DNA from: Pontibacter deserti
GTDB taxonomy: Bacteria; Bacteroidota; Bacteroidia; Cytophagales; Hymenobacteraceae
Length of the DNA: 64,000 nt
NCBI RefSeq assembly: GCF_023630255.1
Contig: NZ_JALPRS010000002.1
Coordinates: 62,001 to 126,000 of the forward strand
Reading direction: 5' to 3'
The position numbers and the translations under genes were made by a program. Numbering within the stretch: the stretch's first letter is position 1; every line of letters starts with the position of its first letter. Shown here in pieces: positions 1 to 64,000 of the stretch. A model generated the notes under the pieces. It made no database searches and was not told the DNA's origin. It worked only from the letters and a program-made list of their open reading frames with translations.

Positions 1-278
1 CTAACATCTCGAACAGGGGCGATAAAACATCGGAAGTTATGGTAGATAAGAAAGGAATAAAAATGCATAACGTAACAATGGAGCAACTGATCGGAACGCT
101 GCAAAAAGAATACAACATAGCACTAGCCGATAAAACCACCGATGAAGGCAGGTATAATTTTAAGTTCAGTAAAATGAGTTTCGAAGAACTGAAGTCTGAG
201 TTAAAAGAAAAGTATGGTCTTGTGTTGCAATCTAAAATGATAATGACGCAGCAGGCCTTGGTAGAGTTTAGGAAATAA
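1..278 (+). CDS. C-terminal part of an uncharacterised protein (cut by window edge)
   Basis: The reading frame is open to the left edge (first whole codon at position 3), so the gene begins outside the window. An ATG at 39 is in frame, but the preceding 12 codons also look coding, so it is probably internal. The visible 92 residues are hydrophilic and end in a two-repeat-like alpha/beta pattern (HNVTMEQLIGTL, then MSFEELKSELKEKYGL) of the kind seen at the end of DUF3738/TIGR03435 proteins and in STN-type domains. That assignment is a guess from pattern only. No terminator or downstream partner is obvious. Confidence 0.55.
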   Translation, partial: NISNRGDKTSEVMVDKKGIKMHNVTMEQLIGTLQKEYNIALADKTTDEGRYNFKFSKMSFEELKSELKEKYGLVLQSKMIMTQQALVEFRK

Positions 279-381
279 AAATATGCTATAGATAAGGTGC
301 CAGTTAAATTGAGCCTATAGAGATAAACTTTTAAAGCCGTCGCCTGCGTTTAGGAAGTGTAAACACAAATTATAAAGGCAG

Positions 382-1170
382 ATGGAAAGCAGTCAGTTCT
401 GGTTCTTTTATGCGTTAACGGCGGTGCGCTATGTGGTGGTGGCAGGGCTGGCGTTTCTGTTGTTTTATGTGCTGTTCCGGAGCAAGCTTACCCGTTTTAA
501 AATTCAGAAGCTCTTCCCGAAGCAGCAGGATTATGTGCGCGAAGTAGGCTACTCGTTCCTGACCTTTTTTGTGTTTGCGCTGGTAGGTGTTATAGTTGCC
601 TCGGATGTGGTATTGCCGCACACGCAGATCTACACAGATGTAGCGGAGTATGGCTGGGGCTACTGGGGTTTGAGTATACTGCTGGCGCTGCTCCTGCACG
701 ATACCTATTTTTACTGGACTCACCGGCTCATGCACCACCCCAGGCTGTTTAAGCTGTTTCATCTTACCCATCACCGTTCCGTTAACCCGTCGCCGTGGGC
801 ATCGTTTGCATTTAGTCCGCTGGAGGCTGTGGTGGAGGCCAGCGTGCTGTTTGTGATCGTATTCCTCATCCCGATCCATGGTTCGGCTATACTTATGTTT
901 CTGCTGCTCATGACCATTTATAACGTGTATGGCCACCTGGGCTACGAGATCTATCCGAAATGGCTTGTGAACAGTTGGGTGGGTAAGTGGCTTAATACCT
1001 CTACCAACCACAACATGCACCACAAATACTTTAAAGGCAATTATGGCCTGTACCTGCGGGTGTGGGACGAGCTGCTGCACACAACTCACCCGGAGTACCA
1101 CAACACCCTCGAAAAGCTGGTAACCCGCAAGCAGGAACACCAACAGCCGGCACAGCCGGTCAGCATATAG
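382..1170 (+). CDS. Sterol desaturase / fatty acid hydroxylase family protein
   Basis: A 262-residue integral membrane protein with about four hydrophobic segments and the complete histidine cluster of the di-iron hydroxylase superfamily: H106 and H114, H118-H119 (HRLMHH), H127 with H130-H131 (HLTHH), and H210 with H213-H214 (HNMHH). These histidines bind two irons in the family and carry out O2-dependent hydroxylation or desaturation of lipids in the membrane. The substrate cannot be told from sequence; carotenoid or fatty-acid hydroxylation are both plausible in Bacteroidota. ATG start at 382; the gene stands alone with about 90 bp to the next gene. Confidence 0.85.
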   Translation: MESSQFWFFYALTAVRYVVVAGLAFLLFYVLFRSKLTRFKIQKLFPKQQDYVREVGYSFLTFFVFALVGVIVASDVVLPHTQIYTDVAEYGWGYWGLSILLALLLHDTYFYWTHRLMHHPRLFKLFHLTHHRSVNPSPWASFAFSPLEAVVEASVLFVIVFLIPIHGSAILMFLLLMTIYNVYGHLGYEIYPKWLVNSWVGKWLNTSTNHNMHHKYFKGNYGLYLRVWDELLHTTHPEYHNTLEKLVTRKQEHQQPAQPVSI

Positions 1171-1256
1171 TATTATCTATATATCCCCGGAAATTGTTAT
1201 GTTTGTTATAGCTGCTACAGGTTTGCGGCTGGCCGTGTATAATAAACTGACACCGA

Positions 1257-2237
1257 ATGAAAACAAGTATATCCCGCGAACTAATCTATAGCATTGCCCG
1301 GCACAGCAACTGGCGTGGGCAAAGTATAGCTGCATGGTTCCGGAAAGAGCACATCTACGCAGACACATCTGCCTGGATACGCTTTATGCAACTGTTTCTT
1401 CTGGTGCTGGGCGGTGGATTTTTGGTAGCAGGCATCGTGTTCTTTTTTGCCTATAACTGGCAGGAAATGCACAAGTTCCTGAAGATCGGGTTGGTAGAAG
1501 TATTGCTTATAGCTGTTGCAATGCTGGCTGTTTTTACCAACTGGAGCAAACTAGTAAAGAACCTGCTGCTGATAGCTGACGTGATGCTGGTAGGCGTATT
1601 GTTTGCCGTTTACGGGCAGATCTACCAGACTGGGGCCAACGCTTACGACTTCTTTCTGGGTTGGACGATTTGGGTTATACTTTGGGTGCTGGCAGCTCGC
1701 TTTCAACCGCTCTGGGTCGTTTTTATGGCCCTTATTAACACCACTTTTATACTTTATGTAGAGCAGGTGGCTACAGGCTTAGCTTTCCCTATCGAATTGG
1801 ACATTTTGTTCGGAATAAACGCTACAGCTGTAGTGGTCTGGGAGGTGTTGTACAGCAAAGGCAAGATCAGTCGGTTTGGGAAGTGGTTTCCGAGATTAGC
1901 CACATTAGCTGCGCTGGTGCCTGTTACCATGAGTATGATCATCTTTATGTTTGATAACTATAGCTCCGTCGACAAAGGTCTTTGCTATGCGTTGGCAGCT
2001 GTTGCTTACACTGCCGGTATCTGGTATGGCTACCGTAGCCGCGACCTGTTTTACCTTTCTGTTATTCCTTTTTCTTTAATTGTAGTGGGAGCTGCCGGCA
2101 TTGTGCGCACCCAGAAAGATAATCCGGAGATGGTATTTCTGTTTGCCAGCTTATTTGTGGTGGCAAGTATAACCCTGCTTGTTCGTTTCATTATACAGAC
2201 TAACCGTAACTGGCATGCCACAGCAACAGAACTATAA
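1257..2237 (+). CDS. DUF2157 domain-containing membrane protein
   Basis: A 326-residue polytopic membrane protein. The first about 45 residues are soluble and helical, followed by about nine or ten hydrophobic segments, the layout of DUF2157 proteins (function unknown). Its 3' end overlaps the next gene by 23 bp, and that gene overlaps a third one; DUF2157, DUF4401 and GDYXXLXY proteins are recurrent neighbours in Bacteroidota and Proteobacteria, so the three are very likely one operon and perhaps one inner-membrane complex. No catalytic motif is visible. Confidence 0.8.
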   Translation: MKTSISRELIYSIARHSNWRGQSIAAWFRKEHIYADTSAWIRFMQLFLLVLGGGFLVAGIVFFFAYNWQEMHKFLKIGLVEVLLIAVAMLAVFTNWSKLVKNLLLIADVMLVGVLFAVYGQIYQTGANAYDFFLGWTIWVILWVLAARFQPLWVVFMALINTTFILYVEQVATGLAFPIELDILFGINATAVVVWEVLYSKGKISRFGKWFPRLATLAALVPVTMSMIIFMFDNYSSVDKGLCYALAAVAYTAGIWYGYRSRDLFYLSVIPFSLIVVGAAGIVRTQKDNPEMVFLFASLFVVASITLLVRFIIQTNRNWHATATEL

Positions 2238-3291
2238 CCTGCAGGAGGTGCTGCAAACCATACAGCACGAAGAAGGCGATAACTTTAGCTTTGATGCCGC
2301 CAAGATTGAAGAAGAGGCACACTTCAGCTCGTCGCTCTACACCAACCTGCCCATTAAACTACTCACCATTTTTGGAGGTTTTCTGGCGACAGGTTTTTTC
2401 CTGGGTTTCCTGATGACAACCGGCCTGCTGGATTCCATAACAGCGATGTTTATTACTGGCGTGATTTTCCTGGTGGCCTCCGAAGTGCTGAACCGGTTGC
2501 GAAACGACCTGCTGCTGGAATCGATGAGCGTATCACTGAACATTGTAGGCTATCAGTTATTTGGCGTTGGTTTTTCTGAAATGACCAACGATACAGCATT
2601 GGCTTTGGCACTGGCAGGTATTGCATTGGTGTTTATACTTGTGTCGGGAAGTACGGTGCTGCTGTTTTTTGCTACGCTGGTTTTCTGGGGAAGCCTTATC
2701 AGTCTGCCGCTTATTCATGAATTGCCTGAACTGCTGTATGTGCATGTCGGGGTGATGGTGGCTATACTTACCTACCTAAGCTTAAACGAGGCAAAACTGA
2801 TTGCGCAGCATCCGAGGCTGGCTAAACTATATGCGCCGGTACGTATCGGGCTGGTGTTTGCTTTCATTGGGCTGCTTATCATGCTGGCCCATCATAGTTT
2901 CCTTGTCAAAGGAATTGAGCATCTCTGGTTAGCAAGCCTGCTACTAATAGGTGTGCTCTTGCTTGTGCTGCGCCGCATCATGCAGGATACCGGGGTTACC
3001 GATATTAAAACACAACTTATAGTTTATACGTGCTGCATCGCGATTCTGGTGCCAACTATACTTACGCCTTCGCTGGCCGGGGCGCTGCTGGTTGTGCTGG
3101 TTAGTTTTTACATGGGGCACCGCTTAAGTTTTATAGTTGGCTTGCTGGCGCTGGGGTATTTTATCATCCTGTACTACTATAACCTGGAGCTCACGCTACT
3201 GACAAAATCAGGAATACTGGTGCTTACCGGCTGCCTGTTTTTAGGAGGCTTATACTTGCTAAACCGTTACATCAGAGCGCATGAAAAATAA
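2215..3291 (+). CDS. DUF4401 domain-containing membrane protein
   Basis: Polytopic membrane protein of 358 residues. The start at 2215 (MPQQQNYNLQ) is preferred over an earlier in-frame ATG at 2179, since the 12 extra residues repeat the membrane tail of the preceding gene in another frame. A soluble N-terminal stretch of about 40 residues (acidic, helical) is followed by about ten hydrophobic helices, as in DUF4401 proteins, which have no assigned function. Overlaps the upstream DUF2157 gene and the downstream GDYXXLXY gene (11 bp), which indicates translational coupling. Confidence 0.8.
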   Translation: MPQQQNYNLQEVLQTIQHEEGDNFSFDAAKIEEEAHFSSSLYTNLPIKLLTIFGGFLATGFFLGFLMTTGLLDSITAMFITGVIFLVASEVLNRLRNDLLLESMSVSLNIVGYQLFGVGFSEMTNDTALALALAGIALVFILVSGSTVLLFFATLVFWGSLISLPLIHELPELLYVHVGVMVAILTYLSLNEAKLIAQHPRLAKLYAPVRIGLVFAFIGLLIMLAHHSFLVKGIEHLWLASLLLIGVLLLVLRRIMQDTGVTDIKTQLIVYTCCIAILVPTILTPSLAGALLVVLVSFYMGHRLSFIVGLLALGYFIILYYYNLELTLLTKSGILVLTGCLFLGGLYLLNRYIRAHEK

Positions 3292-3853
3292 TCTGAAAGC
3301 TATAGTTGTGCTGGTAAACCTGGTACTGGTGCTGGCATACCTGAACTGGTCGGTGGTGCAGAAGGAGGATATTCTGGAAGAAGGTGAGTTGGTGCTGCTC
3401 AAACTGGCTCCCGTAGATCCGCGCTCGCTGATGCAAGGCGATTACATGCGCCTGAGCTATGCCATCAGCCAACCCAACAACCAACTATGGCAGGAACAAC
3501 AAAACGTAGATAGTCTTATTAACCAGGTGCAGCAACAGCAACTGACTATGGACAGCCTGGAAAGCCGTGGCTATGCTGTGATAAAACTGGATGCACAACA
3601 AGTGGCGCAACTGGTACGATATCAACCTGAAAAAGAACCACTACACAAAGACGAACTGCTGCTGAAGTATACTAAAGGCGACTGGGCACTTAATCTGGGG
3701 GCAGAATCATACTTTTTTGAAGAAGGTCAGGCCAAAACATTTGAGCAGGCAGAGTATGGCGGGTTGCGGGTTGACAAACAAGGAAATAGCGTACTGGTAG
3801 GCTTGTATGATAAAAACCGCAAACTGCTGAAACCGAAGAAAACTGGAGACTAA
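3281..3853 (+). CDS. GDYXXLXY domain-containing protein
   Basis: 190 residues with a single N-terminal membrane anchor (about residues 5-24) followed by an extracytoplasmic domain. The family signature is present as GDYMRLSY at residues 53-60, right after the DPRSLMQ sequence usual for the family. Function is unknown; the protein nearly always sits next to DUF2157 and DUF4401 membrane proteins, as here. The ATG at 3281 lies inside the end of the DUF4401 gene, so the last two genes of the trio are translationally coupled. Confidence 0.85.
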   Translation: MKNNLKAIVVLVNLVLVLAYLNWSVVQKEDILEEGELVLLKLAPVDPRSLMQGDYMRLSYAISQPNNQLWQEQQNVDSLINQVQQQQLTMDSLESRGYAVIKLDAQQVAQLVRYQPEKEPLHKDELLLKYTKGDWALNLGAESYFFEEGQAKTFEQAEYGGLRVDKQGNSVLVGLYDKNRKLLKPKKTGD

Positions 3854-3859
3854 CATTAC

Positions 3860-4345
3860 ATGAAATCAAATTTATACGCTTACAATACGGGTTGCTATTT
3901 TAGCACTGCTGCCAGGGTTCTGGGCTGGATCACCACGGTTTGGGCCATTTTAGCTGTTGTTGGTGGTTCAGTATCAGCGTTCCTGATTTTGCCGGCAGCT
4001 ATCATTACACAGCTCACGCATTATAAGGTAGAGTTCGACCTGCAGCACATAACCTACCGAGAAGGAGTTAGTTTTGCAGGACTTACTTTCGGTAAGAAAT
4101 TACCCTTGCCAGGGTTCGATTTCTTGTTCCTGAAGAAGAATAACTATAAGCAAACCATGGAGTCCAGAGCATCGATGGCTACTATTAAGATGGTTAAGTA
4201 CGATGGCTACATTAAGCTGACAAATAACGTTAAGCTGCACCTGCTAAAAACAAAAGACCAGCAGAAAGCCATGCAGGTAATGGAACAGATTGCGCAGGAC
4301 CTGAACGTGGAGTTCCGGGACCTGACGGAAATGAAGTACTATTAG
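3860..4345 (+). CDS. Hypothetical membrane protein
   Basis: I do not recognise this 161-residue protein. It starts only 7 bp after the GDYXXLXY gene, so it is probably the fourth gene of that operon. Residues about 18-50 form one long or two closely spaced membrane segments (LGWITTVWAILAVVGGSV), followed by a soluble, basic domain of about 105 residues with beta-rich character (YKVEFDLQHITYREG). This resembles small membrane-anchored PH-like domains in layout, but I see no firm signature. Confidence 0.6.
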   Translation: MKSNLYAYNTGCYFSTAARVLGWITTVWAILAVVGGSVSAFLILPAAIITQLTHYKVEFDLQHITYREGVSFAGLTFGKKLPLPGFDFLFLKKNNYKQTMESRASMATIKMVKYDGYIKLTNNVKLHLLKTKDQQKAMQVMEQIAQDLNVEFRDLTEMKYY

Positions 4346-4385
4346 TGTGGAATATAGCTTATTACTGCCTGCTGACCTGTTGTAA

Positions 4386-5570
4386 ATGAAGAAAAATACC
4401 CTGAAGGAAGACCTGCTGTTTACAACTATTGGTGTGGCTATACTTGCCGTGTGCCTGTGGGACGGCATCGGCATCACCTTCGATTCTCATTTATACTTAC
4501 TGGGTAGTTCGTGGGTGTTGCAGCATGGCTTTACCGACATCTTTGAAGTTCCGGCTTTCCGGGCAAAGCCTCCTGTGCTGTCGGTGCTCTATGCGTTGCT
4601 GCAGAACAATATTTCACTCATCAAACTGTCGAATCTGCTTATCCTGGCCGGTATGTTACTGGTAAATTTCAGGCTGGCAACTATACTTATCAGCGATGCC
4701 TTTTTCAGGAAGTTTACCAAAGCAGTGCTTGCAACGGCTACGCCTTTTATGCTGGTACATAGTTTTCTGTGGTCAGAGCCATTCTTCATTTTTATACTTA
4801 GCCTATACTTCCTGCTTAGCTATAAAACCCTGGTGCAGCCCCGAAAAGTATTGTGGTTATACTTGCTGACTATACTGGCTTTAATGCTGATTGGTCTGCG
4901 CCATATCGGAATCGTATTTGCTTTAGTTGGTAGTTTATACTTGCTGCTGCACTATAAACGCTTTTCCAGGACCCAACTTATACCTGTAGCTTTAAATGTG
5001 GTGCTTCCGCCGCTGGCCTTGCTATGGTGGCACACGAATGTACTAGCACACGGTGGTAACGCCGGCGAGTATAACCTCATCCACAACCTGGACCTGGCGC
5101 GTAATTTCCTGCTGTATGCTGATGTGCTGAAAGTATGGCTGTTGCCGCCCGGTTTACCTTTTGCTGCCGTGTTATCAGTTATGGCTTTTATATTTTATGC
5201 GGCAGTGGCGGTGCTGGCTATAAGGCAAAGTTATACTTCTGAGGTAAGGCACCTGGTGCTGTTGTTTATACTTTGCAGTGCGGCTTATGCAGGGGTTATG
5301 TTGTTAAAAGGCGATCTGCTGGCCGATGATAACGAAAGGTATTTGTCAGTCATTTATGCACCATTAACGATGCTGCTATTTTATGTGTTCAGTAATAAGG
5401 CGGCAATTATGAACCGCAAAGTAGTATGGCTGCTGTGTATACTTTGGTTTACTTATCCGCTGGTGCGCACGCTGCACAATGTAAATCGTTGGCACCACGA
5501 TGGTATTAATAACTATAACCCTGCCACAACCCCCGAAAAGATATTGCGCGACTACAAAAACCCGCAGTAA
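4386..5570 (+). CDS. Polytopic membrane protein, GT-C glycosyltransferase-like
   Basis: 394 residues with about ten or eleven hydrophobic helices. After the first helix comes an acidic loop, TFDSHLYLLGSSWVLQHG, followed by RAKPPVLSVLYALL. That is the layout of GT-C (GT39/ArnT-like) transferases, where an Asp/Glu in the first outer loop acts on a polyprenyl-linked sugar. No full family motif is clear, so substrate and activity are unknown. It is separated from the preceding small gene by 40 bp. Several Ile-Leu and Leu-Tyr-Leu stretches are written with the TATACTT heptamer common in this genome (about ten copies in 1.2 kb). Confidence 0.6.
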   Translation: MKKNTLKEDLLFTTIGVAILAVCLWDGIGITFDSHLYLLGSSWVLQHGFTDIFEVPAFRAKPPVLSVLYALLQNNISLIKLSNLLILAGMLLVNFRLATILISDAFFRKFTKAVLATATPFMLVHSFLWSEPFFIFILSLYFLLSYKTLVQPRKVLWLYLLTILALMLIGLRHIGIVFALVGSLYLLLHYKRFSRTQLIPVALNVVLPPLALLWWHTNVLAHGGNAGEYNLIHNLDLARNFLLYADVLKVWLLPPGLPFAAVLSVMAFIFYAAVAVLAIRQSYTSEVRHLVLLFILCSAAYAGVMLLKGDLLADDNERYLSVIYAPLTMLLFYVFSNKAAIMNRKVVWLLCILWFTYPLVRTLHNVNRWHHDGINNYNPATTPEKILRDYKNPQ

Positions 5571-6002
5571 CTATAGTTGCTTTTCCATTTTATAGTGCTG
5601 TATGGAGCCAAACAACAGGTGTGTTTTCTCTACTACTTTATACCCATTCCGCTCATAAAAACTGACCGCTTTTTCGCGGGCCTGCAGCACAATGTTGGTA
5701 GCCCCCATACTTCGGGCTTTATCTTCCAGGTAATCTAACAGCAGCTTGCCCAGGCCTTTGCCCTGGTAATTTTCGTGAATGCCCATAAACCGGATCTGAG
5801 CCTCCTGTGGGGTTTGCAGGTGCATGCGGCATACGCCTATGGCTTCACCGGCATTATCAACCAGCATGGCATGTGTGGCTGTTGCATCATCGTCGGCGCG
5901 TTCGCTGCCTTCGGGCTGGCCCCACGGCTGGCGCAGGGTAAGGTAACGCAGGCGGTAATACTTCTCAAACTGTTCCGGGGTCGCGGGCTCTAGTATGTTC
6001 AT
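5571..6002 (-). CDS. GNAT family N-acetyltransferase
   Basis: A 143-residue acetyltransferase of the GNAT fold. The acetyl-CoA binding motif is NYQGKGLGKLLLDYLEDKA, followed by the beta5-alpha5 segment ending in FYERNGYKVV. The open frame reaches to 6083, but the ATG at 6002 (MNILEPATPEQFEKYY) matches the usual N-terminus of this group and the earlier part has no family character. Small Bacteroidota proteins like this are usually named after ElaA or simply GNAT; substrate is unknown. It is convergent with the gene on its left, with one base between the two stops. Confidence 0.8.
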   Translation of the reverse strand: MNILEPATPEQFEKYYRLRYLTLRQPWGQPEGSERADDDATATHAMLVDNAGEAIGVCRMHLQTPQEAQIRFMGIHENYQGKGLGKLLLDYLEDKARSMGATNIVLQAREKAVSFYERNGYKVVEKTHLLFGSIQHYKMEKQL

Positions 6003-6157
6003 GGTTCGGTAGTTAACGTATGGAGGGGATAAACTGCAACACAGGTGTAAATATCTGCTTTCGGCAATATAACAATTTAACAATTCAGCAATTAAGAATA
6101 ACTTTGTCAGTTCAATTCAGGTAAATCAGTTTTTAAAGTATAAACCGCAAAATAACT

Positions 6158-6655
6158 ATGGCATCTTTTGATATTGTAAGCAAAGTAGATCCGCAGGTTA
6201 TGGATAACGCTGTGAATGTGGCCCGCAAAGAGATCATGAACCGCTACGATTTCCGTGACACCAAAGGCAGCCTGGAATATGATAAAAAGGCAAGCGAAGT
6301 AAAGATTGTAATGGAGAACGATATGCGCGTGCAGCATACCGAAGATGTGCTGATGAGCAAAATGGTGAAGCAGGGGCTGGACGCTACCGCACTCGATTTC
6401 TCAAAGGAAGCTTACCAGAGCGGCGCCATGGTTAAAAAGGATATTAAAGTAAAAGCCGGTATCGATAAGGAAACATCCAAGAAAATAATGAAGCTGATAA
6501 AAGATAGCAAAGCGAAAGTATCGGCAGCAATTATGGATGAGACCATACGCGTTACGGGCAAAAAAATTGACGACCTGCAGCAAGTAATAGGTATACTTCG
6601 CAGCAATTCTGATGAAATTGGCATGCCGCTGCAGTTCGTGAACATGAAAAGCTAA
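6158..6655 (+). CDS. yajQ: YajQ family nucleotide-binding protein
   Basis: 165 residues, the full length of the YajQ/DUF520 family, starting MASFDIVSKVD and containing the family hallmarks NRYDFRDTKGS near residue 28, KEAYQSGAMVKKDIKVKAGI in the middle, and RVTGKKIDDLQQVI near the C-terminus. The family has two ferredoxin-like domains and binds nucleic acid or nucleotides; some members bind cyclic di-GMP and act as transcription co-regulators. Cytosolic. Flanked on both sides by AT-rich intergenic DNA with repeated CAATTTAACAATT-type words. Confidence 0.93.
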   Translation: MASFDIVSKVDPQVMDNAVNVARKEIMNRYDFRDTKGSLEYDKKASEVKIVMENDMRVQHTEDVLMSKMVKQGLDATALDFSKEAYQSGAMVKKDIKVKAGIDKETSKKIMKLIKDSKAKVSAAIMDETIRVTGKKIDDLQQVIGILRSNSDEIGMPLQFVNMKS

Positions 6656-6764
6656 TTATATTGTTGAATTGCTATATTGTTAAATTGTTAATCAGCATTT
6701 AAAACAGCTTCAGCAATTTAACCATCCAACCTTTCAACAATTAAACAAATAACGATACAACCTT
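6656..6764. repeat. AT-rich short repeats (CAATTTAACAATT family)
   Basis: The gap between yajQ and terC is built of near-repeats of AATTGTTAA, TTGAATTGCTA, CAATTTAACC and CAACAATTAAAC. The same words occur before yajQ at 6068-6100. A comparable run of AATTCATAATTC words lies before mutS at 16670-16702. They look like expanded simple-sequence spacers rather than regulator sites. No gene is visible. Confidence 0.5.
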
Positions 6765-7556
6765 ATGGATTTCTCAATTTTTGCTAACCCGGATACTTGG
6801 ATAAGCCTGCTGACGCTAACCTTTATGGAGGTGGTGCTGGGTATAGATAACATTGTTTTTATATCGATTATAGTTGCCCGCTTACCAAAAGAGCAGCAGG
6901 CAAAAGGCCGTACTATAGGCCTGATGCTGGCGCTGGTATTCCGGGTTATACTTCTGCTGTTTATCAGTTACATTGTGCAGGCAAAGGAGCCGCTGTTTAC
7001 ACTGGATATTCCGTTCTCCGATAATGACCAGGCTGTATCGATACGCGACCTTATATTATTTGCCGGTGGTCTGTTTTTGCTGGCTAAAAGTACTACCGAG
7101 ATACACAATAAACTGGAAGGCGAAGAAGAAAGCCATGGCACTGCTAAAGCAACTGCAACGCTGGGTAAAATTCTTATCCAGATTATCCTCATCGACATCG
7201 TATTCTCTTTCGATTCTATACTTACAGCCGTTGGCCTTGTGAATAATGTGATGATCATGATCATAGCCGTTATCATCTCTATGGTGATTATGCTGCTGTT
7301 TGCTAAATATGTAAGCGATTTTGTGAACAAACACCCAACCGTTAAAATGCTGGCCTTGTCGTTCCTGTTACTGATCGGGGTTATGCTGGTGGCGGAGTCC
7401 TTCCACGTAGAGATTCCGAAAGGCTACATCTACTTTGCCATGTTCTTCTCTTTAATGGTAGAAATGCTGAACATGCGTCTTCGCAAGAAAGTGGAGCCGG
7501 TACACCTGCGCCAGAGCGATTTGAAAGACGACGACGCTTATACACTTATAGATTAA
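6765..7556 (+). CDS. TerC family integral membrane protein
   Basis: 263 residues, seven or eight predicted membrane helices. It carries the TerC signatures FMEVVLGIDNIVFISI in the first helix and DIVFSFDSILTAVG in the fourth, with the paired acidic residues that line the putative metal path. TerC/Alx proteins are metal (often manganese) exporters tied to metal loading of secreted enzymes or tellurium resistance. Standalone gene followed by a clear intrinsic terminator at 7574-7609. Confidence 0.9.
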   Translation: MDFSIFANPDTWISLLTLTFMEVVLGIDNIVFISIIVARLPKEQQAKGRTIGLMLALVFRVILLLFISYIVQAKEPLFTLDIPFSDNDQAVSIRDLILFAGGLFLLAKSTTEIHNKLEGEEESHGTAKATATLGKILIQIILIDIVFSFDSILTAVGLVNNVMIMIIAVIISMVIMLLFAKYVSDFVNKHPTVKMLALSFLLLIGVMLVAESFHVEIPKGYIYFAMFFSLMVEMLNMRLRKKVEPVHLRQSDLKDDDAYTLID

Positions 7557-7573
7557 CTTTTTATACTTCCTGA

Positions 7574-7609
7574 AAAGGCTTCCGGTACTAGCTAACGGAA
7601 GCCTTTTTT
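7574..7609 (+). terminator. Rho-independent terminator after terC
   Basis: AAAGGCTTCCG pairs with CGGAAGCCTTT across an 11-nt loop, directly followed by a run of T. It lies 18 bp after the terC stop. Confidence 0.88.
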
Positions 7610-7681
7610 GTTGGTAACAGCTACAAATCAGATATTATACTTATATTCGGAGAGTTATATACTTTGCTGATATACTGCACT

Positions 7682-10000
7682 ATGCGCCAACGTAATACTG
7701 CTATTGCCGGGTTTCTGCTGTTAGCTTTAACCGGCCTTGCTTTGCTGAGTATCTACCTGCTGATGCCACCGTCTCCGGTTCCGGCAACTGCGCCTGCCAC
7801 CACGTTTTCGGCGGAGCGGGCCATGCAGCACGTTCACCAGATCGCAAAAGAGCCGCATGCCATGGGCACAGCTGCGCATGCCCAGGTAAGGGAGTACCTG
7901 CTAAAGCAATTACAGCAACTGGGCCTTAACCCGCAGGTGCAGCAAAGTATAGCTTCCGACGAGAATGGAGCAGTAACTACCATTGGTAATGTGTATAATA
8001 TACTTGGCCGCTTTAAAGGTACAGGTTCCGGCAGGCAGGCCATACTTTTAATGGCACACTACGACTCCCAACCCAATGCCCGCGGCGCCGGCGACGATGG
8101 GGCAGGCGTAGCAGCCATACTGGAAACCGTTCGTGCTTTAAAACAGGAGAAACCACTCGAGCACGATGTAATAGTGCTGCTGACTGATGGCGAAGAGTAT
8201 GGCTTGTTTGGTGCAAAAGCTTTTATGGAGCACCCTTGGGCTAAAGAGGTAGCTATAGTTTTAAACGCAGAAGCCCGGGGCAACGAAGGCCCGAGCATGA
8301 CCTTTGAGATGAGTCCGCAGAATGGCTGGGTGGCAAAGCAGTTTATTAAAGCAGCCCCGTACCCGTTTGTAAGTTCACTGGCTTACGAGATTTACAGCCG
8401 CATGCCCAACGACACGGACTTCACCATTTTTAAAGATGCAGGCTACTCAGGTTTAAATTCTGCCTTTATTGATGGTTTTGTGCACTACCATAAAATCACC
8501 GATAACCCCGAGAACCTGAACCAGGGAAGTGTGCAGCACCACGGAAGTAATATGCTGGCCCTTGTCCGCCACTTCGGAAGTATAGACTTAACTGAAACCA
8601 AAGCTCCAGATACGGTATTCTTTAACTTGATTAACGGATGGGTAATCAATTACCCTGTGGGGCTGAACATACTTTGGATTGCACTGGCTGCTTTGCTGTT
8701 GTTGGTAACTGTTACAGTGGCTATCCGGAAGCAGGAGGTTACAGGTTGGCAGGTTATAGCAGGGGTTGGGTTATACCTGTTGCTGCTGGTTGTAGTAGTA
8801 GGGGTGTTTATACCTGTAAATAAACTGGTGCTGCAACTAATGCCACTCACCCACGGCCACAACGGTGTGTATAGTTCCAATGCGTTTTTAATTGCTTACC
8901 TGCTGTTGGCGCTGGGTTTGTTTATACTTTTAAGCTGGTTTGTGCTGCGCTGGCTAAGCCTTTTATCACTGATGCTGGGTGTATTTATACTTCAGTTTAT
9001 CCTGATGATCGGCTTATACTTACTGGTACCGGCTGCTGCCTACCTGTTACTGTTTCCGTTGCTGTTTAGCATGGGTGGTACACTGCTGGCGCTTATGCAG
9101 GAGTTGTATCATAAACCTGAAGTCTGCTGGCGTTATGCGCTTATACTTTTGGTGGCGGCTATACCTGCTATCTTTATTATAACTCCAATTGTACATGTGG
9201 TTTTTGTAGCTTTTGCGCTGCAATTGCCGGTTGGTGCTATCGCGTTGTTTGTGCTTATACTTGGTTTGGTGCTGCCGTTGCTGGTGATACTGGAGCGTAG
9301 TTTTAGCTGGCGCTCTGTGCCATTGCTGCCGTTGGCATTACTGGCAGCAGGTATAATACAGGTTGCACAGGCTATCGATGCTGAAAAACCATCCGAGAAA
9401 CAACCGTTGCATAGCCACGTGGCCTATTATCTTAATTCTGATGATCAGTCTGCCTACTGGGTATCTAACTTTGCTAAAACAGATGAATGGAACAGGCAAT
9501 TCTTTACTGCTCCGCAGATTGGGCCGTTAACTGAAATTTACCCAGATGCACAGCGTATAAACATTAAAAACCAGGCCGTACCTGTAGCCCTACCTGTACC
9601 TGTTGCCGAGGTACTTTCAGATTCTGTGGGAGGAGCGGAGCGGTTGCTGCGCCTGCGGTTATCTTCGCCACGCGGAGCAGCTCATCTGGAATTTATACTT
9701 CAGCCAGCCACACCTGATACTTTACAGGCTGTTGCCTTTAATGGACGAGAGCTGTACCTGCACCCTATACCTACCGAAACTACACCTGTTTACCATTTCC
9801 GTTACTATGGCCTGCCGCTAACCAAAGATGCTGTTCTGGAAGTACGCCTGAAGAAGGGAGTGCCGCTAAACCTGCTGCTCTACGACCATACTTTGTCATT
9901 GCCACAGGAACTGGTAAAGCAGCCTAAGCCAGCGCATGTAGTACCGGAACAGGGCCGCGACAGCAACATTACCGTTGTTCGCAAAACCTATACTTTCTGA
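7682..10000 (+). CDS. Membrane-anchored M28 family zinc peptidase
   Basis: A 772-residue protein. I take the ATG at 7682 (MRQRNTAIAGF); an upstream TTG at 7664 adds six residues without support. An N-terminal anchor helix (about residues 8-30) is followed by a periplasmic M28 aminopeptidase domain with the zinc set: H in AHYDSQ (about 125), D in GAGDDGAG (about 140), E-E in DGEEYG (about 170), an acidic residue in NAEARGNEG, and H in YHKITDNPEN (about 269). About eight further membrane helices fill residues 320-570, then a soluble C-terminal domain. This is the Fxna/ERMP1-like arrangement found in many Bacteroidota. Likely a peptide-trimming enzyme of the envelope. Confidence 0.88.
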   Translation: MRQRNTAIAGFLLLALTGLALLSIYLLMPPSPVPATAPATTFSAERAMQHVHQIAKEPHAMGTAAHAQVREYLLKQLQQLGLNPQVQQSIASDENGAVTTIGNVYNILGRFKGTGSGRQAILLMAHYDSQPNARGAGDDGAGVAAILETVRALKQEKPLEHDVIVLLTDGEEYGLFGAKAFMEHPWAKEVAIVLNAEARGNEGPSMTFEMSPQNGWVAKQFIKAAPYPFVSSLAYEIYSRMPNDTDFTIFKDAGYSGLNSAFIDGFVHYHKITDNPENLNQGSVQHHGSNMLALVRHFGSIDLTETKAPDTVFFNLINGWVINYPVGLNILWIALAALLLLVTVTVAIRKQEVTGWQVIAGVGLYLLLLVVVVGVFIPVNKLVLQLMPLTHGHNGVYSSNAFLIAYLLLALGLFILLSWFVLRWLSLLSLMLGVFILQFILMIGLYLLVPAAAYLLLFPLLFSMGGTLLALMQELYHKPEVCWRYALILLVAAIPAIFIITPIVHVVFVAFALQLPVGAIALFVLILGLVLPLLVILERSFSWRSVPLLPLALLAAGIIQVAQAIDAEKPSEKQPLHSHVAYYLNSDDQSAYWVSNFAKTDEWNRQFFTAPQIGPLTEIYPDAQRINIKNQAVPVALPVPVAEVLSDSVGGAERLLRLRLSSPRGAAHLEFILQPATPDTLQAVAFNGRELYLHPIPTETTPVYHFRYYGLPLTKDAVLEVRLKKGVPLNLLLYDHTLSLPQELVKQPKPAHVVPEQGRDSNITVVRKTYTF

Positions 10001-10103
10001 GAATTGCCACAGAAACTATAGCTGTACTTTTCCGGGGATTAATCGGAGTATAAAACTTAGTAGAGAACCTGCGTAAAACAGAAATTAATAACTCCTCTAC
10101 GCC

Positions 10104-10655
10104 ATGTTTACTGATAAGCTTTTTATACTTGCACTTGCAGCCATTTCGCTTTTGTTACCGGCCTGCGACAGCCGTACTACCGAAAGCGAAACCACCGAAG
10201 TAACTTACACTTTAGAAAAGCAGGAGCCCAGTGCTATGTTTTGGGATTATGCGGCCAGCACCAGCATGTTGCAGACCGAACTTAGTAAACTAGCCAAGCA
10301 GAAATCCGAAGATACACAGGTCTTGGCACTTGCTGATAGCGCGTTGCTGCAACACACCAAAGCATTAAGAAAACTGCAACGCATTTCCGGTAAGTATGAG
10401 TACGTGCAACTTCCCGACAGTCTGACTGGTGCCGATAAAACGATAGTTAAAGATTTTAAAGCGCTGGAAGGAGAGGAGTTTGAGACTCGCTACCTGGAGT
10501 ATCTGGAGAACAGCATTAGCGCACAGCTTAACCGCTACCAGGAAACATTAAACGAAACAGAAGACCCGGCATTACGCAGCTGGCTCAACAACATGAAAGC
10601 GCACCTGCGTAGCCAACTGCAGCTTTACGCAGCAGCGGATACACTTGAATTTTAG
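10104..10655 (+). CDS. DUF4142-like lipoprotein
   Basis: 183 residues with a lipoprotein signal: a hydrophobic stretch ending LLLPAC, modified cysteine C21. The mature part is helical: ASTSMLQTELSKLAKQKSEDTQVLALADSAL, then further long helices. This matches the ferritin-like four-helix DUF4142 proteins (sometimes called putative outer membrane proteins), whose role is unknown. The match is by pattern and length. ATG at 10104; preceded by a 100-bp gap after the peptidase gene, so the two may be separate units. Confidence 0.65.
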   Translation: MFTDKLFILALAAISLLLPACDSRTTESETTEVTYTLEKQEPSAMFWDYAASTSMLQTELSKLAKQKSEDTQVLALADSALLQHTKALRKLQRISGKYEYVQLPDSLTGADKTIVKDFKALEGEEFETRYLEYLENSISAQLNRYQETLNETEDPALRSWLNNMKAHLRSQLQLYAAADTLEF

Positions 10656-10671
10656 CAAAGTGTAAAGTTAT

Positions 10672-11331
10672 TTAACTCCAGAGCTCCGATGCTTTGCGGG
10701 CCATTCTGAAAAACAGATCGCGTTCCAGGCCAGCTACCTGGCGGGCTTCACACTCTGAGTAGCCATTTTCTACTGCATTCAGGTAGTCGTAGTATAGTTG
10801 GGCAAGCTCCAGCGAGTCGTCTTCAAAACATTCGGTCAGTTTGTCTTTGGCCAGTTTTTCAGGCTCAAAAACTTTAGACGGGTATAGTTTGTCTAGCTGG
10901 TAGATCAGGTATTTCTGTGACGTTTTGTTCTGGCGGGCACTGAAAAGATCTTCTATCGGAGTATCATCTTCATCAAAATCATCCATATCCTCGTCATCTT
11001 CCACGGCCATGGGCTCATACACTATAATATCGAAGCCAAGCAGCTCAAGGTACTCGTCAAACTGTTCTTTTATAGGTATAAGGGTAGGGGTTTCGTAAGG
11101 CTTGTTCAGGATATTTGCCATGTGCAGCGCCATCTCCTTACCCTTCTCGCCGGCAGCAATAAGTATCTGGTTGAACTGCGTAAAATCGCAGCCCAGGTAG
11201 ATAAACTTATACTCATCATCGAGCATGGTAAAGCACCAAAGCGTAATAAACTCCGTGTCGTCGATTACTACTGTATCGATGTAGAGTTCATTTATCTGAA
11301 CGTAGTAAGGCGAATATTCCGGAGTATCCAT
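10672..11331 (-). CDS. Hypothetical acidic protein
   Basis: I do not recognise this 219-residue cytosolic protein. No signal peptide or membrane helix. An extremely acidic linker (MAVEDDEDMDDFDEDDTPIEDL, about residues 105-126) separates an N-terminal alpha/beta part (YYVQINELYIDTVVIDDTEFITLWCF) from a helical C-terminal part rich in Tyr and Leu. Convergent with the lipoprotein gene on the left (16 bp between stops). Probably a lineage-specific conserved protein. Confidence 0.65.
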   Translation of the reverse strand: MDTPEYSPYYVQINELYIDTVVIDDTEFITLWCFTMLDDEYKFIYLGCDFTQFNQILIAAGEKGKEMALHMANILNKPYETPTLIPIKEQFDEYLELLGFDIIVYEPMAVEDDEDMDDFDEDDTPIEDLFSARQNKTSQKYLIYQLDKLYPSKVFEPEKLAKDKLTECFEDDSLELAQLYYDYLNAVENGYSECEARQVAGLERDLFFRMARKASELWS

Positions 11332-11558
11332 GTGGGTTCGGCTTAAAATACGAAACTCAATTTAACTGCATGGCTAAAGTAAGAGGGATCTTTTTCAGCG
11401 TATACGACAATCCAGAAGATATGGCAACCTTTCTATATAGAAAGTTTAGTGAAGCATCTTGTTAATTTTAAACGTGCAGATATAAATAACTGATATATAA
11501 TTTGTTGTGCTTTTTAAGATTTTGCTGTTTTTATGGTGAAAGTTTAGGGTAAGTGTTG

Positions 11559-12563
11559 TTAGGAAACAGACCACAGGCGTTCGATAAAGCGAAGCGCGTT
11601 CTGATAAGCCAGCTTCTGTAGCTGCTCGGGGCGCAGTTGTTCCTGTAGTTTTTTCAGGATGTAGCTATAGCTTATACCAGCATGTAGCAGGTCAGGGAAG
11701 TAGAAAGGCAGGCGGCTCACATCCTTTTCATCGGCGGTATAAAAATAATCGGCTCCAAAGCAGATCACATCTTCGGCTCCGTGTGCAAAGCCATACTTTA
11801 TATGGTCAAGTATCGCATCGGGTTCATCGTTATGCAGAAAAGAGCGCAGAAAGTTTATTCCAATCAGTCCTTTGCGGCGGATGATCTCCTGCATCAGTTC
11901 ATAAGGCAGGTTGCGCTCGTGCTCCCAGAGTGGCCTGAAGTTAGAGTGGCTGGCAATAACAGGTATATCTAATTTTTCGCGGTCGATATGCTCCAGAATA
12001 TCATAAGCCAACGCATCGCTGGTATGCGACATATCAATGGCTATTTTACGGCCGTGCATGTAATCGAGCAACATTTTGCCATCGCGGGTTATTCCTAATG
12101 TGGTAGCATTGCCGCCACCAAACCTGTTGGCCAGGCTGTGTGTCATGCTGATGTACAGGGGAGTGCCTGCATCTTCAATTATCTTTTCCAGCTTTTTAAA
12201 GCCATCCTCCAAGGGCTCGTCTTCTTCGCAAAACCCCGAAGCATTCTCAATTGCGACTACCATTCCTGTCTGGTCTGCCTTTAAGGCCTGGTGTAGTTCA
12301 TCTAGGTTGGTGACGGCGGTGAGACAGTTCTCTGATTCAGCAAGTAGCTTGTATGCTTCGCTTTGTTTTTTAGCATAAGCCGTACTTCCTGATTTAGTAG
12401 GGCAATATATAGCCATCACCTGCAGTTTTACATTGCCTTGTGTAAGCGAAGGCAATGCACATCCTATTTCATCCACATTATCCTGTATAGCACCGGGTAC
12501 ATCCGTCAGGTATACCAGTAAGTCGCAGTGCAGGTCAATTATCGGAAGTGTAGCAGCAGTCAT
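11559..12563 (-). CDS. M19 family membrane-type dipeptidase
   Basis: 334 residues, a TIM-barrel metallo-dipeptidase. The binuclear zinc ligands of the renal dipeptidase family are in place: H12 and D14 (DLHCD), E106 (VAIENASGF), H180 (IDMSHTS) and H206 (IASHSNFRPL); the YISMTHSLANRFGGGN segment is also typical. There is no signal peptide, so the protein is probably cytosolic and hydrolyses dipeptides, possibly D-configured ones from cell-wall turnover. ATG at 12563. The 227-bp gap on its left holds only a possible 31-codon remnant. Confidence 0.9.
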   Translation of the reverse strand: MTAATLPIIDLHCDLLVYLTDVPGAIQDNVDEIGCALPSLTQGNVKLQVMAIYCPTKSGSTAYAKKQSEAYKLLAESENCLTAVTNLDELHQALKADQTGMVVAIENASGFCEEDEPLEDGFKKLEKIIEDAGTPLYISMTHSLANRFGGGNATTLGITRDGKMLLDYMHGRKIAIDMSHTSDALAYDILEHIDREKLDIPVIASHSNFRPLWEHERNLPYELMQEIIRRKGLIGINFLRSFLHNDEPDAILDHIKYGFAHGAEDVICFGADYFYTADEKDVSRLPFYFPDLLHAGISYSYILKKLQEQLRPEQLQKLAYQNALRFIERLWSVS

Positions 12564-12649
12564 AGTATATTTTATATTTGCTTGTAATACGGAGAAAGTT
12601 AGTTTTTTTGTTTGATAGTATGAATGTAAGTAGAGTTGGGGATAATGTA

Positions 12650-13271
12650 ATTGTTATTTCGAGCGAAGCCGAGAAATCTTATACGTCCTGTAGTTAAGGT
12701 TTATACTTACTTGCACCGAGCTATACTTCTATAGCTGCCTTTAATCCTGGGAGCTCTATTCTCCTATAGTTTTATAGTTAGCTTTGGAGCGCTCACGGCC
12801 GCGGGGCCTCGTCTTCGGGCATCGCGCGGTGCAAATCTCTTTTGCTCCTGCGTCGCAATGGCTACGCCACCAGATATTCACAAGGCGCTCAACCCAAAGA
12901 CTGAGATCTTTCTCATAGCTACTGCTATTCTATAGTTTGAATCGGTAAGCTTCGACCTTTCTCGTGGTTGTATTTCCTTGGGGACAGGTCGCGACCTGTC
13001 CGATTAGGGTCTGTACCTATAGAACTTTAGCTCATGAATTGGTAATAGCAGAACTGTCCCCTTGAGGGGACTACAGGGGTGTTGAAACAGTAACTATGAA
13101 ACTATAACTTCAACTATAGCAGTAGCAGAAAAGCACCCCGCCTTAGATAAGGAGGGGCTGGGGGTGGTTGGATAAACGGCAACTATAAAACTACTCCAGA
13201 TCTCTCACGCTGTTCGACATGACAAAAAAGCTCCCTCTCCTGTTCTTAGGAGAGGGTTGGGAAGGGGTAAG
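12650..13271 (+). repeat. Composite intergenic repeat element, copy A
   Basis: This gene-free stretch shares a common block order with 47630-48243 and, inverted, with 59074-59640. Blocks: a head with CGAGCGAAGCCGAGAAATCTTAT; TCCTGGGAGCT followed by GCTTTGGAGCGCTCACGGCC, then CGTCTTCGGGCATCGCGC; GGCGCTCAACCCAAAGACTG at 12873; the perfect 20-bp palindrome at 12982-13001; CAGAACTGTCCCCTTGAGGG followed by ACAGGGGTGTT at about 13050; AGGAGGGGCTGGGGGTGGTT at 13150; and a tail GAGAGGGTTGGGAAGGGGTA. No long reading frame or coding bias is seen. Function unknown: mobile repeat or structured RNA are both possible. Confidence 0.8.
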
Positions 13272-13273
13272 CC

Positions 13274-15751
13274 CTAAAAATCATCTTCATCTCCTCCGCT
13301 TTGTTCGTCCTGCTGGCGACGATTGCGTTGGTTGTCTTCGCTGTTTAGGCGATAGGTAAAGCCCAGGTAAATGATGCGGGTCTGGCGGCGGTTCTCGCTT
13401 TCGGTTCTGAACTCAGGGCCAAAGCTCAGGAAGTTAAACTGACGTGTGTTGAAGATGTCAGTAACGCGTAACGAGATGGTGCCATTCTTTTTCAATACAT
13501 CTTTTTTAACGCCTAGGTCGGCACTAAACATCTGCTCCATCCGGCCCTGAATGTCGGCGGTTGGGGCGCGGTAGAAGGCAGACAACTGGATATCCATGTC
13601 TTTCCAGATTGTCATGGTGGAATTTAATTTTGAGTTCCAGCTTATGCGGCTACTGCTTAACTCGGTATCGCCTTGTGTAGAGTTTAGCTCTGTTCTGAAA
13701 CCGGAGATGCTACCGTTTAATTTCCACCATTTTGCAACATCGTAATTAAGGCCCAACTCCACTCCATAAGAGGCATTGCTGGAAAGGTTAAGGAAGGTAA
13801 CTTGCTGGCCTGGAATGGAATCGCCGTTAACAATAACGGCTGTAGCCGTTCTGAAACGTTCTATCTCATCGGAAGTATGGCGGTAGAATACGGTGCTGTT
13901 GAAGGAAGCATTGCCAAAATAACGCAGGTAGCCCATCTCCAGCGAGTTCACAAACTCAGGCTTAAGATTCGGGTTACCGAACTGCACGTTATAAATGTCT
14001 GAACGATCTACAAAAGGGTTTAAGAATCGGCTGCTTGGCCTGTTAATACGCCGGCTGTAACTGAACTGTACTTTGTTCTTATCGTCAAAATCGTTGGTGA
14101 TGAACAGCGTCGGAAAGAGGCTGAAGTAATTATTATCAGTAACTATACTTTGTGTGCGCTGGTCAGAAGTAGTATAGGTCTGTTCGGCACGCAGGCCCAG
14201 TTGGTAACTTAGGGTTTTATACTTGTTGTTATAGTTGGCATACAGGGCGTGTACCTGCTCATCGTAAATAAAGTGGTTGCTTAGTTCGCTGTCGTAAACC
14301 AGTTCGTTGGTGGCATTGTCCAGGTTAAAAAATCGGGAGTCTTCGTCCAGACGCTCAAAGGTGCTTCTAAAGCCAGCTTCCAGGTTGCTGTTCTCCGAGA
14401 TGGGGTGCATATAATCAGCATTAGCTGCGAATTCATAGTTTTCATCGTCTACCAGTGTTTGCTGTACATCCGGAAGATCGCTCGAACTCATGTCAGTTTC
14501 CCGGAAATGGCTTATTTCATCATCTACATTGGCATTAAAAACCAGGTCGGCCGTCAGTTCCTGTCCTTTTTTGTCAAAAGTCTGCCGGTATCCTAAGGTT
14601 AAATCCATTGCCTGTTCATCTTCTAAATCATTTGTGTGTCGCAGGCTGTATGCTTGCTGTTCCCGGTTCTCATCTAAAAACTGATACCTAATGTCGCTGT
14701 TGCCTTTATCCTGGCCAAAGTGATACAGTGCAGAAGCCGAAAGTGTAATTTTAGGGGTGACAGAATAGTCGGTACCTAACCGGAAATTGTGTGATCTGTC
14801 GGTGCTATTGCGGTCGCCGTTCTGGATGCGGTAACTGGTGCTGTCTATACTTTGGTCTACAGTATCCAGGTAATAGTTGGTGGTAAAACTGTTGCTTTCG
14901 CCCGGTCGGGTACGTTGCCTGAAATCGTAGCCCCCGTTAACAGACCATTTAAAGTAGCGGTAATTCAGGTTAAGTGAAGTATTATAGTTGTCGTAAGTGC
15001 CTGCCGTAACCGATGCAGTGCCATGAAAACCCGGTTTCTTTTCCTTTTTCATTACCAGGTTAATGATGCCTGAGGTGCCTTCCGGGTTATACTTGGATGA
15101 CGGGTTAGTGATAAGTTCTATACTTTCGATCAGGTTGGCCGGAATCTGGTCCAGGGTAAGGTTGCTGAGTGCGGAGCGTTTTCCGTTGATAAGTATAGTT
15201 ACGTTGGTGCTGCCGCGCATGCTCACGTTGCCTTCAATATCTACCGTTACAGATGGCAGGTTCTGCATTACTTCGGCCACAGAGCCGCTCTGTGCTGCCA
15301 TGTCTTTGCTCACGTTCACTACTTTTTTATCGAGGTCATACTGCACCAGCTCACGCTCGGTGGTTACCTGTACTTCCCGGAGTTGGGTAGAGGCTGGTTT
15401 AAGTGAGATAATGCCTAAGTTTATAGTTGGCGAAGCAGCACTGACATTTATATTAGGTACAAACTTAGCCGGATAGCCCACCATCGAAACACGAAGTATA
15501 AACCGCCCATTGGGTACACGCTCCAATATAAATTTACCTTTTATATCAGAAGTGGCTCCGGTTACCAGGCTGGAATCTGCGGCAGTATGCAACACTACAT
15601 TGGCAAAACCCACAGCAGCTTTGGAGGCTGCATCCTGAAGTGTTCCTGATATTTTACCACTGGCAGAAGGTGTTTGTGCTGATAGGGCAACCGGGAAAAT
15701 CAGTAGAGAAAGTATACGTATAGATCTGTGTAAACTCGTCATCATAGGCAT
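13274..15751 (-). CDS. Outer membrane beta-barrel receptor (TonB-receptor-like, carboxypeptidase-like N-domain)
   Basis: 825 residues. A signal peptide ends at about residue 25 (FPVALSA before QTP). Next comes a carboxypeptidase regulatory-like beta domain (ISGTLQDAASKAAVGFANV, about 33-120), a plug-like domain (GSVAEVMQNLPSVTVDIEGNVSMRG, then VTILINGKRS), and a long beta-barrel with many aromatic-ended strands. This is the outer-membrane-protein family 3 layout of Bacteroidota, related to TonB receptors but without an evident TonB box. The C-terminal tail is very polar (NRRQQDEQSGGDEDDF) and does not end in an aromatic residue. Ligand unknown. Alternative ATGs at 15745 and 15742 would shorten the protein by two or three residues. 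Confidence 0.85.
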   Translation of the reverse strand: MPMMTSLHRSIRILSLLIFPVALSAQTPSASGKISGTLQDAASKAAVGFANVVLHTAADSSLVTGATSDIKGKFILERVPNGRFILRVSMVGYPAKFVPNINVSAASPTINLGIISLKPASTQLREVQVTTERELVQYDLDKKVVNVSKDMAAQSGSVAEVMQNLPSVTVDIEGNVSMRGSTNVTILINGKRSALSNLTLDQIPANLIESIELITNPSSKYNPEGTSGIINLVMKKEKKPGFHGTASVTAGTYDNYNTSLNLNYRYFKWSVNGGYDFRQRTRPGESNSFTTNYYLDTVDQSIDSTSYRIQNGDRNSTDRSHNFRLGTDYSVTPKITLSASALYHFGQDKGNSDIRYQFLDENREQQAYSLRHTNDLEDEQAMDLTLGYRQTFDKKGQELTADLVFNANVDDEISHFRETDMSSSDLPDVQQTLVDDENYEFAANADYMHPISENSNLEAGFRSTFERLDEDSRFFNLDNATNELVYDSELSNHFIYDEQVHALYANYNNKYKTLSYQLGLRAEQTYTTSDQRTQSIVTDNNYFSLFPTLFITNDFDDKNKVQFSYSRRINRPSSRFLNPFVDRSDIYNVQFGNPNLKPEFVNSLEMGYLRYFGNASFNSTVFYRHTSDEIERFRTATAVIVNGDSIPGQQVTFLNLSSNASYGVELGLNYDVAKWWKLNGSISGFRTELNSTQGDTELSSSRISWNSKLNSTMTIWKDMDIQLSAFYRAPTADIQGRMEQMFSADLGVKKDVLKKNGTISLRVTDIFNTRQFNFLSFGPEFRTESENRRQTRIIYLGFTYRLNSEDNQRNRRQQDEQSGGDEDDF

Positions 15752-15930
15752 AGATTATGCAATAAAATATTTACGCGTCTAAGGGTGAGATAGTGTTGAA
15801 GTAGCGCAGGGCGGGTATTAAAGTATAGCTAGCTACGAGGTGCAAAATACAGGTAGCGGCAAAAACCTGTTAGTAGTACAAACAACAAGTATAAAGGTTT
15901 AAAAGCTCAGGCTGGAAAGTATAAAATAAG

Positions 15931-15971
15931 AAAGCAGCTGTACCGCTTTGATTTGCTGGAACAGCTGCTTT
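15931..15971 (-). terminator. Terminator after the SpoU methyltransferase gene
   Basis: AAAGCAGCTGT and ACAGCTGCTTT form an 11-bp stem with a 19-nt loop; on the minus strand it is followed by CTTATTTTATAC. It sits 24 bp past the stop of the methyltransferase gene. Confidence 0.7.
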
Positions 15972-15994
15972 CAGAGAGCAAGTATAGCTATAGT

Positions 15995-16528
15995 TTACTG
16001 CCCTAGGGTTTTGCTCAGAAAATCCCAGACCACCACGCCGGTGGCCACCGATATATTAAGCGAATGCTTGGTTCCGAATTGCGGAATCTCCAGCACAAAA
16101 TCAGAGTTGTTGATCACTTCCTGCTCCACGCCAAAAACTTCGTTTCCCAATATAAGCGCAAAATGCTGGCCAGGTTCAGGTATAAATTCGTTCAGTTTCA
16201 GGCTGTTCTCTGCCTGCTCCACCGAACCAATTTTATAGTTCTGCTCTTTTAGTTTCAGTACCAGTTCCAGCGTATCCGGCACGTGCTCCCATTCTACTGA
16301 TTCTGTTGCACCTAAGGCAGTTTTTTCGATGTCACGGTGAGGGGGTGTGCCGGTAATGCCGCACAGGTATATTTTCTCAACCATAAAGGCATCGGCCGTA
16401 CGGAAAACAGAACCCACATTATTCAGGCTCCGAACATTATCCAGTACCAAGACTAACGGTATTTTTTTCTTATTTTTGAATTCTTCAACCGACTCGCGGT
16501 TAAGTTCATCCATCGAAAGTTTACGCAT
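15995..16528 (-). CDS. RNA 2'-O-methyltransferase, SpoU/TrmH family
   Basis: 177 residues, the short form of the SPOUT class. The three family motifs are clear: motif 1 LVLDNVRSLNNVGSVFRTAD (about 26-45), motif 2 LILGNEVFGVEQEVI (about 132-146) and motif 3 IPQFGTKHSLNISVATGVV near the C-terminus, which form the trefoil-knot S-adenosylmethionine site. It lacks the N-terminal RNA-binding domain of rRNA-specific TrmH-type enzymes, so tRNA is the more likely target. ATG at 16528. Divergent from mutS. Confidence 0.9.
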   Translation of the reverse strand: MRKLSMDELNRESVEEFKNKKKIPLVLVLDNVRSLNNVGSVFRTADAFMVEKIYLCGITGTPPHRDIEKTALGATESVEWEHVPDTLELVLKLKEQNYKIGSVEQAENSLKLNEFIPEPGQHFALILGNEVFGVEQEVINNSDFVLEIPQFGTKHSLNISVATGVVVWDFLSKTLGQ

Positions 16529-16713
16529 TCTTTTTAGATATTAGACTTTAGCTTCGCCAGCACCATTACAAAGGTCAGGCAGTTTGCTCTAAAATCAAAC
16601 TTATAGTTTATAGTTGGTTGTTGAAGAAAGTATAAATCCCTTCCTCGGAGGGGCAGGGGTGGGTTATTCATCCCTAAATTCATAATTCAGAATTCATAAT
16701 TAGCATACATAGT

Positions 16714-19344
16714 ATGAAAGCAGAAAGCACAGGCACTGTAACCCCACTGATGAAACAGTACAACGCCATAAAGGCGAAGCATCCGGGGGCATTGCTGCTG
16801 TTCAGGGTAGGGGACTTTTATGAAACTTTCGGCGAAGATGCGGTAAAGGCAAGTAGGATACTGGATATTGTGCTCACCAAGCGTGGCGCAGGTTCTCCTT
16901 CCGAAATAGCGCTGGCCGGTTTCCCGCATCATTCCCTGGATACCTACTTGCCCAAACTGGTACGTGCCGGCGAACGAGTAGCCATCTGCGATCAATTGGA
17001 AGACCCGAAATTAGTAAAAGGCATCGTAAAGCGTGGCGTAACCGAGCTGGTAACACCAGGTGTGTCGTTTAACGATCAGGTACTGGAACGCCGCAGCAAC
17101 AACTACCTGGCAGCAGTACATTTTGGCAAAACCGAAACAGGCGTTTCTTTTCTGGATATCTCTACCGGCGAGTTTATTACCGCGCAAGGCGACCGCAACT
17201 ATATAGGCAAGCTGCTGCAAAGCCTGTCGCCAGCAGAAGTGCTGTTCTGCAAACGCGAAAAAGAAACATTTACTGAACGTTATGGTCCAGATTTCAGATA
17301 TTTTGCCTTGGAAGAATGGGTGTTTAACTATGATTTCGCTTACGAGTCGCTGACCCGCCAGTTCAGTACCAAATCGCTGAAAGGTTTCGGTATCGAAGGC
17401 ATGACAGAAGGCATTATTTCGGCTGGAGCTATACTTCATTATTTATCCGAAACCCAGCATAAAGAGATCAGCCATATTGCCACCATCTCCCGCCTGGAAG
17501 AAGATAAGTATGTGTGGCTGGATAGATTTACCGTGCGTAACCTGGAGCTTGTTTATCCGCAGCATCAGGAAGGCGTGCCGCTGATACAGGTGCTCGACCA
17601 CACGGTTACACCAATGGGTGCCCGCCTGCTGAAAAAGTGGGTGGTGCTGCCACTGAAAGATGTTACCCAGATAAAAAGGCGTTTGGATACCGTAGAAGCC
17701 TTGACCCAGCACCGCGAATTGCTGACTGAGCTCACTACCCACCTGAAGCAGATAAACGACCTGGAGCGCCTGATATCGAAAGTGGCGGTGCGTCGTGTAA
17801 ATCCGCGAGAATTGGTGCAACTGGCCAAAGCCCTGGATGCAATCGTTCCGATACAAACGGCATTGGCGCTGAGCAATATCCCGGCCTTACAAAAACTGGC
17901 TGCCCAATTAACGCCGTGCGATGGCCTGCGCGAAGAGATAAAGAACATCCTGAAGCCTGAGCCACCAATGCTTACCAACCAGGGCAACATGATCAACGAT
18001 GGCATTCATGCAGAACTGGATGAACTCAGAAGTATAGCCTTCTCTGGTAAAGATTACCTGGCACAATTACAGCGTCGCGAAGTACAGAATACGGGCATCA
18101 GTTCACTAAAAATTGCCTATAACAAGGTGTTTGGTTATTACCTGGAAGTTAGCAACGCCCACAAAGACAAAGTGCCTGCTACCTGGATCAGGAAACAGAC
18201 GCTGGTAAACGCCGAGCGCTACATTACCGAAGAGCTGAAAACTTACGAAGAGAAGATCCTGAATGCCGAAGACCGCATCTATAGTATAGAGTTTGGCTTG
18301 TTTAATGAGCTGGTGCTGCACGCCTTGGATTACGTGGCGCAGGTACAGCAAAACGCTAAAGTGATTGGGGTAATTGATTGCCTGAGCTCATTTGCAGGTA
18401 TAGCCCTGGCCAATAACTATGTGAAGCCGGAGGTAAGCGATAGCCACGTGCTGGATATTAAAAAAGGCCGTCACCCGGTTATCGAAAAGCAATTGCCACT
18501 GGGCGAAAGCTACGTGCCGAATGATATTTTCCTGGATAATGAAGCCCAGCAGGTGATCATTATTACAGGGCCGAACATGGCCGGTAAAAGTGCCTTGCTG
18601 CGCCAGACAGCACTTATAGTTCTGATGGCGCAGATCGGTTGTTTTGTACCCGCAGAGGCAGCAAGTATAGGCATCATCGATAAGATCTTTACCCGTGTGG
18701 GCGCTTCAGATAACCTTTCGAAAGGCGAGTCTACGTTTATGGTGGAGATGACCGAAACGGCAAGTATACTTAACAACCTGTCGGATAGAAGTTTAGTGCT
18801 GATGGATGAGATCGGGCGTGGTACAAGTACCTACGACGGCATTTCGATTGCATGGGCCATTGTAGAGCATTTGCATAATCATCCGAAGTATAAAGCCAAA
18901 ACGCTTTTTGCCACGCATTACCACGAGCTAAACCAACTGGCCGAAGAACTGCCACGAGTGAAGAACTATAACGTGTCGGTACGCGAAGCGGGTGGTAAGA
19001 TTTTGTTTATGCGTAAGCTTGTAGAAGGCGGCAGCGAGCATAGTTTTGGTATACATGTGGCACAAATGGCCGGTATGCCGAATAGCGTGGTGCTACGCGC
19101 CGATGAGATCATGCACCACCTTGAGAAAGAAAAAGTGAGTGAGCAGGCACCGGCACAGAAAATGAAATCCGCACCTAAAAATAACTTCCAGCTAAGTATG
19201 TTCGAATTAAATGATCCGCAACTGGCTCGCGCTAAAGAACTGCTGGAGCAGCTGGATATAAACACTATTACGCCGGTAGAGGCTTTATTAAAATTAAACG
19301 AGCTCAAGCTACTCCTGAAGGAAAAAGCTGAAACTGTACGCTAA
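16714..19344 (+). CDS. mutS: DNA mismatch repair protein MutS
   Basis: 876 residues, full length for bacterial MutS. The mismatch-reading F-x-E motif is at F35-Y36-E37 (GDFYETFG). The ATPase domain has Walker A GPNMAGKSALLRQ at about 618, the DEIGRGTSTYDG Walker B/signature region near 698, and the FATHYHEL switch motif. It recognises mismatches and small loops as a dimer and recruits MutL. Start ATG at 16714 follows an AT-rich spacer. The gene runs towards the GyrI-like gene with a 33-bp gap. Confidence 0.97.
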   Translation: MKAESTGTVTPLMKQYNAIKAKHPGALLLFRVGDFYETFGEDAVKASRILDIVLTKRGAGSPSEIALAGFPHHSLDTYLPKLVRAGERVAICDQLEDPKLVKGIVKRGVTELVTPGVSFNDQVLERRSNNYLAAVHFGKTETGVSFLDISTGEFITAQGDRNYIGKLLQSLSPAEVLFCKREKETFTERYGPDFRYFALEEWVFNYDFAYESLTRQFSTKSLKGFGIEGMTEGIISAGAILHYLSETQHKEISHIATISRLEEDKYVWLDRFTVRNLELVYPQHQEGVPLIQVLDHTVTPMGARLLKKWVVLPLKDVTQIKRRLDTVEALTQHRELLTELTTHLKQINDLERLISKVAVRRVNPRELVQLAKALDAIVPIQTALALSNIPALQKLAAQLTPCDGLREEIKNILKPEPPMLTNQGNMINDGIHAELDELRSIAFSGKDYLAQLQRREVQNTGISSLKIAYNKVFGYYLEVSNAHKDKVPATWIRKQTLVNAERYITEELKTYEEKILNAEDRIYSIEFGLFNELVLHALDYVAQVQQNAKVIGVIDCLSSFAGIALANNYVKPEVSDSHVLDIKKGRHPVIEKQLPLGESYVPNDIFLDNEAQQVIIITGPNMAGKSALLRQTALIVLMAQIGCFVPAEAASIGIIDKIFTRVGASDNLSKGESTFMVEMTETASILNNLSDRSLVLMDEIGRGTSTYDGISIAWAIVEHLHNHPKYKAKTLFATHYHELNQLAEELPRVKNYNVSVREAGGKILFMRKLVEGGSEHSFGIHVAQMAGMPNSVVLRADEIMHHLEKEKVSEQAPAQKMKSAPKNNFQLSMFELNDPQLARAKELLEQLDINTITPVEALLKLNELKLLLKEKAETVR

Positions 19345-19377
19345 CCTTATACTTTAGAAACTATAAATAGTAAGCCG

Positions 19378-19866
19378 ATGCAAGAGCCTGAGATCCTGAT
19401 GTGCGGTGAGAAAAAGCTGGTTGGCATGCAGATTTATACTTCACTGGCGGAGGATGATACTGTAGCTATGTGGCAGCGGTTTATGCCACGCCGTAAGGAA
19501 ATCCGGAATAGTATTGGGCAATTGTTTTATTCAGTACAGGTATTTGACGGTGGATTGGATGTAGAGGAATTTACACCTAAAACGGAGTTTGAGAAATGGG
19601 CAGCCGTAGAGGTCTCAGACTTTAATGCTATACCTGACGGGATGGCTACGTTTATACTTCCTGCCGGGCTTTATGCTGTTTTTATATATAAAGGGGCGAG
19701 CAGTGCTTTTTATGAAGCCGCACAATACATTTATGGTTTCTGGCTACCAGAGTCTGTATACGAGCTTGATGCCAGGCCACATTTTGATGTGATGGGCGAA
19801 AAATACCTGGGTCCGAACAACCCGGATTCGGAAGAAGAGATCTGGATTCCGGTAAAACTGAGGTAG
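19378..19866 (+). CDS. GyrI-like / AraC effector-binding domain protein
   Basis: 162 residues, a stand-alone GyrI-like (SOUL-type) ligand-binding domain. Family features: the opening KKLVGMQIYTSLAEDDTVAMW, a central ...EVSDFNAIPDGMATFILPAGLYAVFIYKG strand-turn region, and the closing FDVMGEKYLGPNNPDSEEEIWIPV with the conserved E-I-W-I-P-V end. Such proteins bind small hydrophobic or cationic molecules; some have hydrolase activity. No DNA-binding domain is attached. It is probably co-transcribed with mutS, though the functions are not related. Confidence 0.82.
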   Translation: MQEPEILMCGEKKLVGMQIYTSLAEDDTVAMWQRFMPRRKEIRNSIGQLFYSVQVFDGGLDVEEFTPKTEFEKWAAVEVSDFNAIPDGMATFILPAGLYAVFIYKGASSAFYEAAQYIYGFWLPESVYELDARPHFDVMGEKYLGPNNPDSEEEIWIPVKLR

Positions 19867-19988
19867 AAAGTAAGAGCAATAAACTCTGGACAAGTATAAA
19901 ATCAGAGCACGCAGAAAGTTTTATTAAATTTTTCTCTCTGAAAATCAGTCTGAAACGCATAAATGCAAGATTTTTTTTGCACAGGCTA

Positions 19989-20018
19989 TTGACAAGTGGA
20001 TTTTTGTCTATATCTTTG
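19989..20018 (+). promoter_or_regulatory. Promoter of the tRNA-Gly/tRNA-Leu pair
   Basis: TTGAC at 19989-19993 and TATCTTTG at 20011-20018 match the Bacteroidota -33 (TTG) and -7 (TAnnTTTG) boxes with normal spacing. Transcription should start near 20025, about 46 bases before the tRNA-Gly. Confidence 0.65.
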
Positions 20019-20070
20019 TATCACTAAATCGCTGGGACGGAAACGGAAAGCGAAATAGTGAAGACTAAAA

Positions 20071-20143
20071 GCGGGAGTAGCTCAGTTGGTAGAGCGCGAC
20101 CTTGCCAAGGTCGAGGTCGCGAGTTCGAACCTCGTCTCCCGCT
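20071..20143 (+). tRNA. tRNA-Gly (anticodon GCC)
   Basis: A 73-nt cloverleaf: acceptor stem GCGGGAG (20071-20077) with CTCCCGC (20136-20142), discriminator T, D-arm with AGCTCAGTTGGTAGAGC, anticodon stem CGACC/GGTCG around TTGCCAA, and T-arm GTTCGAAC. CCA is not encoded. Confidence 0.97.
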
Positions 20144-20157
20144 CAAAAAAGGCAGAT

Positions 20158-20191
20158 AAAGACGTTGTGTAAAACAACGTCTTTGTTTTTT
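20158..20191 (+). terminator. Terminator-like hairpin between the two tRNAs
   Basis: AAAGACGTTGT and ACAACGTCTTT pair over a 5-nt loop and are followed by GTTTTTT. It could end transcription after tRNA-Gly, leaving tRNA-Leu to read-through or a weak promoter of its own. Confidence 0.75.
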
Positions 20192-20224
20192 AAACTCACC
20201 CTTCGGATGTCGTCCGGATGGCTT

Positions 20225-20308
20225 GCCGGGATGGTGGAACTGGTAGACACGCAAGACTTAAAATCTTGTGTCCGCAAGGACGTGCGGGTTCGATTCCCGC
20301 TCCTGGTA
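20225..20308 (+). tRNA. tRNA-Leu (anticodon UAA); integration site of the 6-kb element
   Basis: An 84-nt class II tRNA with a long variable arm. Acceptor stem GCCGGGA (20225-20231) pairs with TCCTGGT (20301-20307), discriminator A at 20308. Anticodon stem CAAGA/TCTTG encloses CTTAAAA, giving UAA. Variable arm TGTCCGCAAGGACGT; T-arm GGGTTCGATTCCC. Its last 13 bases belong to a 20-bp repeat found again at 26300-26319, so the element restored the tRNA 3' end on insertion. Confidence 0.96.
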
Positions 20309-20315
20309 CATTTTA
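20296..20315 (+). repeat. attL, 20-bp direct repeat (left end)
   Basis: CCCGCTCCTGGTACATTTTA, overlapping the 3' end of tRNA-Leu. Identical to 26300-26319; flanking bases on both sides differ. Confidence 0.9.
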
Positions 20316-20323
20316 TAAAAGAT

Positions 20324-20359
20324 AAAGGGCTGTAGATCAATGATTTACAGCCCTTTTTT
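20324..20359 (+). terminator. Terminator just inside the left end
   Basis: AAAGGGCTGTA and TACAGCCCTTT pair with a 11-nt loop and are followed by a T run. It is inside the element, so the element supplies a new terminator to the tRNA it displaced from its own (26319-26352). Confidence 0.85.
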
Positions 20360-20366
20360 GTTTTTT

Positions 20367-20393
20367 GAGCAACAAACTAGCAACAAAATTTAG
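20367..20393 (+). promoter_or_regulatory. Candidate integrase arm-type sites, left arm
   Basis: Two copies of AGCAACAAA spaced by 11 bp, within a 27-bp segment that recurs in the same orientation at 26155-26181 with 24 of 27 bases equal. Pairs of short direct repeats near each att site are typical binding sites of the N-terminal arm-binding domain of tyrosine integrases. The rest of 20394-20631 is AT-rich with no gene visible. Confidence 0.6.
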
Positions 20394-20631
20394 GGATATC
20401 ATCAGAAAGGACTACTAGTGAATTATTAGGTTTATTATATACACTAACGCTTTTATGATTTAAGAAGATTACCTCTCGCCTAAGGTGTTAATATTCAAGT
20501 TGCGATCACAATATATAATTTACTACATTTATAAACTGAGATCACTACTGGAATATCAAGCTCAATCCAGTGAGTAGTAGACAACTAAGCCATTTTTTGT
20601 CCTTTTAACATGTATTTAATAAGAAAGCAAT

Positions 20632-21363
20632 ATGCAATCATTATCTAAAGGATTTAATCTCAAAAGGCTATCTATTGAAAGAGCTTTCAAGATTAACTTA
20701 AACTATTTATTTAAGAGATTATTTAAAATCACTGGGTTTGAGGAAAGTTATTCTCAATTTGGAGAAGACTTAGCTATCAGACATCTGCTGTCTAACGTGG
20801 GCTTAAGAGATGGGGTATATGTAGATGTTGGCTGCAATCATCCATTAGAACATTCCAATTCTTTTAAATTGTATTTAGAAGGTTGGAAAGGAATCACAAT
20901 TGACTTAAATAGGGATTCAATTTCGCTTCACAAAGTTGAGCGTAAAGCAGATATTCAAGTACATACTGCTATTTCTGATGAAGTAAAAGAAGTAAAAGTA
21001 TTTCACTTTGAGAATAATAAGATTAATACTATAGATGAAAGCTTTTATTCAGTTATGAAGGATGTATTTAAGCCTAAATCTGAATATAGCGTAATAGAGA
21101 CTAGAACTTTAACTCAAATTCTTGTTGAAGAGAATATCCCAGTTATAGATCTTCTTTTAATTGATGTGGAAGGCTATGATTTTAAAGTGTTGAAATCCTT
21201 AGATTTAAGAAAATATAGGCCAAAGTTAATAGTTATTGAACTTCATGATTTTAAATTAGAAGAATTCAATAAAGATGAGATTGTAATGTATTTAAAATCT
21301 ATGAATTACAAGATAATTGGATTTTTAGCAGTGAATGGATATTTCCAAGATGAAAATATTTAA
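20632..21363 (+). CDS. FkbM family methyltransferase (element cargo)
   Basis: 243 residues. The S-adenosylmethionine site is YVDVGCNHPLEHSNS (about 63-77), with the acidic DLNRDS at strand 2. The FkbM hallmark LLLIDVEGYDFKVLKSLDL lies at about 178-196. The group includes sugar O-methyltransferases of polysaccharides and glycolipids. The N-terminal 35 residues are basic. Base composition is far richer in A+T than the host genes on both sides, so it was probably acquired separately by the element. It may alter a surface glycan, for example to change phage receptor sites; that is inference. Confidence 0.87.
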   Translation: MQSLSKGFNLKRLSIERAFKINLNYLFKRLFKITGFEESYSQFGEDLAIRHLLSNVGLRDGVYVDVGCNHPLEHSNSFKLYLEGWKGITIDLNRDSISLHKVERKADIQVHTAISDEVKEVKVFHFENNKINTIDESFYSVMKDVFKPKSEYSVIETRTLTQILVEENIPVIDLLLIDVEGYDFKVLKSLDLRKYRPKLIVIELHDFKLEEFNKDEIVMYLKSMNYKIIGFLAVNGYFQDENI

Positions 21364-21564
21364 TATTTCTGTTTAGATGTTTATAGGCAGGAATATAAAT
21401 CGCAGGCGCTAGCATCAATACTTAGTTATTACTTTCTACTTTACCGCCTTTTTTCTATGTAAGAGAACTCAACTCTTTTAGGTCTTTGCTTCTGTTCGTG
21501 CGCGTACTGGCCTAGTCCTGCTTAATCTCTCCCTATCTAACGCGCGGGTAAGTAGGCATTAACC

Positions 21565-21840
21565 TTACTTTTTATAGTATAAGGTAGTGTCAGATTTTAT
21601 CTGAATGGATGCGCTTGTATCATATTCCCATGTTACCTTAAGTATATACTCAGGCGTGGTAAAGAAGTAATGCCAGCCAATATTACTGAGTTCCTTTTCA
21701 TAGGTATGTTCGCCTGTTGCAATCTGATAGGCTAAGGCATTAAATTCTTCATCATAAAAGACTATATCCTCTACATTTCTATACCAGGTAGAATGTAGAA
21801 ATTTGCCTGTATGATGAATAAATTTAATTGTACTGCTCAT
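21565..21840 (-). CDS. Hypothetical small protein
   Basis: 91 residues, not recognised. Alternating polar and aromatic residues suggest a beta-sandwich (TWYRNVEDIVFYDEEFNALAYQIA, then YILKVTWEYDTSASIQIKSDTTLYY). No signal peptide or membrane helix. It lies between the cargo gene and the replication module and is transcribed with the latter direction. The 200-bp gaps on either side show no gene; the one at 21841-22076 has TTTACCCCC words and may hold element control or origin sequences. Confidence 0.5.
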   Translation of the reverse strand: MSSTIKFIHHTGKFLHSTWYRNVEDIVFYDEEFNALAYQIATGEHTYEKELSNIGWHYFFTTPEYILKVTWEYDTSASIQIKSDTTLYYKK

Positions 21841-22076
21841 ACTAAGAAATACTAAGTCAGGACCTTTGAAGCCCTGCCTTTTCTATACGAGCGAACATAC
21901 TAACATTTGCTAACATTTACCCCCTTTGCCTTTAATTTGGCAGTGAGTAATAATTACTGTCATGCGGTCGGGCTTGTTTAGCTCCAGTTAGGATCTTTAC
22001 CCCCTACCCCTATACGCGCGATAATGTAAAGTTTTGACAAGTTTATAAGCTCCAGTAAGAAACATAGCTCTATCAT

Positions 22077-23030
22077 TTACCTGTAGTTTGCCTTTGCCCG
22101 GGCTATCTTTTTGTTAAGCTCCTGTATTAGTTCAGGTTGTTCTGCTACTGTTTTGCACCCTACTAAATTCTTTATTTTCCTTTTCAGGTTGGAGTAGTAT
22201 TCAGGCCTTTTATATACCTTTTGCTCCCTCATTACTTCTACATGATGTAGAATAGTATCTAATCCTTTTTCCTGAATGGCTAATATCAATAGCTGGTCCA
22301 GGTAATCTTTTTCTGTTTTAATCTTGCTAGTATCCATCTTTGCTAATCCTACTTTGTTTATTGCTTCATATTCATTGTGCCAACGGTCTATCATATCCAT
22401 ATAGAACCGTTCATCTGTTAAGGTGTCAGGTGTTATTACCGCTTGGTTTAATTGCTTAGGCAGGCGGGCCATGTAGCTAACTTCAAACCGCATCAGGTTC
22501 TTACCTTTGAATACATCAGGAATTGTTACCCTGTTCTTTTTGCTCTCAGCTATCTTGTTGTATGCCTTTACACTTCTTTGGCTGTTCTGATAGCTTATGC
22601 TTTTGGGTTGGGTTAGGCGGGTGTACCTAGGGCTTTGTCCTAAGTAAGGGTAATATAGCTCAGGTTTATAGGCTGTAATGATGTTATGTCCTACATCTAC
22701 TCTTGTAACCTTTGCTTTATGTATTGGCAGGTGTAAAGTATCTGCCAACATTTCAAAGGCCCGCCTGCTATCTGAGCGGGTAAGGGTGTGCAGGTTAGTA
22801 CCCAAGTAGAACTTTGCTAAACTGCCTTTGATGCTTACCCCGCTGTCTGAAATGCCTATTCTTAAATTACCTGCATTGCCTGTAATATAAGTTTTGTCTG
22901 TGTCCTGCCTGTAACTCTCTGATAGGTTGGTAAGGTAGTTTGGCAGGCAGTCCATTACAGAACCGCCTGCCTGTTCCTTTTCCAGGAACTGCCATATAGT
23001 ACAGTACATTGCTTTGATAAAATCTATCAA
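22077..23030 (-). CDS. Phage/plasmid replication protein, II/X (CRI) family
   Basis: 317 residues resembling the replication initiators of filamentous phages (gene II/X type) and related small plasmids. Matching segments: GVSIKGSLAKFYLGTNLHTLTRSD, LPIHKAKVTRVDVGHN, and the tyrosine-bearing YYPYLGQSPRYTRLTQPKS, then RSVKAYNKIAES and NLMRFEVSYMARL. The family nicks DNA for rolling-circle replication. Here it would let the excised element copy itself. The start is uncertain: TTG at 23030 or ATG at 23009. It follows the 177-residue gene by 13 bp and is in the same operon. Confidence 0.82.
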   Translation of the reverse strand: MIDFIKAMYCTIWQFLEKEQAGGSVMDCLPNYLTNLSESYRQDTDKTYITGNAGNLRIGISDSGVSIKGSLAKFYLGTNLHTLTRSDSRRAFEMLADTLHLPIHKAKVTRVDVGHNIITAYKPELYYPYLGQSPRYTRLTQPKSISYQNSQRSVKAYNKIAESKKNRVTIPDVFKGKNLMRFEVSYMARLPKQLNQAVITPDTLTDERFYMDMIDRWHNEYEAINKVGLAKMDTSKIKTEKDYLDQLLILAIQEKGLDTILHHVEVMREQKVYKRPEYYSNLKRKIKNLVGCKTVAEQPELIQELNKKIARAKANYR

Positions 23031-23043
23031 GGTGTACTACTTA

Positions 23044-23577
23044 CTATAAGGAACTATCATAATTAAAGAACGGCCGGGCCTGCTCTCTCAGGCTTTGCAG
23101 CTCATTGTCTAGATCTCCATCAATCAGGCGTTGGTAATAGGCCGGTACTAGGTTTCTGCCATTCAATATTACCAGTACTTCAATCTGGGTTATATCTGCA
23201 TTAGTGATAAACAGATAGCAGTCGTTCCTGAAAGGGAAAAGCGGGTTAGGTTCGCCTTTACCTAACAGCCTGTTTGCATTAGGGTAGCCATACCCATATT
23301 CAGGATAATCTGTGTCTTCAAAGTAGATGCTGGATAGGTTTAGCCTGCCATTAGATAAAGCCCATTCTGCTAACCTTTTGTTATTGGCTTTTACAAACTC
23401 CCTGGCAGGCATTTTATACAGGTACTTTTGTCCTTTGCTATTGATGAAATTCATCAAACCTGTATAGCCTGTTGTGTTGGTGTAGGCTGTGCAATCTAAC
23501 CTGCCTTTTGCCTTTATACCATGTTGAGCCTTTACTTCATCAGGCAGGATCTCAAACTTATAGTAAGCCGTTAGCAT
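23044..23577 (-). CDS. Hypothetical protein of the replication module
   Basis: 177 residues, not recognised. No membrane segment. The sequence is rich in Tyr, Asn and Gly (YFEDTDYPEYGYGYPNANRLLG) and ends acidic. It overlaps the HTH gene by 7 bp upstream and is followed by the rep gene after 13 bp, so it belongs to the same translationally coupled unit. Partners of II/X-type rep genes at this place in Bacteroidota elements are typically unnamed; a role in replication or DNA binding is inference. Confidence 0.6.
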   Translation of the reverse strand: MLTAYYKFEILPDEVKAQHGIKAKGRLDCTAYTNTTGYTGLMNFINSKGQKYLYKMPAREFVKANNKRLAEWALSNGRLNLSSIYFEDTDYPEYGYGYPNANRLLGKGEPNPLFPFRNDCYLFITNADITQIEVLVILNGRNLVPAYYQRLIDGDLDNELQSLREQARPFFNYDSSL

Positions 23578-23876
23578 GAAGCACCTCCCATCTTTTTAAG
23601 AGTGATGTAGGTTGCTGCCTGCTCTTCTATGTCAGTATCATTTAAAGGCGTTACAGCGTTCCTTTGCAGCCATTGGTCTAACTCTAGCTTACTAAAGTAG
23701 ATGTGCTTGCCCTGGGGCTTAAAATGCGGTATTTGTGCAGTAGATGTAAGCTTATACAGGTAGCTCTTAGATAAGCCTGTATAGCTTGCCGCTTCATCAA
23801 AGTTTAATACTGTTTTTTGGGTAAGGAGTAGGGTTTCTATATTCCTTAGCCTTTGCTCTAATTGTTGTAATTCCAT
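23571..23876 (-). CDS. Excisionase-type helix-turn-helix protein
   Basis: 101 residues with a short N-terminal coiled coil (LEQRLRNIETLLL) followed by a MerR/excisionase-like winged HTH: LNFDEAASYTGLSKSYLYKLT, then IPHFKPQGKHIYFSKLELDQWLQRN. Proteins of this shape act as excisionase (directionality factor) or as repressors in Bacteroidota mobile elements. It is the first gene of the xis-like/unknown/rep unit. Confidence 0.82.
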   Translation of the reverse strand: MELQQLEQRLRNIETLLLTQKTVLNFDEAASYTGLSKSYLYKLTSTAQIPHFKPQGKHIYFSKLELDQWLQRNAVTPLNDTDIEEQAATYITLKKMGGASC

Positions 23877-24002
23877 TTTTCAGTTCTTGTTAAAAGTTGA
23901 AAAAATGGAAAGGCCTTTCCTGTGTCGTTATAACAAGAGTAAAGGTATGTAGGCAGGTAAAAGGAAAGAATAGATAGGGGTTTAGCAGTAATAGGGTATA
24001 AA

Positions 24003-24956
24003 CTAGTTTAAACCTTTTAACACCTCATCTAATATTTGGTAATTCTTAGGCTTTCCTGGGTGTTTTATGTTTTTGTTGCTTAAATACCGGTCTTTGGATT
24101 GAGCCAAATTCCTAGCATTGGTAAAGCAAAACTCAGCAACACTCCATTGATTAATATTGAAATGTATTAGCCTATTGCTATAAATATAGTCTACAAAATA
24201 AGCTAACAGGTTTTTATCTCCTACCCAGTCAACAGGCTTTATTTTATTTAAAGGCTTTGCTTCAAAAACAGCCTTAAATTGGTCTAATGTAGTATTAGTA
24301 TTTATTAGACCATTAGCAAGTAAGTTTTGGTGTAACTTAGGCAATTCTTCATTAGGATTGTTTTGCCATTTATAGCTAGTATTCTTATCTTTTAATAATT
24401 CCCTAAGTTGGTTTTCTTCATCAATGTTTGTATTTAAGAGTAAAAATGGTTCAGATGTGTTTTTTAATTGTTCAGCTTTAAACCAATTAAGCCACTTAAG
24501 GAAGTTTACATAAATAACATAATTTAGTGGCTTAGTGCCTTCTTCCATTGTTTTATATAAATCATATACATCATCAAAGTTGCCTTTTTCTGCATCGAAT
24601 GAAAAATATTCTTCAACCTGTATTGCTGTCAAGAATTTATTTTTCCCATCTCCTCCCAATCTTGCCATAAAAACGGTTTCTGGTTGTTTATCTCTAAATT
24701 TATTAATCTTAGATTCTATCTTATCAATCCAATCTGATAAAATTTCATCTTTCACAAGAGACATATTAAAGTGAATAAAGAACATTCTTCTAAAGGCTTT
24801 TATAATGTCATTTACTCTTTTTATAAAAGCTTCTCTTATTCGTCGTTCAATCTTCATGAAATCATTTGGAGAAAAGTCATTTCTCAAATCATTCAAATAC
24901 TCCCCCTGCACATTGCCATCTAACCAGTCTTGGTAAGTGTATTCATACTTCTCCAT
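24003..24956 (-). CDS. RteC-like protein of the mobile element
   Basis: 317 residues, soluble. The C-terminal third has the pattern LHQNLLANGLINTNTTLDQFKAVFE followed by IKPVDWVGDKNLLAYFVDYI and a last segment with LSNKNIKHPGKPKNYQILDEVLKGL. This resembles RteC, which in CTnDOT-type elements activates excision, and related proteins of Bacteroidota mobile DNA. The N-terminal part is helical (IRREAFIKRVNDIIKAFRRM-like) and not recognised. The assignment is by pattern, so moderate. It lies between integrase and excisionase genes, which fits a control role. Confidence 0.55.
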   Translation of the reverse strand: MEKYEYTYQDWLDGNVQGEYLNDLRNDFSPNDFMKIERRIREAFIKRVNDIIKAFRRMFFIHFNMSLVKDEILSDWIDKIESKINKFRDKQPETVFMARLGGDGKNKFLTAIQVEEYFSFDAEKGNFDDVYDLYKTMEEGTKPLNYVIYVNFLKWLNWFKAEQLKNTSEPFLLLNTNIDEENQLRELLKDKNTSYKWQNNPNEELPKLHQNLLANGLINTNTTLDQFKAVFEAKPLNKIKPVDWVGDKNLLAYFVDYIYSNRLIHFNINQWSVAEFCFTNARNLAQSKDRYLSNKNIKHPGKPKNYQILDEVLKGLN

Positions 24957-25013
24957 AGCTAAAAGTTAAAAGCAGGCTCTTTACACCCGCACGTTATGAC
25001 TGTGATAAAACCA

Positions 25014-26101
25014 TTAAATACCTAAATCAGGCAAGGCGTTTACAGCCTGCACTTTGCGTTCATCTGCAATGCTAAGGTATTTCTGTGTATGCTTAATTGA
25101 AGTGTGCCCTAAGAGCTGAGAAAGTGTTTTAATGTCATACCCTAACAGGAGTATGTTAGTAGCAAAGGAATGGCGGGCGCTGTGCCATGTAATGCGCTTT
25201 TCTATGCCTGCTCTTGTTACCCAATTCCTGATCGTTTTAGTTGAGCCCTCAAAACTTGGTAAGGGAAAGATAAGATCTTTAGGGCCGGCCTTTTCTCCTA
25301 TCAGTTTAAGGGCGTTATTGTTTAGCCTAAGGCGGTTTACTTCCTGGGTTTTGTTCTGCTTAATCAGTAGCTCGTTATTGCTTATATGCTGCCATTTAAG
25401 CTCTTTGATGTCCCCAAATCTAAGGCCTGTATTGCAGGCAAACAGGAAAGCCCGCTTTATAGTCTCATTACCACAAGGAGTATTAGCAAGCTTCTTTACT
25501 TCATCTAAACTAAGTACTCCCTTATTCATGCCCCCGCTTTTAAATTTCAGGTTTTCAGGCAGTGGGTTCTTATGGAACAGGTTTTCTCTAAGACCATACT
25601 TAACTACTTTTCTAAAGCGGTTAAAGTATGTTAGCGGGCCTTCTCCAGTGTGGTTAGTTTCTAAGTAATCTTTATAGCCTATAATAAGGTTTTGGGTAAG
25701 CTCCTTACATTGCAATTTGTCTTTGCCATGCCTGTCTAGCAGGTAGGCTTTAAACTTCTTTAAACTGGCAGTAAGCACCCGCTTATCTGCTTTGGTATAA
25801 GTAGTGATGTAGGCTTGGTAGAACTTCAGGAAATCAGTACTGGTAAGGGCTTTGCTTTGCAGGTCATAAGTTCCTAGCAAGGCTTCTTCTGTTCGCTTGG
25901 CTTTGATGCGTTGTGCAAGTTCTAATGCAGCTTTGTTAGACTGTTTCTCTAAGGCGGTCTTAGGCTTATCTACCAGGTAAAGCTTTAAATATTCATATTG
26001 CCTTACCCCATCATTGTAGTAATCTAAGTAAAGGCTTATATTACCATTACTTAGCTTTCTTTGCCTTAGCCTTACAGGTTCTTTTGTGGTTGTTTTTTCA
26101 C
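25014..26101 (-). CDS. Tyrosine recombinase/integrase, 5' end shifted out of frame
   Basis: The catalytic domain is intact: Arg in NTGLRFGDIKELKW, HSARHSF (H-x-x-R), LGHTSIKHTQKY with the His and the nucleophile Tyr. The core-binding domain begins near SKALTSTDFLKFY. The in-frame coding sequence extends upstream to 26105 (RLRQRKLSNGNISLYLDYYN, then EFLKLYL-like YEYLKLYLV), which is the Arm-binding domain of Bacteroidota integrases, yet it has no ATG, GTG or TTG before a stop; the first usable start in that frame is TTG at 25880. A GTG at 26101-26099 followed by six A would be in frame if the run had seven. So the gene has lost one base, or needs slippage, or the run is a sequencing error. It sits beside attR. 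Confidence 0.8.
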
Positions 26102-26154
26102 TTGCTTAGCTGCTGTTTTCCAATCTCTTACAATGTAATAAAACGGGATTTGTC

Positions 26155-26181
26155 GAGCAATAAACCAGCAACAAAACTTAG
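26155..26181 (+). promoter_or_regulatory. Candidate integrase arm-type sites, right arm
   Basis: Contains AGCAATAAA and AGCAACAAA spaced by 11 bp, in a 27-bp segment matching 20367-20393 at 24 positions in the same orientation. It lies between the integrase start and attR. Confidence 0.6.
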
Positions 26182-26299
26182 TAAATCATTGTCAAAACAA
26201 AGGCAAATAAGGCAGTGCTGAAAATTGAAAAAGTGCCTTTATTGATGTTTAAAGCCGGTTTTTATTTATTGTTGTTTGCCTATATTTAAAGGTTATGTA

Positions 26300-26319
26300 C
26301 CCGCTCCTGGTACATTTTA
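26300..26319 (+). repeat. attR, 20-bp direct repeat (right end)
   Basis: Second copy of CCCGCTCCTGGTACATTTTA. Only the last 13 tRNA-Leu bases are present here, so this is not a second tRNA. Confidence 0.9.
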
Positions 26320-26352
26320 AAGCCCCTGTAACGTAAGTTGCAAGGGCTTTTT
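26319..26352 (+). terminator. Original terminator of tRNA-Leu, now beyond attR
   Basis: AAAGCCC and GGGCTTT pair around an 18-nt loop (with further CTG/CA pairing) followed by TTTTG. It directly follows the right repeat, as the terminator of tRNA-Leu would have before insertion. Confidence 0.7.
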
Positions 26353-26529
26353 GTTTTACATGTTATCAAAGATCTAGGCCTCAACCCGGTTTGTAATCAA
26401 ATAGCCATCCTGATATTTCTTTATCCTGGTACCACTATACTTCTAAAGTACCTAAACTATTTTTATTAATCACGTATTATCCATAGTCAAGTGCTTTGAT
26501 ATCCCTTCCTCATTAGTTGGTAAAATTTT

Positions 26530-27186
26530 ATGAACAGGTTTTTTCTATTTCTGGCATTCAGTGCTGTCAGTTTTTGTGCGATCGCACAAAAGGGTTTTCC
26601 AGTGCAGCACAAGATCTTTGTTGGTGGTGGTCTTTCGATGGCACCTGAGAGCTTGGCAGGTATTGAGAGTGCAGATAACAAGGGATATGTAGAAAATGGG
26701 CCTATTGTAGCCATTAATTATGTTGCTGGTCTGCATCGCTATTATGGAGCAGGTTTAACTATAGGGCATAGCCGCAATAACCTGAACGCTATAGCTGTGG
26801 CTAATTCCTTTTCGTCGGCTACAACCGTGCAGACCGAGGCTTACACGCTTACTTTTTTGATGGCTGACTTGTATGGTATGTTTCCGGTGAAGCAGTGGAA
26901 TTTTTATGCAAAAGGCAGCTTGGGAAGTATGCTGCCGGATATATGGGAAATGAAAATTACCAATGATGTTGGCAGCGGCACTGTAAAGAGCGGGAAAAAG
27001 TTTGTACCAGCTTACGCAGCCGCACTAGGTGTAAATTATACTTTCGGGAAAGTAGATATTGGATTGGAATCTAATTTGCTGGCCTCAGAGCCTGAATTTG
27101 AAATGCAATTAAATCAATCTGTTTCTTACCGCAAACAATGGCTTTCAGCTTTTAACCATACCATTAAAACAGGTTTCCGTTTTTAA
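26530..27186 (+). CDS. Outer membrane beta-barrel protein
   Basis: 218 residues. A signal peptide ends CAIA before Q20. The mature protein alternates polar and hydrophobic residues in about eight strands and ends TIKTGFRF with a terminal Phe, the usual sign of an outer membrane barrel. It resembles the small OmpA/OmpW-like porin family of Bacteroidota. No plug or periplasmic domain. Function unknown. First host gene after the element; the stop is 17 bp from that of rodA, which runs the other way. Confidence 0.75.
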   Translation: MNRFFLFLAFSAVSFCAIAQKGFPVQHKIFVGGGLSMAPESLAGIESADNKGYVENGPIVAINYVAGLHRYYGAGLTIGHSRNNLNAIAVANSFSSATTVQTEAYTLTFLMADLYGMFPVKQWNFYAKGSLGSMLPDIWEMKITNDVGSGTVKSGKKFVPAYAAALGVNYTFGKVDIGLESNLLASEPEFEMQLNQSVSYRKQWLSAFNHTIKTGFRF

Positions 27187-27203
27187 AGAATAACTTAAAG
27201 ATT

Positions 27204-28526
27204 TTATCTTGAAAGGTCCTGCGCGCGGTTGGCATCAATAGCCAGCAAAATGTAAAGCAGGATAGTAAACGACCACAACGAAGAGCCACCATAGCTAAAG
27301 AAAGGCAACGGTATACCTACCACAGGCGCTAAGCCTATTGTCATGCCAATGTTTATCAGGAAGTGGAAGAAGATAATAGAGACCACACAATAGCCGTAGG
27401 TTCGGGCAAAAACTGATTTCTGGCGTTCGGCTATACTTACAATCCGGATCATCAGTAACAGGAACAGAACGATCAGAATAGTACTGCCTATCCAGCCATG
27501 TTCTTCACCAATTGTACAGAAAATAAAGTCAGTACTTTGCTCCGGTACAAAATCGAATTTGGTTTGTGTTCCTTCCAGAAATCCTTTGCCCCAGAAGCCG
27601 CCTGATCCAATAGCGATCTTGGATTGCGTTACGTTCCAGCCATAGCCAAGCGGGTCAGCTTCCGGGCTTATAAGTGCTTTGATACGGTTTTGCTGGTGCG
27701 GCTGTAGTACATCGTTTATAAAGTAGTCTACGCTAAAGATCATGCCTACTACAAGTATAAACAAGGCGATCATAGACTTAATACGGCGCATTAAGCGGTA
27801 ATCCAGCCAAATGGCAGCTCCCATCAACACAGCAATACCAAGTATAAGGTATAGTTTCGGAACGAGTAGTGTAAGTATAAATATAGCTGCTGCAGAACCG
27901 CCAATAATCAGGATAAGCGGCGACATACCCTCGCGGAAGTATGCCAGTACAAAAGCGGCAAATACCAGTGCCGAACCTGTTTCATTTTGCAGTATGATAA
28001 TGGCAGGCGGCAACAGCGTAATTACGGCCAGAATCATCTGATCCTTCATGTTCTGCTGGCGCAGGTTAACGCTGCTGAGAAAACGGGATGCTGCCAGTGC
28101 GGTGGCAAACTTAGCTAACTCAGCGGGTTGTAAACGCACGCCACCACCTAAATCGAGCCAGGAGCGCGAACCGGCAATTGGATTAGCTACAGCCAGTGTA
28201 AAGAGTAATAACAGTATTATAAAACCGTAGATAGGATAAGCAAGATGCTCAAATATCTTATAATCTACGGCCAGCAGCATGGTGATCAGGATAACAGATG
28301 TACCTATCCAGAGCAACTGCTTACCAGAGTTAATATCGAAGCTGAAGATATTGACCACGTTATCTGGGCTGTATACTACTGCGTAGATGTTCATCCAGCC
28401 CAGTGCTACCAGCAAGAAATATATACCTACCGTTACCCAATCCAGATTCTGCAGAATACGGCGTGACGTACGCTGGCTGCTTCGGGTAGCAATTTTATAC
28501 TTTGGTATGGTCTGTTCTACTGGCAT
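27204..28526 (-). CDS. rodA: Rod shape-determining protein RodA (SEDS glycosyltransferase)
   Basis: 440 residues, about ten membrane helices of the FtsW/RodA/SpoVE (SEDS) family. The conserved periplasmic loop is present: QTKFDFVPEQSTDFIFCTIGEEHGWIG, followed by the closing GLAPVVGIPLPFFSYGGSS motif. RodA polymerises lipid II into glycan strands and works with PBP2. It starts 3 bp after the mrdA stop and is last in the mreBCD-mrdA-rodA operon. The short N-terminal soluble tail (KYKIATRSSQRTSRRI) is basic. Confidence 0.95.
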   Translation of the reverse strand: MPVEQTIPKYKIATRSSQRTSRRILQNLDWVTVGIYFLLVALGWMNIYAVVYSPDNVVNIFSFDINSGKQLLWIGTSVILITMLLAVDYKIFEHLAYPIYGFIILLLLFTLAVANPIAGSRSWLDLGGGVRLQPAELAKFATALAASRFLSSVNLRQQNMKDQMILAVITLLPPAIIILQNETGSALVFAAFVLAYFREGMSPLILIIGGSAAAIFILTLLVPKLYLILGIAVLMGAAIWLDYRLMRRIKSMIALFILVVGMIFSVDYFINDVLQPHQQNRIKALISPEADPLGYGWNVTQSKIAIGSGGFWGKGFLEGTQTKFDFVPEQSTDFIFCTIGEEHGWIGSTILIVLFLLLMIRIVSIAERQKSVFARTYGYCVVSIIFFHFLINIGMTIGLAPVVGIPLPFFSYGGSSLWSFTILLYILLAIDANRAQDLSR

Positions 28527-28529
28527 CTG

Positions 28530-30365
28530 TTAATCAATATTCAGGTATTCGCGGCTAAGTACCCATTTCTCTTTCCACTTATTTTTAGTAGAAACAGAAT
28601 CGGTCAGGTATTTTTCCATCATCAGGCCGGCAATTGGCGCCGCCGACTGTGCTCCGAAACCCGCGTTCTCCACATAAACCGCGATTGCGATCTTTGGGTT
28701 CTCTTTTGGTGCAAAAGCTACAAATACAGCGTGATCTTTACCCTGTGGGTTCTCTGCTGTTCCTGTCTTGCCACATACTTCAATGCCTAAGTGCTCCAGC
28801 GAAGCATTACGCCCTGTACCAGATTTCACAACATCGGCCATACCCTGCACTACTGGCGGGTAATGAATGGCATCTACTGACGCATAATGCTTTTTCTGGT
28901 AATCGTTTAGCGGCTTACCATTTTCGCCAACTGCACGTACCAGGTGTGGCGTAATGTAATAGCCCCGGTTAGCTATAATAGCCATAAAGTTAGCCATCTG
29001 CAGGGGCGTTACACCTAATTCCCCCTGGCCTATACTTAGCGAGTAAATGGTAGAGAATTTCCAGCGGTTCTCCCCATAGATCTTATCGTACATCTTTGTA
29101 GAAGCGATAATACCTTGTTTCTCGTTTGGCAGGTCTATTCCCAGTTTCGTTCCGAAACCAAAGCTTGTAATTTGTTCACGCCAGTCAGCTAGGCCAAGTG
29201 CTGTATCTTTAAATGTATTTGGGGATTTACCCTGGTTTATTGTTGCCCGAAACACCTGGTAAAAGTATGGGTTACAAGATGTTTTAATGGCAATCGAAAG
29301 ATCAGTAGGGGCCTGGTGTGCGTGTGAGCATGTTACCAATGCCTGGTTACACGGGTAGCCTGTATTTGGTGTGATGACGCCTTCCTGTAAAGCAATAAGT
29401 GCCTGCGCCAGCTTAAAAATAGAGCCGGGTGGGTTACTGCTTGCCATGATCGGGCGGTTGAACATTGTTTTGTTCGGGTCGGTAAGCAGCTGCATGTAAT
29501 TCTTTCCGTAGTCCTTACCGGTAAACAGATTCGGATCATAGAATGGGGCAGAGATATAAGCCAAAACTTCACCAGTAGATGGTTCTATTGCTACCACACT
29601 ACCTTTAGCGCCATTCATCAGGTACTCGCCATACTTCTGCAGCTCCAGGTCTATAGTGCTATACAGGTTCTTGCCAGCTACCGAAAGTGTATCATAGGCC
29701 CCGTCTTTAAAAGGTCCTTTCTCGATGCCTCGCACGTTTACCATGATGTGTTTGACACCGCGCTGACCCATCAGGTACTTTTCATACTCCAGCTCTATAC
29801 CGCTTTTGCCAATATAGTCGCCGGGGCGGTAGCCTTTATAGTTGCTGGTGTCTTCTAATTGGTTCGGGCTGATTTCGGCAATATACCCTAGTGCATGCGA
29901 CAAACTGCTGTGCGAGTAACCGCGTGCTGTACGGGCGTTTATATAAAAGCCAGGGTAGTCGATCAGGTTATCCTGTATGTGAGCAATATCCTGAGTGGTA
30001 AGCTTTTGATAAAAGATGGATGGCTTAACTGGTGAATAAGCTCTTGCTTTTTTCAGGCGTTCGCGCACATCCTCTAAAGGAAGATTTAACAGTTTTGATA
30101 AGCGTAGGGTATCCAGCTGTTTTGCTTCCTTAGGTACTACCATCAGGTCGTAAACAGGAGTATTCTCCACCAACAGTTTCCCGTTACGGTCATAAATAAG
30201 GCCACGGAACGGGTATTGGATAACTGTTTTAATAGCATTGGTTTCAGCGGCTTGCTTATAGCTGCTGTCTACTACCTGTATGTAAAACAGGCGAAGGGCA
30301 AACACAATGCCGACCACTACAAAAATGGCCTGAATAATGTACTTTCTGTTTTCTAAGTAATTCAT
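28530..30365 (-). CDS. mrdA: Penicillin-binding protein 2 (peptidoglycan transpeptidase)
   Basis: 611 residues: one N-terminal membrane anchor, a dimerisation domain with IQYPFRGLIYDRNGKLLVEN, and a transpeptidase domain. The active-site motifs are S-x-x-K in NPPGSIFKLAQ (about residue 315), S-x-N as SCN in IKTSCNPYFYQ, and K-T-G in CGKTGTAENPQG (about 535). It cross-links peptidoglycan during side-wall growth together with RodA. It overlaps or abuts its neighbours by a few bases, in the canonical gene order of the elongasome operon. Confidence 0.95.
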   Translation of the reverse strand: MNYLENRKYIIQAIFVVVGIVFALRLFYIQVVDSSYKQAAETNAIKTVIQYPFRGLIYDRNGKLLVENTPVYDLMVVPKEAKQLDTLRLSKLLNLPLEDVRERLKKARAYSPVKPSIFYQKLTTQDIAHIQDNLIDYPGFYINARTARGYSHSSLSHALGYIAEISPNQLEDTSNYKGYRPGDYIGKSGIELEYEKYLMGQRGVKHIMVNVRGIEKGPFKDGAYDTLSVAGKNLYSTIDLELQKYGEYLMNGAKGSVVAIEPSTGEVLAYISAPFYDPNLFTGKDYGKNYMQLLTDPNKTMFNRPIMASSNPPGSIFKLAQALIALQEGVITPNTGYPCNQALVTCSHAHQAPTDLSIAIKTSCNPYFYQVFRATINQGKSPNTFKDTALGLADWREQITSFGFGTKLGIDLPNEKQGIIASTKMYDKIYGENRWKFSTIYSLSIGQGELGVTPLQMANFMAIIANRGYYITPHLVRAVGENGKPLNDYQKKHYASVDAIHYPPVVQGMADVVKSGTGRNASLEHLGIEVCGKTGTAENPQGKDHAVFVAFAPKENPKIAIAVYVENAGFGAQSAAPIAGLMMEKYLTDSVSTKNKWKEKWVLSREYLNID

Positions 30366-30368
30366 GTA

Positions 30369-30887
30369 CTATCTCTTCACTCTCTTTGCAGAGAAGAACA
30401 GTAATTGGAGTATCACGACTACAACCCCTGTAAATAAGGTGCTCAGCAGGATCTTTACTAAAGTATACCACTCAAAGCTGATGATTTCTAAAAAGAATAC
30501 AGCGGCATGGTGTATTACAATAAGTATAGATGCATATGTCAGGAACCAGTTCCAGCCCATAATGTGCAGGTTGGCTGAGTCACTCGATTCGTAACCATCG
30601 CGGGGTGTTAGAAGGTTCAATATATGAGGGCGTAAAAATGCGAGTAGCACGCTTGCCGCCGCATGAATGCCCATGGTATCATAGAAAATATCTACAGTAA
30701 AGCCAACTATAAACCCGAGCAGGAGCAACACAAGTCTGTTTATGTTGATCGGTAGGAATAGCAGAAAGGCAATATAAATGAAGCAAAAGCCTGTACTGAA
30801 GAGCACTAAGTTATCAAAAAGCAGGATTTGCAGTGCTACAAAAAGTATGAACTGCACGATATGTCGGATGCCGAAGGTGCTATTCAT
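30369..30887 (-). CDS. mreD: Rod shape-determining protein MreD
   Basis: 172 residues with five hydrophobic segments. Sequence is weakly conserved in this family, but the size, the segment GFIVGFTVDIFYDTMGIHAAASVLLAFLRPHIL (typical of MreD in Bacteroidota) and the place between mreC and mrdA identify it. Inner membrane part of the elongasome. Its start overlaps the mreC end by 8 bp. Confidence 0.9.
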   Translation of the reverse strand: MNSTFGIRHIVQFILFVALQILLFDNLVLFSTGFCFIYIAFLLFLPININRLVLLLLGFIVGFTVDIFYDTMGIHAAASVLLAFLRPHILNLLTPRDGYESSDSANLHIMGWNWFLTYASILIVIHHAAVFFLEIISFEWYTLVKILLSTLFTGVVVVILQLLFFSAKRVKR

Positions 30888-31764
30888 TTGGGAGTATGCC
30901 TGCGTTATGTTCTAAAGTATCGCGTTCTGCTTTCTGTGTATTTTCAACTACATACACATAAGAGAGCTGCACAAAATCTACCGCTAATTTAACCTTTACT
31001 GTAAAAAAGCTTTTATCTGCTTCTCTGGTAACCGAGCTAACAGTGCCCACCATTATACCTTCCGGGAAAACAGTGTTGTAGCCACTGGTTACAACTGTAT
31101 CGCCTTTGGCTAACTTAACGTGCAGCGGAATATAGTCAAGTATAGCCATGCGATAGTCTCCGCCCTGCCATTTTATAGTTCCGAAAGTTTCGTTGCGCTT
31201 TACTTTAGCCGATATCAGCATTTGCGAGTGCAGCAGTGAAGTAACCGTAGAATAATTGTCAGATACGGTTTTAACACGCCCAACTACGCCATTAGATGCA
31301 ATAACCCCCATGCCTGGCTGTACTCCATCTTTTGTACCGATAGAGAGTGTCAGGTAATTATTGGTGCGACGTACTGAATTGTTGATAACCTTACCCGCAT
31401 GAAGTATAAATGTCTGTGGGCCCGTTCTAAGCGAATCAACTATAGTTGTATCTGCAGGCACAACCAAAGTTGTATCCAGTTTGCTGGTGCTGGCAGTTAT
31501 ACTTACCTGCTTATACTTCATTACTTCCTGGCGGAGCAAGGCATTCTCGCGGGCCAGCGTGTTGTTCACTGTTGCCAGGCTGAAGTAGTCTGTAACACCA
31601 CTCTGGAACTCCAGCACGCGCCCCACATACCTGTTGGCTGAGTTAAAGAAAGCTGCGCCCTGATACGTGTTGTACTGCACGATCAGGTAAATGCACAACG
31701 CTTCCAGCAGCACGAACACCAGGAACGCACGGAACCGATAAATAAACGCAAAAAGATTCCGCAT
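30880..31764 (-). CDS. mreC: Rod shape-determining protein MreC
   Basis: 294 residues: a short cytoplasmic N-terminus, one membrane helix (about 10-30), a coiled-coil segment (NNTLARENALLRQEVMKYKQ, about 65-85) and a periplasmic double beta-barrel with GMGVIASNGVVGRVKTVSDNYSTVTSLLHSQM and the late GDTVVTSGYNTVFPEGIMVG motif. It scaffolds PBP2 and MreD. Second gene of the operon, starting 9 bp after mreB. Confidence 0.95.
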   Translation of the reverse strand: MRNLFAFIYRFRAFLVFVLLEALCIYLIVQYNTYQGAAFFNSANRYVGRVLEFQSGVTDYFSLATVNNTLARENALLRQEVMKYKQVSITASTSKLDTTLVVPADTTIVDSLRTGPQTFILHAGKVINNSVRRTNNYLTLSIGTKDGVQPGMGVIASNGVVGRVKTVSDNYSTVTSLLHSQMLISAKVKRNETFGTIKWQGGDYRMAILDYIPLHVKLAKGDTVVTSGYNTVFPEGIMVGTVSSVTREADKSFFTVKVKLAVDFVQLSYVYVVENTQKAERDTLEHNAGILPNE

Positions 31765-31773
31765 TTGGGCCTG

Positions 31774-32799
31774 TTACGTAAGCAGAACGTTTTTAAAGCC
31801 TTCGATATTTTTAATGGCAGCTCCTGTGCCACGCACTACCGCTCTTAACGGATCTTCGGCGATGTGAATAGGAAGCTTGGTCTTGGCAGCCAGACGCTTA
31901 TCGAAACCACGTAGCAATGCACCACCACCTGTCAGGTGTATACCATTGTCGTAGATGTCAGCAGAAAGTTCAGGCGGAGCAATCTCCAGGGCCTTCAATA
32001 CCGCTTCTTCTATCTTAGAAACTGATTTGTCAAGAGCTATGGCGATCTCCTGGTAAGTAACCTTGATAACTTTAGGAATACCAGTCATCAGGTCGCGGCC
32101 ACGGATTTCATAGTCTGCTGGCGGGTTCTCGATCTCTGTAAGAGCGGCACCAACTTCAATTTTAATTTTCTCGGCAGAGCGCTCACCGATCAGCAGGTTG
32201 TGCTGGCGGCGCATGTAATCAAGAATATCTTTCGTGAACACATCACCGGCCACACGGATAGACTGGTCGCAAACGATACCAGAAAGAGCTACTACAGCGA
32301 TCTCCGTTGTACCACCCCCGATATCCACGATCATAGAACCGATAGGTTGCTCCACGTCAATACCGATACCGATAGCTGCTGCCATTGGCTCCTGGATCAT
32401 CCAAACTTCTTTAGCGCCGGCGTGCTGCGCAGAGTCACGTACGGCACGTTTCTCCACCTCCGTAATACCCGACGGAATACAAATTACCATGCGGTGCGAA
32501 GGCTGGAACAAGCGACGGCCAGTGTCGATCATCTTGATCATACCACGGATCATCTCTTCGGCAGCGTGGAAGTCGGCGATTACACCGTCTTTCAGCGGAC
32601 GAATGGTTTTGATATTCTCGTGTGTTTTTTCGTGCATCTGCATTGCCTGGCGACCAATGGCAAGTACTTTGCCCGTTGTTCTGTCCACGGCAATGATCGA
32701 CGGTTCGTCAACTACGATCTTATCGTTGTGTATGATCAGGGTATTTGCGGTACCAAGGTCAATGGCTATATCGCTGGAGAAAAAATTAAAAAGTCCCAT
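31774..32799 (-). CDS. mreB: Rod shape-determining protein MreB (bacterial actin)
   Basis: 341 residues, actin fold. Phosphate-1 loop AIDLGTANTLI at residues about 12-22, phosphate-2 loop IVDIGGGTTEIAVV at about 158-171, and adenosine motif HLTGGGALLRGFD near 286. It polymerises on the inner membrane and guides the elongasome. First gene of mreBCD-mrdA-rodA. The 310-bp gap upstream contains the purH terminator; I see no other feature in it. Confidence 0.97.
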   Translation of the reverse strand: MGLFNFFSSDIAIDLGTANTLIIHNDKIVVDEPSIIAVDRTTGKVLAIGRQAMQMHEKTHENIKTIRPLKDGVIADFHAAEEMIRGMIKMIDTGRRLFQPSHRMVICIPSGITEVEKRAVRDSAQHAGAKEVWMIQEPMAAAIGIGIDVEQPIGSMIVDIGGGTTEIAVVALSGIVCDQSIRVAGDVFTKDILDYMRRQHNLLIGERSAEKIKIEVGAALTEIENPPADYEIRGRDLMTGIPKVIKVTYQEIAIALDKSVSKIEEAVLKALEIAPPELSADIYDNGIHLTGGGALLRGFDKRLAAKTKLPIHIAEDPLRAVVRGTGAAIKNIEGFKNVLLT

Positions 32800-33054
32800 T
32801 TTGTATATGTGCGGGCGTGCGGTAGCCCTTTTTATATTTCAAATATACTATAATTATTGAGTATAAACCCGGCGCAAAATTAGTGATTTTACACACAATT
32901 TATAATGAACTGTTACAGTAGTGCTTGCTTTTTTAAAATTAACCTTATAAAAATGTGTCTGCGGCTGTATTTCAGGGGTATAACGGTAGTTTCAGGTATA
33001 AATTGAATAGCACTAAGTTTTTGATTTCAGGAAGTTTGGATGACTATAAAGCAA

Positions 33055-33085
33055 AACTCCCCGACTAAAGTATAGCCGGGGAGTT
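33055..33085 (-). terminator. Terminator after purH
   Basis: On the minus strand AACTCCCCG pairs with CGGGGAGTT around a 13-nt loop and runs into TTGC TTTATAG. It begins 25 bp after the purH stop. Confidence 0.8.
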
Positions 33086-33109
33086 CTGATTATCGAAAGT
33101 ATTAACAGC

Positions 33110-34633
33110 TTAATGTTTAAAGTGACGAACACCAGTCATGACCATAGCCATACCATGTGCATCGCAGTAGTCAATAGAATCCTGGTCTTTGATAGAACCG
33201 CCTGGTTGTACCACTGCTTTTATACCTGCTTTATCAGCAATCTCCACGCAATCCGGGAAGGGGAAGAAGGCATCAGATGCCATTACCGTTTTGCTTAGGT
33301 CAAACCCGAAGCTGTTCGCTTTTTCGATCGCCTGGCGTAAAGCGTCAACACGTGAAGTCTGGCCTACACCGCTGGAGAACATCATTTTGTCTGTTGCTAA
33401 AACTATAGTATTAGACTTTGTGTGCTTGCAAACTTTAGCTGCAAAAACCAGTGCTCTTTTTTCTTCAGCAGTTGGTTCGCGTTTGGTAGCGGTCTTAAAG
33501 TCGGCTTCGGTTTCGGTTTTCAGATCTTTGTCTTGCTCAATTACGCCGTTCAGTAGTGTTTTGAACTGTTTTTTCGGCAGCTCCACGTTGTTTTGCTTTA
33601 ACAGGATGCGGTTTTTCTTGGTCTTCAATAGCTCCAGGGCATCGTTATTAAAGGCAGGCGCGATCAGTACTTCAAAGAAAAGCTTATTTAACTCTTCAGC
33701 CGCAGCTATGTCTATACTTCTGTTTGCGATAATTACACCACCGAAGGCAGACACCGGATCAGAAGACAGGGCATTAAGGTAAGCTTCTTTTATAGTTTCA
33801 CCGGTAGCGCAACCGCAGGCGTTGGTATGTTTAAGTATAGCTACAACCGGTTCGTCAAACTCAGCGGCAAGGGCAACGGCTGCATCCACGTCTACCAGGT
33901 TGTTGTAAGAAAGCTGCTTACCGTTTAGTTGCTCAAAAAGTTCGTCGAGTTTGCCGTAGAAAGTACCCTTTTGGTGCGGGTTCTCGCCGTAGCGGAGCGG
34001 AGTAGCTTCGCGTATACTTTGCTTGAATGGCTGCTCTTCTGCATTACCATTTATATAGTTAAAGATGTGGGTATCATAGTGCGACGAAACATCGAAGGCC
34101 TTGGCAGCAAAGCGTTTACGGTCTTCCAGTTCAGTAGCGCCATTTTTCTCCTGCAGCAAAGTCACCACCTCATCATACTGCTCTCTTGACGACACAATCA
34201 GCACGTCTTTAAAGTTCTTGGCAGCAGCACGAATCAGGGAAATACCTCCAATATCAATCTTTTCAATTATATCTGCTTCCGAAGCGCCGGATGCTACGGT
34301 TTCTTCAAAAGGATAAAGGTCAACTATAACCAAGTCTATTGGCGGGATCTCAAATTTTTCACGCTCTGCAATATCGCTGTCGTTATCGCGACGATGCAAG
34401 ATGCCTCCGAACACTTTAGGGTGAAGCGTTTTAACACGGCCACCGAAAATAGATGGGTAAGCGGTCAGGTCTTCTACGGCTACTACCTCAGCGCCCTGCT
34501 CTTCCAGGAAAGCCTGCGTGCCGCCTGTAGAGTAAATCGTAACATTGTGCTGTTTCAGGAGCTCCACGAGTGGCTCCAGGCGGTCTTTGTAGTAAACTGA
34601 AATAAGTGCCGATTTGATTTTAACTGGTTGCAT
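33110..34633 (-). CDS. purH: Bifunctional AICAR formyltransferase / IMP cyclohydrolase
   Basis: 507 residues, full length. N-terminal IMP cyclohydrolase (MGS-like) domain: KSALISVYYKDRLEPLVELL, STGGTQAFLEEQG, FGGRVKTLHPKVFGGIL. C-terminal AICAR transformylase domain: LRYGENPHQKGTFYG, KHTNACGCATGETI, and the closing VMASDAFFPFPDCVEIADKAGIKAVVQPGGSIKDQ. It performs the last two steps of IMP synthesis. The preceding gene, purN, ends 24 bp before it, so the two form a purine operon. Confidence 0.97.
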   Translation of the reverse strand: MQPVKIKSALISVYYKDRLEPLVELLKQHNVTIYSTGGTQAFLEEQGAEVVAVEDLTAYPSIFGGRVKTLHPKVFGGILHRRDNDSDIAEREKFEIPPIDLVIVDLYPFEETVASGASEADIIEKIDIGGISLIRAAAKNFKDVLIVSSREQYDEVVTLLQEKNGATELEDRKRFAAKAFDVSSHYDTHIFNYINGNAEEQPFKQSIREATPLRYGENPHQKGTFYGKLDELFEQLNGKQLSYNNLVDVDAAVALAAEFDEPVVAILKHTNACGCATGETIKEAYLNALSSDPVSAFGGVIIANRSIDIAAAEELNKLFFEVLIAPAFNNDALELLKTKKNRILLKQNNVELPKKQFKTLLNGVIEQDKDLKTETEADFKTATKREPTAEEKRALVFAAKVCKHTKSNTIVLATDKMMFSSGVGQTSRVDALRQAIEKANSFGFDLSKTVMASDAFFPFPDCVEIADKAGIKAVVQPGGSIKDQDSIDYCDAHGMAMVMTGVRHFKH

Positions 34634-34656
34634 GGGTATGGGTTGAGGATTGATTT

Positions 34657-35250
34657 CTATAGTTCGTCTTTCTTCTGTAGCAGCTTTTCTACTACTTCTG
34701 GCAGGTATTTATGTTCCAACTGTAGTACGCGCGCGGCAAGTTCTTCCGGTGTATCATCAAGGTGTACCGGGCAATATTCCTGAAGTATAAATTCGCCTTT
34801 GTCGTACTCTTCGTTAACGCGGTGTATGGTTATGCCCGATTGTTCGTCACCGGCCTGCACCACGGCTGTGTGCACATGTATGCCATGCATGCCTTTGCCG
34901 CCATACTTTGGCAACAGCGCAGGGTGTATGTTGATAATGCTATCCGGGAAAGTCTGTAAAAACTTCTGAGGTACCAGCCATAAAAAGCCAGCCAGCACTA
35001 TAAGGTCAGGGTTGAAGGATTTTACCTTCTCCAGTACTTTGTCGGTGCCATAAAACTCATCCCTGGAAAACAAAAGAGCCGGGACGTGGTAGGTCTCGGC
35101 TCTTTTTAGGGCATAGGCTTTCGGGTTGTTAGAGAACAGGGCGGCCACACGTATTTCCGGGTGGTGCTCAAAGTGCTCGAGCAGGCGCTGCGCATTGCTC
35201 CCCGATCCGGAAGCGAAAATGACTATATTCTTCTTATCTGGTTGTTCCAA
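34657..35250 (-). CDS. purN: Phosphoribosylglycinamide formyltransferase
   Basis: 197 residues with the PurN fold: IVIFASGSGSNAQRLLEHF near the N-terminus, the catalytic Asn and His in SIINIHPALLPKYGGKGMHG, and the catalytic Asp in VNEEYDKGEFI. Transfers the formyl group from 10-formyl-tetrahydrofolate to GAR in the purine pathway. The start is TTG at 35250 (TTG GAA CAA CCA); there is no in-frame ATG or GTG near the N-terminal motif. Located just upstream of purH. Confidence 0.95.
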   Translation of the reverse strand: MEQPDKKNIVIFASGSGSNAQRLLEHFEHHPEIRVAALFSNNPKAYALKRAETYHVPALLFSRDEFYGTDKVLEKVKSFNPDLIVLAGFLWLVPQKFLQTFPDSIINIHPALLPKYGGKGMHGIHVHTAVVQAGDEQSGITIHRVNEEYDKGEFILQEYCPVHLDDTPEELAARVLQLEHKYLPEVVEKLLQKKDEL

Positions 35251-35377
35251 AAGTATAAAATTGCTTTATAGCTGCAAATATAGCCAGTTTGCTTATAGTT
35301 GCCAGTAAGTACAAGTATAAATCTGGAATTCCATGTTGCAGGAACATGCCTCCCTCAGCCAAACTATAAACTATAAT

Positions 35378-36202
35378 TTACTTCCAGTATCTTTCAATGG
35401 CTACTGCCACCCCGTCTTCTATACTTGGTAGCGTAATTTCTTTTGCCACGGCTTTTACTTCGTCGCGGGCGTTACCTACGGCTATGCCCATTCCTACAGC
35501 CTGCAGCATATCAATGTCGTTATAGTTGTCGCCGAAGGCCATTACTTCGTGCATACCTATATCGAAACGTTCTTTTAGTAACAGCTCCAGGGTAGTAGCT
35601 TTAGAAATGGAACGCGGTGCTAACTCCAGGTAAGTGTCTTTAGAGCGGTAAGCGTGCACTTGGTCAGCAAAGTTTTTAGCCAATTCCTGGTGCAGCGCAT
35701 TAATCTCATCGGCGGGCCCCATACACATTACTTTATGCGCTCCGGTTTTTGTTTGATGCCATCTCTCAAGTATAGGCAACAGTACTGCTATTTTAGGAGA
35801 TACTTTTGTGATGCGCTCTTCACGGTCGGCCCAGTAATCAGCGGCGGGCGCATACCAGTTATCCTGCTCGTAGAGGCTGATGTGTATATTGGTGCCGTTC
35901 GCAAAATCATAAATGGACTGGCAAACAGCCGCAGGTATCTGTACCGAATCCAGTTGAATAGCTTCTGTTTTACCTTCCTCGAATTGAATAACATAGCCGC
36001 CATTAAAGCAAATCAGCGGGTGATGCAGAATATCAAGTTCCTGTTGCAGGTGGCGCATGGCAGAAGGCATACGCGATGAAGCAAGTATAACCGGTACGTT
36101 TTTATTTAATTGTTTGAAAGTGTAAATAGTGCGTTGCGATAGCTGACGATCTTTGTTTAGTAAGGTGCCGTCTATATCACTGCAGATTGCTCGAAATTTC
36201 AT
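35378..36202 (-). CDS. Cof-type HAD-IIB family hydrolase
   Basis: 274 residues, a HAD phosphatase with a type IIB cap. Motif I is CSDIDGTLLNKD (nucleophile D9, acid D11), motif II is VILASSRMP, and motifs III/IV are KATTLELLLKE with AFGDNYNDIDMLQAVGMGIAVGNA. Such enzymes dephosphorylate sugar phosphates, FMN or cofactors; the exact substrate is unknown. Monocistronic, with an inverted repeat terminator from the next gene just upstream. Confidence 0.9.
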   Translation of the reverse strand: MKFRAICSDIDGTLLNKDRQLSQRTIYTFKQLNKNVPVILASSRMPSAMRHLQQELDILHHPLICFNGGYVIQFEEGKTEAIQLDSVQIPAAVCQSIYDFANGTNIHISLYEQDNWYAPAADYWADREERITKVSPKIAVLLPILERWHQTKTGAHKVMCMGPADEINALHQELAKNFADQVHAYRSKDTYLELAPRSISKATTLELLLKERFDIGMHEVMAFGDNYNDIDMLQAVGMGIAVGNARDEVKAVAKEITLPSIEDGVAVAIERYWK

Positions 36203-36302
36203 AGGGGTTAGAGTTTCTTCTAAAGAAGTGTAAGTTACAAGTAAAGGTTCCTAAATAATAACTATCAGCAAACCCATCAGTTCCTTTCTTTTATCCGAAA
36301 AA

Positions 36303-36350
36303 GCTACTGCCACTACCAACGCCTTATAAAGGGTTAATAGTGGCAGTAGC
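36303..36350 (-). terminator. Terminator after the 201-residue secreted protein
   Basis: A perfect 13-bp stem (GCTACTGCCACTA with TAGTGGCAGTAGC, 22-nt loop) is followed on the minus strand by TTTTTCGG. Confidence 0.8.
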
Positions 36351-36382
36351 CAATAAGAAATGCTTTATAGTTTTAATGTTAC

Positions 36383-36988
36383 TTATAAGCTGGAAGCATA
36401 CTGGAGAAGTTTTCTGATTTCCTCTTCACTTTTTAGCTCCAGGTTATTTTCTTTAATGTAGTCTTTTAGTTTGTTAGTATGGGTAGGGAATAGCTTTAGA
36501 AAGTTTGCAGTAGTAGCTGGCAAGTAGTCTGTGTTACTGCCTATGTAAAAAGATTTTATCGTGTTAGATGCTTCTGTTCCTGCAAGTGTATGTTGTTCTT
36601 TTATAAGCAGCTTTCTATCGTTTATTCTATCTAGTAACTTTAAAATGAAAGCGCTTTTTGTGTCATAAAAAAAGGTGTCCTTGTCTATAGTTATCATGTC
36701 TACTATATACATGTCGTCAAGTGCTAGTGTGTCTTTCTTAGCACGGATAAATTCTACTTCTTCATTAAGCAGATTATAATTTAAAATACCCGGGCTGGTT
36801 AACCCTGTAATAAAGGTAACCTTGCCTTTTTTAAACTGCGGGTAGTAATAAGCTTTAGACTGAGCTGATGAGCTCACCTCTTTTTCTGATAAGTTTGATT
36901 TAACCTGAGCAGTAGAGATTGTAGCTGACAACAGGACTATGCCCACCACCAGGTATAGGTTTCTTAGATGTTTTCTGTAAAGTTGCAT
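36383..36988 (-). CDS. Hypothetical secreted protein
   Basis: 201 residues, not recognised. A signal peptide (HLRNLYLVVGIVLLSATIS) ends STA before Q. The mature part begins with KVTFITGLTSPGILNYNLLNEEVEFI, similar in feel to Bacteroidota proteins annotated as hypothetical that sit in the periplasm and carry beta structure, then becomes helical near the end (KLFPTHTNKLKDYIKENNLELKSEEEIRKLL). Single gene with its own terminator. The 202-bp gap upstream is AT-rich without visible features. Confidence 0.65.
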   Translation of the reverse strand: MQLYRKHLRNLYLVVGIVLLSATISTAQVKSNLSEKEVSSSAQSKAYYYPQFKKGKVTFITGLTSPGILNYNLLNEEVEFIRAKKDTLALDDMYIVDMITIDKDTFFYDTKSAFILKLLDRINDRKLLIKEQHTLAGTEASNTIKSFYIGSNTDYLPATTANFLKLFPTHTNKLKDYIKENNLELKSEEEIRKLLQYASSL

Positions 36989-37190
36989 AGGAGAGTAGAA
37001 TTGTTTTATAGAGAATCAGTTTATGGTTTTATTGAGATATACTACGTGTATTCTTCAACAAAATACAAAATGTTGCAGATATTTAAATATAATTTGCTGA
37101 TTATGTTCGTGTAGCCTGCAAATTACCTTTTGGATACTGCCTCTAACTCGGTAAAACTTACTACTCTAGAAGAGTACTATTGTGTACTAA

Positions 37191-37697
37191 CTATACCAAC
37201 AGCTTGCTTTTTGCTTTTAGCGACCATGTAAACCTAAATTCTGCAACCTGATCTCCTTTTTCATCGAGACCTATACTTGTGGCTGTTATTGTTACGCCTT
37301 CGCCGGTTAGTTTAGTGTGTTCTGCGGCTTCCATTATCCGCCTGCCATCCTCGCACATAAACGTAATCTTACCTACAGCTTTTTTAGTGAAGTCTGCGTC
37401 CACATGGGTCACCAGCATCGAAACAGCAGGGTCGGCTTTGTATGTATGCATCATGCAGAGTGCGCCAGTTGAGAGTTCTGCGGCCATGCTCAGACATGCA
37501 AAGTAGATAGAGTTAAACGGGTTCTTGTTCAGGTATTTGTAAGGGATGGTAACAGTAGCACGCTCGTTAGTTAAGGAGGTTATGCGCAGGTCGGCCATGT
37601 AAGCCATCGGTAATTTGGCAAGCATAAACAGGCGAAACTTTGCCGGAGAAGCCACAAGGGCTTTAAATTCATCTGCTGTAGAAACTCTGTTATTCAT
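37191..37697 (-). CDS. DUF4442 hotdog-fold protein
   Basis: 168 residues. The pattern PYKYLNKNPFNSIYFACLSMAAELSTGALCMMHTY is the signature of DUF4442, a hotdog-fold family related to acyl-CoA thioesterases (PaaI-like). The Asn and Asn/Ser around NPFNSIYFA lie where the family's active-site residues sit. Probably a cytosolic acyl-thioesterase or a non-catalytic acyl binder. Monocistronic; ATG at 37697. Confidence 0.8.
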   Translation of the reverse strand: MNNRVSTADEFKALVASPAKFRLFMLAKLPMAYMADLRITSLTNERATVTIPYKYLNKNPFNSIYFACLSMAAELSTGALCMMHTYKADPAVSMLVTHVDADFTKKAVGKITFMCEDGRRIMEAAEHTKLTGEGVTITATSIGLDEKGDQVAEFRFTWSLKAKSKLLV

Positions 37698-37839
37698 GTA
37701 GCTATAGGTTAGTTTTGTTTATACTTGATAATAAACTATAAGGATAAAAGGAACCTGCACAAGACAACTGGTTTTAAGCGCTTTTGCCTGATTTTCTTTA
37801 GCAACGGGGTTATTAACTCCGCTGTAAAGTTTAGCTTGG

Positions 37840-38685
37840 TTATCCTACCAGTACCATCGATAATATACCTGTCAGCATAATGAATTTGTTCAGGTTGCTC
37901 AGGTAAGAAAAATCACGTTTACGGTCAGCGCGGGTAAGTTTTATAGTTAGCCAAATCGCTGGCAGCAACACCAACAGTAGCATATAACCATCAAGTATAA
38001 AAGAAGTGCGACTGTGTAAAACCACCACGATCAGGAAGGCCTGGAAAATTGCAATGATAGGGTAGAGCACCAGCTTTGTTTTACGAATGCCCAGTAGTAT
38101 GGGTAAGGTACGGCACTCAAAAGATGCATCGCCTTTTACATCTTCCATATCTTTGATTATCTCCCGAATGAGTGAAATAAGAAAGGCAAACAAGGCATAG
38201 CTCAAGGTAATACGGTTCAGGCTGTTATCATAAACTGCAACTACCAAGAGCATACTTGCCGAAAGCAGCGCAGTAACTATATTTCCTGTCAGGGGGAGTT
38301 TTTTTAATCGAGCAGAATAGCCCCACAACAGCATTACAGCTCCTGTATTAATTAACCCGATAGAAAGACTTAACCAGAAACCTATGGCTATACCTGCCAA
38401 TGAAAAGAGCAGGTGCGCAAACATGGCATGTCTGCGGCGAACAGCAGTGCCAACAACCAATTTACCAGGCTTGTTAATCGCATCAATTTTTACATCATAA
38501 TAGTCATTTATGATATAGCCTGCTGCTGCAATGAGTACTGTAGAAAATGAAAGCAGACCAAACCCGGGCTCCAGTACTTTAGACCAGTTTATGCCTGGTG
38601 CTAATAAGCATGCTTGTGCCAGCGCCTGACTCAACACGATAAGCACCAGATTTGGGAAGCGGATAAGGTTTAGGAAAGCTTTCAC
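37840..38685 (-). CDS. UbiA-type prenyltransferase (geranylgeranylglycerol-phosphate type)
   Basis: About 281 residues, eight or nine membrane helices. The two aspartate-rich motifs of the UbiA superfamily are INDYYDVKIDAINKPGK (about 45-61 from the chosen start) and IKDMEDVKGD, which bind the Mg-prenyl diphosphate. The GTG at 38685 (KAFLNLIRFPNL) is chosen; the frame is open to a TTG at 38742, but that extension is not like the family. In Bacteroidota such genes sit near kdsC-like and DUF2520 genes, as here, and are named geranylgeranylglycerol-phosphate geranylgeranyltransferase; substrate is not proven. Confidence 0.85.
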   Translation of the reverse strand: MKAFLNLIRFPNLVLIVLSQALAQACLLAPGINWSKVLEPGFGLLSFSTVLIAAAGYIINDYYDVKIDAINKPGKLVVGTAVRRRHAMFAHLLFSLAGIAIGFWLSLSIGLINTGAVMLLWGYSARLKKLPLTGNIVTALLSASMLLVVAVYDNSLNRITLSYALFAFLISLIREIIKDMEDVKGDASFECRTLPILLGIRKTKLVLYPIIAIFQAFLIVVVLHSRTSFILDGYMLLLVLLPAIWLTIKLTRADRKRDFSYLSNLNKFIMLTGILSMVLVG

Positions 38686-38761
38686 AGGAAGGTTAGCGCA
38701 AGTATAAGTAGTAAAGTTATAATACCAGTAACTACTACGCAAAACTAAAGTGTAGTCATAA

Positions 38762-38789
38762 AAAAAGCCCCTGTAAGGAGGGGCTTTTT
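38762..38789 (-). terminator. Terminator after the cold shock gene
   Basis: AAAAAGCCCC and GGGGCTTTTT pair over an 8-nt loop, with T on the minus-strand side; 24 bp beyond the cold shock stop. Confidence 0.88.
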
Positions 38790-38813
38790 CTGTAACTGTA
38801 AAGTATATCTTTA

Positions 38814-39008
38814 TTAGATTCTTTTCACGTTTACAGCATTGATTCCTTTTTTGCCTTCCTGCGTATCGAAAGCTACGCGGTCGTTCTGCTGAATCTGCAG
38901 ACCGTTAAGACCTGTGATGTGCACAAAGAAATCTTCATTTGTTTCGTCCTCGGTAATGAAACCAAAACCTTTAGACTCAATAAAAAACTTTACTTTTCCT
39001 GTTTTCAT
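38814..39008 (-). CDS. Cold shock domain protein (CspA family)
   Basis: 64 residues, one cold shock domain (OB fold). RNP-1 is KGFGFI (about 13-18) and RNP-2 is DFFVHIT (about 26-32). It binds single-stranded nucleic acid and melts RNA structure. Starts MKTGKVKFFIESKG. Monocistronic with a strong terminator and a likely promoter 36-65 bp upstream. Confidence 0.95.
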   Translation of the reverse strand: MKTGKVKFFIESKGFGFITEDETNEDFFVHITGLNGLQIQQNDRVAFDTQEGKKGINAVNVKRI

Positions 39009-39043
39009 AAAGAATTAATTATTGTAATAAAATTAAACTGTTG

Positions 39044-39073
39044 TAAAGATATAAGTAAATAATATATATGCAA
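39044..39073 (-). promoter_or_regulatory. Likely promoter of the cold shock gene
   Basis: On the minus strand TTGCA (39073-39069) and TATCTTTA (39051-39044) resemble the -33 TTG and -7 TAnnTTTG boxes of Bacteroidota with normal spacing, one mismatch in the last base. Confidence 0.45.
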
Positions 39074-39126
39074 GTTTGGATAATAAAAATTTTGCTTAAA
39101 AATCTAAAAAAAGTATAAGATTGTCT

Positions 39127-39624
39127 TTACCAGGTATCTTGTGCTTTCATAATCTTCTCGATCAGCTCCCGTACAGCTCCACGACCCCCGTCTTTTGTAG
39201 CGATAAATGTGCTGATTTCTTTTATGTCGTCGGCGGCATCGGCAGGGCAGGCACGAAAGCCACAGCGCTGCATTACTTCAAGATCGGGCATGTCGTCGCC
39301 CATATAAGCTACTGTGGCCGGATGAATGCCTTGCATGTACAGGTAATCTTCAAAAACATCTACTTTGTCCTCCACACCTAAAAATATGTCCTCTATACTT
39401 AGATCTTCGAGGCGGTTACGTACGCCTGGCTCGTTTTTGCCTGAGATAATAGCAACTTTGTAGCCCTGGCGGATAGCATGTTTAATTGCAAAGCCATCTT
39501 TAATATTAAAAGCACGCACCTGCTCACCGTCAGCAAAAACATAAAGAAACCCGTCAGTTAGTACTCCGTCTACATCAAAAATAAAAGTATTAATGCGGGT
39601 TAGGTCTGGTTGAATGATTGACAT
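39127..39624 (-). CDS. KdsC-like HAD-IIIA phosphatase
   Basis: 165 residues; the ATG at 39624 (MSIIQPDLTR) is chosen over a TTG at 39639. HAD motifs: FDVDGVLTDG (D17, D19), VAIISGKNEPGV, and YMGDDMPDLEVMQRCGF. There is no cap domain, as in KdsC tetramers. It most likely removes phosphate from 3-deoxy-D-manno-octulosonate 8-phosphate on the way to the inner core of lipopolysaccharide, although relatives act on other acid sugars. Followed by the UbiA and cold shock genes in the same direction, each with its own gap. Confidence 0.87.
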   Translation of the reverse strand: MSIIQPDLTRINTFIFDVDGVLTDGFLYVFADGEQVRAFNIKDGFAIKHAIRQGYKVAIISGKNEPGVRNRLEDLSIEDIFLGVEDKVDVFEDYLYMQGIHPATVAYMGDDMPDLEVMQRCGFRACPADAADDIKEISTFIATKDGGRGAVRELIEKIMKAQDTW

Positions 39625-39640
39625 AGCTTTATAAAACAAA

Positions 39641-39664
39641 AAAGGTTCTCGTAAAAGAACCTTT
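39641..39664 (-). terminator. Terminator after iscX
   Basis: AAAGGTTCT and AGAACCTTT pair around a 6-nt loop; on the minus strand they run into a TTTTTTG stretch (39641 and leftwards). It ends only 17 bp before the kdsC-like start. Confidence 0.75.
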
Positions 39665-39715
39665 AAATGTATAGAAAATATTTAATATTTACGCTCAAAC
39701 GAAGGTTTTTAGGCC

Positions 39716-39952
39716 TTAATCCTGGTTGTCGCGCCACTCATAAACCCAGGCAGCCTGTATCTGCTCCAGGTGCCCTTCGTTAGCCTCTTCACGTTTACCA
39801 ACAAAATTTGGTAAAGAAAGTACCCAGTCCAGCAGTTCTGTAAAGCGGATGCGGTAAATCTTTGATTCAGTGAAATCATCGCCGAACTTTTCGTAAAGTG
39901 CCATGGCTATATCTTCGTGGTCGCTCCACGTCATTGGTGGTTCGTAGCTCAT
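39716..39952 (-). CDS. iscX: Fe-S cluster assembly protein IscX
   Basis: 78 residues. Signature sequence MTWSDHEDIAMALYEKFGDD, then the conserved IRFTELLDWVLSLPNFVG and the acidic end NEGHLEQIQAAWVYEWRDNQ, matching the small acidic IscX/YfhJ family. IscX binds IscS and iron and tunes Fe-S cluster delivery. Its upstream neighbour on the same strand is a [2Fe-2S] ferredoxin, the same pair as in isc operons, although the rest of isc is not here. Confidence 0.92.
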   Translation of the reverse strand: MSYEPPMTWSDHEDIAMALYEKFGDDFTESKIYRIRFTELLDWVLSLPNFVGKREEANEGHLEQIQAAWVYEWRDNQD

Positions 39953-40070
39953 ATCTTTTCAGTTAAGAATTATCTGTGATCAGTAAACTTTTATAGTAAG
40001 TGAATTTTTCAGCTAACCATTACCGTAATTAATAAACAAATACCTTTTTACAAATTACTGATAACTGTGG

Positions 40071-40400
40071 TTAGTGGCCCAGGAAGTCCTGCTCCGGTAT
40101 AGTTACAACAATATCTTCGTTGCCTTGTACCACGCACTGGCAGCCCAGCCTGGAATTAATTCTCGGATCTACAGCGCGGTCAATGTAATCTTCTTCCTTA
40201 TCAGAAATCTCCGGCAGGTCGTCCATTCCGGCTTCTACATATACATGGCAGGTACTGCAACCACAAACACCACCACAGTTATGCTGTAATTTAATATCGT
40301 TGTTGAGAGCTACGTCCAGCACCGATTCACCTTCTACGGCGGGGTGTGTCTGGTCCGGGGAGCCATCAGCAAACTTAAATGTTATATTTACAACTTTCAT
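40071..40400 (-). CDS. fdx: [2Fe-2S] ferredoxin, adrenodoxin (Isc) type
   Basis: 109 residues with the cluster ligands in C-x5-C-x2-C order: C42, C48 and C51 (HNCGGVCGCSTCHVYV), and a fourth at C87 or C89 (LGCQC). The DDLPEISDKEEDYID segment with its acidic residues is the typical partner-docking helix of the Isc ferredoxins. Supplies electrons for cluster assembly. It precedes iscX with a 118-bp gap. Confidence 0.92.
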   Translation of the reverse strand: MKVVNITFKFADGSPDQTHPAVEGESVLDVALNNDIKLQHNCGGVCGCSTCHVYVEAGMDDLPEISDKEEDYIDRAVDPRINSRLGCQCVVQGNEDIVVTIPEQDFLGH

Positions 40401-40490
40401 TTTTCTAATTTCTATTCAGGGTGCAAAGTTATAAAACAAGCCTCCCGAATCAAAGTTATAACGGGTTTGTGTTTTAAGGTGGGTTTATAC

Positions 40491-41291
40491 TTACTGGTAC
40501 TTGCCTAATGAATCAGGGTTAGCTTTAGCTGCCTGTATACTTTGGGTAAGCTGCTGATATATGCTTTGCAGTTGCGGAAAAGGTTGTAAAAGACGAAGGT
40601 GCTCTTCAACTACATTCTGATCGTGGCGTACGGCTGGTCCGGTTTGTACTGTAAACGGGTGATGTGCACTGGCCTTTTTTATAGTTTCGTGGATGAGTGG
40701 CTGTAGCAGGTTAGCTGGTAGATCGGCATTCTGTAAAAGCTCTTGGCTGATTCCCAACAGGTGGTTTGTAAAGTTGCAGGCAAATACGGCAGCGAGGTGT
40801 AACTGCTTCCTTTTATCAGAATTAACCAGTTCTACCTGCTGGCTAATGCTTTTGGCTAGTTGCTCCAACAATGCCGTCGTTTCTTTGGTATCGGCTTCTA
40901 TAAGTATAGGTACTTCCTGCATGTTTACAGGTGCATTTTTAGTGAAGGTTTGTAGCGGGTAAAATACAGCTGGTTTTGCTCCTGGGATACTTACTAAAGT
41001 TGTAATTGGCTGCGAGCCGGAAGTGTGCGCTACAATTGTACCAGGCTGTACTTTAAGAGAGGCTGCTACTTCAGTGAGTGCGGCATCTGGTACGGCAATT
41101 AGTATAACTTGCATAGGTGTTGAGCTAAAGTCTAATGAGGTTACAGCTGTTGTGCCCTTTAGTTGAGAGGCCAGCTCTTCACCGTGAGCCATAGTTCTGC
41201 TATAAACTACTTTTATACTATGTCCTGCCTGCTGCAAGGCAAAAGATAAGTGCCAAGCTACATTTCCTGCTCCAACTATAGCTATATTCAT
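40491..41291 (-). CDS. DUF2520 / Rossmann-like NAD(P)-binding protein
   Basis: 266 residues. The N-terminus is a dinucleotide-binding fold, IAIVGAGNVAWHLSFALQQAG, followed by a strand ending VIYSR-like KVVYSR and ILIAVPDAALTEVA. The C-terminal helical part carries the DUF2520 segment LAAVFACNFTNHLLGISQELL. Related to ketopantoate reductase/F420-dependent NADP oxidoreductases. Function unknown; in Bacteroidota often beside kdsC-like and UbiA genes. It ends 91 bp before the ferredoxin gene and starts 10 bp after the glycosyltransferase. Confidence 0.85.
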   Translation of the reverse strand: MNIAIVGAGNVAWHLSFALQQAGHSIKVVYSRTMAHGEELASQLKGTTAVTSLDFSSTPMQVILIAVPDAALTEVAASLKVQPGTIVAHTSGSQPITTLVSIPGAKPAVFYPLQTFTKNAPVNMQEVPILIEADTKETTALLEQLAKSISQQVELVNSDKRKQLHLAAVFACNFTNHLLGISQELLQNADLPANLLQPLIHETIKKASAHHPFTVQTGPAVRHDQNVVEEHLRLLQPFPQLQSIYQQLTQSIQAAKANPDSLGKYQ

Positions 41292-41300
41292 GTTGTTCTT

Positions 41301-42509
41301 TTATAGGTTACTTCTGGTCGCGGCTTTATAGATATCCATTATCTGCTGGCATACTACCTGCCGGGAATACCTGCTACAAAACGATTCCCTTATAACTCCC
41401 GGGTTATACTTGTTATAGTTACTGTACAGCTTATGTAAGGCAAGGTACAAGGCTTCTGTATTACCGGGTTCAACTAAAAGCCCTGTGGCAGGGGTAATTA
41501 TACTTTCCGGACCACCGCAGTATGTACTGATAAGAGGTTTACCACAGGCCATTGCTTCCAACAGTACAAGGGGTAAGTTTTCGTGCAGGCTTGGTAATAC
41601 AAAAGCATCACAAGCCTGGTATTGTTTTATAGTTTGCTGCCGGTCGAGCACTCCTAACCATGTTACTTTATCAGCTATACCTAGCGTTGTTGCCAATGCT
41701 TTATAGTTCTCCAACTGAGTTCCTTCTCCACCTATAATTAGCTGTACGTTACTTGCCTTTCCTAAAAGAAGCTTAAATGCATGTAATAGATAAGCTATAC
41801 CTTTCCCTTCTTCTATCCTTGCTAAAGTGAAAAAAGTAAATGGCTGTTTTGTGCCTCCCGTTCCAGGTATAAATTTGCTTTCATCCGTCAGGTTTGGGAT
41901 TTGGGTAACATTAGGAATGCCCCATTGTTGTAACGTTTGCTGCTGTTGCGGACTTACGGCTATGTTGGCAAATGCATTTTGGAGTGGCTTGGCTAACCAA
42001 TGACTAAGTTTACCTGATCTTGTACGGAAAGCATCAAAAGGGAAAGGCCCCATGTGTTCTGTTATTACATAAGGTATTTTATACCTGGCAGCCAGTTCCA
42101 TCGCAACCCAAGCTGCAGGGTGAGCACTGTGGGCATGTATTATGTCTACCTTACCAACCGTGGCTTCAAAAGCTTTCAGATGTTTCTCGTTTGCCTTTAC
42201 GATGTTGTTGATATTCCCTTTGAAGAGTTTCCGGGTCCAGGTAAAGGCGGGCGTAAAATACTCAGTTAAATTAGGTTTGAGTTGCTTTTGATAAGGCTGT
42301 TTTGATGCTGCTCTAAGGAGCTTTGGGATGATGTTCAGGTGCTCGCTTGCGTAAAGCAGTAAGTCCTTGTCATGAGAGCCCCATGTACTGAGGGCGAAAT
42401 TAGAATTTGAATAGACATGCGCCAAGGCTTCAGCTTGTTCCTTAAAAAAGATACCTGTGTGCGGCTCATTTTTAGAAGGATACCAGGATGGAATGATAAA
42501 GACATTCAT
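41301..42509 (-). CDS. Glycosyltransferase family 4 protein
   Basis: 402 residues, GT-B fold. N-terminal acceptor domain starts MNVFIIPSWYPSKNEPHTGIFF. The C-terminal donor domain has IIGGEGTQLENYKALATTLG and the GT4 E-x7-E region LPSLHENLPLVLLEAMACGKPLIST followed by GGPESII. Retaining glycosyltransferase, likely adding a sugar to a surface polysaccharide or glycolipid. Start ATG at 42509; stop 10 bp from the DUF2520 start, so the two may be co-transcribed. Confidence 0.9.
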   Translation of the reverse strand: MNVFIIPSWYPSKNEPHTGIFFKEQAEALAHVYSNSNFALSTWGSHDKDLLLYASEHLNIIPKLLRAASKQPYQKQLKPNLTEYFTPAFTWTRKLFKGNINNIVKANEKHLKAFEATVGKVDIIHAHSAHPAAWVAMELAARYKIPYVITEHMGPFPFDAFRTRSGKLSHWLAKPLQNAFANIAVSPQQQQTLQQWGIPNVTQIPNLTDESKFIPGTGGTKQPFTFFTLARIEEGKGIAYLLHAFKLLLGKASNVQLIIGGEGTQLENYKALATTLGIADKVTWLGVLDRQQTIKQYQACDAFVLPSLHENLPLVLLEAMACGKPLISTYCGGPESIITPATGLLVEPGNTEALYLALHKLYSNYNKYNPGVIRESFCSRYSRQVVCQQIMDIYKAATRSNL

Positions 42510-42564
42510 AGGAACAGCCGGAGTCTGATGTTGCTCTATACTTTATAGTTGGGCATATTACACA

Positions 42565-42593
42565 GAAGGCAGGCTTAAAACAAGCCTGCCTTC
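42565..42593 (-). terminator. Hairpin after ccmF
   Basis: A perfect 12-bp stem (GAAGGCAGGCTT with AAGCCTGCCTTC, 5-nt loop) lies 31 bp beyond the ccmF stop. No T run follows, so it may stabilise the transcript or act as a weak terminator. Confidence 0.55.
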
Positions 42594-42623
42594 CATTTAT
42601 TGAGTTGCTGTAACTTCTGTTGT

Positions 42624-45230
42624 TTATGCTACCTGTGCTTTATCGGCTTTTTTAACAGCTTTGGCTTTAGGAGCTTTTGCTGTACTGCCTTCCTGGTTGC
42701 GGCGGGTAATTGCCATTATAAAACCAATAGACATTACTATAGTACCTATCCAAAGGATATTAACAAAAGGCTTCTCCATTGCTTTTAATATAATGTAGTC
42801 CTTCTGAGTAGTGTTCACCCCGATCTTAAACTCCTGCTTTGCCGGGTCAATGTTCAGGAAAGTCAGACGCAGGCCAAGGTCTTCCAGAATTTCAGGGTAA
42901 TAACCGGCCATACCGTCTTTAAATATCAGCAGGGGATGGGCATGGTATGTCTTTTTCTCACCCATAATTTTCATGTCAGCCTGCACAGCTACATCGCCCT
43001 TCTTAAGCTCTACACCAGGTACTTCTTTTATTACTTCCACACCGTTAAAAATGGCTACATAATCGTTTAGGATGATAGTATCACCCATCGTTACGGTATA
43101 TTCCTGTAGCTCACTCCATTCTTTCTCTTCATTCGGATCCGGTACAGAAGAAACGTGTGTGTAAAGATCTTTATCCGCAAACGACTTGATATCAGGAGAT
43201 GCAAGCAGACCCATGTTAGGGTTTACCTGAGCGCGTGGATAAAGTGTAAATGATTCTTTTGTTTCGCGGTTTTTATACTCTACCTGATAATAAGTATTTT
43301 CCGGAGAAGGAAGCTCGACTGTATCGCCGGTTTTATAGTATACCTTGTCTTTTATTTTAATGTCAGCACGTGCAATAGCTGTGTATTCATCTTCTGTTCT
43401 GAAAAGAACTTCTTTGTTTACATAATCAGGCACGCCTGCTACTTCTAAAAATTGGCCACGATAGCTCACGCTATACTTGTCCATGTCAGTGGTGGTATTA
43501 CGCCATAACAGCACGTTGTCGCGGTTTATCTCATCCGGGAACTCACGGGAATAAAGCATACCTGAGTTATTACCTGAAATGATATTTGAATAGCCTGAAG
43601 AGAACAGGATACCCAACAGCATCAGGGCGATACCGATGTGTGCTACCGCACCACCTGAAAGCGAGATCTTTTTATGAAGCAAGTTCAGGATAATGCTAAG
43701 GTTTGCAAATACTGCAAACAGCGATGTTACAAACAGCGTGATGTATACCGGGTTATCCAGTTTAAAAGCAAATACATCAAACTTATTGGAAAGTATAATT
43801 ACTAAGCTGGCAAACAGTAATGTAAGCATCAGCGGCATCGTAATGGCATCTTTAAAGCTGCTCTTATCTGCTTTGCGCCACCACATCAACTGGCCTATAC
43901 CTGTCAGCACTGCAATCAGTACACCGGCCCAAAGCTGGAACTTAGTATAATGTTCGATCTGGTCTGCAGGCAGGGCCGCGTTAGATTCTATACCTATAAA
44001 TCCTAAGAAAGAATTATAAACCGGGATAGAAGTAGTAGTAAGCACCTGGAATGCTGCAAGGCAAAGTACCACAGCACCTACAAATACCCAAAACTCGCCA
44101 CTATAAGTTGATATCTCTTTTTCAGTTGTTGGGATGTGCTTCCACTTATAAATCAGTAGGCCAATTGCCAGTACAGCAAAGGCTGTCAGGTACGTAAACA
44201 ACTGTCCGGAAAGTCCTAAATCCGTGAAAGAGTGTACAGATGCATTACCCAGAATACCGCTTCGCGTCAGGAAGGTAGCATAAAGGATAAGTATAAAAGA
44301 AGTAATTACTAATATGAAACTGGTTCTCAGGGCTTGCTTGCTTCTGCGATAAATAATCAGGGTGTGTATAGCACCTACCAGCACCAGCCACGGAATGTAA
44401 ACAGCGTTTTCAACAGGGTCCCAGTTCCAGTAACCACCAAAGTTAAGCGTTTCGTAAGCCCAGTAAGCACCCATTACAGTACCGATACCTAGTGTTACAG
44501 CTGCAAAGTGTGCCCAAGGCAGCGCAGGACGTACCCACTCACCAAACTTATTTTTCCAAAGACCAGCCATTGCAAAAGCAAACGGAACCAAGGTAGCAGC
44601 AAAACCTAAGAAAAGGGTAGGAGGGTGAATTACCATCCAATAGTTTTGCAACAGTGGGTTAAGACCGGTACCATCTTCGGGTTTAAAGTTCGGGTCCATG
44701 GCAAAAACCGGGGCGTCTGTCATGAAGTCGCGCATCAGTATAAATGGCGAAGAACCGATCTTTACATCTCCAATCACCACACCCAAAATCATGGAAGTAA
44801 GGAACAACTGCACAAACGAGAACATAGCCATTACAGGCGCTTCCCATTGTTTGTTCTTTTTACCTGCGTTCATCAACACCACACCCAGCACTACATGCCA
44901 GAAGATCCAGAGCAGGAACGAGCCTTCCTGACCTTCCCAGAAGCATGAGATCATGTAATGAACCGGCAAGTGGTTAGAGGAGTGGCTCCAGGCGTAATAG
45001 TACTCGTAGCGGTGCTCGTAAATGATGTTGAAAAGTGCAAAGATTACCACCAGAACGGCAGCACCATGCACGTAAAAAGCGCCACGGGCAAATCGTCGCC
45101 AGGTGGTATCGCCAGTAGCTTCGGTAGAGGTACGCGAAGCCATAAAGTAAGCGTAAGAAGACACGATGGCTGCCACAAAAGCAATTATCACACTCAGGTG
45201 GCCTATATCGCCGATCAGCGTATTTATCAT
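42624..45230 (-). CDS. ccmF: Cytochrome c maturation protein CcmF (heme lyase)
   Basis: 868 residues with about fifteen membrane helices. The heme-handling WWD domain reads NFGGYWNWDPVENAVYIPWLVL, flanked by conserved histidines, and MIHPPTLFLGFAATLVPFAFA is also typical. A large periplasmic C-terminal domain (about residues 560-830) precedes the last helix. The tail KAPKAKAVKKADKAQVA is Lys/Ala-rich and cytosolic. CcmF attaches heme to apocytochrome c. Last of ccmB-C-D-E-F on this strand. A 16-bp tandem repeat precedes the ATG. Confidence 0.95.
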   Translation of the reverse strand: MINTLIGDIGHLSVIIAFVAAIVSSYAYFMASRTSTEATGDTTWRRFARGAFYVHGAAVLVVIFALFNIIYEHRYEYYYAWSHSSNHLPVHYMISCFWEGQEGSFLLWIFWHVVLGVVLMNAGKKNKQWEAPVMAMFSFVQLFLTSMILGVVIGDVKIGSSPFILMRDFMTDAPVFAMDPNFKPEDGTGLNPLLQNYWMVIHPPTLFLGFAATLVPFAFAMAGLWKNKFGEWVRPALPWAHFAAVTLGIGTVMGAYWAYETLNFGGYWNWDPVENAVYIPWLVLVGAIHTLIIYRRSKQALRTSFILVITSFILILYATFLTRSGILGNASVHSFTDLGLSGQLFTYLTAFAVLAIGLLIYKWKHIPTTEKEISTYSGEFWVFVGAVVLCLAAFQVLTTTSIPVYNSFLGFIGIESNAALPADQIEHYTKFQLWAGVLIAVLTGIGQLMWWRKADKSSFKDAITMPLMLTLLFASLVIILSNKFDVFAFKLDNPVYITLFVTSLFAVFANLSIILNLLHKKISLSGGAVAHIGIALMLLGILFSSGYSNIISGNNSGMLYSREFPDEINRDNVLLWRNTTTDMDKYSVSYRGQFLEVAGVPDYVNKEVLFRTEDEYTAIARADIKIKDKVYYKTGDTVELPSPENTYYQVEYKNRETKESFTLYPRAQVNPNMGLLASPDIKSFADKDLYTHVSSVPDPNEEKEWSELQEYTVTMGDTIILNDYVAIFNGVEVIKEVPGVELKKGDVAVQADMKIMGEKKTYHAHPLLIFKDGMAGYYPEILEDLGLRLTFLNIDPAKQEFKIGVNTTQKDYIILKAMEKPFVNILWIGTIVMSIGFIMAITRRNQEGSTAKAPKAKAVKKADKAQVA

Positions 45231-45238
45231 CTTTAAAA

Positions 45239-45270
45239 GTTAGAAAGGTAAAGAGTTAGAAAGGTAAAGA
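45239..45270 (-). repeat. 16-bp tandem repeat upstream of ccmF
   Basis: GTTAGAAAGGTAAAGA occurs twice head-to-tail (45239-45254 and 45255-45270), then a partial third. It lies 9 bp before the ccmF start codon. Confidence 0.8.
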
Positions 45271-45301
45271 GTAACAAGGCTCTCGGTTCTCAACTATAAT
45301 T

Positions 45302-45730
45302 TTATAAACCAGCAGTAGTGTTCTGCTTTACTTCTTTTTCTACGTACTTAGAAGGGCACTTCAGCAGGATCTTGTCGGCTACAAACACGTCGTTCTGCAT
45401 ATTACCGGTAATTACCACTTGCTCCGAGCGTTCAAAGTCCTGTGGCTTAGGGTTAAAATACACCACCTTTTGCTCTACACGGTTGGTGTCTACCAGCATA
45501 AACGAGAAGAAATTCGGGTCTACCAGCGGGTCGTACTGCATGCCAACAATATGGCCCTTTGCATCTTTCTTCAGGCGGCCAACCACATGTACCTTGGTTT
45601 TGCTGCCATCTTCTGCCAACTCTTTCGCTTCTCCAAAATCAACGTAAGTACTAGCATCGCCAGCCGTAGACATGATGATCATGATGGCTGCTGCGATAAT
45701 GATAATACCGATGATGTGTGACTTCTTCAT
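45302..45730 (-). CDS. ccmE: Cytochrome c maturation protein CcmE, CxxxY type
   Basis: 142 residues; the ATG at 45730 (MKKSHIIGI) gives a short cytosolic end and one membrane anchor (about 5-22), while the upstream part to 45778 is not family-like. The periplasmic OB fold holds VHVVGRLKKD and VVITGNMQNDVFVADKILLKC. The heme-binding residue is normally His in H-x3-Y. Here it is Cys (C125-P-S-K-Y129), the C-x3-Y variant known from Desulfovibrio-type CcmE. It chaperones heme to CcmF. Confidence 0.9.
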   Translation of the reverse strand: MKKSHIIGIIIIAAAIMIIMSTAGDASTYVDFGEAKELAEDGSKTKVHVVGRLKKDAKGHIVGMQYDPLVDPNFFSFMLVDTNRVEQKVVYFNPKPQDFERSEQVVITGNMQNDVFVADKILLKCPSKYVEKEVKQNTTAGL

Positions 45731-45827
45731 CTCTGTATAAATGATGTATGATTTCTGGTTTGATAGCCTAACACACAAGGGAGCATATTAAATCCCGGAT
45801 GTGCGCTGTTTTTATACCTTACCGGAG

Positions 45828-46097
45828 CTATTCTTTAAATTGCTTTTCAAGCTTACCCACCTTACGGTCAAGCATGATCAGGTAAATGATCAGGCCGATC
45901 AGTACAGTCAGTAATACGACTACTACCACGTAAATTTTTCCGTCCTGGCGCAGGGTGTCGGCCATTTCTACTTCGGGTTCGGCAGGTGCAGATGAGTATT
46001 CTACCTGCGTTTGCTCAGGCTGTGCCTGCACTTGCTGTACGCCAGCCGAGGTGCAAAGTATAAAGCACCAGACTGCCAGTATTCTAAACAGTTTCAT
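45828..46097 (-). CDS. CcmD family protein
   Basis: 89 residues: an N-terminal signal-like segment, a polar stretch rich in Gln, Glu and Pro, then one strong membrane helix (KIYVVVVVLLTVLIGLIIYLIML) with a short charged cytosolic tail. This is the layout of Bacteroidota CcmD-like proteins, which sit in the heme export complex with CcmABC. Starts 13 bp inside the ccmC 3' end, so it is translationally coupled. Confidence 0.82.
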   Translation of the reverse strand: MKLFRILAVWCFILCTSAGVQQVQAQPEQTQVEYSSAPAEPEVEMADTLRQDGKIYVVVVVLLTVLIGLIIYLIMLDRKVGKLEKQFKE

Positions 46098-46749
46098 ATA
46101 AGCGTTGTCTCAGTAATTCAAATCTTGATCTCACGTTCACGATCCAGATGCCTAATAGCGTCCAGCCCAGTACAGCAGGGTAAAACACTAATCGTAGGCG
46201 GTTATCTAAGTCGTAAGAGTTAAAGCCGGGGTTTCCGCCGTTGCCAGGGTGCAGCGAATCGGTAAGTCTTGGAAGTATAAACAGCAATGGGATTAAAGCT
46301 GCAAAGGCAAAAATGTTGTACACGGCACTGATGCGGGCACGCTGCTGCTGCTCAGCAAAAGAGCTGCGAAGCACCACATAAGCAAAGTAAATTAACAACC
46401 CAATGGCCGATGCGTTTTGTTTCGGGTCGTTGCTCCAGTACTCGCCCCATGTAAAGCGGGCCCATTCCATACCGGTAACTATACCCAGCACTCCGAATAA
46501 GATCCCCACTTTAGCTGCTTCGTAGGCAACTATATCGTTCTTTATAGTTGGGTTGCGCAGGTATTTAATAGAGTAGATAACCGAAACCAGCAGGATCAGG
46601 ATCATGCCAAACCACATCGGCACGTGGAAGTATAAATTTCGGATTGTCTCGTTTAGTATAGCCAACCTCGGAACTTCTGACAACATACCTGCCACTACTG
46701 TAAAGATCAGCAGCAGTACGGTCAGTATTTTCCACCAGTTATTTTTCAT
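46084..46749 (-). CDS. ccmC: Heme exporter protein CcmC
   Basis: 221 residues with six membrane helices. The heme-binding tryptophan-rich segment is GMEWARFTWGEYWSNDPKQNASAIG, followed by LLIYFAYVVLR; conserved histidine H41 or near lies in RNLYFHVPMWFG. CcmC moves heme onto CcmE. Overlaps the CcmD gene by 14 bp and is followed upstream by ccmB with a 112-bp gap. Confidence 0.93.
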   Translation of the reverse strand: MKNNWWKILTVLLLIFTVVAGMLSEVPRLAILNETIRNLYFHVPMWFGMILILLVSVIYSIKYLRNPTIKNDIVAYEAAKVGILFGVLGIVTGMEWARFTWGEYWSNDPKQNASAIGLLIYFAYVVLRSSFAEQQQRARISAVYNIFAFAALIPLLFILPRLTDSLHPGNGGNPGFNSYDLDNRLRLVFYPAVLGWTLLGIWIVNVRSRFELLRQRLYETV

Positions 46750-46861
46750 TTTTTAGTCTAAATTATTCGTTTGCAGCACTTTAATATCATTAACACATCC
46801 TATTGTTTTTTGTGCCCGAAGCTGCATAAAATGTTTCATAAATACCTTGATTATCCAGCAT

Positions 46862-47533
46862 TTACGAACGCCAAAGGTACGGGAACAAAATATAAGAAAC
46901 AGTGACAACGATCATGTTTATGGCAAGCAAAGTCAGCAGTTCGTCGAGGCTTGCTCCTCTGTCCAACCCATCCATCGCGTTTTTCGACATTTTTATCAGC
47001 ATCAGCAGCATTGGCACTATAACCGGGAAGCTAAGTATAGCCATTAAGGTACTGCTGTTCGCCGCCTTAGATGCAATGCCCGAGATCATAGTTAGTGATG
47101 TAGAGAAACCAATTGCGCCCAGCAACAGCGACAGTAAAAACATCGGAATATCCTGCACGGGATTACCCAGCACAAAAGCATAAAACACGAAGCAGATAAT
47201 AGCCAGCAGCAGCATCAGGCAGGTATTATAAGCTATTTTAGCAAGTATAATGCCCTGCGGACTCACAATAGAATAGAAGTATAACAGCCTGCCGCGGTTC
47301 TCCTGCATAAAGCTTTTGGCAATAGCATTTACCGATGTAAACAACAGGATGATCCACAGCAATGCATTCCAGATCGGGCCGCTGTCTTCGGAGAACTGTC
47401 TTAAGCCAAAGCTCAGGTAACAAACAAACACCGTACTGCCCACATACAGCAACATACCGTTAAAGGCATACTTCTGTCGCCATTCCAGCACCAGATCTTT
47501 CCGTATCAGGTATAGTATCTCTTTTAGCAGCAC
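46862..47533 (-). CDS. ccmB: Heme exporter protein CcmB (ABC transporter permease)
   Basis: About 223 residues with six membrane helices, family CcmB: ILYLIRKDLVLEWRQKYAFNGMLLYVGSTVFVCYLSFGL is a typical N-terminus, and FLLSLLLGAIGFSTSLTMISGIASKAANSSTLMAILSFPVIVP the central conserved part. I start at the GTG at 47533 (LLKEILYLI); an in-frame TTG at 47551 adds six residues. Partner ATPase CcmA is not in the window, so it must lie elsewhere. Confidence 0.9.
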   Translation of the reverse strand: MLLKEILYLIRKDLVLEWRQKYAFNGMLLYVGSTVFVCYLSFGLRQFSEDSGPIWNALLWIILLFTSVNAIAKSFMQENRGRLLYFYSIVSPQGIILAKIAYNTCLMLLLAIICFVFYAFVLGNPVQDIPMFLLSLLLGAIGFSTSLTMISGIASKAANSSTLMAILSFPVIVPMLLMLIKMSKNAMDGLDRGASLDELLTLLAINMIVVTVSYILFPYLWRS

Positions 47534-47629
47534 AGCCTTAATTTTCCGCAAAGTTACGACACAATTAATTGGGAAAGTAGTGTTTGTTGAGGATTGGTGA
47601 TTTGTATCAGTTTTGAGGGCTTTGCTTAG

Positions 47630-48243
47630 CCGTCTTTGCGAGTGTTAGCTGAGGGAACTTATGTGTCCTATAGTTGCTGGACCTTACAGCGTGCACAGCT
47701 CCTGCGAGTGTCTTTATACTGCTTTGTCATCCCGAGCGCCAGCCGAGGGATCTTATATGTCCTATAGTTGAAGCTTATACTTGCTCAAAACAAAGCTATA
47801 CTTCCATAGTCACTCTTCATCCTGAGAGCTTTACTTGTCTATCGTTCTATAGTCGGCTTTGGCACGCTCAGGGCCGCGGGGCCCCGTCTTCGGGCATCGC
47901 GCTATGTACATTTCCTTTGCTCGTACCTTGCAATGCATGCGGCACCGGAACCTCTCGAGGCGCTCAACCCAAAGACTGAGATCGATTTGATAGCTAATCT
48001 ATAGTTTGATTGAGAAGCTATAGTTTCATAGCCCTTCTGTGGTTGTAATTCCTTTGGGACAAGTCGCGACCTGTCCGCTCTTGGACTGTACCAATGAAAC
48101 TATAATTTTTGCTCTGACAATAGCAGAACTGTCCCCTTAAGGGGACCACAGGGGTGTTAATGCAGCAACAATAGAACTATATCTGTTGTTAGAGCAATGG
48201 CAGCAAACTTCCCTCTCGGGAGGAGTAGGGGTGGTTGGATTAA
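47630..48243 (+). repeat. Composite intergenic repeat element, copy B
   Basis: Same block order as copy A. The head is partly doubled (GCGAGTGTTAGCTGAGGGAA at 47638, then CGAGCGCCAGCCGAGGGATC at 47733). Then TCCTGAGAGCT, GGCTTTGGCACGCTCAGGGC CGCGGGGCC at about 47866, GGCGCTCAACCCAAAGACTG at 47959, ACAAGTCGCGACCTGTCCG at 48060, CAGAACTGTCCCCTTAAGGG and ACAGGGGTGTT at 48127, and GGAGTAGGGGTGGTTGG at the end. No gene is visible in this 760-bp gap apart from the phoU terminator. Confidence 0.8.
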
Positions 48244-48257
48244 CAGTAGCTACAAAC

Positions 48258-48289
48258 AAAAATCCCGAACTATAGCTGCTCGGGATTTT
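48258..48289 (-). terminator. Terminator after phoU
   Basis: AAAAATCCCGA and TCGGGATTTT pair around an 11-nt loop. On the minus strand this runs into TTTTTGTTTG. It begins 25 bp past the phoU stop. Confidence 0.85.
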
Positions 48290-48313
48290 ATATTTTATCG
48301 AAATTATAAAGAC

Positions 48314-49027
48314 TTACTGCTCCTGGTTTTCACCACCATTCTTGCCGTTTTCTTTGTCTTTCTTTTTAGTCTTATGCTTTACCACTTTGGCATCCTGGTA
48401 GAAAATGATCTCCTCTGCGATATTTGTGATCTGGTCTCCTACACGTTCAAGCTTCTTAATAATAGCCAGCAGTGCCAGCCCTTCGTCTATACTATCTGTA
48501 TTTGAGCGAAGATACTGTGCTATAACGTTTTCAGATTTACGGTAAATCTTATTCAGCATTTTGTCACGCTTCAAAAGCGCTCTTGCCATTTCGGTGTTAT
48601 CAGTTTTGTAAGCAACGCGGCAATCATGGAACATGGCCAATGCCTCATCAAACATCGTTACAGCCTTGGTTATTTCTAACATCTCCGGATTGTAAGGCCT
48701 CTCCAGGTTCTGGATGTACATAGAAATGCCTTCTGCCGTATCGCCGATGCGCTCCAAATTTGCGTTGATCTTAAGTGAGGCTAAAACTACCCGCAAGTCT
48801 ACGGCAACCGGAGTATACAAAGCCAGCATGTTTTCGCACATGCGGTCGATCTTTACATCGAAGTTATTTACCTTTTTGCCAAGCTTTATCACTTTGCGGG
48901 CCAGGTTTTGGTCAGCATTTACCATGGCTTCGCGGCCACTGTAAAGCTGGTACTCAACCAGATCCCACATCTCCATGAGTTTAACCCGGAGTTGTTCCAG
49001 TTCTGAATCTATATGTGCATGCGTCAT
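48314..49027 (-). CDS. phoU: Phosphate signalling complex protein PhoU
   Basis: 237 residues made of two three-helix PhoU repeats: the first around ADQNLARKVIKLGKKVNNFDVKID and PVAVDLRVVLASLKINANLERIGDTAEGI, the second around IAQYLRSNTDSIDEGLALLAIIKKLERVGDQITNIAEEIIFYQD. Both repeats carry the E-R-x-G-D metal motif. PhoU lowers Pho signalling and tunes Pst transport. The C-terminal tail is highly charged (KKDKENGKNGGENQEQ). Last gene of the pst operon. Confidence 0.95.
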   Translation of the reverse strand: MTHAHIDSELEQLRVKLMEMWDLVEYQLYSGREAMVNADQNLARKVIKLGKKVNNFDVKIDRMCENMLALYTPVAVDLRVVLASLKINANLERIGDTAEGISMYIQNLERPYNPEMLEITKAVTMFDEALAMFHDCRVAYKTDNTEMARALLKRDKMLNKIYRKSENVIAQYLRSNTDSIDEGLALLAIIKKLERVGDQITNIAEEIIFYQDAKVVKHKTKKKDKENGKNGGENQEQ

Positions 49028-49085
49028 TATGTAGCTTCTTTTTAAATTGATAACTTATTCTATACTTGCCGAGAAGTATAGAATA

Positions 49086-49850
49086 TCACCCGAAACGGCC
49101 TGTGATATAGTTTTGCGTACGCTCATGCTTAGGGCTGGTAAACATTGTTTTTGTTTTGGCATATTCCACCAGTTCACCCATGTAAAAGAAAGCGGTTTGG
49201 TCGCTTACGCGGCCTGCCTGCTGCATGTTGTGCGTCACGATCACAATAGTGTAATCATTTTTTAACTCGTAGATCAGCTCCTCAATCTTTGCTGTAGAGA
49301 TCGGGTCAAGGGCAGAGGTCGGTTCGTCCATCAATATAACCGAAGGCGAAATGGCAAGAGCGCGTGCAATGCAAAGGCGTTGCTGCTGCCCACCTGAAAG
49401 CGCCAGAGCCGACTTATCCATTTTATCTTTTACCTCATCCCAAAGAGCCGTCTGTTGTAACGACCTTTCAGCAGCTTCAGCAAGTATCTTCTTATCTTTT
49501 ATGCCCTGGATTTTGAGGCCATAAACCACATTCTCGAAAATGGTTTTCGGGAAAGGGTTTGGCTTCTGGAACACCATGCCTACCTCTTTGCGAAGTTCAT
49601 CCACACGCACATCTTTACTATAAATATCACGGCCATCCAGTAGAATATCACCTTCTACCCTGAAGCCTTCGATATAGTCGTTCATGCGGTTAAGGGTGCG
49701 CAGAAACGTAGACTTGCCACAACCAGACGGACCAATAAAAGCTGTAACCGCTTTCTCTTCCATCTCTATGTTGATGTTCTTGAGTGCATGGAAGCTGCCG
49801 TAGTAGGCATTTAAATTCCTCGCCTCTAATTTATAAGTTTTCTTACCCAT
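49086..49850 (-). CDS. pstB: Phosphate ABC transporter ATP-binding protein PstB
   Basis: 254 residues from the ATG at 49850 ([13 protein letters not shown]); the frame upstream to 49904 overlaps pstA and is not family-like. Walker [14 protein letters not shown] (about 39-51), signature [16 protein letters not shown] and Walker [14 protein letters not shown] are complete. Powers phosphate uptake through PstC-PstA. Starts 8 bp after the pstA stop. Confidence 0.96.
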
Positions 49851-49857
49851 GGTTATG

Positions 49858-50715
49858 TTACCACTTAACTTTACTCTGCCACTTATTGCGCAAGTATACG
49901 GCAATACCGTTAAGTATAAATGTTATTAAAAGTAGTATAATAATTGCAGCTGCTGCATTTACTAAAAAGTCTGCCTGCGGTCTTGAAGTCCAGTTAAAGA
50001 TCTGGATAGGAAGTACGGTAAATTCATCGGTAGGAGAGGTTGGTACAAATGGTACATAAGCCAACGCTCCGATTACAATGAGTGGTGCTGCCTCACCAAC
50101 CGCTCTGGATAAGGCAAGTATAATTCCTGTAAGAATACCACCAAACGATGCCGGCAGCACCTGGAACCAGGTGGTTTGCCATTTAGAAGCACCAAGTGCA
50201 TAAGATGCATCTCGTATACTTCGGGGCACTGCTTTTAACGCCTCGCGGGTAGTTACAATGATAATCGGAAGTATAAGCAGCGATAACGTTAACGCGCCGG
50301 AAAGAAGACTACCTCCCAAACCTAGTACTCGTCCGAAGATTTCCATACCTAATAAACCATATATGATTGAAGGTACACCGGCAAGATTTGCAATGTTAAC
50401 TTCCAGGAAATTAGCTAGTTTGGTCTTCTTACTATATTCTTCCAGGTATACGCCTGCTGCAATTCCCAGCGGGAAAGCAATAATGGAAGTAAGTAGCAGA
50501 ATCCAGAGTGTTCCGGCCCATGCGGTAAGTATACCTGCACGGCTTGCTCTCCTGGAAGGTAGGTTGGTGAGGAAGTCCCAATCAATTCTGGATACTCCTT
50601 CTATTATAATATCAACAAGAAAGATAGCAAGTACTACCAAGCCAATAAAGGTGCAGAACACACCAAACACTTGGAATGCTTTATCCTTCAGTCTGTTTTT
50701 GTCTGCGTTAGTCAT
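49858..50715 (-). CDS. pstA: Phosphate ABC transporter permease PstA
   Basis: 285 residues, six membrane helices, with the permease EAA loop in [33 protein letters not shown]. The periplasmic loop [27 protein letters not shown] is typical for PstA. Overlaps the end of pstC by 8 bp. Confidence 0.95.
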
Positions 50716-51592
50716 ATTTTTCTTGGTATTTCTTTTTAACCCAGAAGCTTAGGTTATTAAGAGCAAATGTGAAAATAAAAAGTGTGATACCTGCAGCAAA
50801 TATTGTTTTGTACTCAAGCGAGCCATGTGGTACGTCGCCTAAACTTACTTGTACAATATAAGTGGTTATTGTTTCGATAGGCACCAGTGGGTTAAGCGTA
50901 AGGCGTGGCTGCTGACCTGCAGCAATAGCTACGATCATGGTCTCGCCAACTGCCCTGGAAATAGCAAGTATAACCGATACTACTATACCCGACGAAGCTG
51001 CCGGAACCATTACCCCAAATGCAGTTTGCAGGCGCGTAGACCCCATACCATAAGCAGCCTCACGTAGCGACCGGGGCACCGCACTTATAGCATCCTCGCT
51101 AAGCGAAGAGATCATCGGGATGATCATGATACCCATTACAATACCAGCCGAAAGAGAGTTAAAACCAGCCAGATTAGGAATTATAGTTTGCAGGAAAGGC
51201 GTAACAACCGTAAGCGCAAAGAAACCATACACTACCGTTGGAATCGTAGCTAAAATCTCCAGAAGTGGCTTAACAGTTTTCTTGAAACGACCAGGGGCAT
51301 ACTCGTTCAGGTATACTGCTATAGTTAGGCCAACTGGCAGGGCCACAGCAATGGCGATGGCTGTAGTAAGCAAAGTGCCGGTAACCAACGGGAGTATACC
51401 AAAATGCTTCTGGGCAAACAATGGAGTCCATTCATCATCCGTCAGGAAGTCCATAATAGAAACTTCGCTAAAGAAACTGATTGACTGTGACAGCAAAACC
51501 CAGATAATGGCTGCTGTAATAAGTATAGTTATCACAGCCGATAACCATAGCAACCCTTCAATTATTCGCTCTTGTACTCTCAAGGGAAACAT
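50708..51592 (-). CDS. pstC: Phosphate ABC transporter permease PstC
   Basis: About 294 residues, six helices, EAA loop [34 protein letters not shown] start at the ATG at 51592 ([13 protein letters not shown]); an ATG at 51601 is also in frame but lies inside a perfect hairpin arm. The GGAGG ribosome site is inside the same hairpin (51599-51636), so translation should be limited relative to pstS. Confidence 0.93.
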
Positions 51593-51598
51593 TTTACA

Positions 51599-51636
51599 CA
51601 TCAAATGCGACCTCCAGTAGGAGGTCGCATTTGATG
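51599..51636 (-). promoter_or_regulatory. Perfect 17-bp hairpin covering the pstC ribosome site
   Basis: CATCAAATGCGACCTCC (51599-51615) and GGAGGTCGCATTTGATG (51620-51636) are exact reverse complements with a 4-nt loop. In the transcript the 3' arm contains GGAGG and an ATG of pstC. No T run follows, so it is not a standard terminator. It probably stabilises the pstS transcript and lowers pstC translation. Confidence 0.8.
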
Positions 51637-51663
51637 CAAATTAGATAATATTATTTGACTCTA

Positions 51664-52674
51664 TTACTTCTTAGCAGTGCCTGAAGCAAATTGCTTGAAT
51701 TTCGCTTTCTGCTCCTCATATTGCTCGGCAGGCATAGGTATGTAGCCAACTTCTTCACTTAATGTTGCGGCATTATCTAAATAGAAGTTAACAAACTCAA
51801 CAACTTCAGGGCGGGCAGCCGCTTTAGAGTTAACATAGATAAACAGTGGGCGTGAAAGCGGGGCATAAGAGCCATCTTTTACAGTTTCAACTGTTGGCAT
51901 GATAGCGCCTTTGCCATTTGCATCATTTTCATCGTTAACCGGTACTGCTTTCAGTTTGGTTTTATTCTCTTCGTAATAAGCATAACCAAAGAACCCAAGA
52001 GCCAGCGGGTCAGTTGATACACCTTGTACCAGCACGTTATCATCTTCGCTGGCAGTATAGTCGCCACGGCTCGAGTGACTCTCACCAACTATAGCTTCTG
52101 TAAAGTAATCGTAAGTACCAGATTCAACACCGGCACCGTAAAGATGGATTTCTTTGTCAGGCCACTCCGGACGGATCTGGTTCCACTTTGTGATTTTACC
52201 TTGTGCACCAGGCTCCCAGATTTTCTTTAACTCAGCTACAGTAATGTCTTTTGCCCAATTGTTTTCAGGGTGTACTACTACAGTAAGGCCATCATAAGCA
52301 ACTGGCAGTTCAATATAGGTAATGTTGTTTTCTTTTGCAGTATTAGCTTCTGCTTCTTTAATAGAGCGCGAAGCATTTGTAATATCAATTTCTCCGCGTG
52401 AGAATTTCTTGAATCCGCCACCGCTGCCAGATACACCAACCGTAACTTTTACATCCTGAGCCTCAGCACGGAATTCTTCTGCTACAGCTTCTGTGATCGG
52501 GTAAACAGTAGATGAACCGTCTATCTGGATATCGCCTGAAAGATCACCGGATACTTCTGAAGTTGCTCCGCCTTCATCAGCTTTTTTATCACCACCGCAA
52601 GAACCTAAAAGTAAGCTACCTCCTAAAAGTATAGCAAGGTTTAGTTTAGTGTAAGTAAGCCTAACATTTAACAT
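51664..52674 (-). CDS. pstS: Phosphate-binding lipoprotein PstS
   Basis: 336 residues. Lipoprotein signal ending LLLGSC with C26. Phosphate-binding motifs: [18 protein letters not shown] near the N-terminus, [26 protein letters not shown], and later [19 protein letters not shown]. Binds phosphate in the periplasm and feeds PstCA. First gene of pstSCAB-phoU. Pho-box-like repeats lie about 180 bp upstream. Confidence 0.96.
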
Positions 52675-52851
52675 AAGCTTTGGTTTTAATTTGGTTTATA
52701 ATTTCTTGAGATAAACTTCGATTAGCTCTCCTGGGTTACTTTTAATCAAAAATATGTAAATCAGAGAGTTATATTTTGTGGTTTAACTTTGCTTATTCTG
52801 TACCTTTTTCAGGGTACAAATAGACAGAGTAAATAAGTTAGAAAGAAGAGT

Positions 52852-52873
52852 GCAATGTTAAGTTATTGTTAAC
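52852..52873 (-). promoter_or_regulatory. Candidate Pho box, pstS promoter
   Basis: On the minus strand GTTAACAATAA followed immediately by CTTAACATTGC, two 11-mers in tandem. The same 11-mer pattern is found in the porin and TonB-receptor promoters. A -7-like TCTATTTG (52824-52817) lies 27 bp further on. Confidence 0.55.
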
Positions 52874-52879
52874 ATTTAC

Positions 52880-54073
52880 TTACAAGCCAACTTCTAACTG
52901 TACTCTGAACAGGTAGCTCTCACGGCGGCCTTCACGGTCTTGTAGTGTGGCATCGCCCTGTACTTTTAAAGTATGGCCCGCTATATACTTTGATATACCC
53001 AGTGTATACTGTTTTTCAGGCGTAAGGCCTGTTACTTCTGTAGGATCGTAGCTGGTGTAGCGGCCTGCAACCTCCCAGTTTGTCGGGAACAGGTACCCAG
53101 CCTGCACGTTCAGTGCCTCGCCTGTTACAAAAGTCTCTTCTATGCCGCCAGTATCATTAACTAAAACTACCGGGCCACGTGGTGCTCTTTTATCGGCATA
53201 CTCAGCCATTGTTGAGAAGCCTTTATACTTGAACATGGCATCAATAAACAAGGTATGCAGGTTGCGCTGCTTGCTCAGGAAATCGCCAAGCTGGCCCTGC
53301 TCTCTTGATGCATCGTGGTTAAAATCGTATGCTGCAGCCAGTGCCAGTTTTGGAGTTTGCTCACGAACTAAATCGCCACCCACATAGTCGCCCTCACCTT
53401 CAAAAGCACCAAACGGAAGTATCTCGAAACGGCCAGTATAGTCATATCCACCCTCGTTGTTTATTGTAATATCGCGGCCTTCGCCCATACTAACCGATAC
53501 AATCTCACGAAGTACCATCTTGCCTACCTCATGCTCGTGGTGAAGTTGCAGACCTGCATCGCGGTCTATGTTAAAGCGGGAGTTGAGCAAGCTGCGGTCT
53601 ACAAACTGCATTTTCTGTGAAGAAATAATGCGCTCGCGGTTACCCGGCAGTTTAGTCTGTCCTACCCACAATGATAGGTGAGGGGTCATCTGCCACTTTG
53701 CTACCGCATCCAGTATAATGTTATCGGCATTGTTGGTTTGGTCTGGTGTATCATTGCCAATGTCGCTGTTGCTCAGGCCAAGCTCTATTTTGTATTCCAG
53801 TTTAGGGCTGTAGGCAAAACCCTCAAACTTCAGGCGAGCTCTGCGGATAAGGAAGCGGTCGTCCCAGGTATGAGTAGATGGGTTATTGCCACCCTGGTAC
53901 AGCACCTGGAAACGGGGAGCTATTTTAATGCTGAAAGTAGAGTCGGCAGCCATAAACTGCAGGCCTTTGCCAACTTTCGACTCGTTGATGCTCTGTGCGC
54001 TTGCACTGCTTATTGAGAGTAACGCAATGGTACCTGCTAAAAAGATACCACGTAAACTGGTTTTTAAATTCAC
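52880..54073 (-). CDS. Phosphate-selective porin OprO/OprP-type
   Basis: 397 residues from a GTG at 54073. Signal peptide ends ASA before Q. The mature barrel begins KGLQFMAADSTFSIKIAPRFQVLYQGG and carries the Bacteroidota porin O/P features WVGQTKLPGNRERIISSQKMQFVDRSLLNSRFNIDRD and the final GHTLKVQGDATLQDREG with a C-terminal VQLEVGL strand. Its place next to pstS and a shared 11-bp repeat in the promoter support phosphate passage across the outer membrane, which is a family expectation and not proven here. Confidence 0.88.
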   Translation of the reverse strand: MNLKTSLRGIFLAGTIALLSISSASAQSINESKVGKGLQFMAADSTFSIKIAPRFQVLYQGGNNPSTHTWDDRFLIRRARLKFEGFAYSPKLEYKIELGLSNSDIGNDTPDQTNNADNIILDAVAKWQMTPHLSLWVGQTKLPGNRERIISSQKMQFVDRSLLNSRFNIDRDAGLQLHHEHEVGKMVLREIVSVSMGEGRDITINNEGGYDYTGRFEILPFGAFEGEGDYVGGDLVREQTPKLALAAAYDFNHDASREQGQLGDFLSKQRNLHTLFIDAMFKYKGFSTMAEYADKRAPRGPVVLVNDTGGIEETFVTGEALNVQAGYLFPTNWEVAGRYTSYDPTEVTGLTPEKQYTLGISKYIAGHTLKVQGDATLQDREGRRESYLFRVQLEVGL

Positions 54074-54232
54074 GGTACTTGGTTTAGGTGAGAATTATAG
54101 TTGATACGTGAAGCTATAAAAGCGCATAACCCATCTGGTTATATATTGCTATGTTTAGCAGGCAGCGTGGTTAGTCAGGCCATTTTACTGTGTTGCTAAA
54201 ACATGGTGCAAAATAACATCTTTCAGTTTACT

Positions 54233-54265
54233 CTAATGTTATCCCAATATTAAGATAATGTTAAG
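54233..54265 (-). promoter_or_regulatory. Candidate Pho box array, porin promoter
   Basis: On the minus strand three consecutive 11-mers: CTTAACATTAT, CTTAATATTGG, GATAACATTAG. A TTATTTTG (54216-54209), one mismatch from the -7 box, follows after 16 bp. The porin start is 160 bp away. Confidence 0.6.
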
Positions 54266-54343
54266 GATAATACCTCGTTGAATAGCTTAAAATATATTTT
54301 TTCTTTATATCCCTTCAACCACTATTTAGAAGTATAGCTTCAA

Positions 54344-54398
54344 CTTAATATTTAAGTAACACCTGCTTAAAACTCACTTAACATTAAAGTTAAAAGCT
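54344..54398 (+). promoter_or_regulatory. Candidate Pho box array, TonB-receptor promoter
   Basis: Five 11-mers in phase: CTTAATATTTA, AGTAACACCTG, CTTAAAACTCA, CTTAACATTAA, AGTTAAAAGCT. A further CTTAAACTTCA lies at 54419-54429, 16 bp before a perfect -7 box TACTTTTG (54446-54453). No -33 TTG is visible, as expected for an activator-dependent promoter. Confidence 0.6.
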
Positions 54399-54481
54399 TA
54401 ATGCTAACATAACCGCCTCTTAAACTTCAGGTAAAATAGCCACTCTACTTTTGCAGCGAGACTAAATAACAGTTAATCGCT

Positions 54482-57277
54482 ATGAAGTTTATACTTACCA
54501 TTCTCACCATTCTTGCTACTAGCATTTATAGTTTTGGCCAGCAAGGCACTATTAAAGGCAGAGTAACCGACAAAGCCACCGGCGAACCTATAATTGGAGC
54601 TGTGGTTTTTATAAAAGGAACAGCCAAAGGCACCAGCACCGATTACGATGGTAACTATAGTTTATCGTTAGAGCCAGGCACACATACTGTGTCTGCTACC
54701 TTTCTTTCTTATAAACCATCAGAAAACGCAGGTATAAAAGTAAACGCTGGCCAGCCAACTATACTTAATATACAATTAGAGGATAACAGCACCGAGCTGA
54801 ACGTGGTAGAAGTAGTAGCCACCCGCCAGACCAACACCGACCTGGCCCTGCTGCAGGACCTGAAGCAAAGCGAGATTGTAGTGAGTGGGGTATCAGGCGA
54901 GCAGATAGCAAAGTCGCTGGACAGGGATGCTGCCGCCGTGGTGCGCCGCATACCGGGGGTAACTGTAATGAACGACCGTTACATTATGATACGCGGCCTG
55001 AGCGAACGCTACAATACCGTACTGCTGAACGATGCCCTGACGCCAAGTACAGAACCAGATTCCCGTGCATTCTCTTTTGATATACTTCCGACCAGCGTTC
55101 TAGACAGAATTCTAGTTTTCAAATCTGGATCGCCGGAGCTGCCGGGTGAGTTTGGAGGTGGCGTAATTAAAGTATACACCAAGAATAACGCCTCCGAGAA
55201 CACAACCAGCTTTGGTATTTCGGGTGGCTACCGCGCCGGTACAACCTTTAACAGCATCAGCACACAGCAAGGTGGTAAAACAGACTTTTTAGGATTTGAT
55301 AATGGTGCCAGGGCATTACCAGGTTCTTTTCCAGCACATTTAAATAATGTAAGCAGCGAAGGCCTGATAACTGCAGCGAAGCAACTCAGAAACGACTGGG
55401 CGTTAAATTCTGAAACAGCTGCTCCTGATCTGCGCTTATCTTTTGGCCTGACCCGCCGCTTTTTTATCGGCAACACTGAAACAAATAGCCTTACAGCTTT
55501 AAGCTACAGCAATACAAGCCAGTTGCAACACGTAAACCGCTACCGCTACACCGCTTACGATGCACAGCTTAAAAGCAGCCCGCTGGAGTACAAGTACAGC
55601 GATACCGAATCGAGCCAGAACGCACGTGTGGGGTTGATCAGCAACTGGGCTTCCCGATTAGACAATAACAATAAGATAGAATTCCGAAACCTGTTTAACC
55701 AGATTGGGCAATCGCAGGTAATTGAGCGTAGCGGGCAGGAGCTGCAAGGCAAAGATGTGGATGTGCGTAACTTTTCGCAGCGCTACGAAAGCAGAACGGT
55801 TTACTCCGGCCAGTTACAAGGCACACACGACAGCGAAGATGCGAAAACCACTTATACCTGGACAGCTGGCTACAACTACTCCAATAGAAATGAACCAAGC
55901 TATAAGCGAATCAGATCGCAACGCGATATAAATAGCGGCAACGATTTTAAGTGGGTTATACCATACTCAGCCACACCATTTGATGCCGGACGCTTTGATT
56001 CTGAAATGCACGAAAATACAGTATTGGCAAGCGGGCAGCTAGAATGGAGGTTTGCAGGTAAAGACACACTTGCGGAAAATCAGTCAAAACTACGAGTAGG
56101 TTTCTATGCTGAGAACAAAAGGAGAGCATTTAATGCCCGCTGGATGTCTTACACTGTAGCTAACGCAGCACAATTTGACACTACACTGTTCACCTTGCCA
56201 TTAGGCGAGCTGTTCATACCGGACAATATAAACACAAGCGGTTTCAGCATGGCGGAAGGTACTAACCCAACCGATAAATATGATGCCTCAAGCTTTTTAG
56301 TAGCTGGCTATGCAGGCGGCAATTTGCCGGTAAGTGATAAGCTAAACCTTTCTGGTGGCCTGCGGGTGGAGTTTAACAGGCAACACCTAAGCACATCAAA
56401 GTATGGCGCAGGCAGGTTAGAAGTTGACAACCCAATCACAAGTATACTTCCATCGCTTAACGCCACTTATACTTTCACTGAAAGGTCGTTGCTGCGCGGT
56501 GGCTATAGTATCAGCGTGAACCGCCCCGAGTTTCGGGAACTGGCACCGTTTACGTACTACGATTTCCAGCTGAATGCCGAGATAAAAGGTAATGAGAACC
56601 TGACTACCGCCACCATCCACAACACTGACCTGCGCTACGAGTTTTACCCGAACCCTACGGAGCTGCTTTCGGTGGGTGTGTTCTACAAATATTTCCGCAA
56701 CCCGATCGAGATCTACAGTCTGGGAACATCCGGTAACCCAATTTACCAGCCCAAAAACGCCAGCAATGCGCAGAGTTACGGTATCGAAACCGAAGTCAGA
56801 AAATCATTCCTGAACCTGTCGAACCGCAGCCTGATACAGAACATGAGCCTGGTGCTGAATGCATCGCTGATCGAAAGCAGAGTAGACCTTGGAACGGAGT
56901 CGGAAGGACAGGAACGCAACAGAGCCATGTACGGACAGTCGCCTTTTATAGTAAACGCTGGCTTATACTTTAACGATGAGGACCGGACCCTGCAGGTAAA
57001 CTTACTATACAACGTAATTGGCAAGCGCATTTTTACGGTAGGCGATAACCAGGCACCAACGGTTTATGAAATGCCGCGCAACGTGCTGGACCTGTCGGTA
57101 ACAAAAGGTATAGGCAGGCACTTCGAACTGAAAGCCGGCATACAGGACCTGGTGAACCAGAAAGTAAGACTGATGCAGGACTCTGACCGCGATGCCAAAA
57201 TAACCGCCAAAGACGATGACTTTACCAACTATAAGCGTGGCAGCTATACTACGCTGGGCATCAACTATAAATTCTGA
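54482..57277 (+). CDS. TonB-dependent receptor with carboxypeptidase-like N-domain
   Basis: 931 residues. Signal peptide ends about residue 19 (SFG before QQG). A carboxypeptidase regulatory-like domain follows (IKGRVTDKATGEPIIGAVVFIKG, to about 105), then the plug (AAVVRRIPGVTVMNDRYIMIRGLSERYNTVLLNDA, about 152-240) and a 22-strand-type barrel ending TLGINYKF with terminal Phe. Downstream, 51 bp away, is a beta-helix lipoprotein. Phased CTTAAC repeats in the promoter suggest induction by low phosphate, so the ligand may be a phosphorus compound. That is inference. Confidence 0.92.
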   Translation: MKFILTILTILATSIYSFGQQGTIKGRVTDKATGEPIIGAVVFIKGTAKGTSTDYDGNYSLSLEPGTHTVSATFLSYKPSENAGIKVNAGQPTILNIQLEDNSTELNVVEVVATRQTNTDLALLQDLKQSEIVVSGVSGEQIAKSLDRDAAAVVRRIPGVTVMNDRYIMIRGLSERYNTVLLNDALTPSTEPDSRAFSFDILPTSVLDRILVFKSGSPELPGEFGGGVIKVYTKNNASENTTSFGISGGYRAGTTFNSISTQQGGKTDFLGFDNGARALPGSFPAHLNNVSSEGLITAAKQLRNDWALNSETAAPDLRLSFGLTRRFFIGNTETNSLTALSYSNTSQLQHVNRYRYTAYDAQLKSSPLEYKYSDTESSQNARVGLISNWASRLDNNNKIEFRNLFNQIGQSQVIERSGQELQGKDVDVRNFSQRYESRTVYSGQLQGTHDSEDAKTTYTWTAGYNYSNRNEPSYKRIRSQRDINSGNDFKWVIPYSATPFDAGRFDSEMHENTVLASGQLEWRFAGKDTLAENQSKLRVGFYAENKRRAFNARWMSYTVANAAQFDTTLFTLPLGELFIPDNINTSGFSMAEGTNPTDKYDASSFLVAGYAGGNLPVSDKLNLSGGLRVEFNRQHLSTSKYGAGRLEVDNPITSILPSLNATYTFTERSLLRGGYSISVNRPEFRELAPFTYYDFQLNAEIKGNENLTTATIHNTDLRYEFYPNPTELLSVGVFYKYFRNPIEIYSLGTSGNPIYQPKNASNAQSYGIETEVRKSFLNLSNRSLIQNMSLVLNASLIESRVDLGTESEGQERNRAMYGQSPFIVNAGLYFNDEDRTLQVNLLYNVIGKRIFTVGDNQAPTVYEMPRNVLDLSVTKGIGRHFELKAGIQDLVNQKVRLMQDSDRDAKITAKDDDFTNYKRGSYTTLGINYKF

Positions 57278-57328
57278 TAAACATCAACATAACCAACCCA
57301 AATAACCTTTAACCAATTTTTATTAACC

Positions 57329-58660
57329 ATGAAAAAAGTAAGCACATTATTACTGCTCGCATTATTAGGTGTAGCCACAGTAGCTTGTAAAGAAGACGGC
57401 GACGACACGGTAACCCCAATAGACCAGCCAACTGGTGTGGTAGAGCTGAGCGGTGTAATTACAACCGACGTGACGCTGAAAGCCGATAAAAAATACCTGT
57501 TGAAAGGATTTGTATACGTACAGGCACCTGCTAAACTAACTATAGAACCAGGTACTATTATTAAAGGTGACAAGTCGACGAAAGGCTCTTTGATTATTGA
57601 GCGTGGAGCCCAGATCATTGCCCGCGGCACGGTTGATAACCCGATCGTATTTACATCTAACGAAGCAAAAGGCTCTCGTAAAGCCGGCGACTGGGGTGGC
57701 CTGATTATACTTGGTAAAGCACCTGTAAACCTGGGCAGCTCTGCCGCTATTGAAGGTGGTGTAGACAGACTGTATGGTGGTAATGAGGCTACTGATAACT
57801 CAGGTGTACTGAAGTATGTGCGCGTAGAGTTTGCAGGTATAGCTTTCCAGCCGGATAACGAGATAAACGGCATTACATTTGGTGGTGTGGGTAGCGGCAC
57901 CGAGATAGATTATGTGCAGGTATCTTACAGCGGCGACGACTCTTTTGAGTGGTTTGGTGGCACAGTAAACGCGAAACACCTGATCGCTTACAAAACGGTG
58001 GATGATATGTTTGATACAGATAATGGTTACGCCGGTACGGTGCAGTATGCCGTTGGTATCAGCGACCCGAATGTGGCAGACGTTTCTAAGTCAAACGGTT
58101 TTGAGTCGGATAACAATAAAGCCGGCGATACCGCTACTCCGAACACAACTGCTAAATTCTCAAATGTAAGTTTGTTCGGTCCATTGGCAACTGCCAGCAC
58201 TACGGCGCAATCTAACTATGGCAGCGGCATCCATTTCAAGAAGAATACGAAAATATCGGTTTACAACTCTGTAATAGCTGGCTGGCCAACAGGCATGTAC
58301 CTGGATGGTGCAGCGGTAGAAAGTGGTGCAAACAACAACGAGCTTAACTTTAAGAACAATTATGTTGTGGCAGCAACCACCCCGCTTAAAGTGGCATCAG
58401 GCAGCACATTCAACATCCAGAACTGGTTTGATGCTAATGCTAACCAGCAGAAGACTTCTAATACAGATGTAAAAATTGAGAACTCTTACAGACAATCTGG
58501 TGCTCCGACGTTACTGCCAGGTATAGGCTCTGTACTTTTAAGCGGTGCATCGTTTAACAACCTGAGCGGTTTTGAGCAGGTGCAGTTTGTTGGGGCTTTC
58601 GGGGCAACTGATTGGACAGCAGGCTGGGCTAACTTCGATCCACAAAACACAGATTACTAA
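57329..58660 (+). CDS. Beta-helix surface lipoprotein partner of the TonB receptor
   Basis: 443 residues. Lipoprotein signal with C20 (GVATVAC) and an acidic start of the mature chain (KEDGDDTVTP), a common surface-export signal of Bacteroidota. The rest is parallel beta-helix-like: GTIIKGDKSTKGSLIIERGAQIIARG, DWGGLIILGKAPVN, and VRVEFAGIAFQPDNEINGITFGGVGSGTEIDYVQVSYSGDDSFEWFGG. Proteins of this form are often annotated only as hypothetical or as multidrug transporter by mistake. It likely binds or processes the ligand passed to the receptor. Confidence 0.75.
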   Translation: MKKVSTLLLLALLGVATVACKEDGDDTVTPIDQPTGVVELSGVITTDVTLKADKKYLLKGFVYVQAPAKLTIEPGTIIKGDKSTKGSLIIERGAQIIARGTVDNPIVFTSNEAKGSRKAGDWGGLIILGKAPVNLGSSAAIEGGVDRLYGGNEATDNSGVLKYVRVEFAGIAFQPDNEINGITFGGVGSGTEIDYVQVSYSGDDSFEWFGGTVNAKHLIAYKTVDDMFDTDNGYAGTVQYAVGISDPNVADVSKSNGFESDNNKAGDTATPNTTAKFSNVSLFGPLATASTTAQSNYGSGIHFKKNTKISVYNSVIAGWPTGMYLDGAAVESGANNNELNFKNNYVVAATTPLKVASGSTFNIQNWFDANANQQKTSNTDVKIENSYRQSGAPTLLPGIGSVLLSGASFNNLSGFEQVQFVGAFGATDWTAGWANFDPQNTDY

Positions 58661-58747
58661 TTTCTCTTCTTTACGTCTAATTGTGTATGTGTTGGTGAGA
58701 TACTGCATCACAATCGTTAGCGAAGCGGCTTAGTCTCCCGCCCGCAC

Positions 58748-58780
58748 GAAACCCGCCGGGCCAGGTGGGTTTCTTTTTTA
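58748..58780 (+). terminator. Terminator after the receptor/lipoprotein operon
   Basis: GAAACCCGCC pairs with GGTGGGTTTC (one G-T pair, 6-nt loop) and is followed by TTTTTTA. Confidence 0.85.
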
Positions 58781-58790
58781 TAGGCTATAG

Positions 58791-58970
58791 TTAAAAATCT
58801 GCCGCAGGAGCACCGCCGCTGCAAGACCGGATGGCAAAAATTATTACGATAACTAAAAGTACCAGTACCAGGAGCCCAAAACCGCAGCCACCTTTGCCGC
58901 CAGTTCTTCCACTACCACTGCCTCCCAGTAGTTTGGTTAGCATATAAAACTTAAAGAATTTACCGAGCAT
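58791..58970 (-). CDS. Small glycine-rich single-pass membrane protein
   Basis: A 59-residue reading frame below usual length cut-offs. ATG at 58970 gives MLGKFFKFYMLTKLLGGSGS, then RTGGKGGCGFG, one strong membrane helix (LLVLVLLVIVIIFAI) and a short tail RSCSGGAPAADF. The basic N-terminus, Gly-rich linker and clean helix are unlikely by chance. A second ATG (residue 10) could also start it. Not recognised; the two cysteines flank the helix. Convergent with the lipoprotein operon. Confidence 0.6.
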   Translation of the reverse strand: MLGKFFKFYMLTKLLGGSGSGRTGGKGGCGFGLLVLVLLVIVIIFAIRSCSGGAPAADF

Positions 58971-59073
58971 GGTTCGTTAAGTACAGTTGATGAACTATTA
59001 AATACGAATGATGGGAGAGAGGGATGGGGTGTTTATCATTTTATAGTAGTTGTAGTCCAAGTATTCTTAGATT

Positions 59074-59640
59074 TACCCCTTCCCAACCTTCCCTTAAAAA
59101 CAGGGGAAGGAGCTTCTGCTAATGAAGAAAATTCCCTCCTTGAGGAGGGCAGGGAGGTGTTTTTATAGTTGCCGAGTTTCAACCACTTCTAGCCCTTCCT
59201 TGTCTAAGGCTGGGAGTTTTGCAGCCTTTGCTATAGTTGCAATCATAGTTTCATAGTTGTTGTTTTAACACCCCTATGGTCCCCTCAAGGGGACACTTCT
59301 GCTATTGCTAATTCACCAGTTATAGTTCTGTAGGTACAGCCTGTGAGCGGATAGGTCGCAACCTGTCCCTACGAAACTATGACCACCAGCAAAGCTAAAA
59401 GTAGCATCACCTCAATTCAACAATAACTATAGCTATCAAATTGATATCAGTCTTTGGGTGGAGCGCCTTTGATTTGTTGCGGTGGCGCAGCCAACCCGAG
59501 GTACGAGGGTAGCTTCAAATCAAAGGCGCGATGCCCAAAGACAAGGCCTCCCAGCCGTGAGGGTACCAAAGCCAACTATAAGACAATAGGCAAGTAAAGC
59601 TCCCAGGATGAAAAGTTGCTATGGAAGGGTAGCTTGTGGC
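59074..59640 (-). repeat. Composite intergenic repeat element, copy C (inverted)
   Basis: Reverse-strand copy of the element at 12650. Read on the minus strand: TTCATCCTGGGAGCTTTACT, TATAGTTGGCTTTGG, CTTTGGGCATCGCGC, GGCGCTCCACCCAAAGACTG (59449-59468), GGGACAGGTTGCGACCTATC (59350-59369), CAGAAGTGTCCCCTTGAGGG (59283-59302), then GGTTGGGAAGGGGTA at the far end. Bases 59641-59811 hold a further short repeat module (59743-59760) and no gene. Confidence 0.78.
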
Positions 59641-59742
59641 AGGTTACCAACAACATCAATTATAGAGCTATAGCAAAAGCTGCAGGAATTCCTGTCCCTG
59701 CCGGGCCAGTTTAGTCAGGAGACTCAACAGCATCATTAGTCA

Positions 59743-59760
59743 CGAGCGAGGACGCTCGCG
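59743..59760 (+). repeat. 18-bp repeat, inverted copy at 63079-63096
   Basis: GCGAGGACGCTCGCGCCA is the exact reverse complement of 63079-63096. It contains an internal GCGAG...CTCGC fold. Confidence 0.75.
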
Positions 59761-59811
59761 CCAGTGGGACAGTGGGGGTAGAAATGAAAAAGAAAGGCGA
59801 TACCTCAATTA

Positions 59812-60804
59812 TTAACTGATCGGAACTTTACGAAGTATAGCCTCTATAAAATCCTTTGTCTTTACACCATCAGCTTCCGCTTCATAGTTAAGTATAATAC
59901 GGTGGTTCATTACATCGTGCGCAACTTCTTTAATATCTTCCGGCAATACATAATCGCGCTCATCGAAATAAGCAACGGCACGGGCGGCACGGTTTAAGGC
60001 TATACTTGCTCTTGGCGAAACCCCGAACTGGATATAAGGTGCAAACTCGTTCAGGTCGTATTCGGCAGGGCGGCGGGTAGCAAAAACAAGCTCAATAATA
60101 TAGCGCTCCAGGGTTTCGGAAAGCTGTACCTGGTTTATTTCGTTCCGGATATGGAAGATATCTTCTTTGGAAAGGATGGTGTTGATCGTATCGTTGAAAG
60201 ACATGTTGGCCATACGACGCATGATCTCCAGTTCGTCAGACTTTTTAGGATAGTCGATGTATACTTTCATCATAAAGCGGTCTACCTGTGCTTCGGGTAG
60301 CGGGTAAGTACCTTCGTGCTCTACCGGGTTTTGTGTGGCCAGTACCAGGAAAGGCAGGTCCAGTTTATAGGTAGTTTCGCCGATAGTCACCTGTTTTTCC
60401 TGCATTGCCTCCAGTAGTGCCGACTGCACTTTGGCCGGAGAGCGGTTCACTTCATCGGCAAGTATAAGGTTAGCGAAAATAGGCCCTTTCTTAACTTCAA
60501 AAGCAGAGGCATTCTGGTTATAGATCATCGTACCGATCAGGTCAGATGGCAGCAGGTCAGGAGTGAACTGTATACGCTGGAAGTCCAGGCGCAGGGCCTT
60601 GGAAAGCGAGTTAATGGTAAGTGTTTTTGCCAGCCCGGGTACACCCTCCAGCAGAATATGGCCACCGGTAAATAAGCCTATCAGCAGGCGGTTCACCATA
60701 TAAGACTGCCCGACAACCACCTTGCCCACCTCACTGAAAACCTGCTTTATCTTTTGCTGGTTCGCCTTTACTCTGTCCTGGTATACAATTTCTTCTACTG
60801 GCAT
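59812..60804 (-). CDS. MoxR family AAA+ ATPase
   Basis: 330 residues. Walker A [19 protein letters not shown] (about 51-69), Walker B [26 protein letters not shown], sensor 1 [28 protein letters not shown] and the helical lid with [16 protein letters not shown]. MoxR ATPases act as chaperones that insert metal or assemble partners, usually with DUF58 and von Willebrand domain proteins; those genes are not next to it here. ATG at 60804. No clear terminator; it reads into repeat copy C. Confidence 0.93.
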   Translation of the reverse strand: [330 protein letters not shown]

Positions 60805-60903
60805 AAAATGTATCTGTTCTGAAAAAACGTTTCCAATATAGCTATATTACGCCATTTCTGCTAAGCTATTGTACTGATGTTGTAGTGGAAACAGGCAAAC
60901 GGG

Positions 60904-60928
60904 TGTTCTGTTTAGCTGCTACAGAACA
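60904..60928 (+). promoter_or_regulatory. Inverted repeat upstream of pncB
   Basis: TGTTCTGT and ACAGAACA are separated by 9 nt, about 80 bp before the pncB start. It could be an operator for a dimeric regulator of NAD salvage; no regulator gene is adjacent. Confidence 0.35.
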
Positions 60929-61007
60929 TTAAAACTATACTTCTGGTATAGTAAGCAACTGCAGTTTATACTTGCAGCACATTACATAAACTATATAATG
61001 TTTGCAT

Positions 61008-62435
61008 ATGCAGCACATATTCTCCACTAACCTTGCTTCTGCGCTGTACACCGATATGTACCAGATCTCGATGGCGCATTCACACTTTAACTATAACCGG
61101 CAGAACGAACAGGTATCCTTCGATTACTTTTTCAGGAAACAGCCTTATAGTGGCGGGTTTACTATATTCTCTGGTTTAGGAGAGTTGATGGCACTGCTGC
61201 AGGAGTTTAAGTTCGAGATTCAGGATATAGACTGGCTGTATAAGCATAATTTTAATGATGGATTCCTGGAGTACCTGCGCGATTTCAGTTTTAACGGAAC
61301 AGTGCATAGTATGCGCGAAGGCGAGATTGTTTTTCCGCAGGAACCCATTGTAAGAGTGGAAGGTAATATTGTAGAGGCCCAGTTAGTTGAAACAGTGCTG
61401 CTTAACTACCTTAACTTTCAGTCGTTGGTGGCTACTAAGGCGGCACGTATAAAGCTGGTAGCGCGTGGTGCCGCACTCAGTGAGTTCGGTTTGCGCAGGG
61501 CACAGGGTATAGGCAGTATGTTTGCCAGCAGGGCTGCACTTACAGGTGGCTTTACAAGTACATCAAACGTTTTGGCTGCCAGTATTTATGGTGTGCCGGC
61601 AGTTGGCACCATGGCACACGCTTACATACAGAGCTACGACGATGAACTGGAAGCATTCCGAAGTTTTGCCAAAGTAAATCCTGAAGGTTGCGTGCTGCTG
61701 GTTGATACTTATGATACCCTGAAAAGCGGTGTGCCGAATGCCATTACTGTAGGGAAGGAGATGGAAAAAGAAGGACACAAGCTGATGGGGATACGCCTGG
61801 ATAGTGGTGACCTGGCTTACCTGTCGAAGCAAGCACGGCAGATGCTGGATGCTGCAGGGCTGAACTATGTAAAGATCGTGGCCTCTAACCAATTAGATGA
61901 ACTTATTATTAAAAGCCTTTTTGAGCAGGGCGCCCCAATTGATATTTTTGGCGTAGGCACTAACCTGGCAACCGGAAAACCTGATGCAGCCCTGGACGGT
62001 GTGTATAAACTAAGTATGGCCGATGGGGAGCCGCGTTTAAAATTATCAGAGAACATCAAGAAAACTACTTTGCCTGGCTTAAAGCAAGTATACCGCTACC
62101 ACGACGATGCCGGGAATTTTGTAGCAGATGCCATTGCCCTTGAAGGTGATGCTATACCTGATTTTATGTTCCACCCTTACGAGCCGGAGAAAAGTATGTC
62201 ATTAGAAGGGTATAAAGCTACTCCGTTGCTGCAACCGGTCATGAAAGATGGTAAACCAACAGCAGCGTCTCCATCGGTATTAGAGGTTGCCGACTATGCA
62301 ACAGAGCGTCTTGGCAAGCTTACAGAAGAATATAAACGCTTCGAGAATCCGCATATTTATAAAGTAGGCGTAAGCAAACCGCTTTACGACCTGAGAGCAA
62401 CATTGAGAAGCAAGTATAAAAAAGACAGTTTATAG
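61008..62435 (+). CDS. pncB: Nicotinate phosphoribosyltransferase
   Basis: 475 residues from the ATG at 61008 (MQHIFSTNLASALYTDMYQ); a TTG two codons earlier is less likely. Family motifs: LYTDMYQISMAH, FDYFFRKQPYSGGFTIFSGL, SEFGLRRAQG, GGFTSTSNVLAA, GTMAHAYIQSYDDE and GIRLDSGDLAYLSK, followed by IFGVGTNLATG. It converts nicotinate and PRPP to nicotinate mononucleotide with ATP. pncA starts 3 bp after the stop, so both form one NAD salvage operon. Confidence 0.95.
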   Translation: MQHIFSTNLASALYTDMYQISMAHSHFNYNRQNEQVSFDYFFRKQPYSGGFTIFSGLGELMALLQEFKFEIQDIDWLYKHNFNDGFLEYLRDFSFNGTVHSMREGEIVFPQEPIVRVEGNIVEAQLVETVLLNYLNFQSLVATKAARIKLVARGAALSEFGLRRAQGIGSMFASRAALTGGFTSTSNVLAASIYGVPAVGTMAHAYIQSYDDELEAFRSFAKVNPEGCVLLVDTYDTLKSGVPNAITVGKEMEKEGHKLMGIRLDSGDLAYLSKQARQMLDAAGLNYVKIVASNQLDELIIKSLFEQGAPIDIFGVGTNLATGKPDAALDGVYKLSMADGEPRLKLSENIKKTTLPGLKQVYRYHDDAGNFVADAIALEGDAIPDFMFHPYEPEKSMSLEGYKATPLLQPVMKDGKPTAASPSVLEVADYATERLGKLTEEYKRFENPHIYKVGVSKPLYDLRATLRSKYKKDSL

Positions 62436-62437
62436 TT

Positions 62438-63055
62438 ATGAAAGCACTGGTTATAGTTGATGTGCAGTATGATTTTCTGCCCGGCGGTGCACTGGCCGTA
62501 CCTAACGGCGACGAGATCATTCCACTGATAAACGAACTGCAAAGCTATGCAGATTTGGTAGTGGCTACCCAGGACTGGCACCCGGCCGGGCATAAAAGCT
62601 TTGCCTCGGCGCACGAAGGTAAAAAGGTATTTGAGCAGATAGAGTTGGAAGGGCTGGAACAGGTACTATGGCCTGACCATTGTGTGCAGGGCACAAAAGG
62701 AGCTGAGTTCTCTCCTGAACTGCATATGAACCACGTAGAAGCTATTTTCCGGAAGGGTATGGAGCATGGCATAGACAGCTACAGCGGTTTTTACGACAAC
62801 GGCCACCGCAAAGCTACGGGCATGGGTGCTTACCTGAAAGGCCGCGGCGTAACCGAAATTTGGTTGTGTGGTCTGGCCAGTGATTATTGTGTATACTTTA
62901 CAGCTTTGGACGGGCTGGAACTAGGCTTTAAAACCACGCTTATAGAAGATGCCAGCCGACCAATAGATGCAGCCAGCTTTGAGTTTAAGAAAGAGCATTT
63001 GCTAAGTAAGGGCGGTCAGATCGGGCAGGCTAAAAAGATACTGCTGAAGATGTAG
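62438..63055 (+). CDS. pncA: Nicotinamidase
   Basis: 205 residues of the isochorismatase-like hydrolase fold. Catalytic triad D8 (VDVQYDF), K106 (FRKGM) and C151 (GLASDYCVYF); metal ligands D46, H48 and H52 in TQDWHPAGH; WPDHCVQGTKGAEF is the usual central motif. Converts nicotinamide to nicotinate for pncB, its operon partner. Confidence 0.96.
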   Translation: MKALVIVDVQYDFLPGGALAVPNGDEIIPLINELQSYADLVVATQDWHPAGHKSFASAHEGKKVFEQIELEGLEQVLWPDHCVQGTKGAEFSPELHMNHVEAIFRKGMEHGIDSYSGFYDNGHRKATGMGAYLKGRGVTEIWLCGLASDYCVYFTALDGLELGFKTTLIEDASRPIDAASFEFKKEHLLSKGGQIGQAKKILLKM

Positions 63056-63059
63056 CAAG

Positions 63060-63250
63060 GATAATCTGAGGATAACCATGGCGCGAGCGTCCTCGCCCCG
63101 AAATTCTTCGGGATCTGCGACTCGTGTTGAACTATAGTTGGGCGTCCCTCCCAGTTGAGTTACAAACTCAACATCAAAGTAAGGCACGAGTTGCAAACTC
63201 ACGCTACCCTCGAGCAAAGGCTGTAAAACTCACGACAGCAGGATCTGAGA
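63060..63250. repeat. Short composite intergenic repeat (related to 59743 module)
   Basis: Contains TGGCGCGAGCGTCCTCGC at 63079-63096, the reverse complement of 59743-59760, then CCCCGAAATTCTTCGGG (a hairpin), GTTGAGTTACAAACTCAAC (a hairpin with 3-nt loop) and GAGTTGCAAACTC. No gene is seen between pncA and the terminator. Confidence 0.65.
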
Positions 63251-63251
63251 G

Positions 63252-63304
63252 TATAAAAGTATAAAAGCCACTCCCGGTAAGAGAGTGGCTTTTATACTTT
63301 TATA
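63252..63304. terminator. Bidirectional terminator between pncA and the acidic gene
   Basis: A perfect 22-bp inverted repeat: TATAAAAGTATAAAAGCCAC TC (63252-63273) with its complement at 63283-63304 around a 9-nt loop. Both sides offer T-rich arms, serving the two convergent genes. Confidence 0.88.
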
Positions 63305-63326
63305 GTAGGTTATACTTTATACTTGT

Positions 63327-63713
63327 TTATGTCAGGTAGAATTCACCCTCATGGCCGTGTGCACGCTGGTTTTTGAAACGGGCAATATCAGTCTGCATGT
63401 TGTTATATATCTCTTCAATCTCCTCCGACTCCTCAGTTAAAGGCTTAATGTGCTCACTCAGCAACTTGGCTGCCAGCGGGTAAAACTTAGAGTCATCGGT
63501 GTTTTTAGCGTTCACCTTAAAGTTACCGATCGCATTCTCCAGCTTTTTAAGCATCGGGTACTGCGGCTTGAATTCCTGAACAGTATCGCGGAGTTTCTCC
63601 CGTATCATGAGGTACAGATCCTCCTCAAACGTCATTCCGAAGTCATCATCCTCCTCTTCATCGTCGAAATCATTATAGCTGAAATCCTCGTCGAAATCTA
63701 AATCGTCTCTCAT
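63327..63713 (-). CDS. Hypothetical acidic protein
   Basis: 128 residues, cytosolic, not recognised. The N-terminal 30 residues are extremely acidic (DDLDFDEDFSYNDFDDEEEDDD). The rest is helical with EDLYLMIREKLRDTVQEF and FYPLAAKLLSEHIKPL, ending GHGHEGEFYLT-like. Possibly related in character to the acidic protein at 10672, but no sequence similarity is clear. Convergent with pncA, sharing its terminator. Confidence 0.6.
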   Translation of the reverse strand: MRDDLDFDEDFSYNDFDDEEEDDDFGMTFEEDLYLMIREKLRDTVQEFKPQYPMLKKLENAIGNFKVNAKNTDDSKFYPLAAKLLSEHIKPLTEESEEIEEIYNNMQTDIARFKNQRAHGHEGEFYLT

Positions 63714-63949
63714 GGCTAATTATAAAAGTTTTAAAGTTGATAGTACGGGCTAACTTTCTCTTTGTGTCAGTAATTACTCAGTTTTTAGACTAAAGTTTAA
63801 TTATTATTTAGGTAACAAAGGGTAAAGCAAATGCATAATTAGCACTTCAGATGAATATTTGCAATAGCCCTCTATAGCAGATCAGGTAAGTTTTTTTGTA
63901 GTAGCTGCACTTTCCTGATGCACTGCAATTTGTGAAAAGGCTGTTCATG

Positions 63950-63981
63950 AAAAAGCTCATATAACCAGATATGAGCTTTTT
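63950..63981. terminator. Terminator-like hairpin at the right edge
   Basis: AAAAAGCTCATAT and ATATGAGCTTTTT form a perfect 13-bp stem with a 6-nt loop and T/A tails on both strands. It implies a gene beyond the right edge on the minus strand or an end of transcription from it. The rest of 63714-63949 shows no gene. Confidence 0.75.
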
Positions 63982-64000
63982 AAATTTAAGAATTTTAGTT

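Follow-up and report, generated by a model that had tools for sequence, protein, structure and literature searches.

Tandem 11-bp repeats in three promoters of Pontibacter deserti very probably (we put the probability at about 0.9) represent the form that the Pho box takes in Bacteroidota: comparison of the sequences suggests that they are half-sites of the type CTTAACATTAN, with the core TTAAC, and that they would serve as landing sites for PhoB. We analyzed a 64,000-nucleotide stretch of DNA (hereafter the window; C2:62001-126000) from the 4.15 Mb genome of this organism, which is assembled in 7 contigs. Within it, pstSCAB-phoU (minus strand) and a gene for an OprP/OprO-type porin are followed by divergent plus-strand genes for a TonB-dependent receptor and a lipoprotein. 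The original prediction was that the pstS, porin, and receptor promoters contain 11-mers in exact register at set distances from a −7-like box, that PhoB-type control is likely, and that the porin, receptor, and lipoprotein are phosphate-starvation genes. The features concerned, in window coordinates, are as follows.

48314–51604, minus strand: phoU, pstB, pstA, and pstC, downstream of pstS (PhoU by Pfam; PstB, PstA, and PstC as NCBIfam equivalogs above cut-off).
51664–52674, minus strand: pstS, phosphate-binding protein, head of pstSCAB-phoU (Pfam PF12849; NCBIfam TIGR02136 above cut-off).
52817–52824, minus strand: pstS −7-like box TCTATTTG (from the sequence).
52852–52873, minus strand: pstS box of two units, GTTAACAATAA (52873–52863) and CTTAACATTGC (52862–52852), starting 49 and 38 bp before the −7-like box (matrix and sequence).
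52880–54073, minus strand: OprP/OprO-type porin gene (Pfam PF07396, 3.3e-13).
54209–54216, minus strand: porin −7-like box TTATTTTG (sequence and aligned promoters).
54222–54265, minus strand: porin box, four units in 11-bp register, with CTTAACATTAT (54265–54255), CTTAATATTGG (54254–54244), and GATAACATTAG (54243–54233) as the good units and AGTAAACTGAA as the fourth, starting 49, 38, 27, and 16 bp before the −7 box (matrix and orthologs).
54344–54387, plus strand: distal block of the TonB receptor promoter, four units (the last is CTTAACATTAA) starting 102, 91, 80, and 69 bp before the −7 box; offsets 69 and 80 are conserved.
54397–54440, plus strand: proximal block of the same promoter, four units starting 49, 38, 27, and 16 bp before the −7 box, a 20-bp step from the distal block.
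54446–54453, plus strand: TonB receptor −7 box TACTTTTG (from the sequence); a TAnnTTTG box is present in 20 of 20 aligned promoters, this one included.
54482–57277, plus strand: TonB-dependent receptor with a carboxypeptidase-regulatory-like N-terminal domain (Pfam).
57329–58660, plus strand: lipoprotein, the partner of the receptor (homologs adjoin boxed TonB genes); it matched no family in either of the profile sets searched, Pfam and NCBIfam.

The spacing to the −7-like boxes agreed with the earlier figures when it was recomputed: 27 bp from the end of the pstS units to the box, 16 bp from the third porin unit (the first three being in exact 11-bp register), and 16 bp from the end of CTTAAACTTCA to the TonB receptor box. 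The fourth porin unit sits in the 16-bp gap and is degenerate (4 of 9 consensus letters); when 14 promoters are aligned, at least 75% of them retain its AGTAA. In the porin promoter, the stretch between the strong pair and the −7 box is bridged by weak conserved units; none was seen there in the pstS promoter, whose 27- and 16-bp positions match only 3 of 9 letters each. The description of the receptor promoter held in part. Tandem 11-mers are present, but they do not share one exact register: they form two blocks (unit starts 54344, 54355, 54366, and 54377, and 54397, 54408, 54419, and 54430), each internally in 11-bp register, and the step between the blocks is 20 bp where phase would need 22. 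Three single units (54355, 54408, and 54430) are weak, with 5 of 9 letters.

To place the repeats against chance, we scored the approximately 128,000 positions of the window as 22-bp pairs, using a unit matrix built from 110 sites (107 distinct) of other genomes. The four best pairs in the 64 kb all lie in the three promoters (29.0, 24.0, 22.3, and 20.9, two of which share one porin unit), which bears out the claim that the repeats are present there above chance. The TonB array also contains the fifth-ranking pair (10.8), and outside the three promoters no pair scored higher than 10.6. Among 60 simulated windows (first-order Markov) the best pair averaged 14.1 and the largest was 22.0; pairs scoring at least 16 occurred 0.23 times per simulated window on average, versus four times in the real one. 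The matrix sites were found with a pattern derived from the window's own repeats, which makes the chance test not fully independent, and so the independent weight rests on conservation and on the identity of the target genes.

The 11-bp phase is conserved in orthologous porin and TonB receptor promoters. We counted a unit if it had at least 6 of the 9 consensus letters, and took offsets from the −7 box. The porin alignment comprised the 14 of 17 close promoters (the window's own included) in which the −7 box was found by pattern, and was anchored on that box; 36 units fell at residue 5 modulo 11 and no more than 3 at any other residue. The box is absent from 2 of the 17 close porins (L220 and L230) and from all seven distant porin paralogs (L235–L241), in which at most 11 of 18 letters match. 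Across the 20 TonB promoters of the family (own included), likewise anchored on the −7 box, 40 proximal units fell at residue 5 and 37 distal units at residue 3, with no more than 6 at any other residue. The 20-bp step (54377–54407 in the window; orthologs L198–L217) is itself conserved, as a unit with at least 6 of 9 letters is found at offset 69 in 17 of 20 promoters and at offset 49 in 17 of 20. At the Pedobacter and Daejeonella loci L283–L285, a distal unit at offset 60 keeps the register of the −7 box.

For pstS the expectation of a conserved phase was only partly borne out: of the 18 close loci, the window's own among them, 8 have the pair, and of the 12 distant ones none has it. Seven of the 17 close relatives have the pair, with a TTTG box (read by eye) 38–39 bp away; in another seven close loci, pstS follows the porin gene at 29–117 bp and lacks a box of its own; and L058, L064, and L065 have no pair, which leaves 10 of 18 close loci without a good one. 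In the distant set (L066–L077, including L074, where a different gene was picked) none of the 12 best pairs exceeds 11 of 18 matching letters.

Within the P. deserti genome, the expected enrichment near phosphate genes did not materialize: a loose pair pattern gave 23 matches versus 31 for the reversed control. A −7-anchored pattern gave 3 matches versus 8 for its control, so that no further regulon members could be detected with either pattern, and the pair plus TAnnTTTG had no match in this genome with up to two mismatches. Five two-mismatch matches outside the three promoters were rejected as candidates, as their neighbors, judged by eye from the protein starts, do not look phosphate related. 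The genome has no DUF47 gene. Two other arrays were observed in it. At C1:561.69 kb (L279, approximately 1480–1535), an array built of another unit, TTTTAATCTCn, is likewise phased at 11 bp and ends with CCTTAATATGG directly before a copy of TACTTTTG; it precedes a sulfate-permease-family transporter gene (PF00916) and follows genes for an OmpR-type regulator and an apparent kinase, and it is probably the box of that adjoining regulator itself. At C1:612825 (L002, 1501–1560), TTAAC half-sites with spacings of 11, 10, and 11 occupy a divergent intergenic region beside a histidine-kinase-like gene and near another OmpR-type regulator; by appearance this is not a phosphate locus.

Across the order, 18 of 291 genomes, that of P. 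deserti among them, carry the exact pair, with 20 occurrences in all, and its reversed control occurred once. A phosphate-acquisition gene lies downstream of 13 of the 20 pairs: five pstS genes, three strong and two weaker homologs of the receptor, one homolog of the lipoprotein, one phoB, and the window's own porin. The other seven precede no clear phosphate gene. Although the −7 box was not part of the search pattern, in six of the 20 pairs the second unit starts exactly 16 bp from TAnnTTTG, and in only one does this box lie at any other distance within 70 bp. When the spacing was left free (CTTAACATT-N0-14-CTTAACATT), 13 of 25 matches had the 11-bp period, and the control gave 11 matches over all spacings. 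Seven of the 12 remaining matches are CTTAACATT pairs with a 21-bp period in one genome (G075), apparently a separate repeat family.

Enrichment near phosphate genes is very strong when the search is extended across the phylum: most boxed genes in two scans belong to the phosphate class. Among 395 genomes of the phylum, 31 carry the pair plus TAnnTTTG with up to two mismatches, 33 times in all; the control never matched. The 27 callable genes, at 30 of the 33 matches, comprise nine DUF47, seven TonB, three PstS-like, three OprP, two low-molecular-weight phosphatase family, and three other genes; 22 of the 27 are phosphate-acquisition genes if the TonB homologs are counted. We also searched 84,980 species for boxes whose distance to TAnnTTTG is fixed, which gave at least 120 stretches, and examined 80 loci among the matches listed, a non-random sample that leans toward Sphingobacterium and Pedobacter. 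The two scans have three sites in common. The downstream gene was taken as the longest frame starting within about 350 bp, and 75 loci among the matches listed had a callable gene: 58 DUF47 (PF01865), 11 TonB receptors homologous to that of the window, two OprP, one PstS, one histidine phosphatase, one homolog of the window lipoprotein, and one ECF sigma factor. Counting the TonB and lipoprotein homologs and the histidine phosphatase, 74 of these 75 listed genes fall in the phosphate-acquisition class; among the other five listed loci, those at L114, L138, and (by eye) L094 also begin with DUF47 letters. Upstream of the selected pair, further in-phase units are enriched: 6 or more of the 9 letters match at 26 of 108 sites at −11 and at 26 of 108 at −22, versus 0–13 at the other offsets tested.

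Among the matches listed, 78 of the 80 loci are, by their titles and genera, from Bacteroidota, Ignavibacteria, or bacteria without a taxon label. One exception is the end of an Omnitrophota-titled contig, with no gene downstream. The other, L138, is a Bdellovibrio-titled metagenome-assembled (MAG) contig that carries a boxed, Flavobacterium-like DUF47 gene; this contig is probably mis-binned. L263, with a receptor that starts in the same way as the one of the Ignavibacteria-titled L112, is placed by GTDB-based grouping in the phylum of the window, and under NCBI taxonomy Ignavibacterium belongs to a separate phylum, Ignavibacteriota.

For 51 of the 58 DUF47 sites among the matches listed, the next gene could be read as well; these 51 genes are all alike, and the single one that was tested encodes a PHO4/PiT transporter. 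PiT transporters are usually described as constitutive and of low affinity. As the DUF47-PiT operon is the commonest exact target, PiT looks starvation controlled in Sphingobacteriales and Flavobacteriales. In Pedobacter psychroterrae, PhoX is boxed at 16 bp. Six of 20 named genomes had a match to the PhoX family: one clear PhoX (L272, the same as L278) is boxed at 16 bp, a more distant member (L275) has a weak pair at 16 bp, and the other four have no pair at that place. Two further kinds of boxed gene were noted. In Sphingobacterium paucimobilis (L157) one box precedes an ECF sigma factor gene, and ECF sigma genes of F. johnsoniae are also induced by phosphate depletion (PMC8115612). In two related genomes (L270 and L271), the longest downstream frame lies 6 bp behind the −7 box and resembles low-molecular-weight phosphatase/arsenate-reductase genes, and such genes may link phosphate starvation with arsenate handling.

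The genome encodes five OmpR-type regulators, of which the one at C2:297808 (L026) is PhoB like. Its best family is TIGR02154 (PhoB), at 225 bits, under the curated cut-off of 296.2; its effector domain best matches that of E. coli PhoB, and its recognition helix reads RTVDVHIRKVR versus RTVDVHIRRLR. Its own promoter has no good pair (best score 10.0), and a phoB gene 60% identical to it (L047) has a box at 16 bp. At three Flavobacterium loci (L287, L288, and L289), homologs of the window receptor and lipoprotein adjoin phoB, with weak best pairs (12–13 of 18 letters). This gene arrangement is that of the F. johnsoniae phoBR cluster as published, in which the receptor Fjoh_0545 and the lipoprotein Fjoh_0546 responded to phosphate depletion with FC values of 8.02 and 9.91, counted as log2 in the text (PMC8115612). 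This published induction supports the assignment of the receptor and lipoprotein as phosphate-starvation genes. The same assignment is weaker for the porin because the OprP protein Fjoh_0542 was not induced by phosphate depletion in the published data drawn on here (PMC8115612). In B. fragilis, PhoB binds a 512-bp pstC promoter fragment, and the pst genes and a putative phosphate/sulphate permease are PhoB dependent (PMC3547664).

Taken with the phase in orthologs and the phosphate targets across the phylum, the PhoB-like regulator with its E. coli-like helix supports PhoB-type control, as had been proposed. We infer that the regulator at C2:297808 binds the repeats, that binding depends on its phosphorylation, and that the outcome is activation and not repression. 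When phosphate is scarce, PhoR would phosphorylate PhoB, an OmpR-family response regulator, and PhoB~P would then bind the half-sites head to tail, with one effector domain per 11-bp unit, until the array is filled. The Bacteroidota promoter consensus is −7/−33. As the units start at fixed distances of 16, 27, 38, and 49 bp upstream of the TAnnTTTG −7 box, PhoB would occupy the place of the −33 element and recruit RNA polymerase, and pstSCAB-phoU, the OprP-type porin, and the TonB receptor-lipoprotein pair of the window would be switched on together. The strong pair lies at 16 and 27 bp in the −7-selected sites, and two turns further upstream in the porin and pstS promoters of the window; strong upstream units may fill before weak proximal ones.

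An alternative is that a different OmpR-family regulator (PmrA/QseB-like, RprY-like, or other) acts on CTTAA repeats with an 11-bp period, and that phosphate genes are only part of its set. An 11-bp period is frequent in OmpR-family boxes, the PmrA-type box consists of CTTAA repeats, and CTTAA half-sites are shared by other members of the family; P. deserti has four OmpR-type regulators besides the PhoB-like one, and a phased array of a different 11-mer lies near one of the five. Yet phosphate genes make up most of the targets in both scans, which have three sites in common, one phoB gene is itself boxed (L047), and phoB adjoins the receptor in Flavobacterium. A TTTAACA motif has also been published for a Bacteroidota PhoP (PMC9603813). 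We give this alternative only a slim chance. It is very improbable that the repeats are generic promoter furniture, that is, AT-rich upstream elements or −33 variants of any Bacteroidota promoter phased by DNA bending: the repeats are AT rich and lie just upstream of −7-like boxes, but reversing the pattern, which leaves its composition unchanged, removes nearly all matches (0 in the phylum and 1 in the order), the targets are mostly of one functional class, and no pair of the window outside the three promoters exceeds 10.6. Equally improbable is shared ancestry without function, with the promoters as copies or recent descendants of each other, since, although pstS, the porin, and the TonB genes lie side by side and the orthologs are related, the TAA cores are kept while the spacers drift (mean pairwise identity over the 60 bp before the −7 box is 0.49 among the 20 TonB promoters and 0.46 among the aligned porin promoters), and the same box stands before unrelated genes (DUF47, PhoX, PstS, and OprP) of other lineages.

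With the Pho-box reading preferred, a wider proposal seems to us about evenly balanced between right and wrong: a single Pho box, its register locked to TAnnTTTG, may serve the whole of the GTDB Bacteroidota, Ignavibacteria included, and an ancestral regulon may have had a dedicated TonB receptor and lipoprotein as its outer-membrane arm; PiT (DUF47-pitA) may be starvation controlled in several orders; and the TonB promoter may be a two-block, eight-site PhoB assembly across the conserved 20-bp step. Bacteroidota are important recyclers of organic phosphorus, and with a consensus at a fixed −7 distance, the members of phosphate regulons can be recognized in genome and metagenome sequences. A predicted role in phosphorus scavenging thereby falls to TonB receptors and lipoproteins whose cargo is unassigned, and starvation control of PiT transporters is predicted in relatives of Sphingobacterium, Pedobacter, and Flavobacterium.

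The repeats share the general features of known Pho boxes. There are at least two in-register 11-nt direct repeats (two units in pstS, four in the porin, and four plus four with one 20-bp step in the TonB promoter); they occupy a fixed place before the core promoter (in the 14 porin and 20 TonB promoters aligned, the units stand 16, 27, 38, and 49 bp away from the −7 box); phosphate-acquisition genes lie downstream in the two scans and in the order set; and among the regulators of the genome is one of PhoB type that has the DNA-reading helix. The core is CTTAACAT, and not the E. coli-type CTGTCAT consensus. The Bacillus subtilis PhoP box consists of TT(A/C/T)ACA repeats, a TTAACA-type half-site, with an 11-bp period in Gram-positive promoters. 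Pho-box consensus sequences differ among species, according to a review (PMC4415409). The E. coli PhoB box resembles the repeats described here in having at least two 11-nt direct repeats and a regulator with a near-identical recognition helix, but its core is CTGTCAT where ours is TTAACAT, and it works with a sigma-70 −10 element (PMC4415409).

The leading results of searches of the open-access literature yielded no 11-bp Pho-box consensus for Bacteroidota; the nearest motif was the TTTAACA of one species, and predicted Pho boxes near plcP are mentioned elsewhere, with no Bacteroidota consensus in the relevant part of that source (PMC4796936). The TTTAACA motif, defined by DAP-seq for Riemerella anatipestifer PhoP, is like ours in belonging to a phosphate-type regulator of Bacteroidota, in having TTTAACA as its most conserved letters, and in being accompanied by promoter gel shifts; unlike ours, it comes with 583 reported peaks and was likened by its authors to ArcA (PMC9603813). 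PhoP of this species also bound when unphosphorylated; "direct repeat" and "pst" occur 0 times in the main text, and the passages on the motif do not call it an 11-bp phosphate-regulon Pho box (PMC9603813). The nearest published consensus that we found is the cyanobacterial SphR box, with tandem copies of CTTAACCT joined by 3-bp linkers (PMC1906773). It differs from the repeats described here in its half-site (CTTAACCT there, CTTAACATT here), in its phylum, and in its core promoter (TAnnTTTG here), but it shares with them the 11-bp period, a nearly identical half-site (CTTAAC), at least three tandem units, a PhoB-type regulator, and pst and phosphatase targets (PMC1906773).
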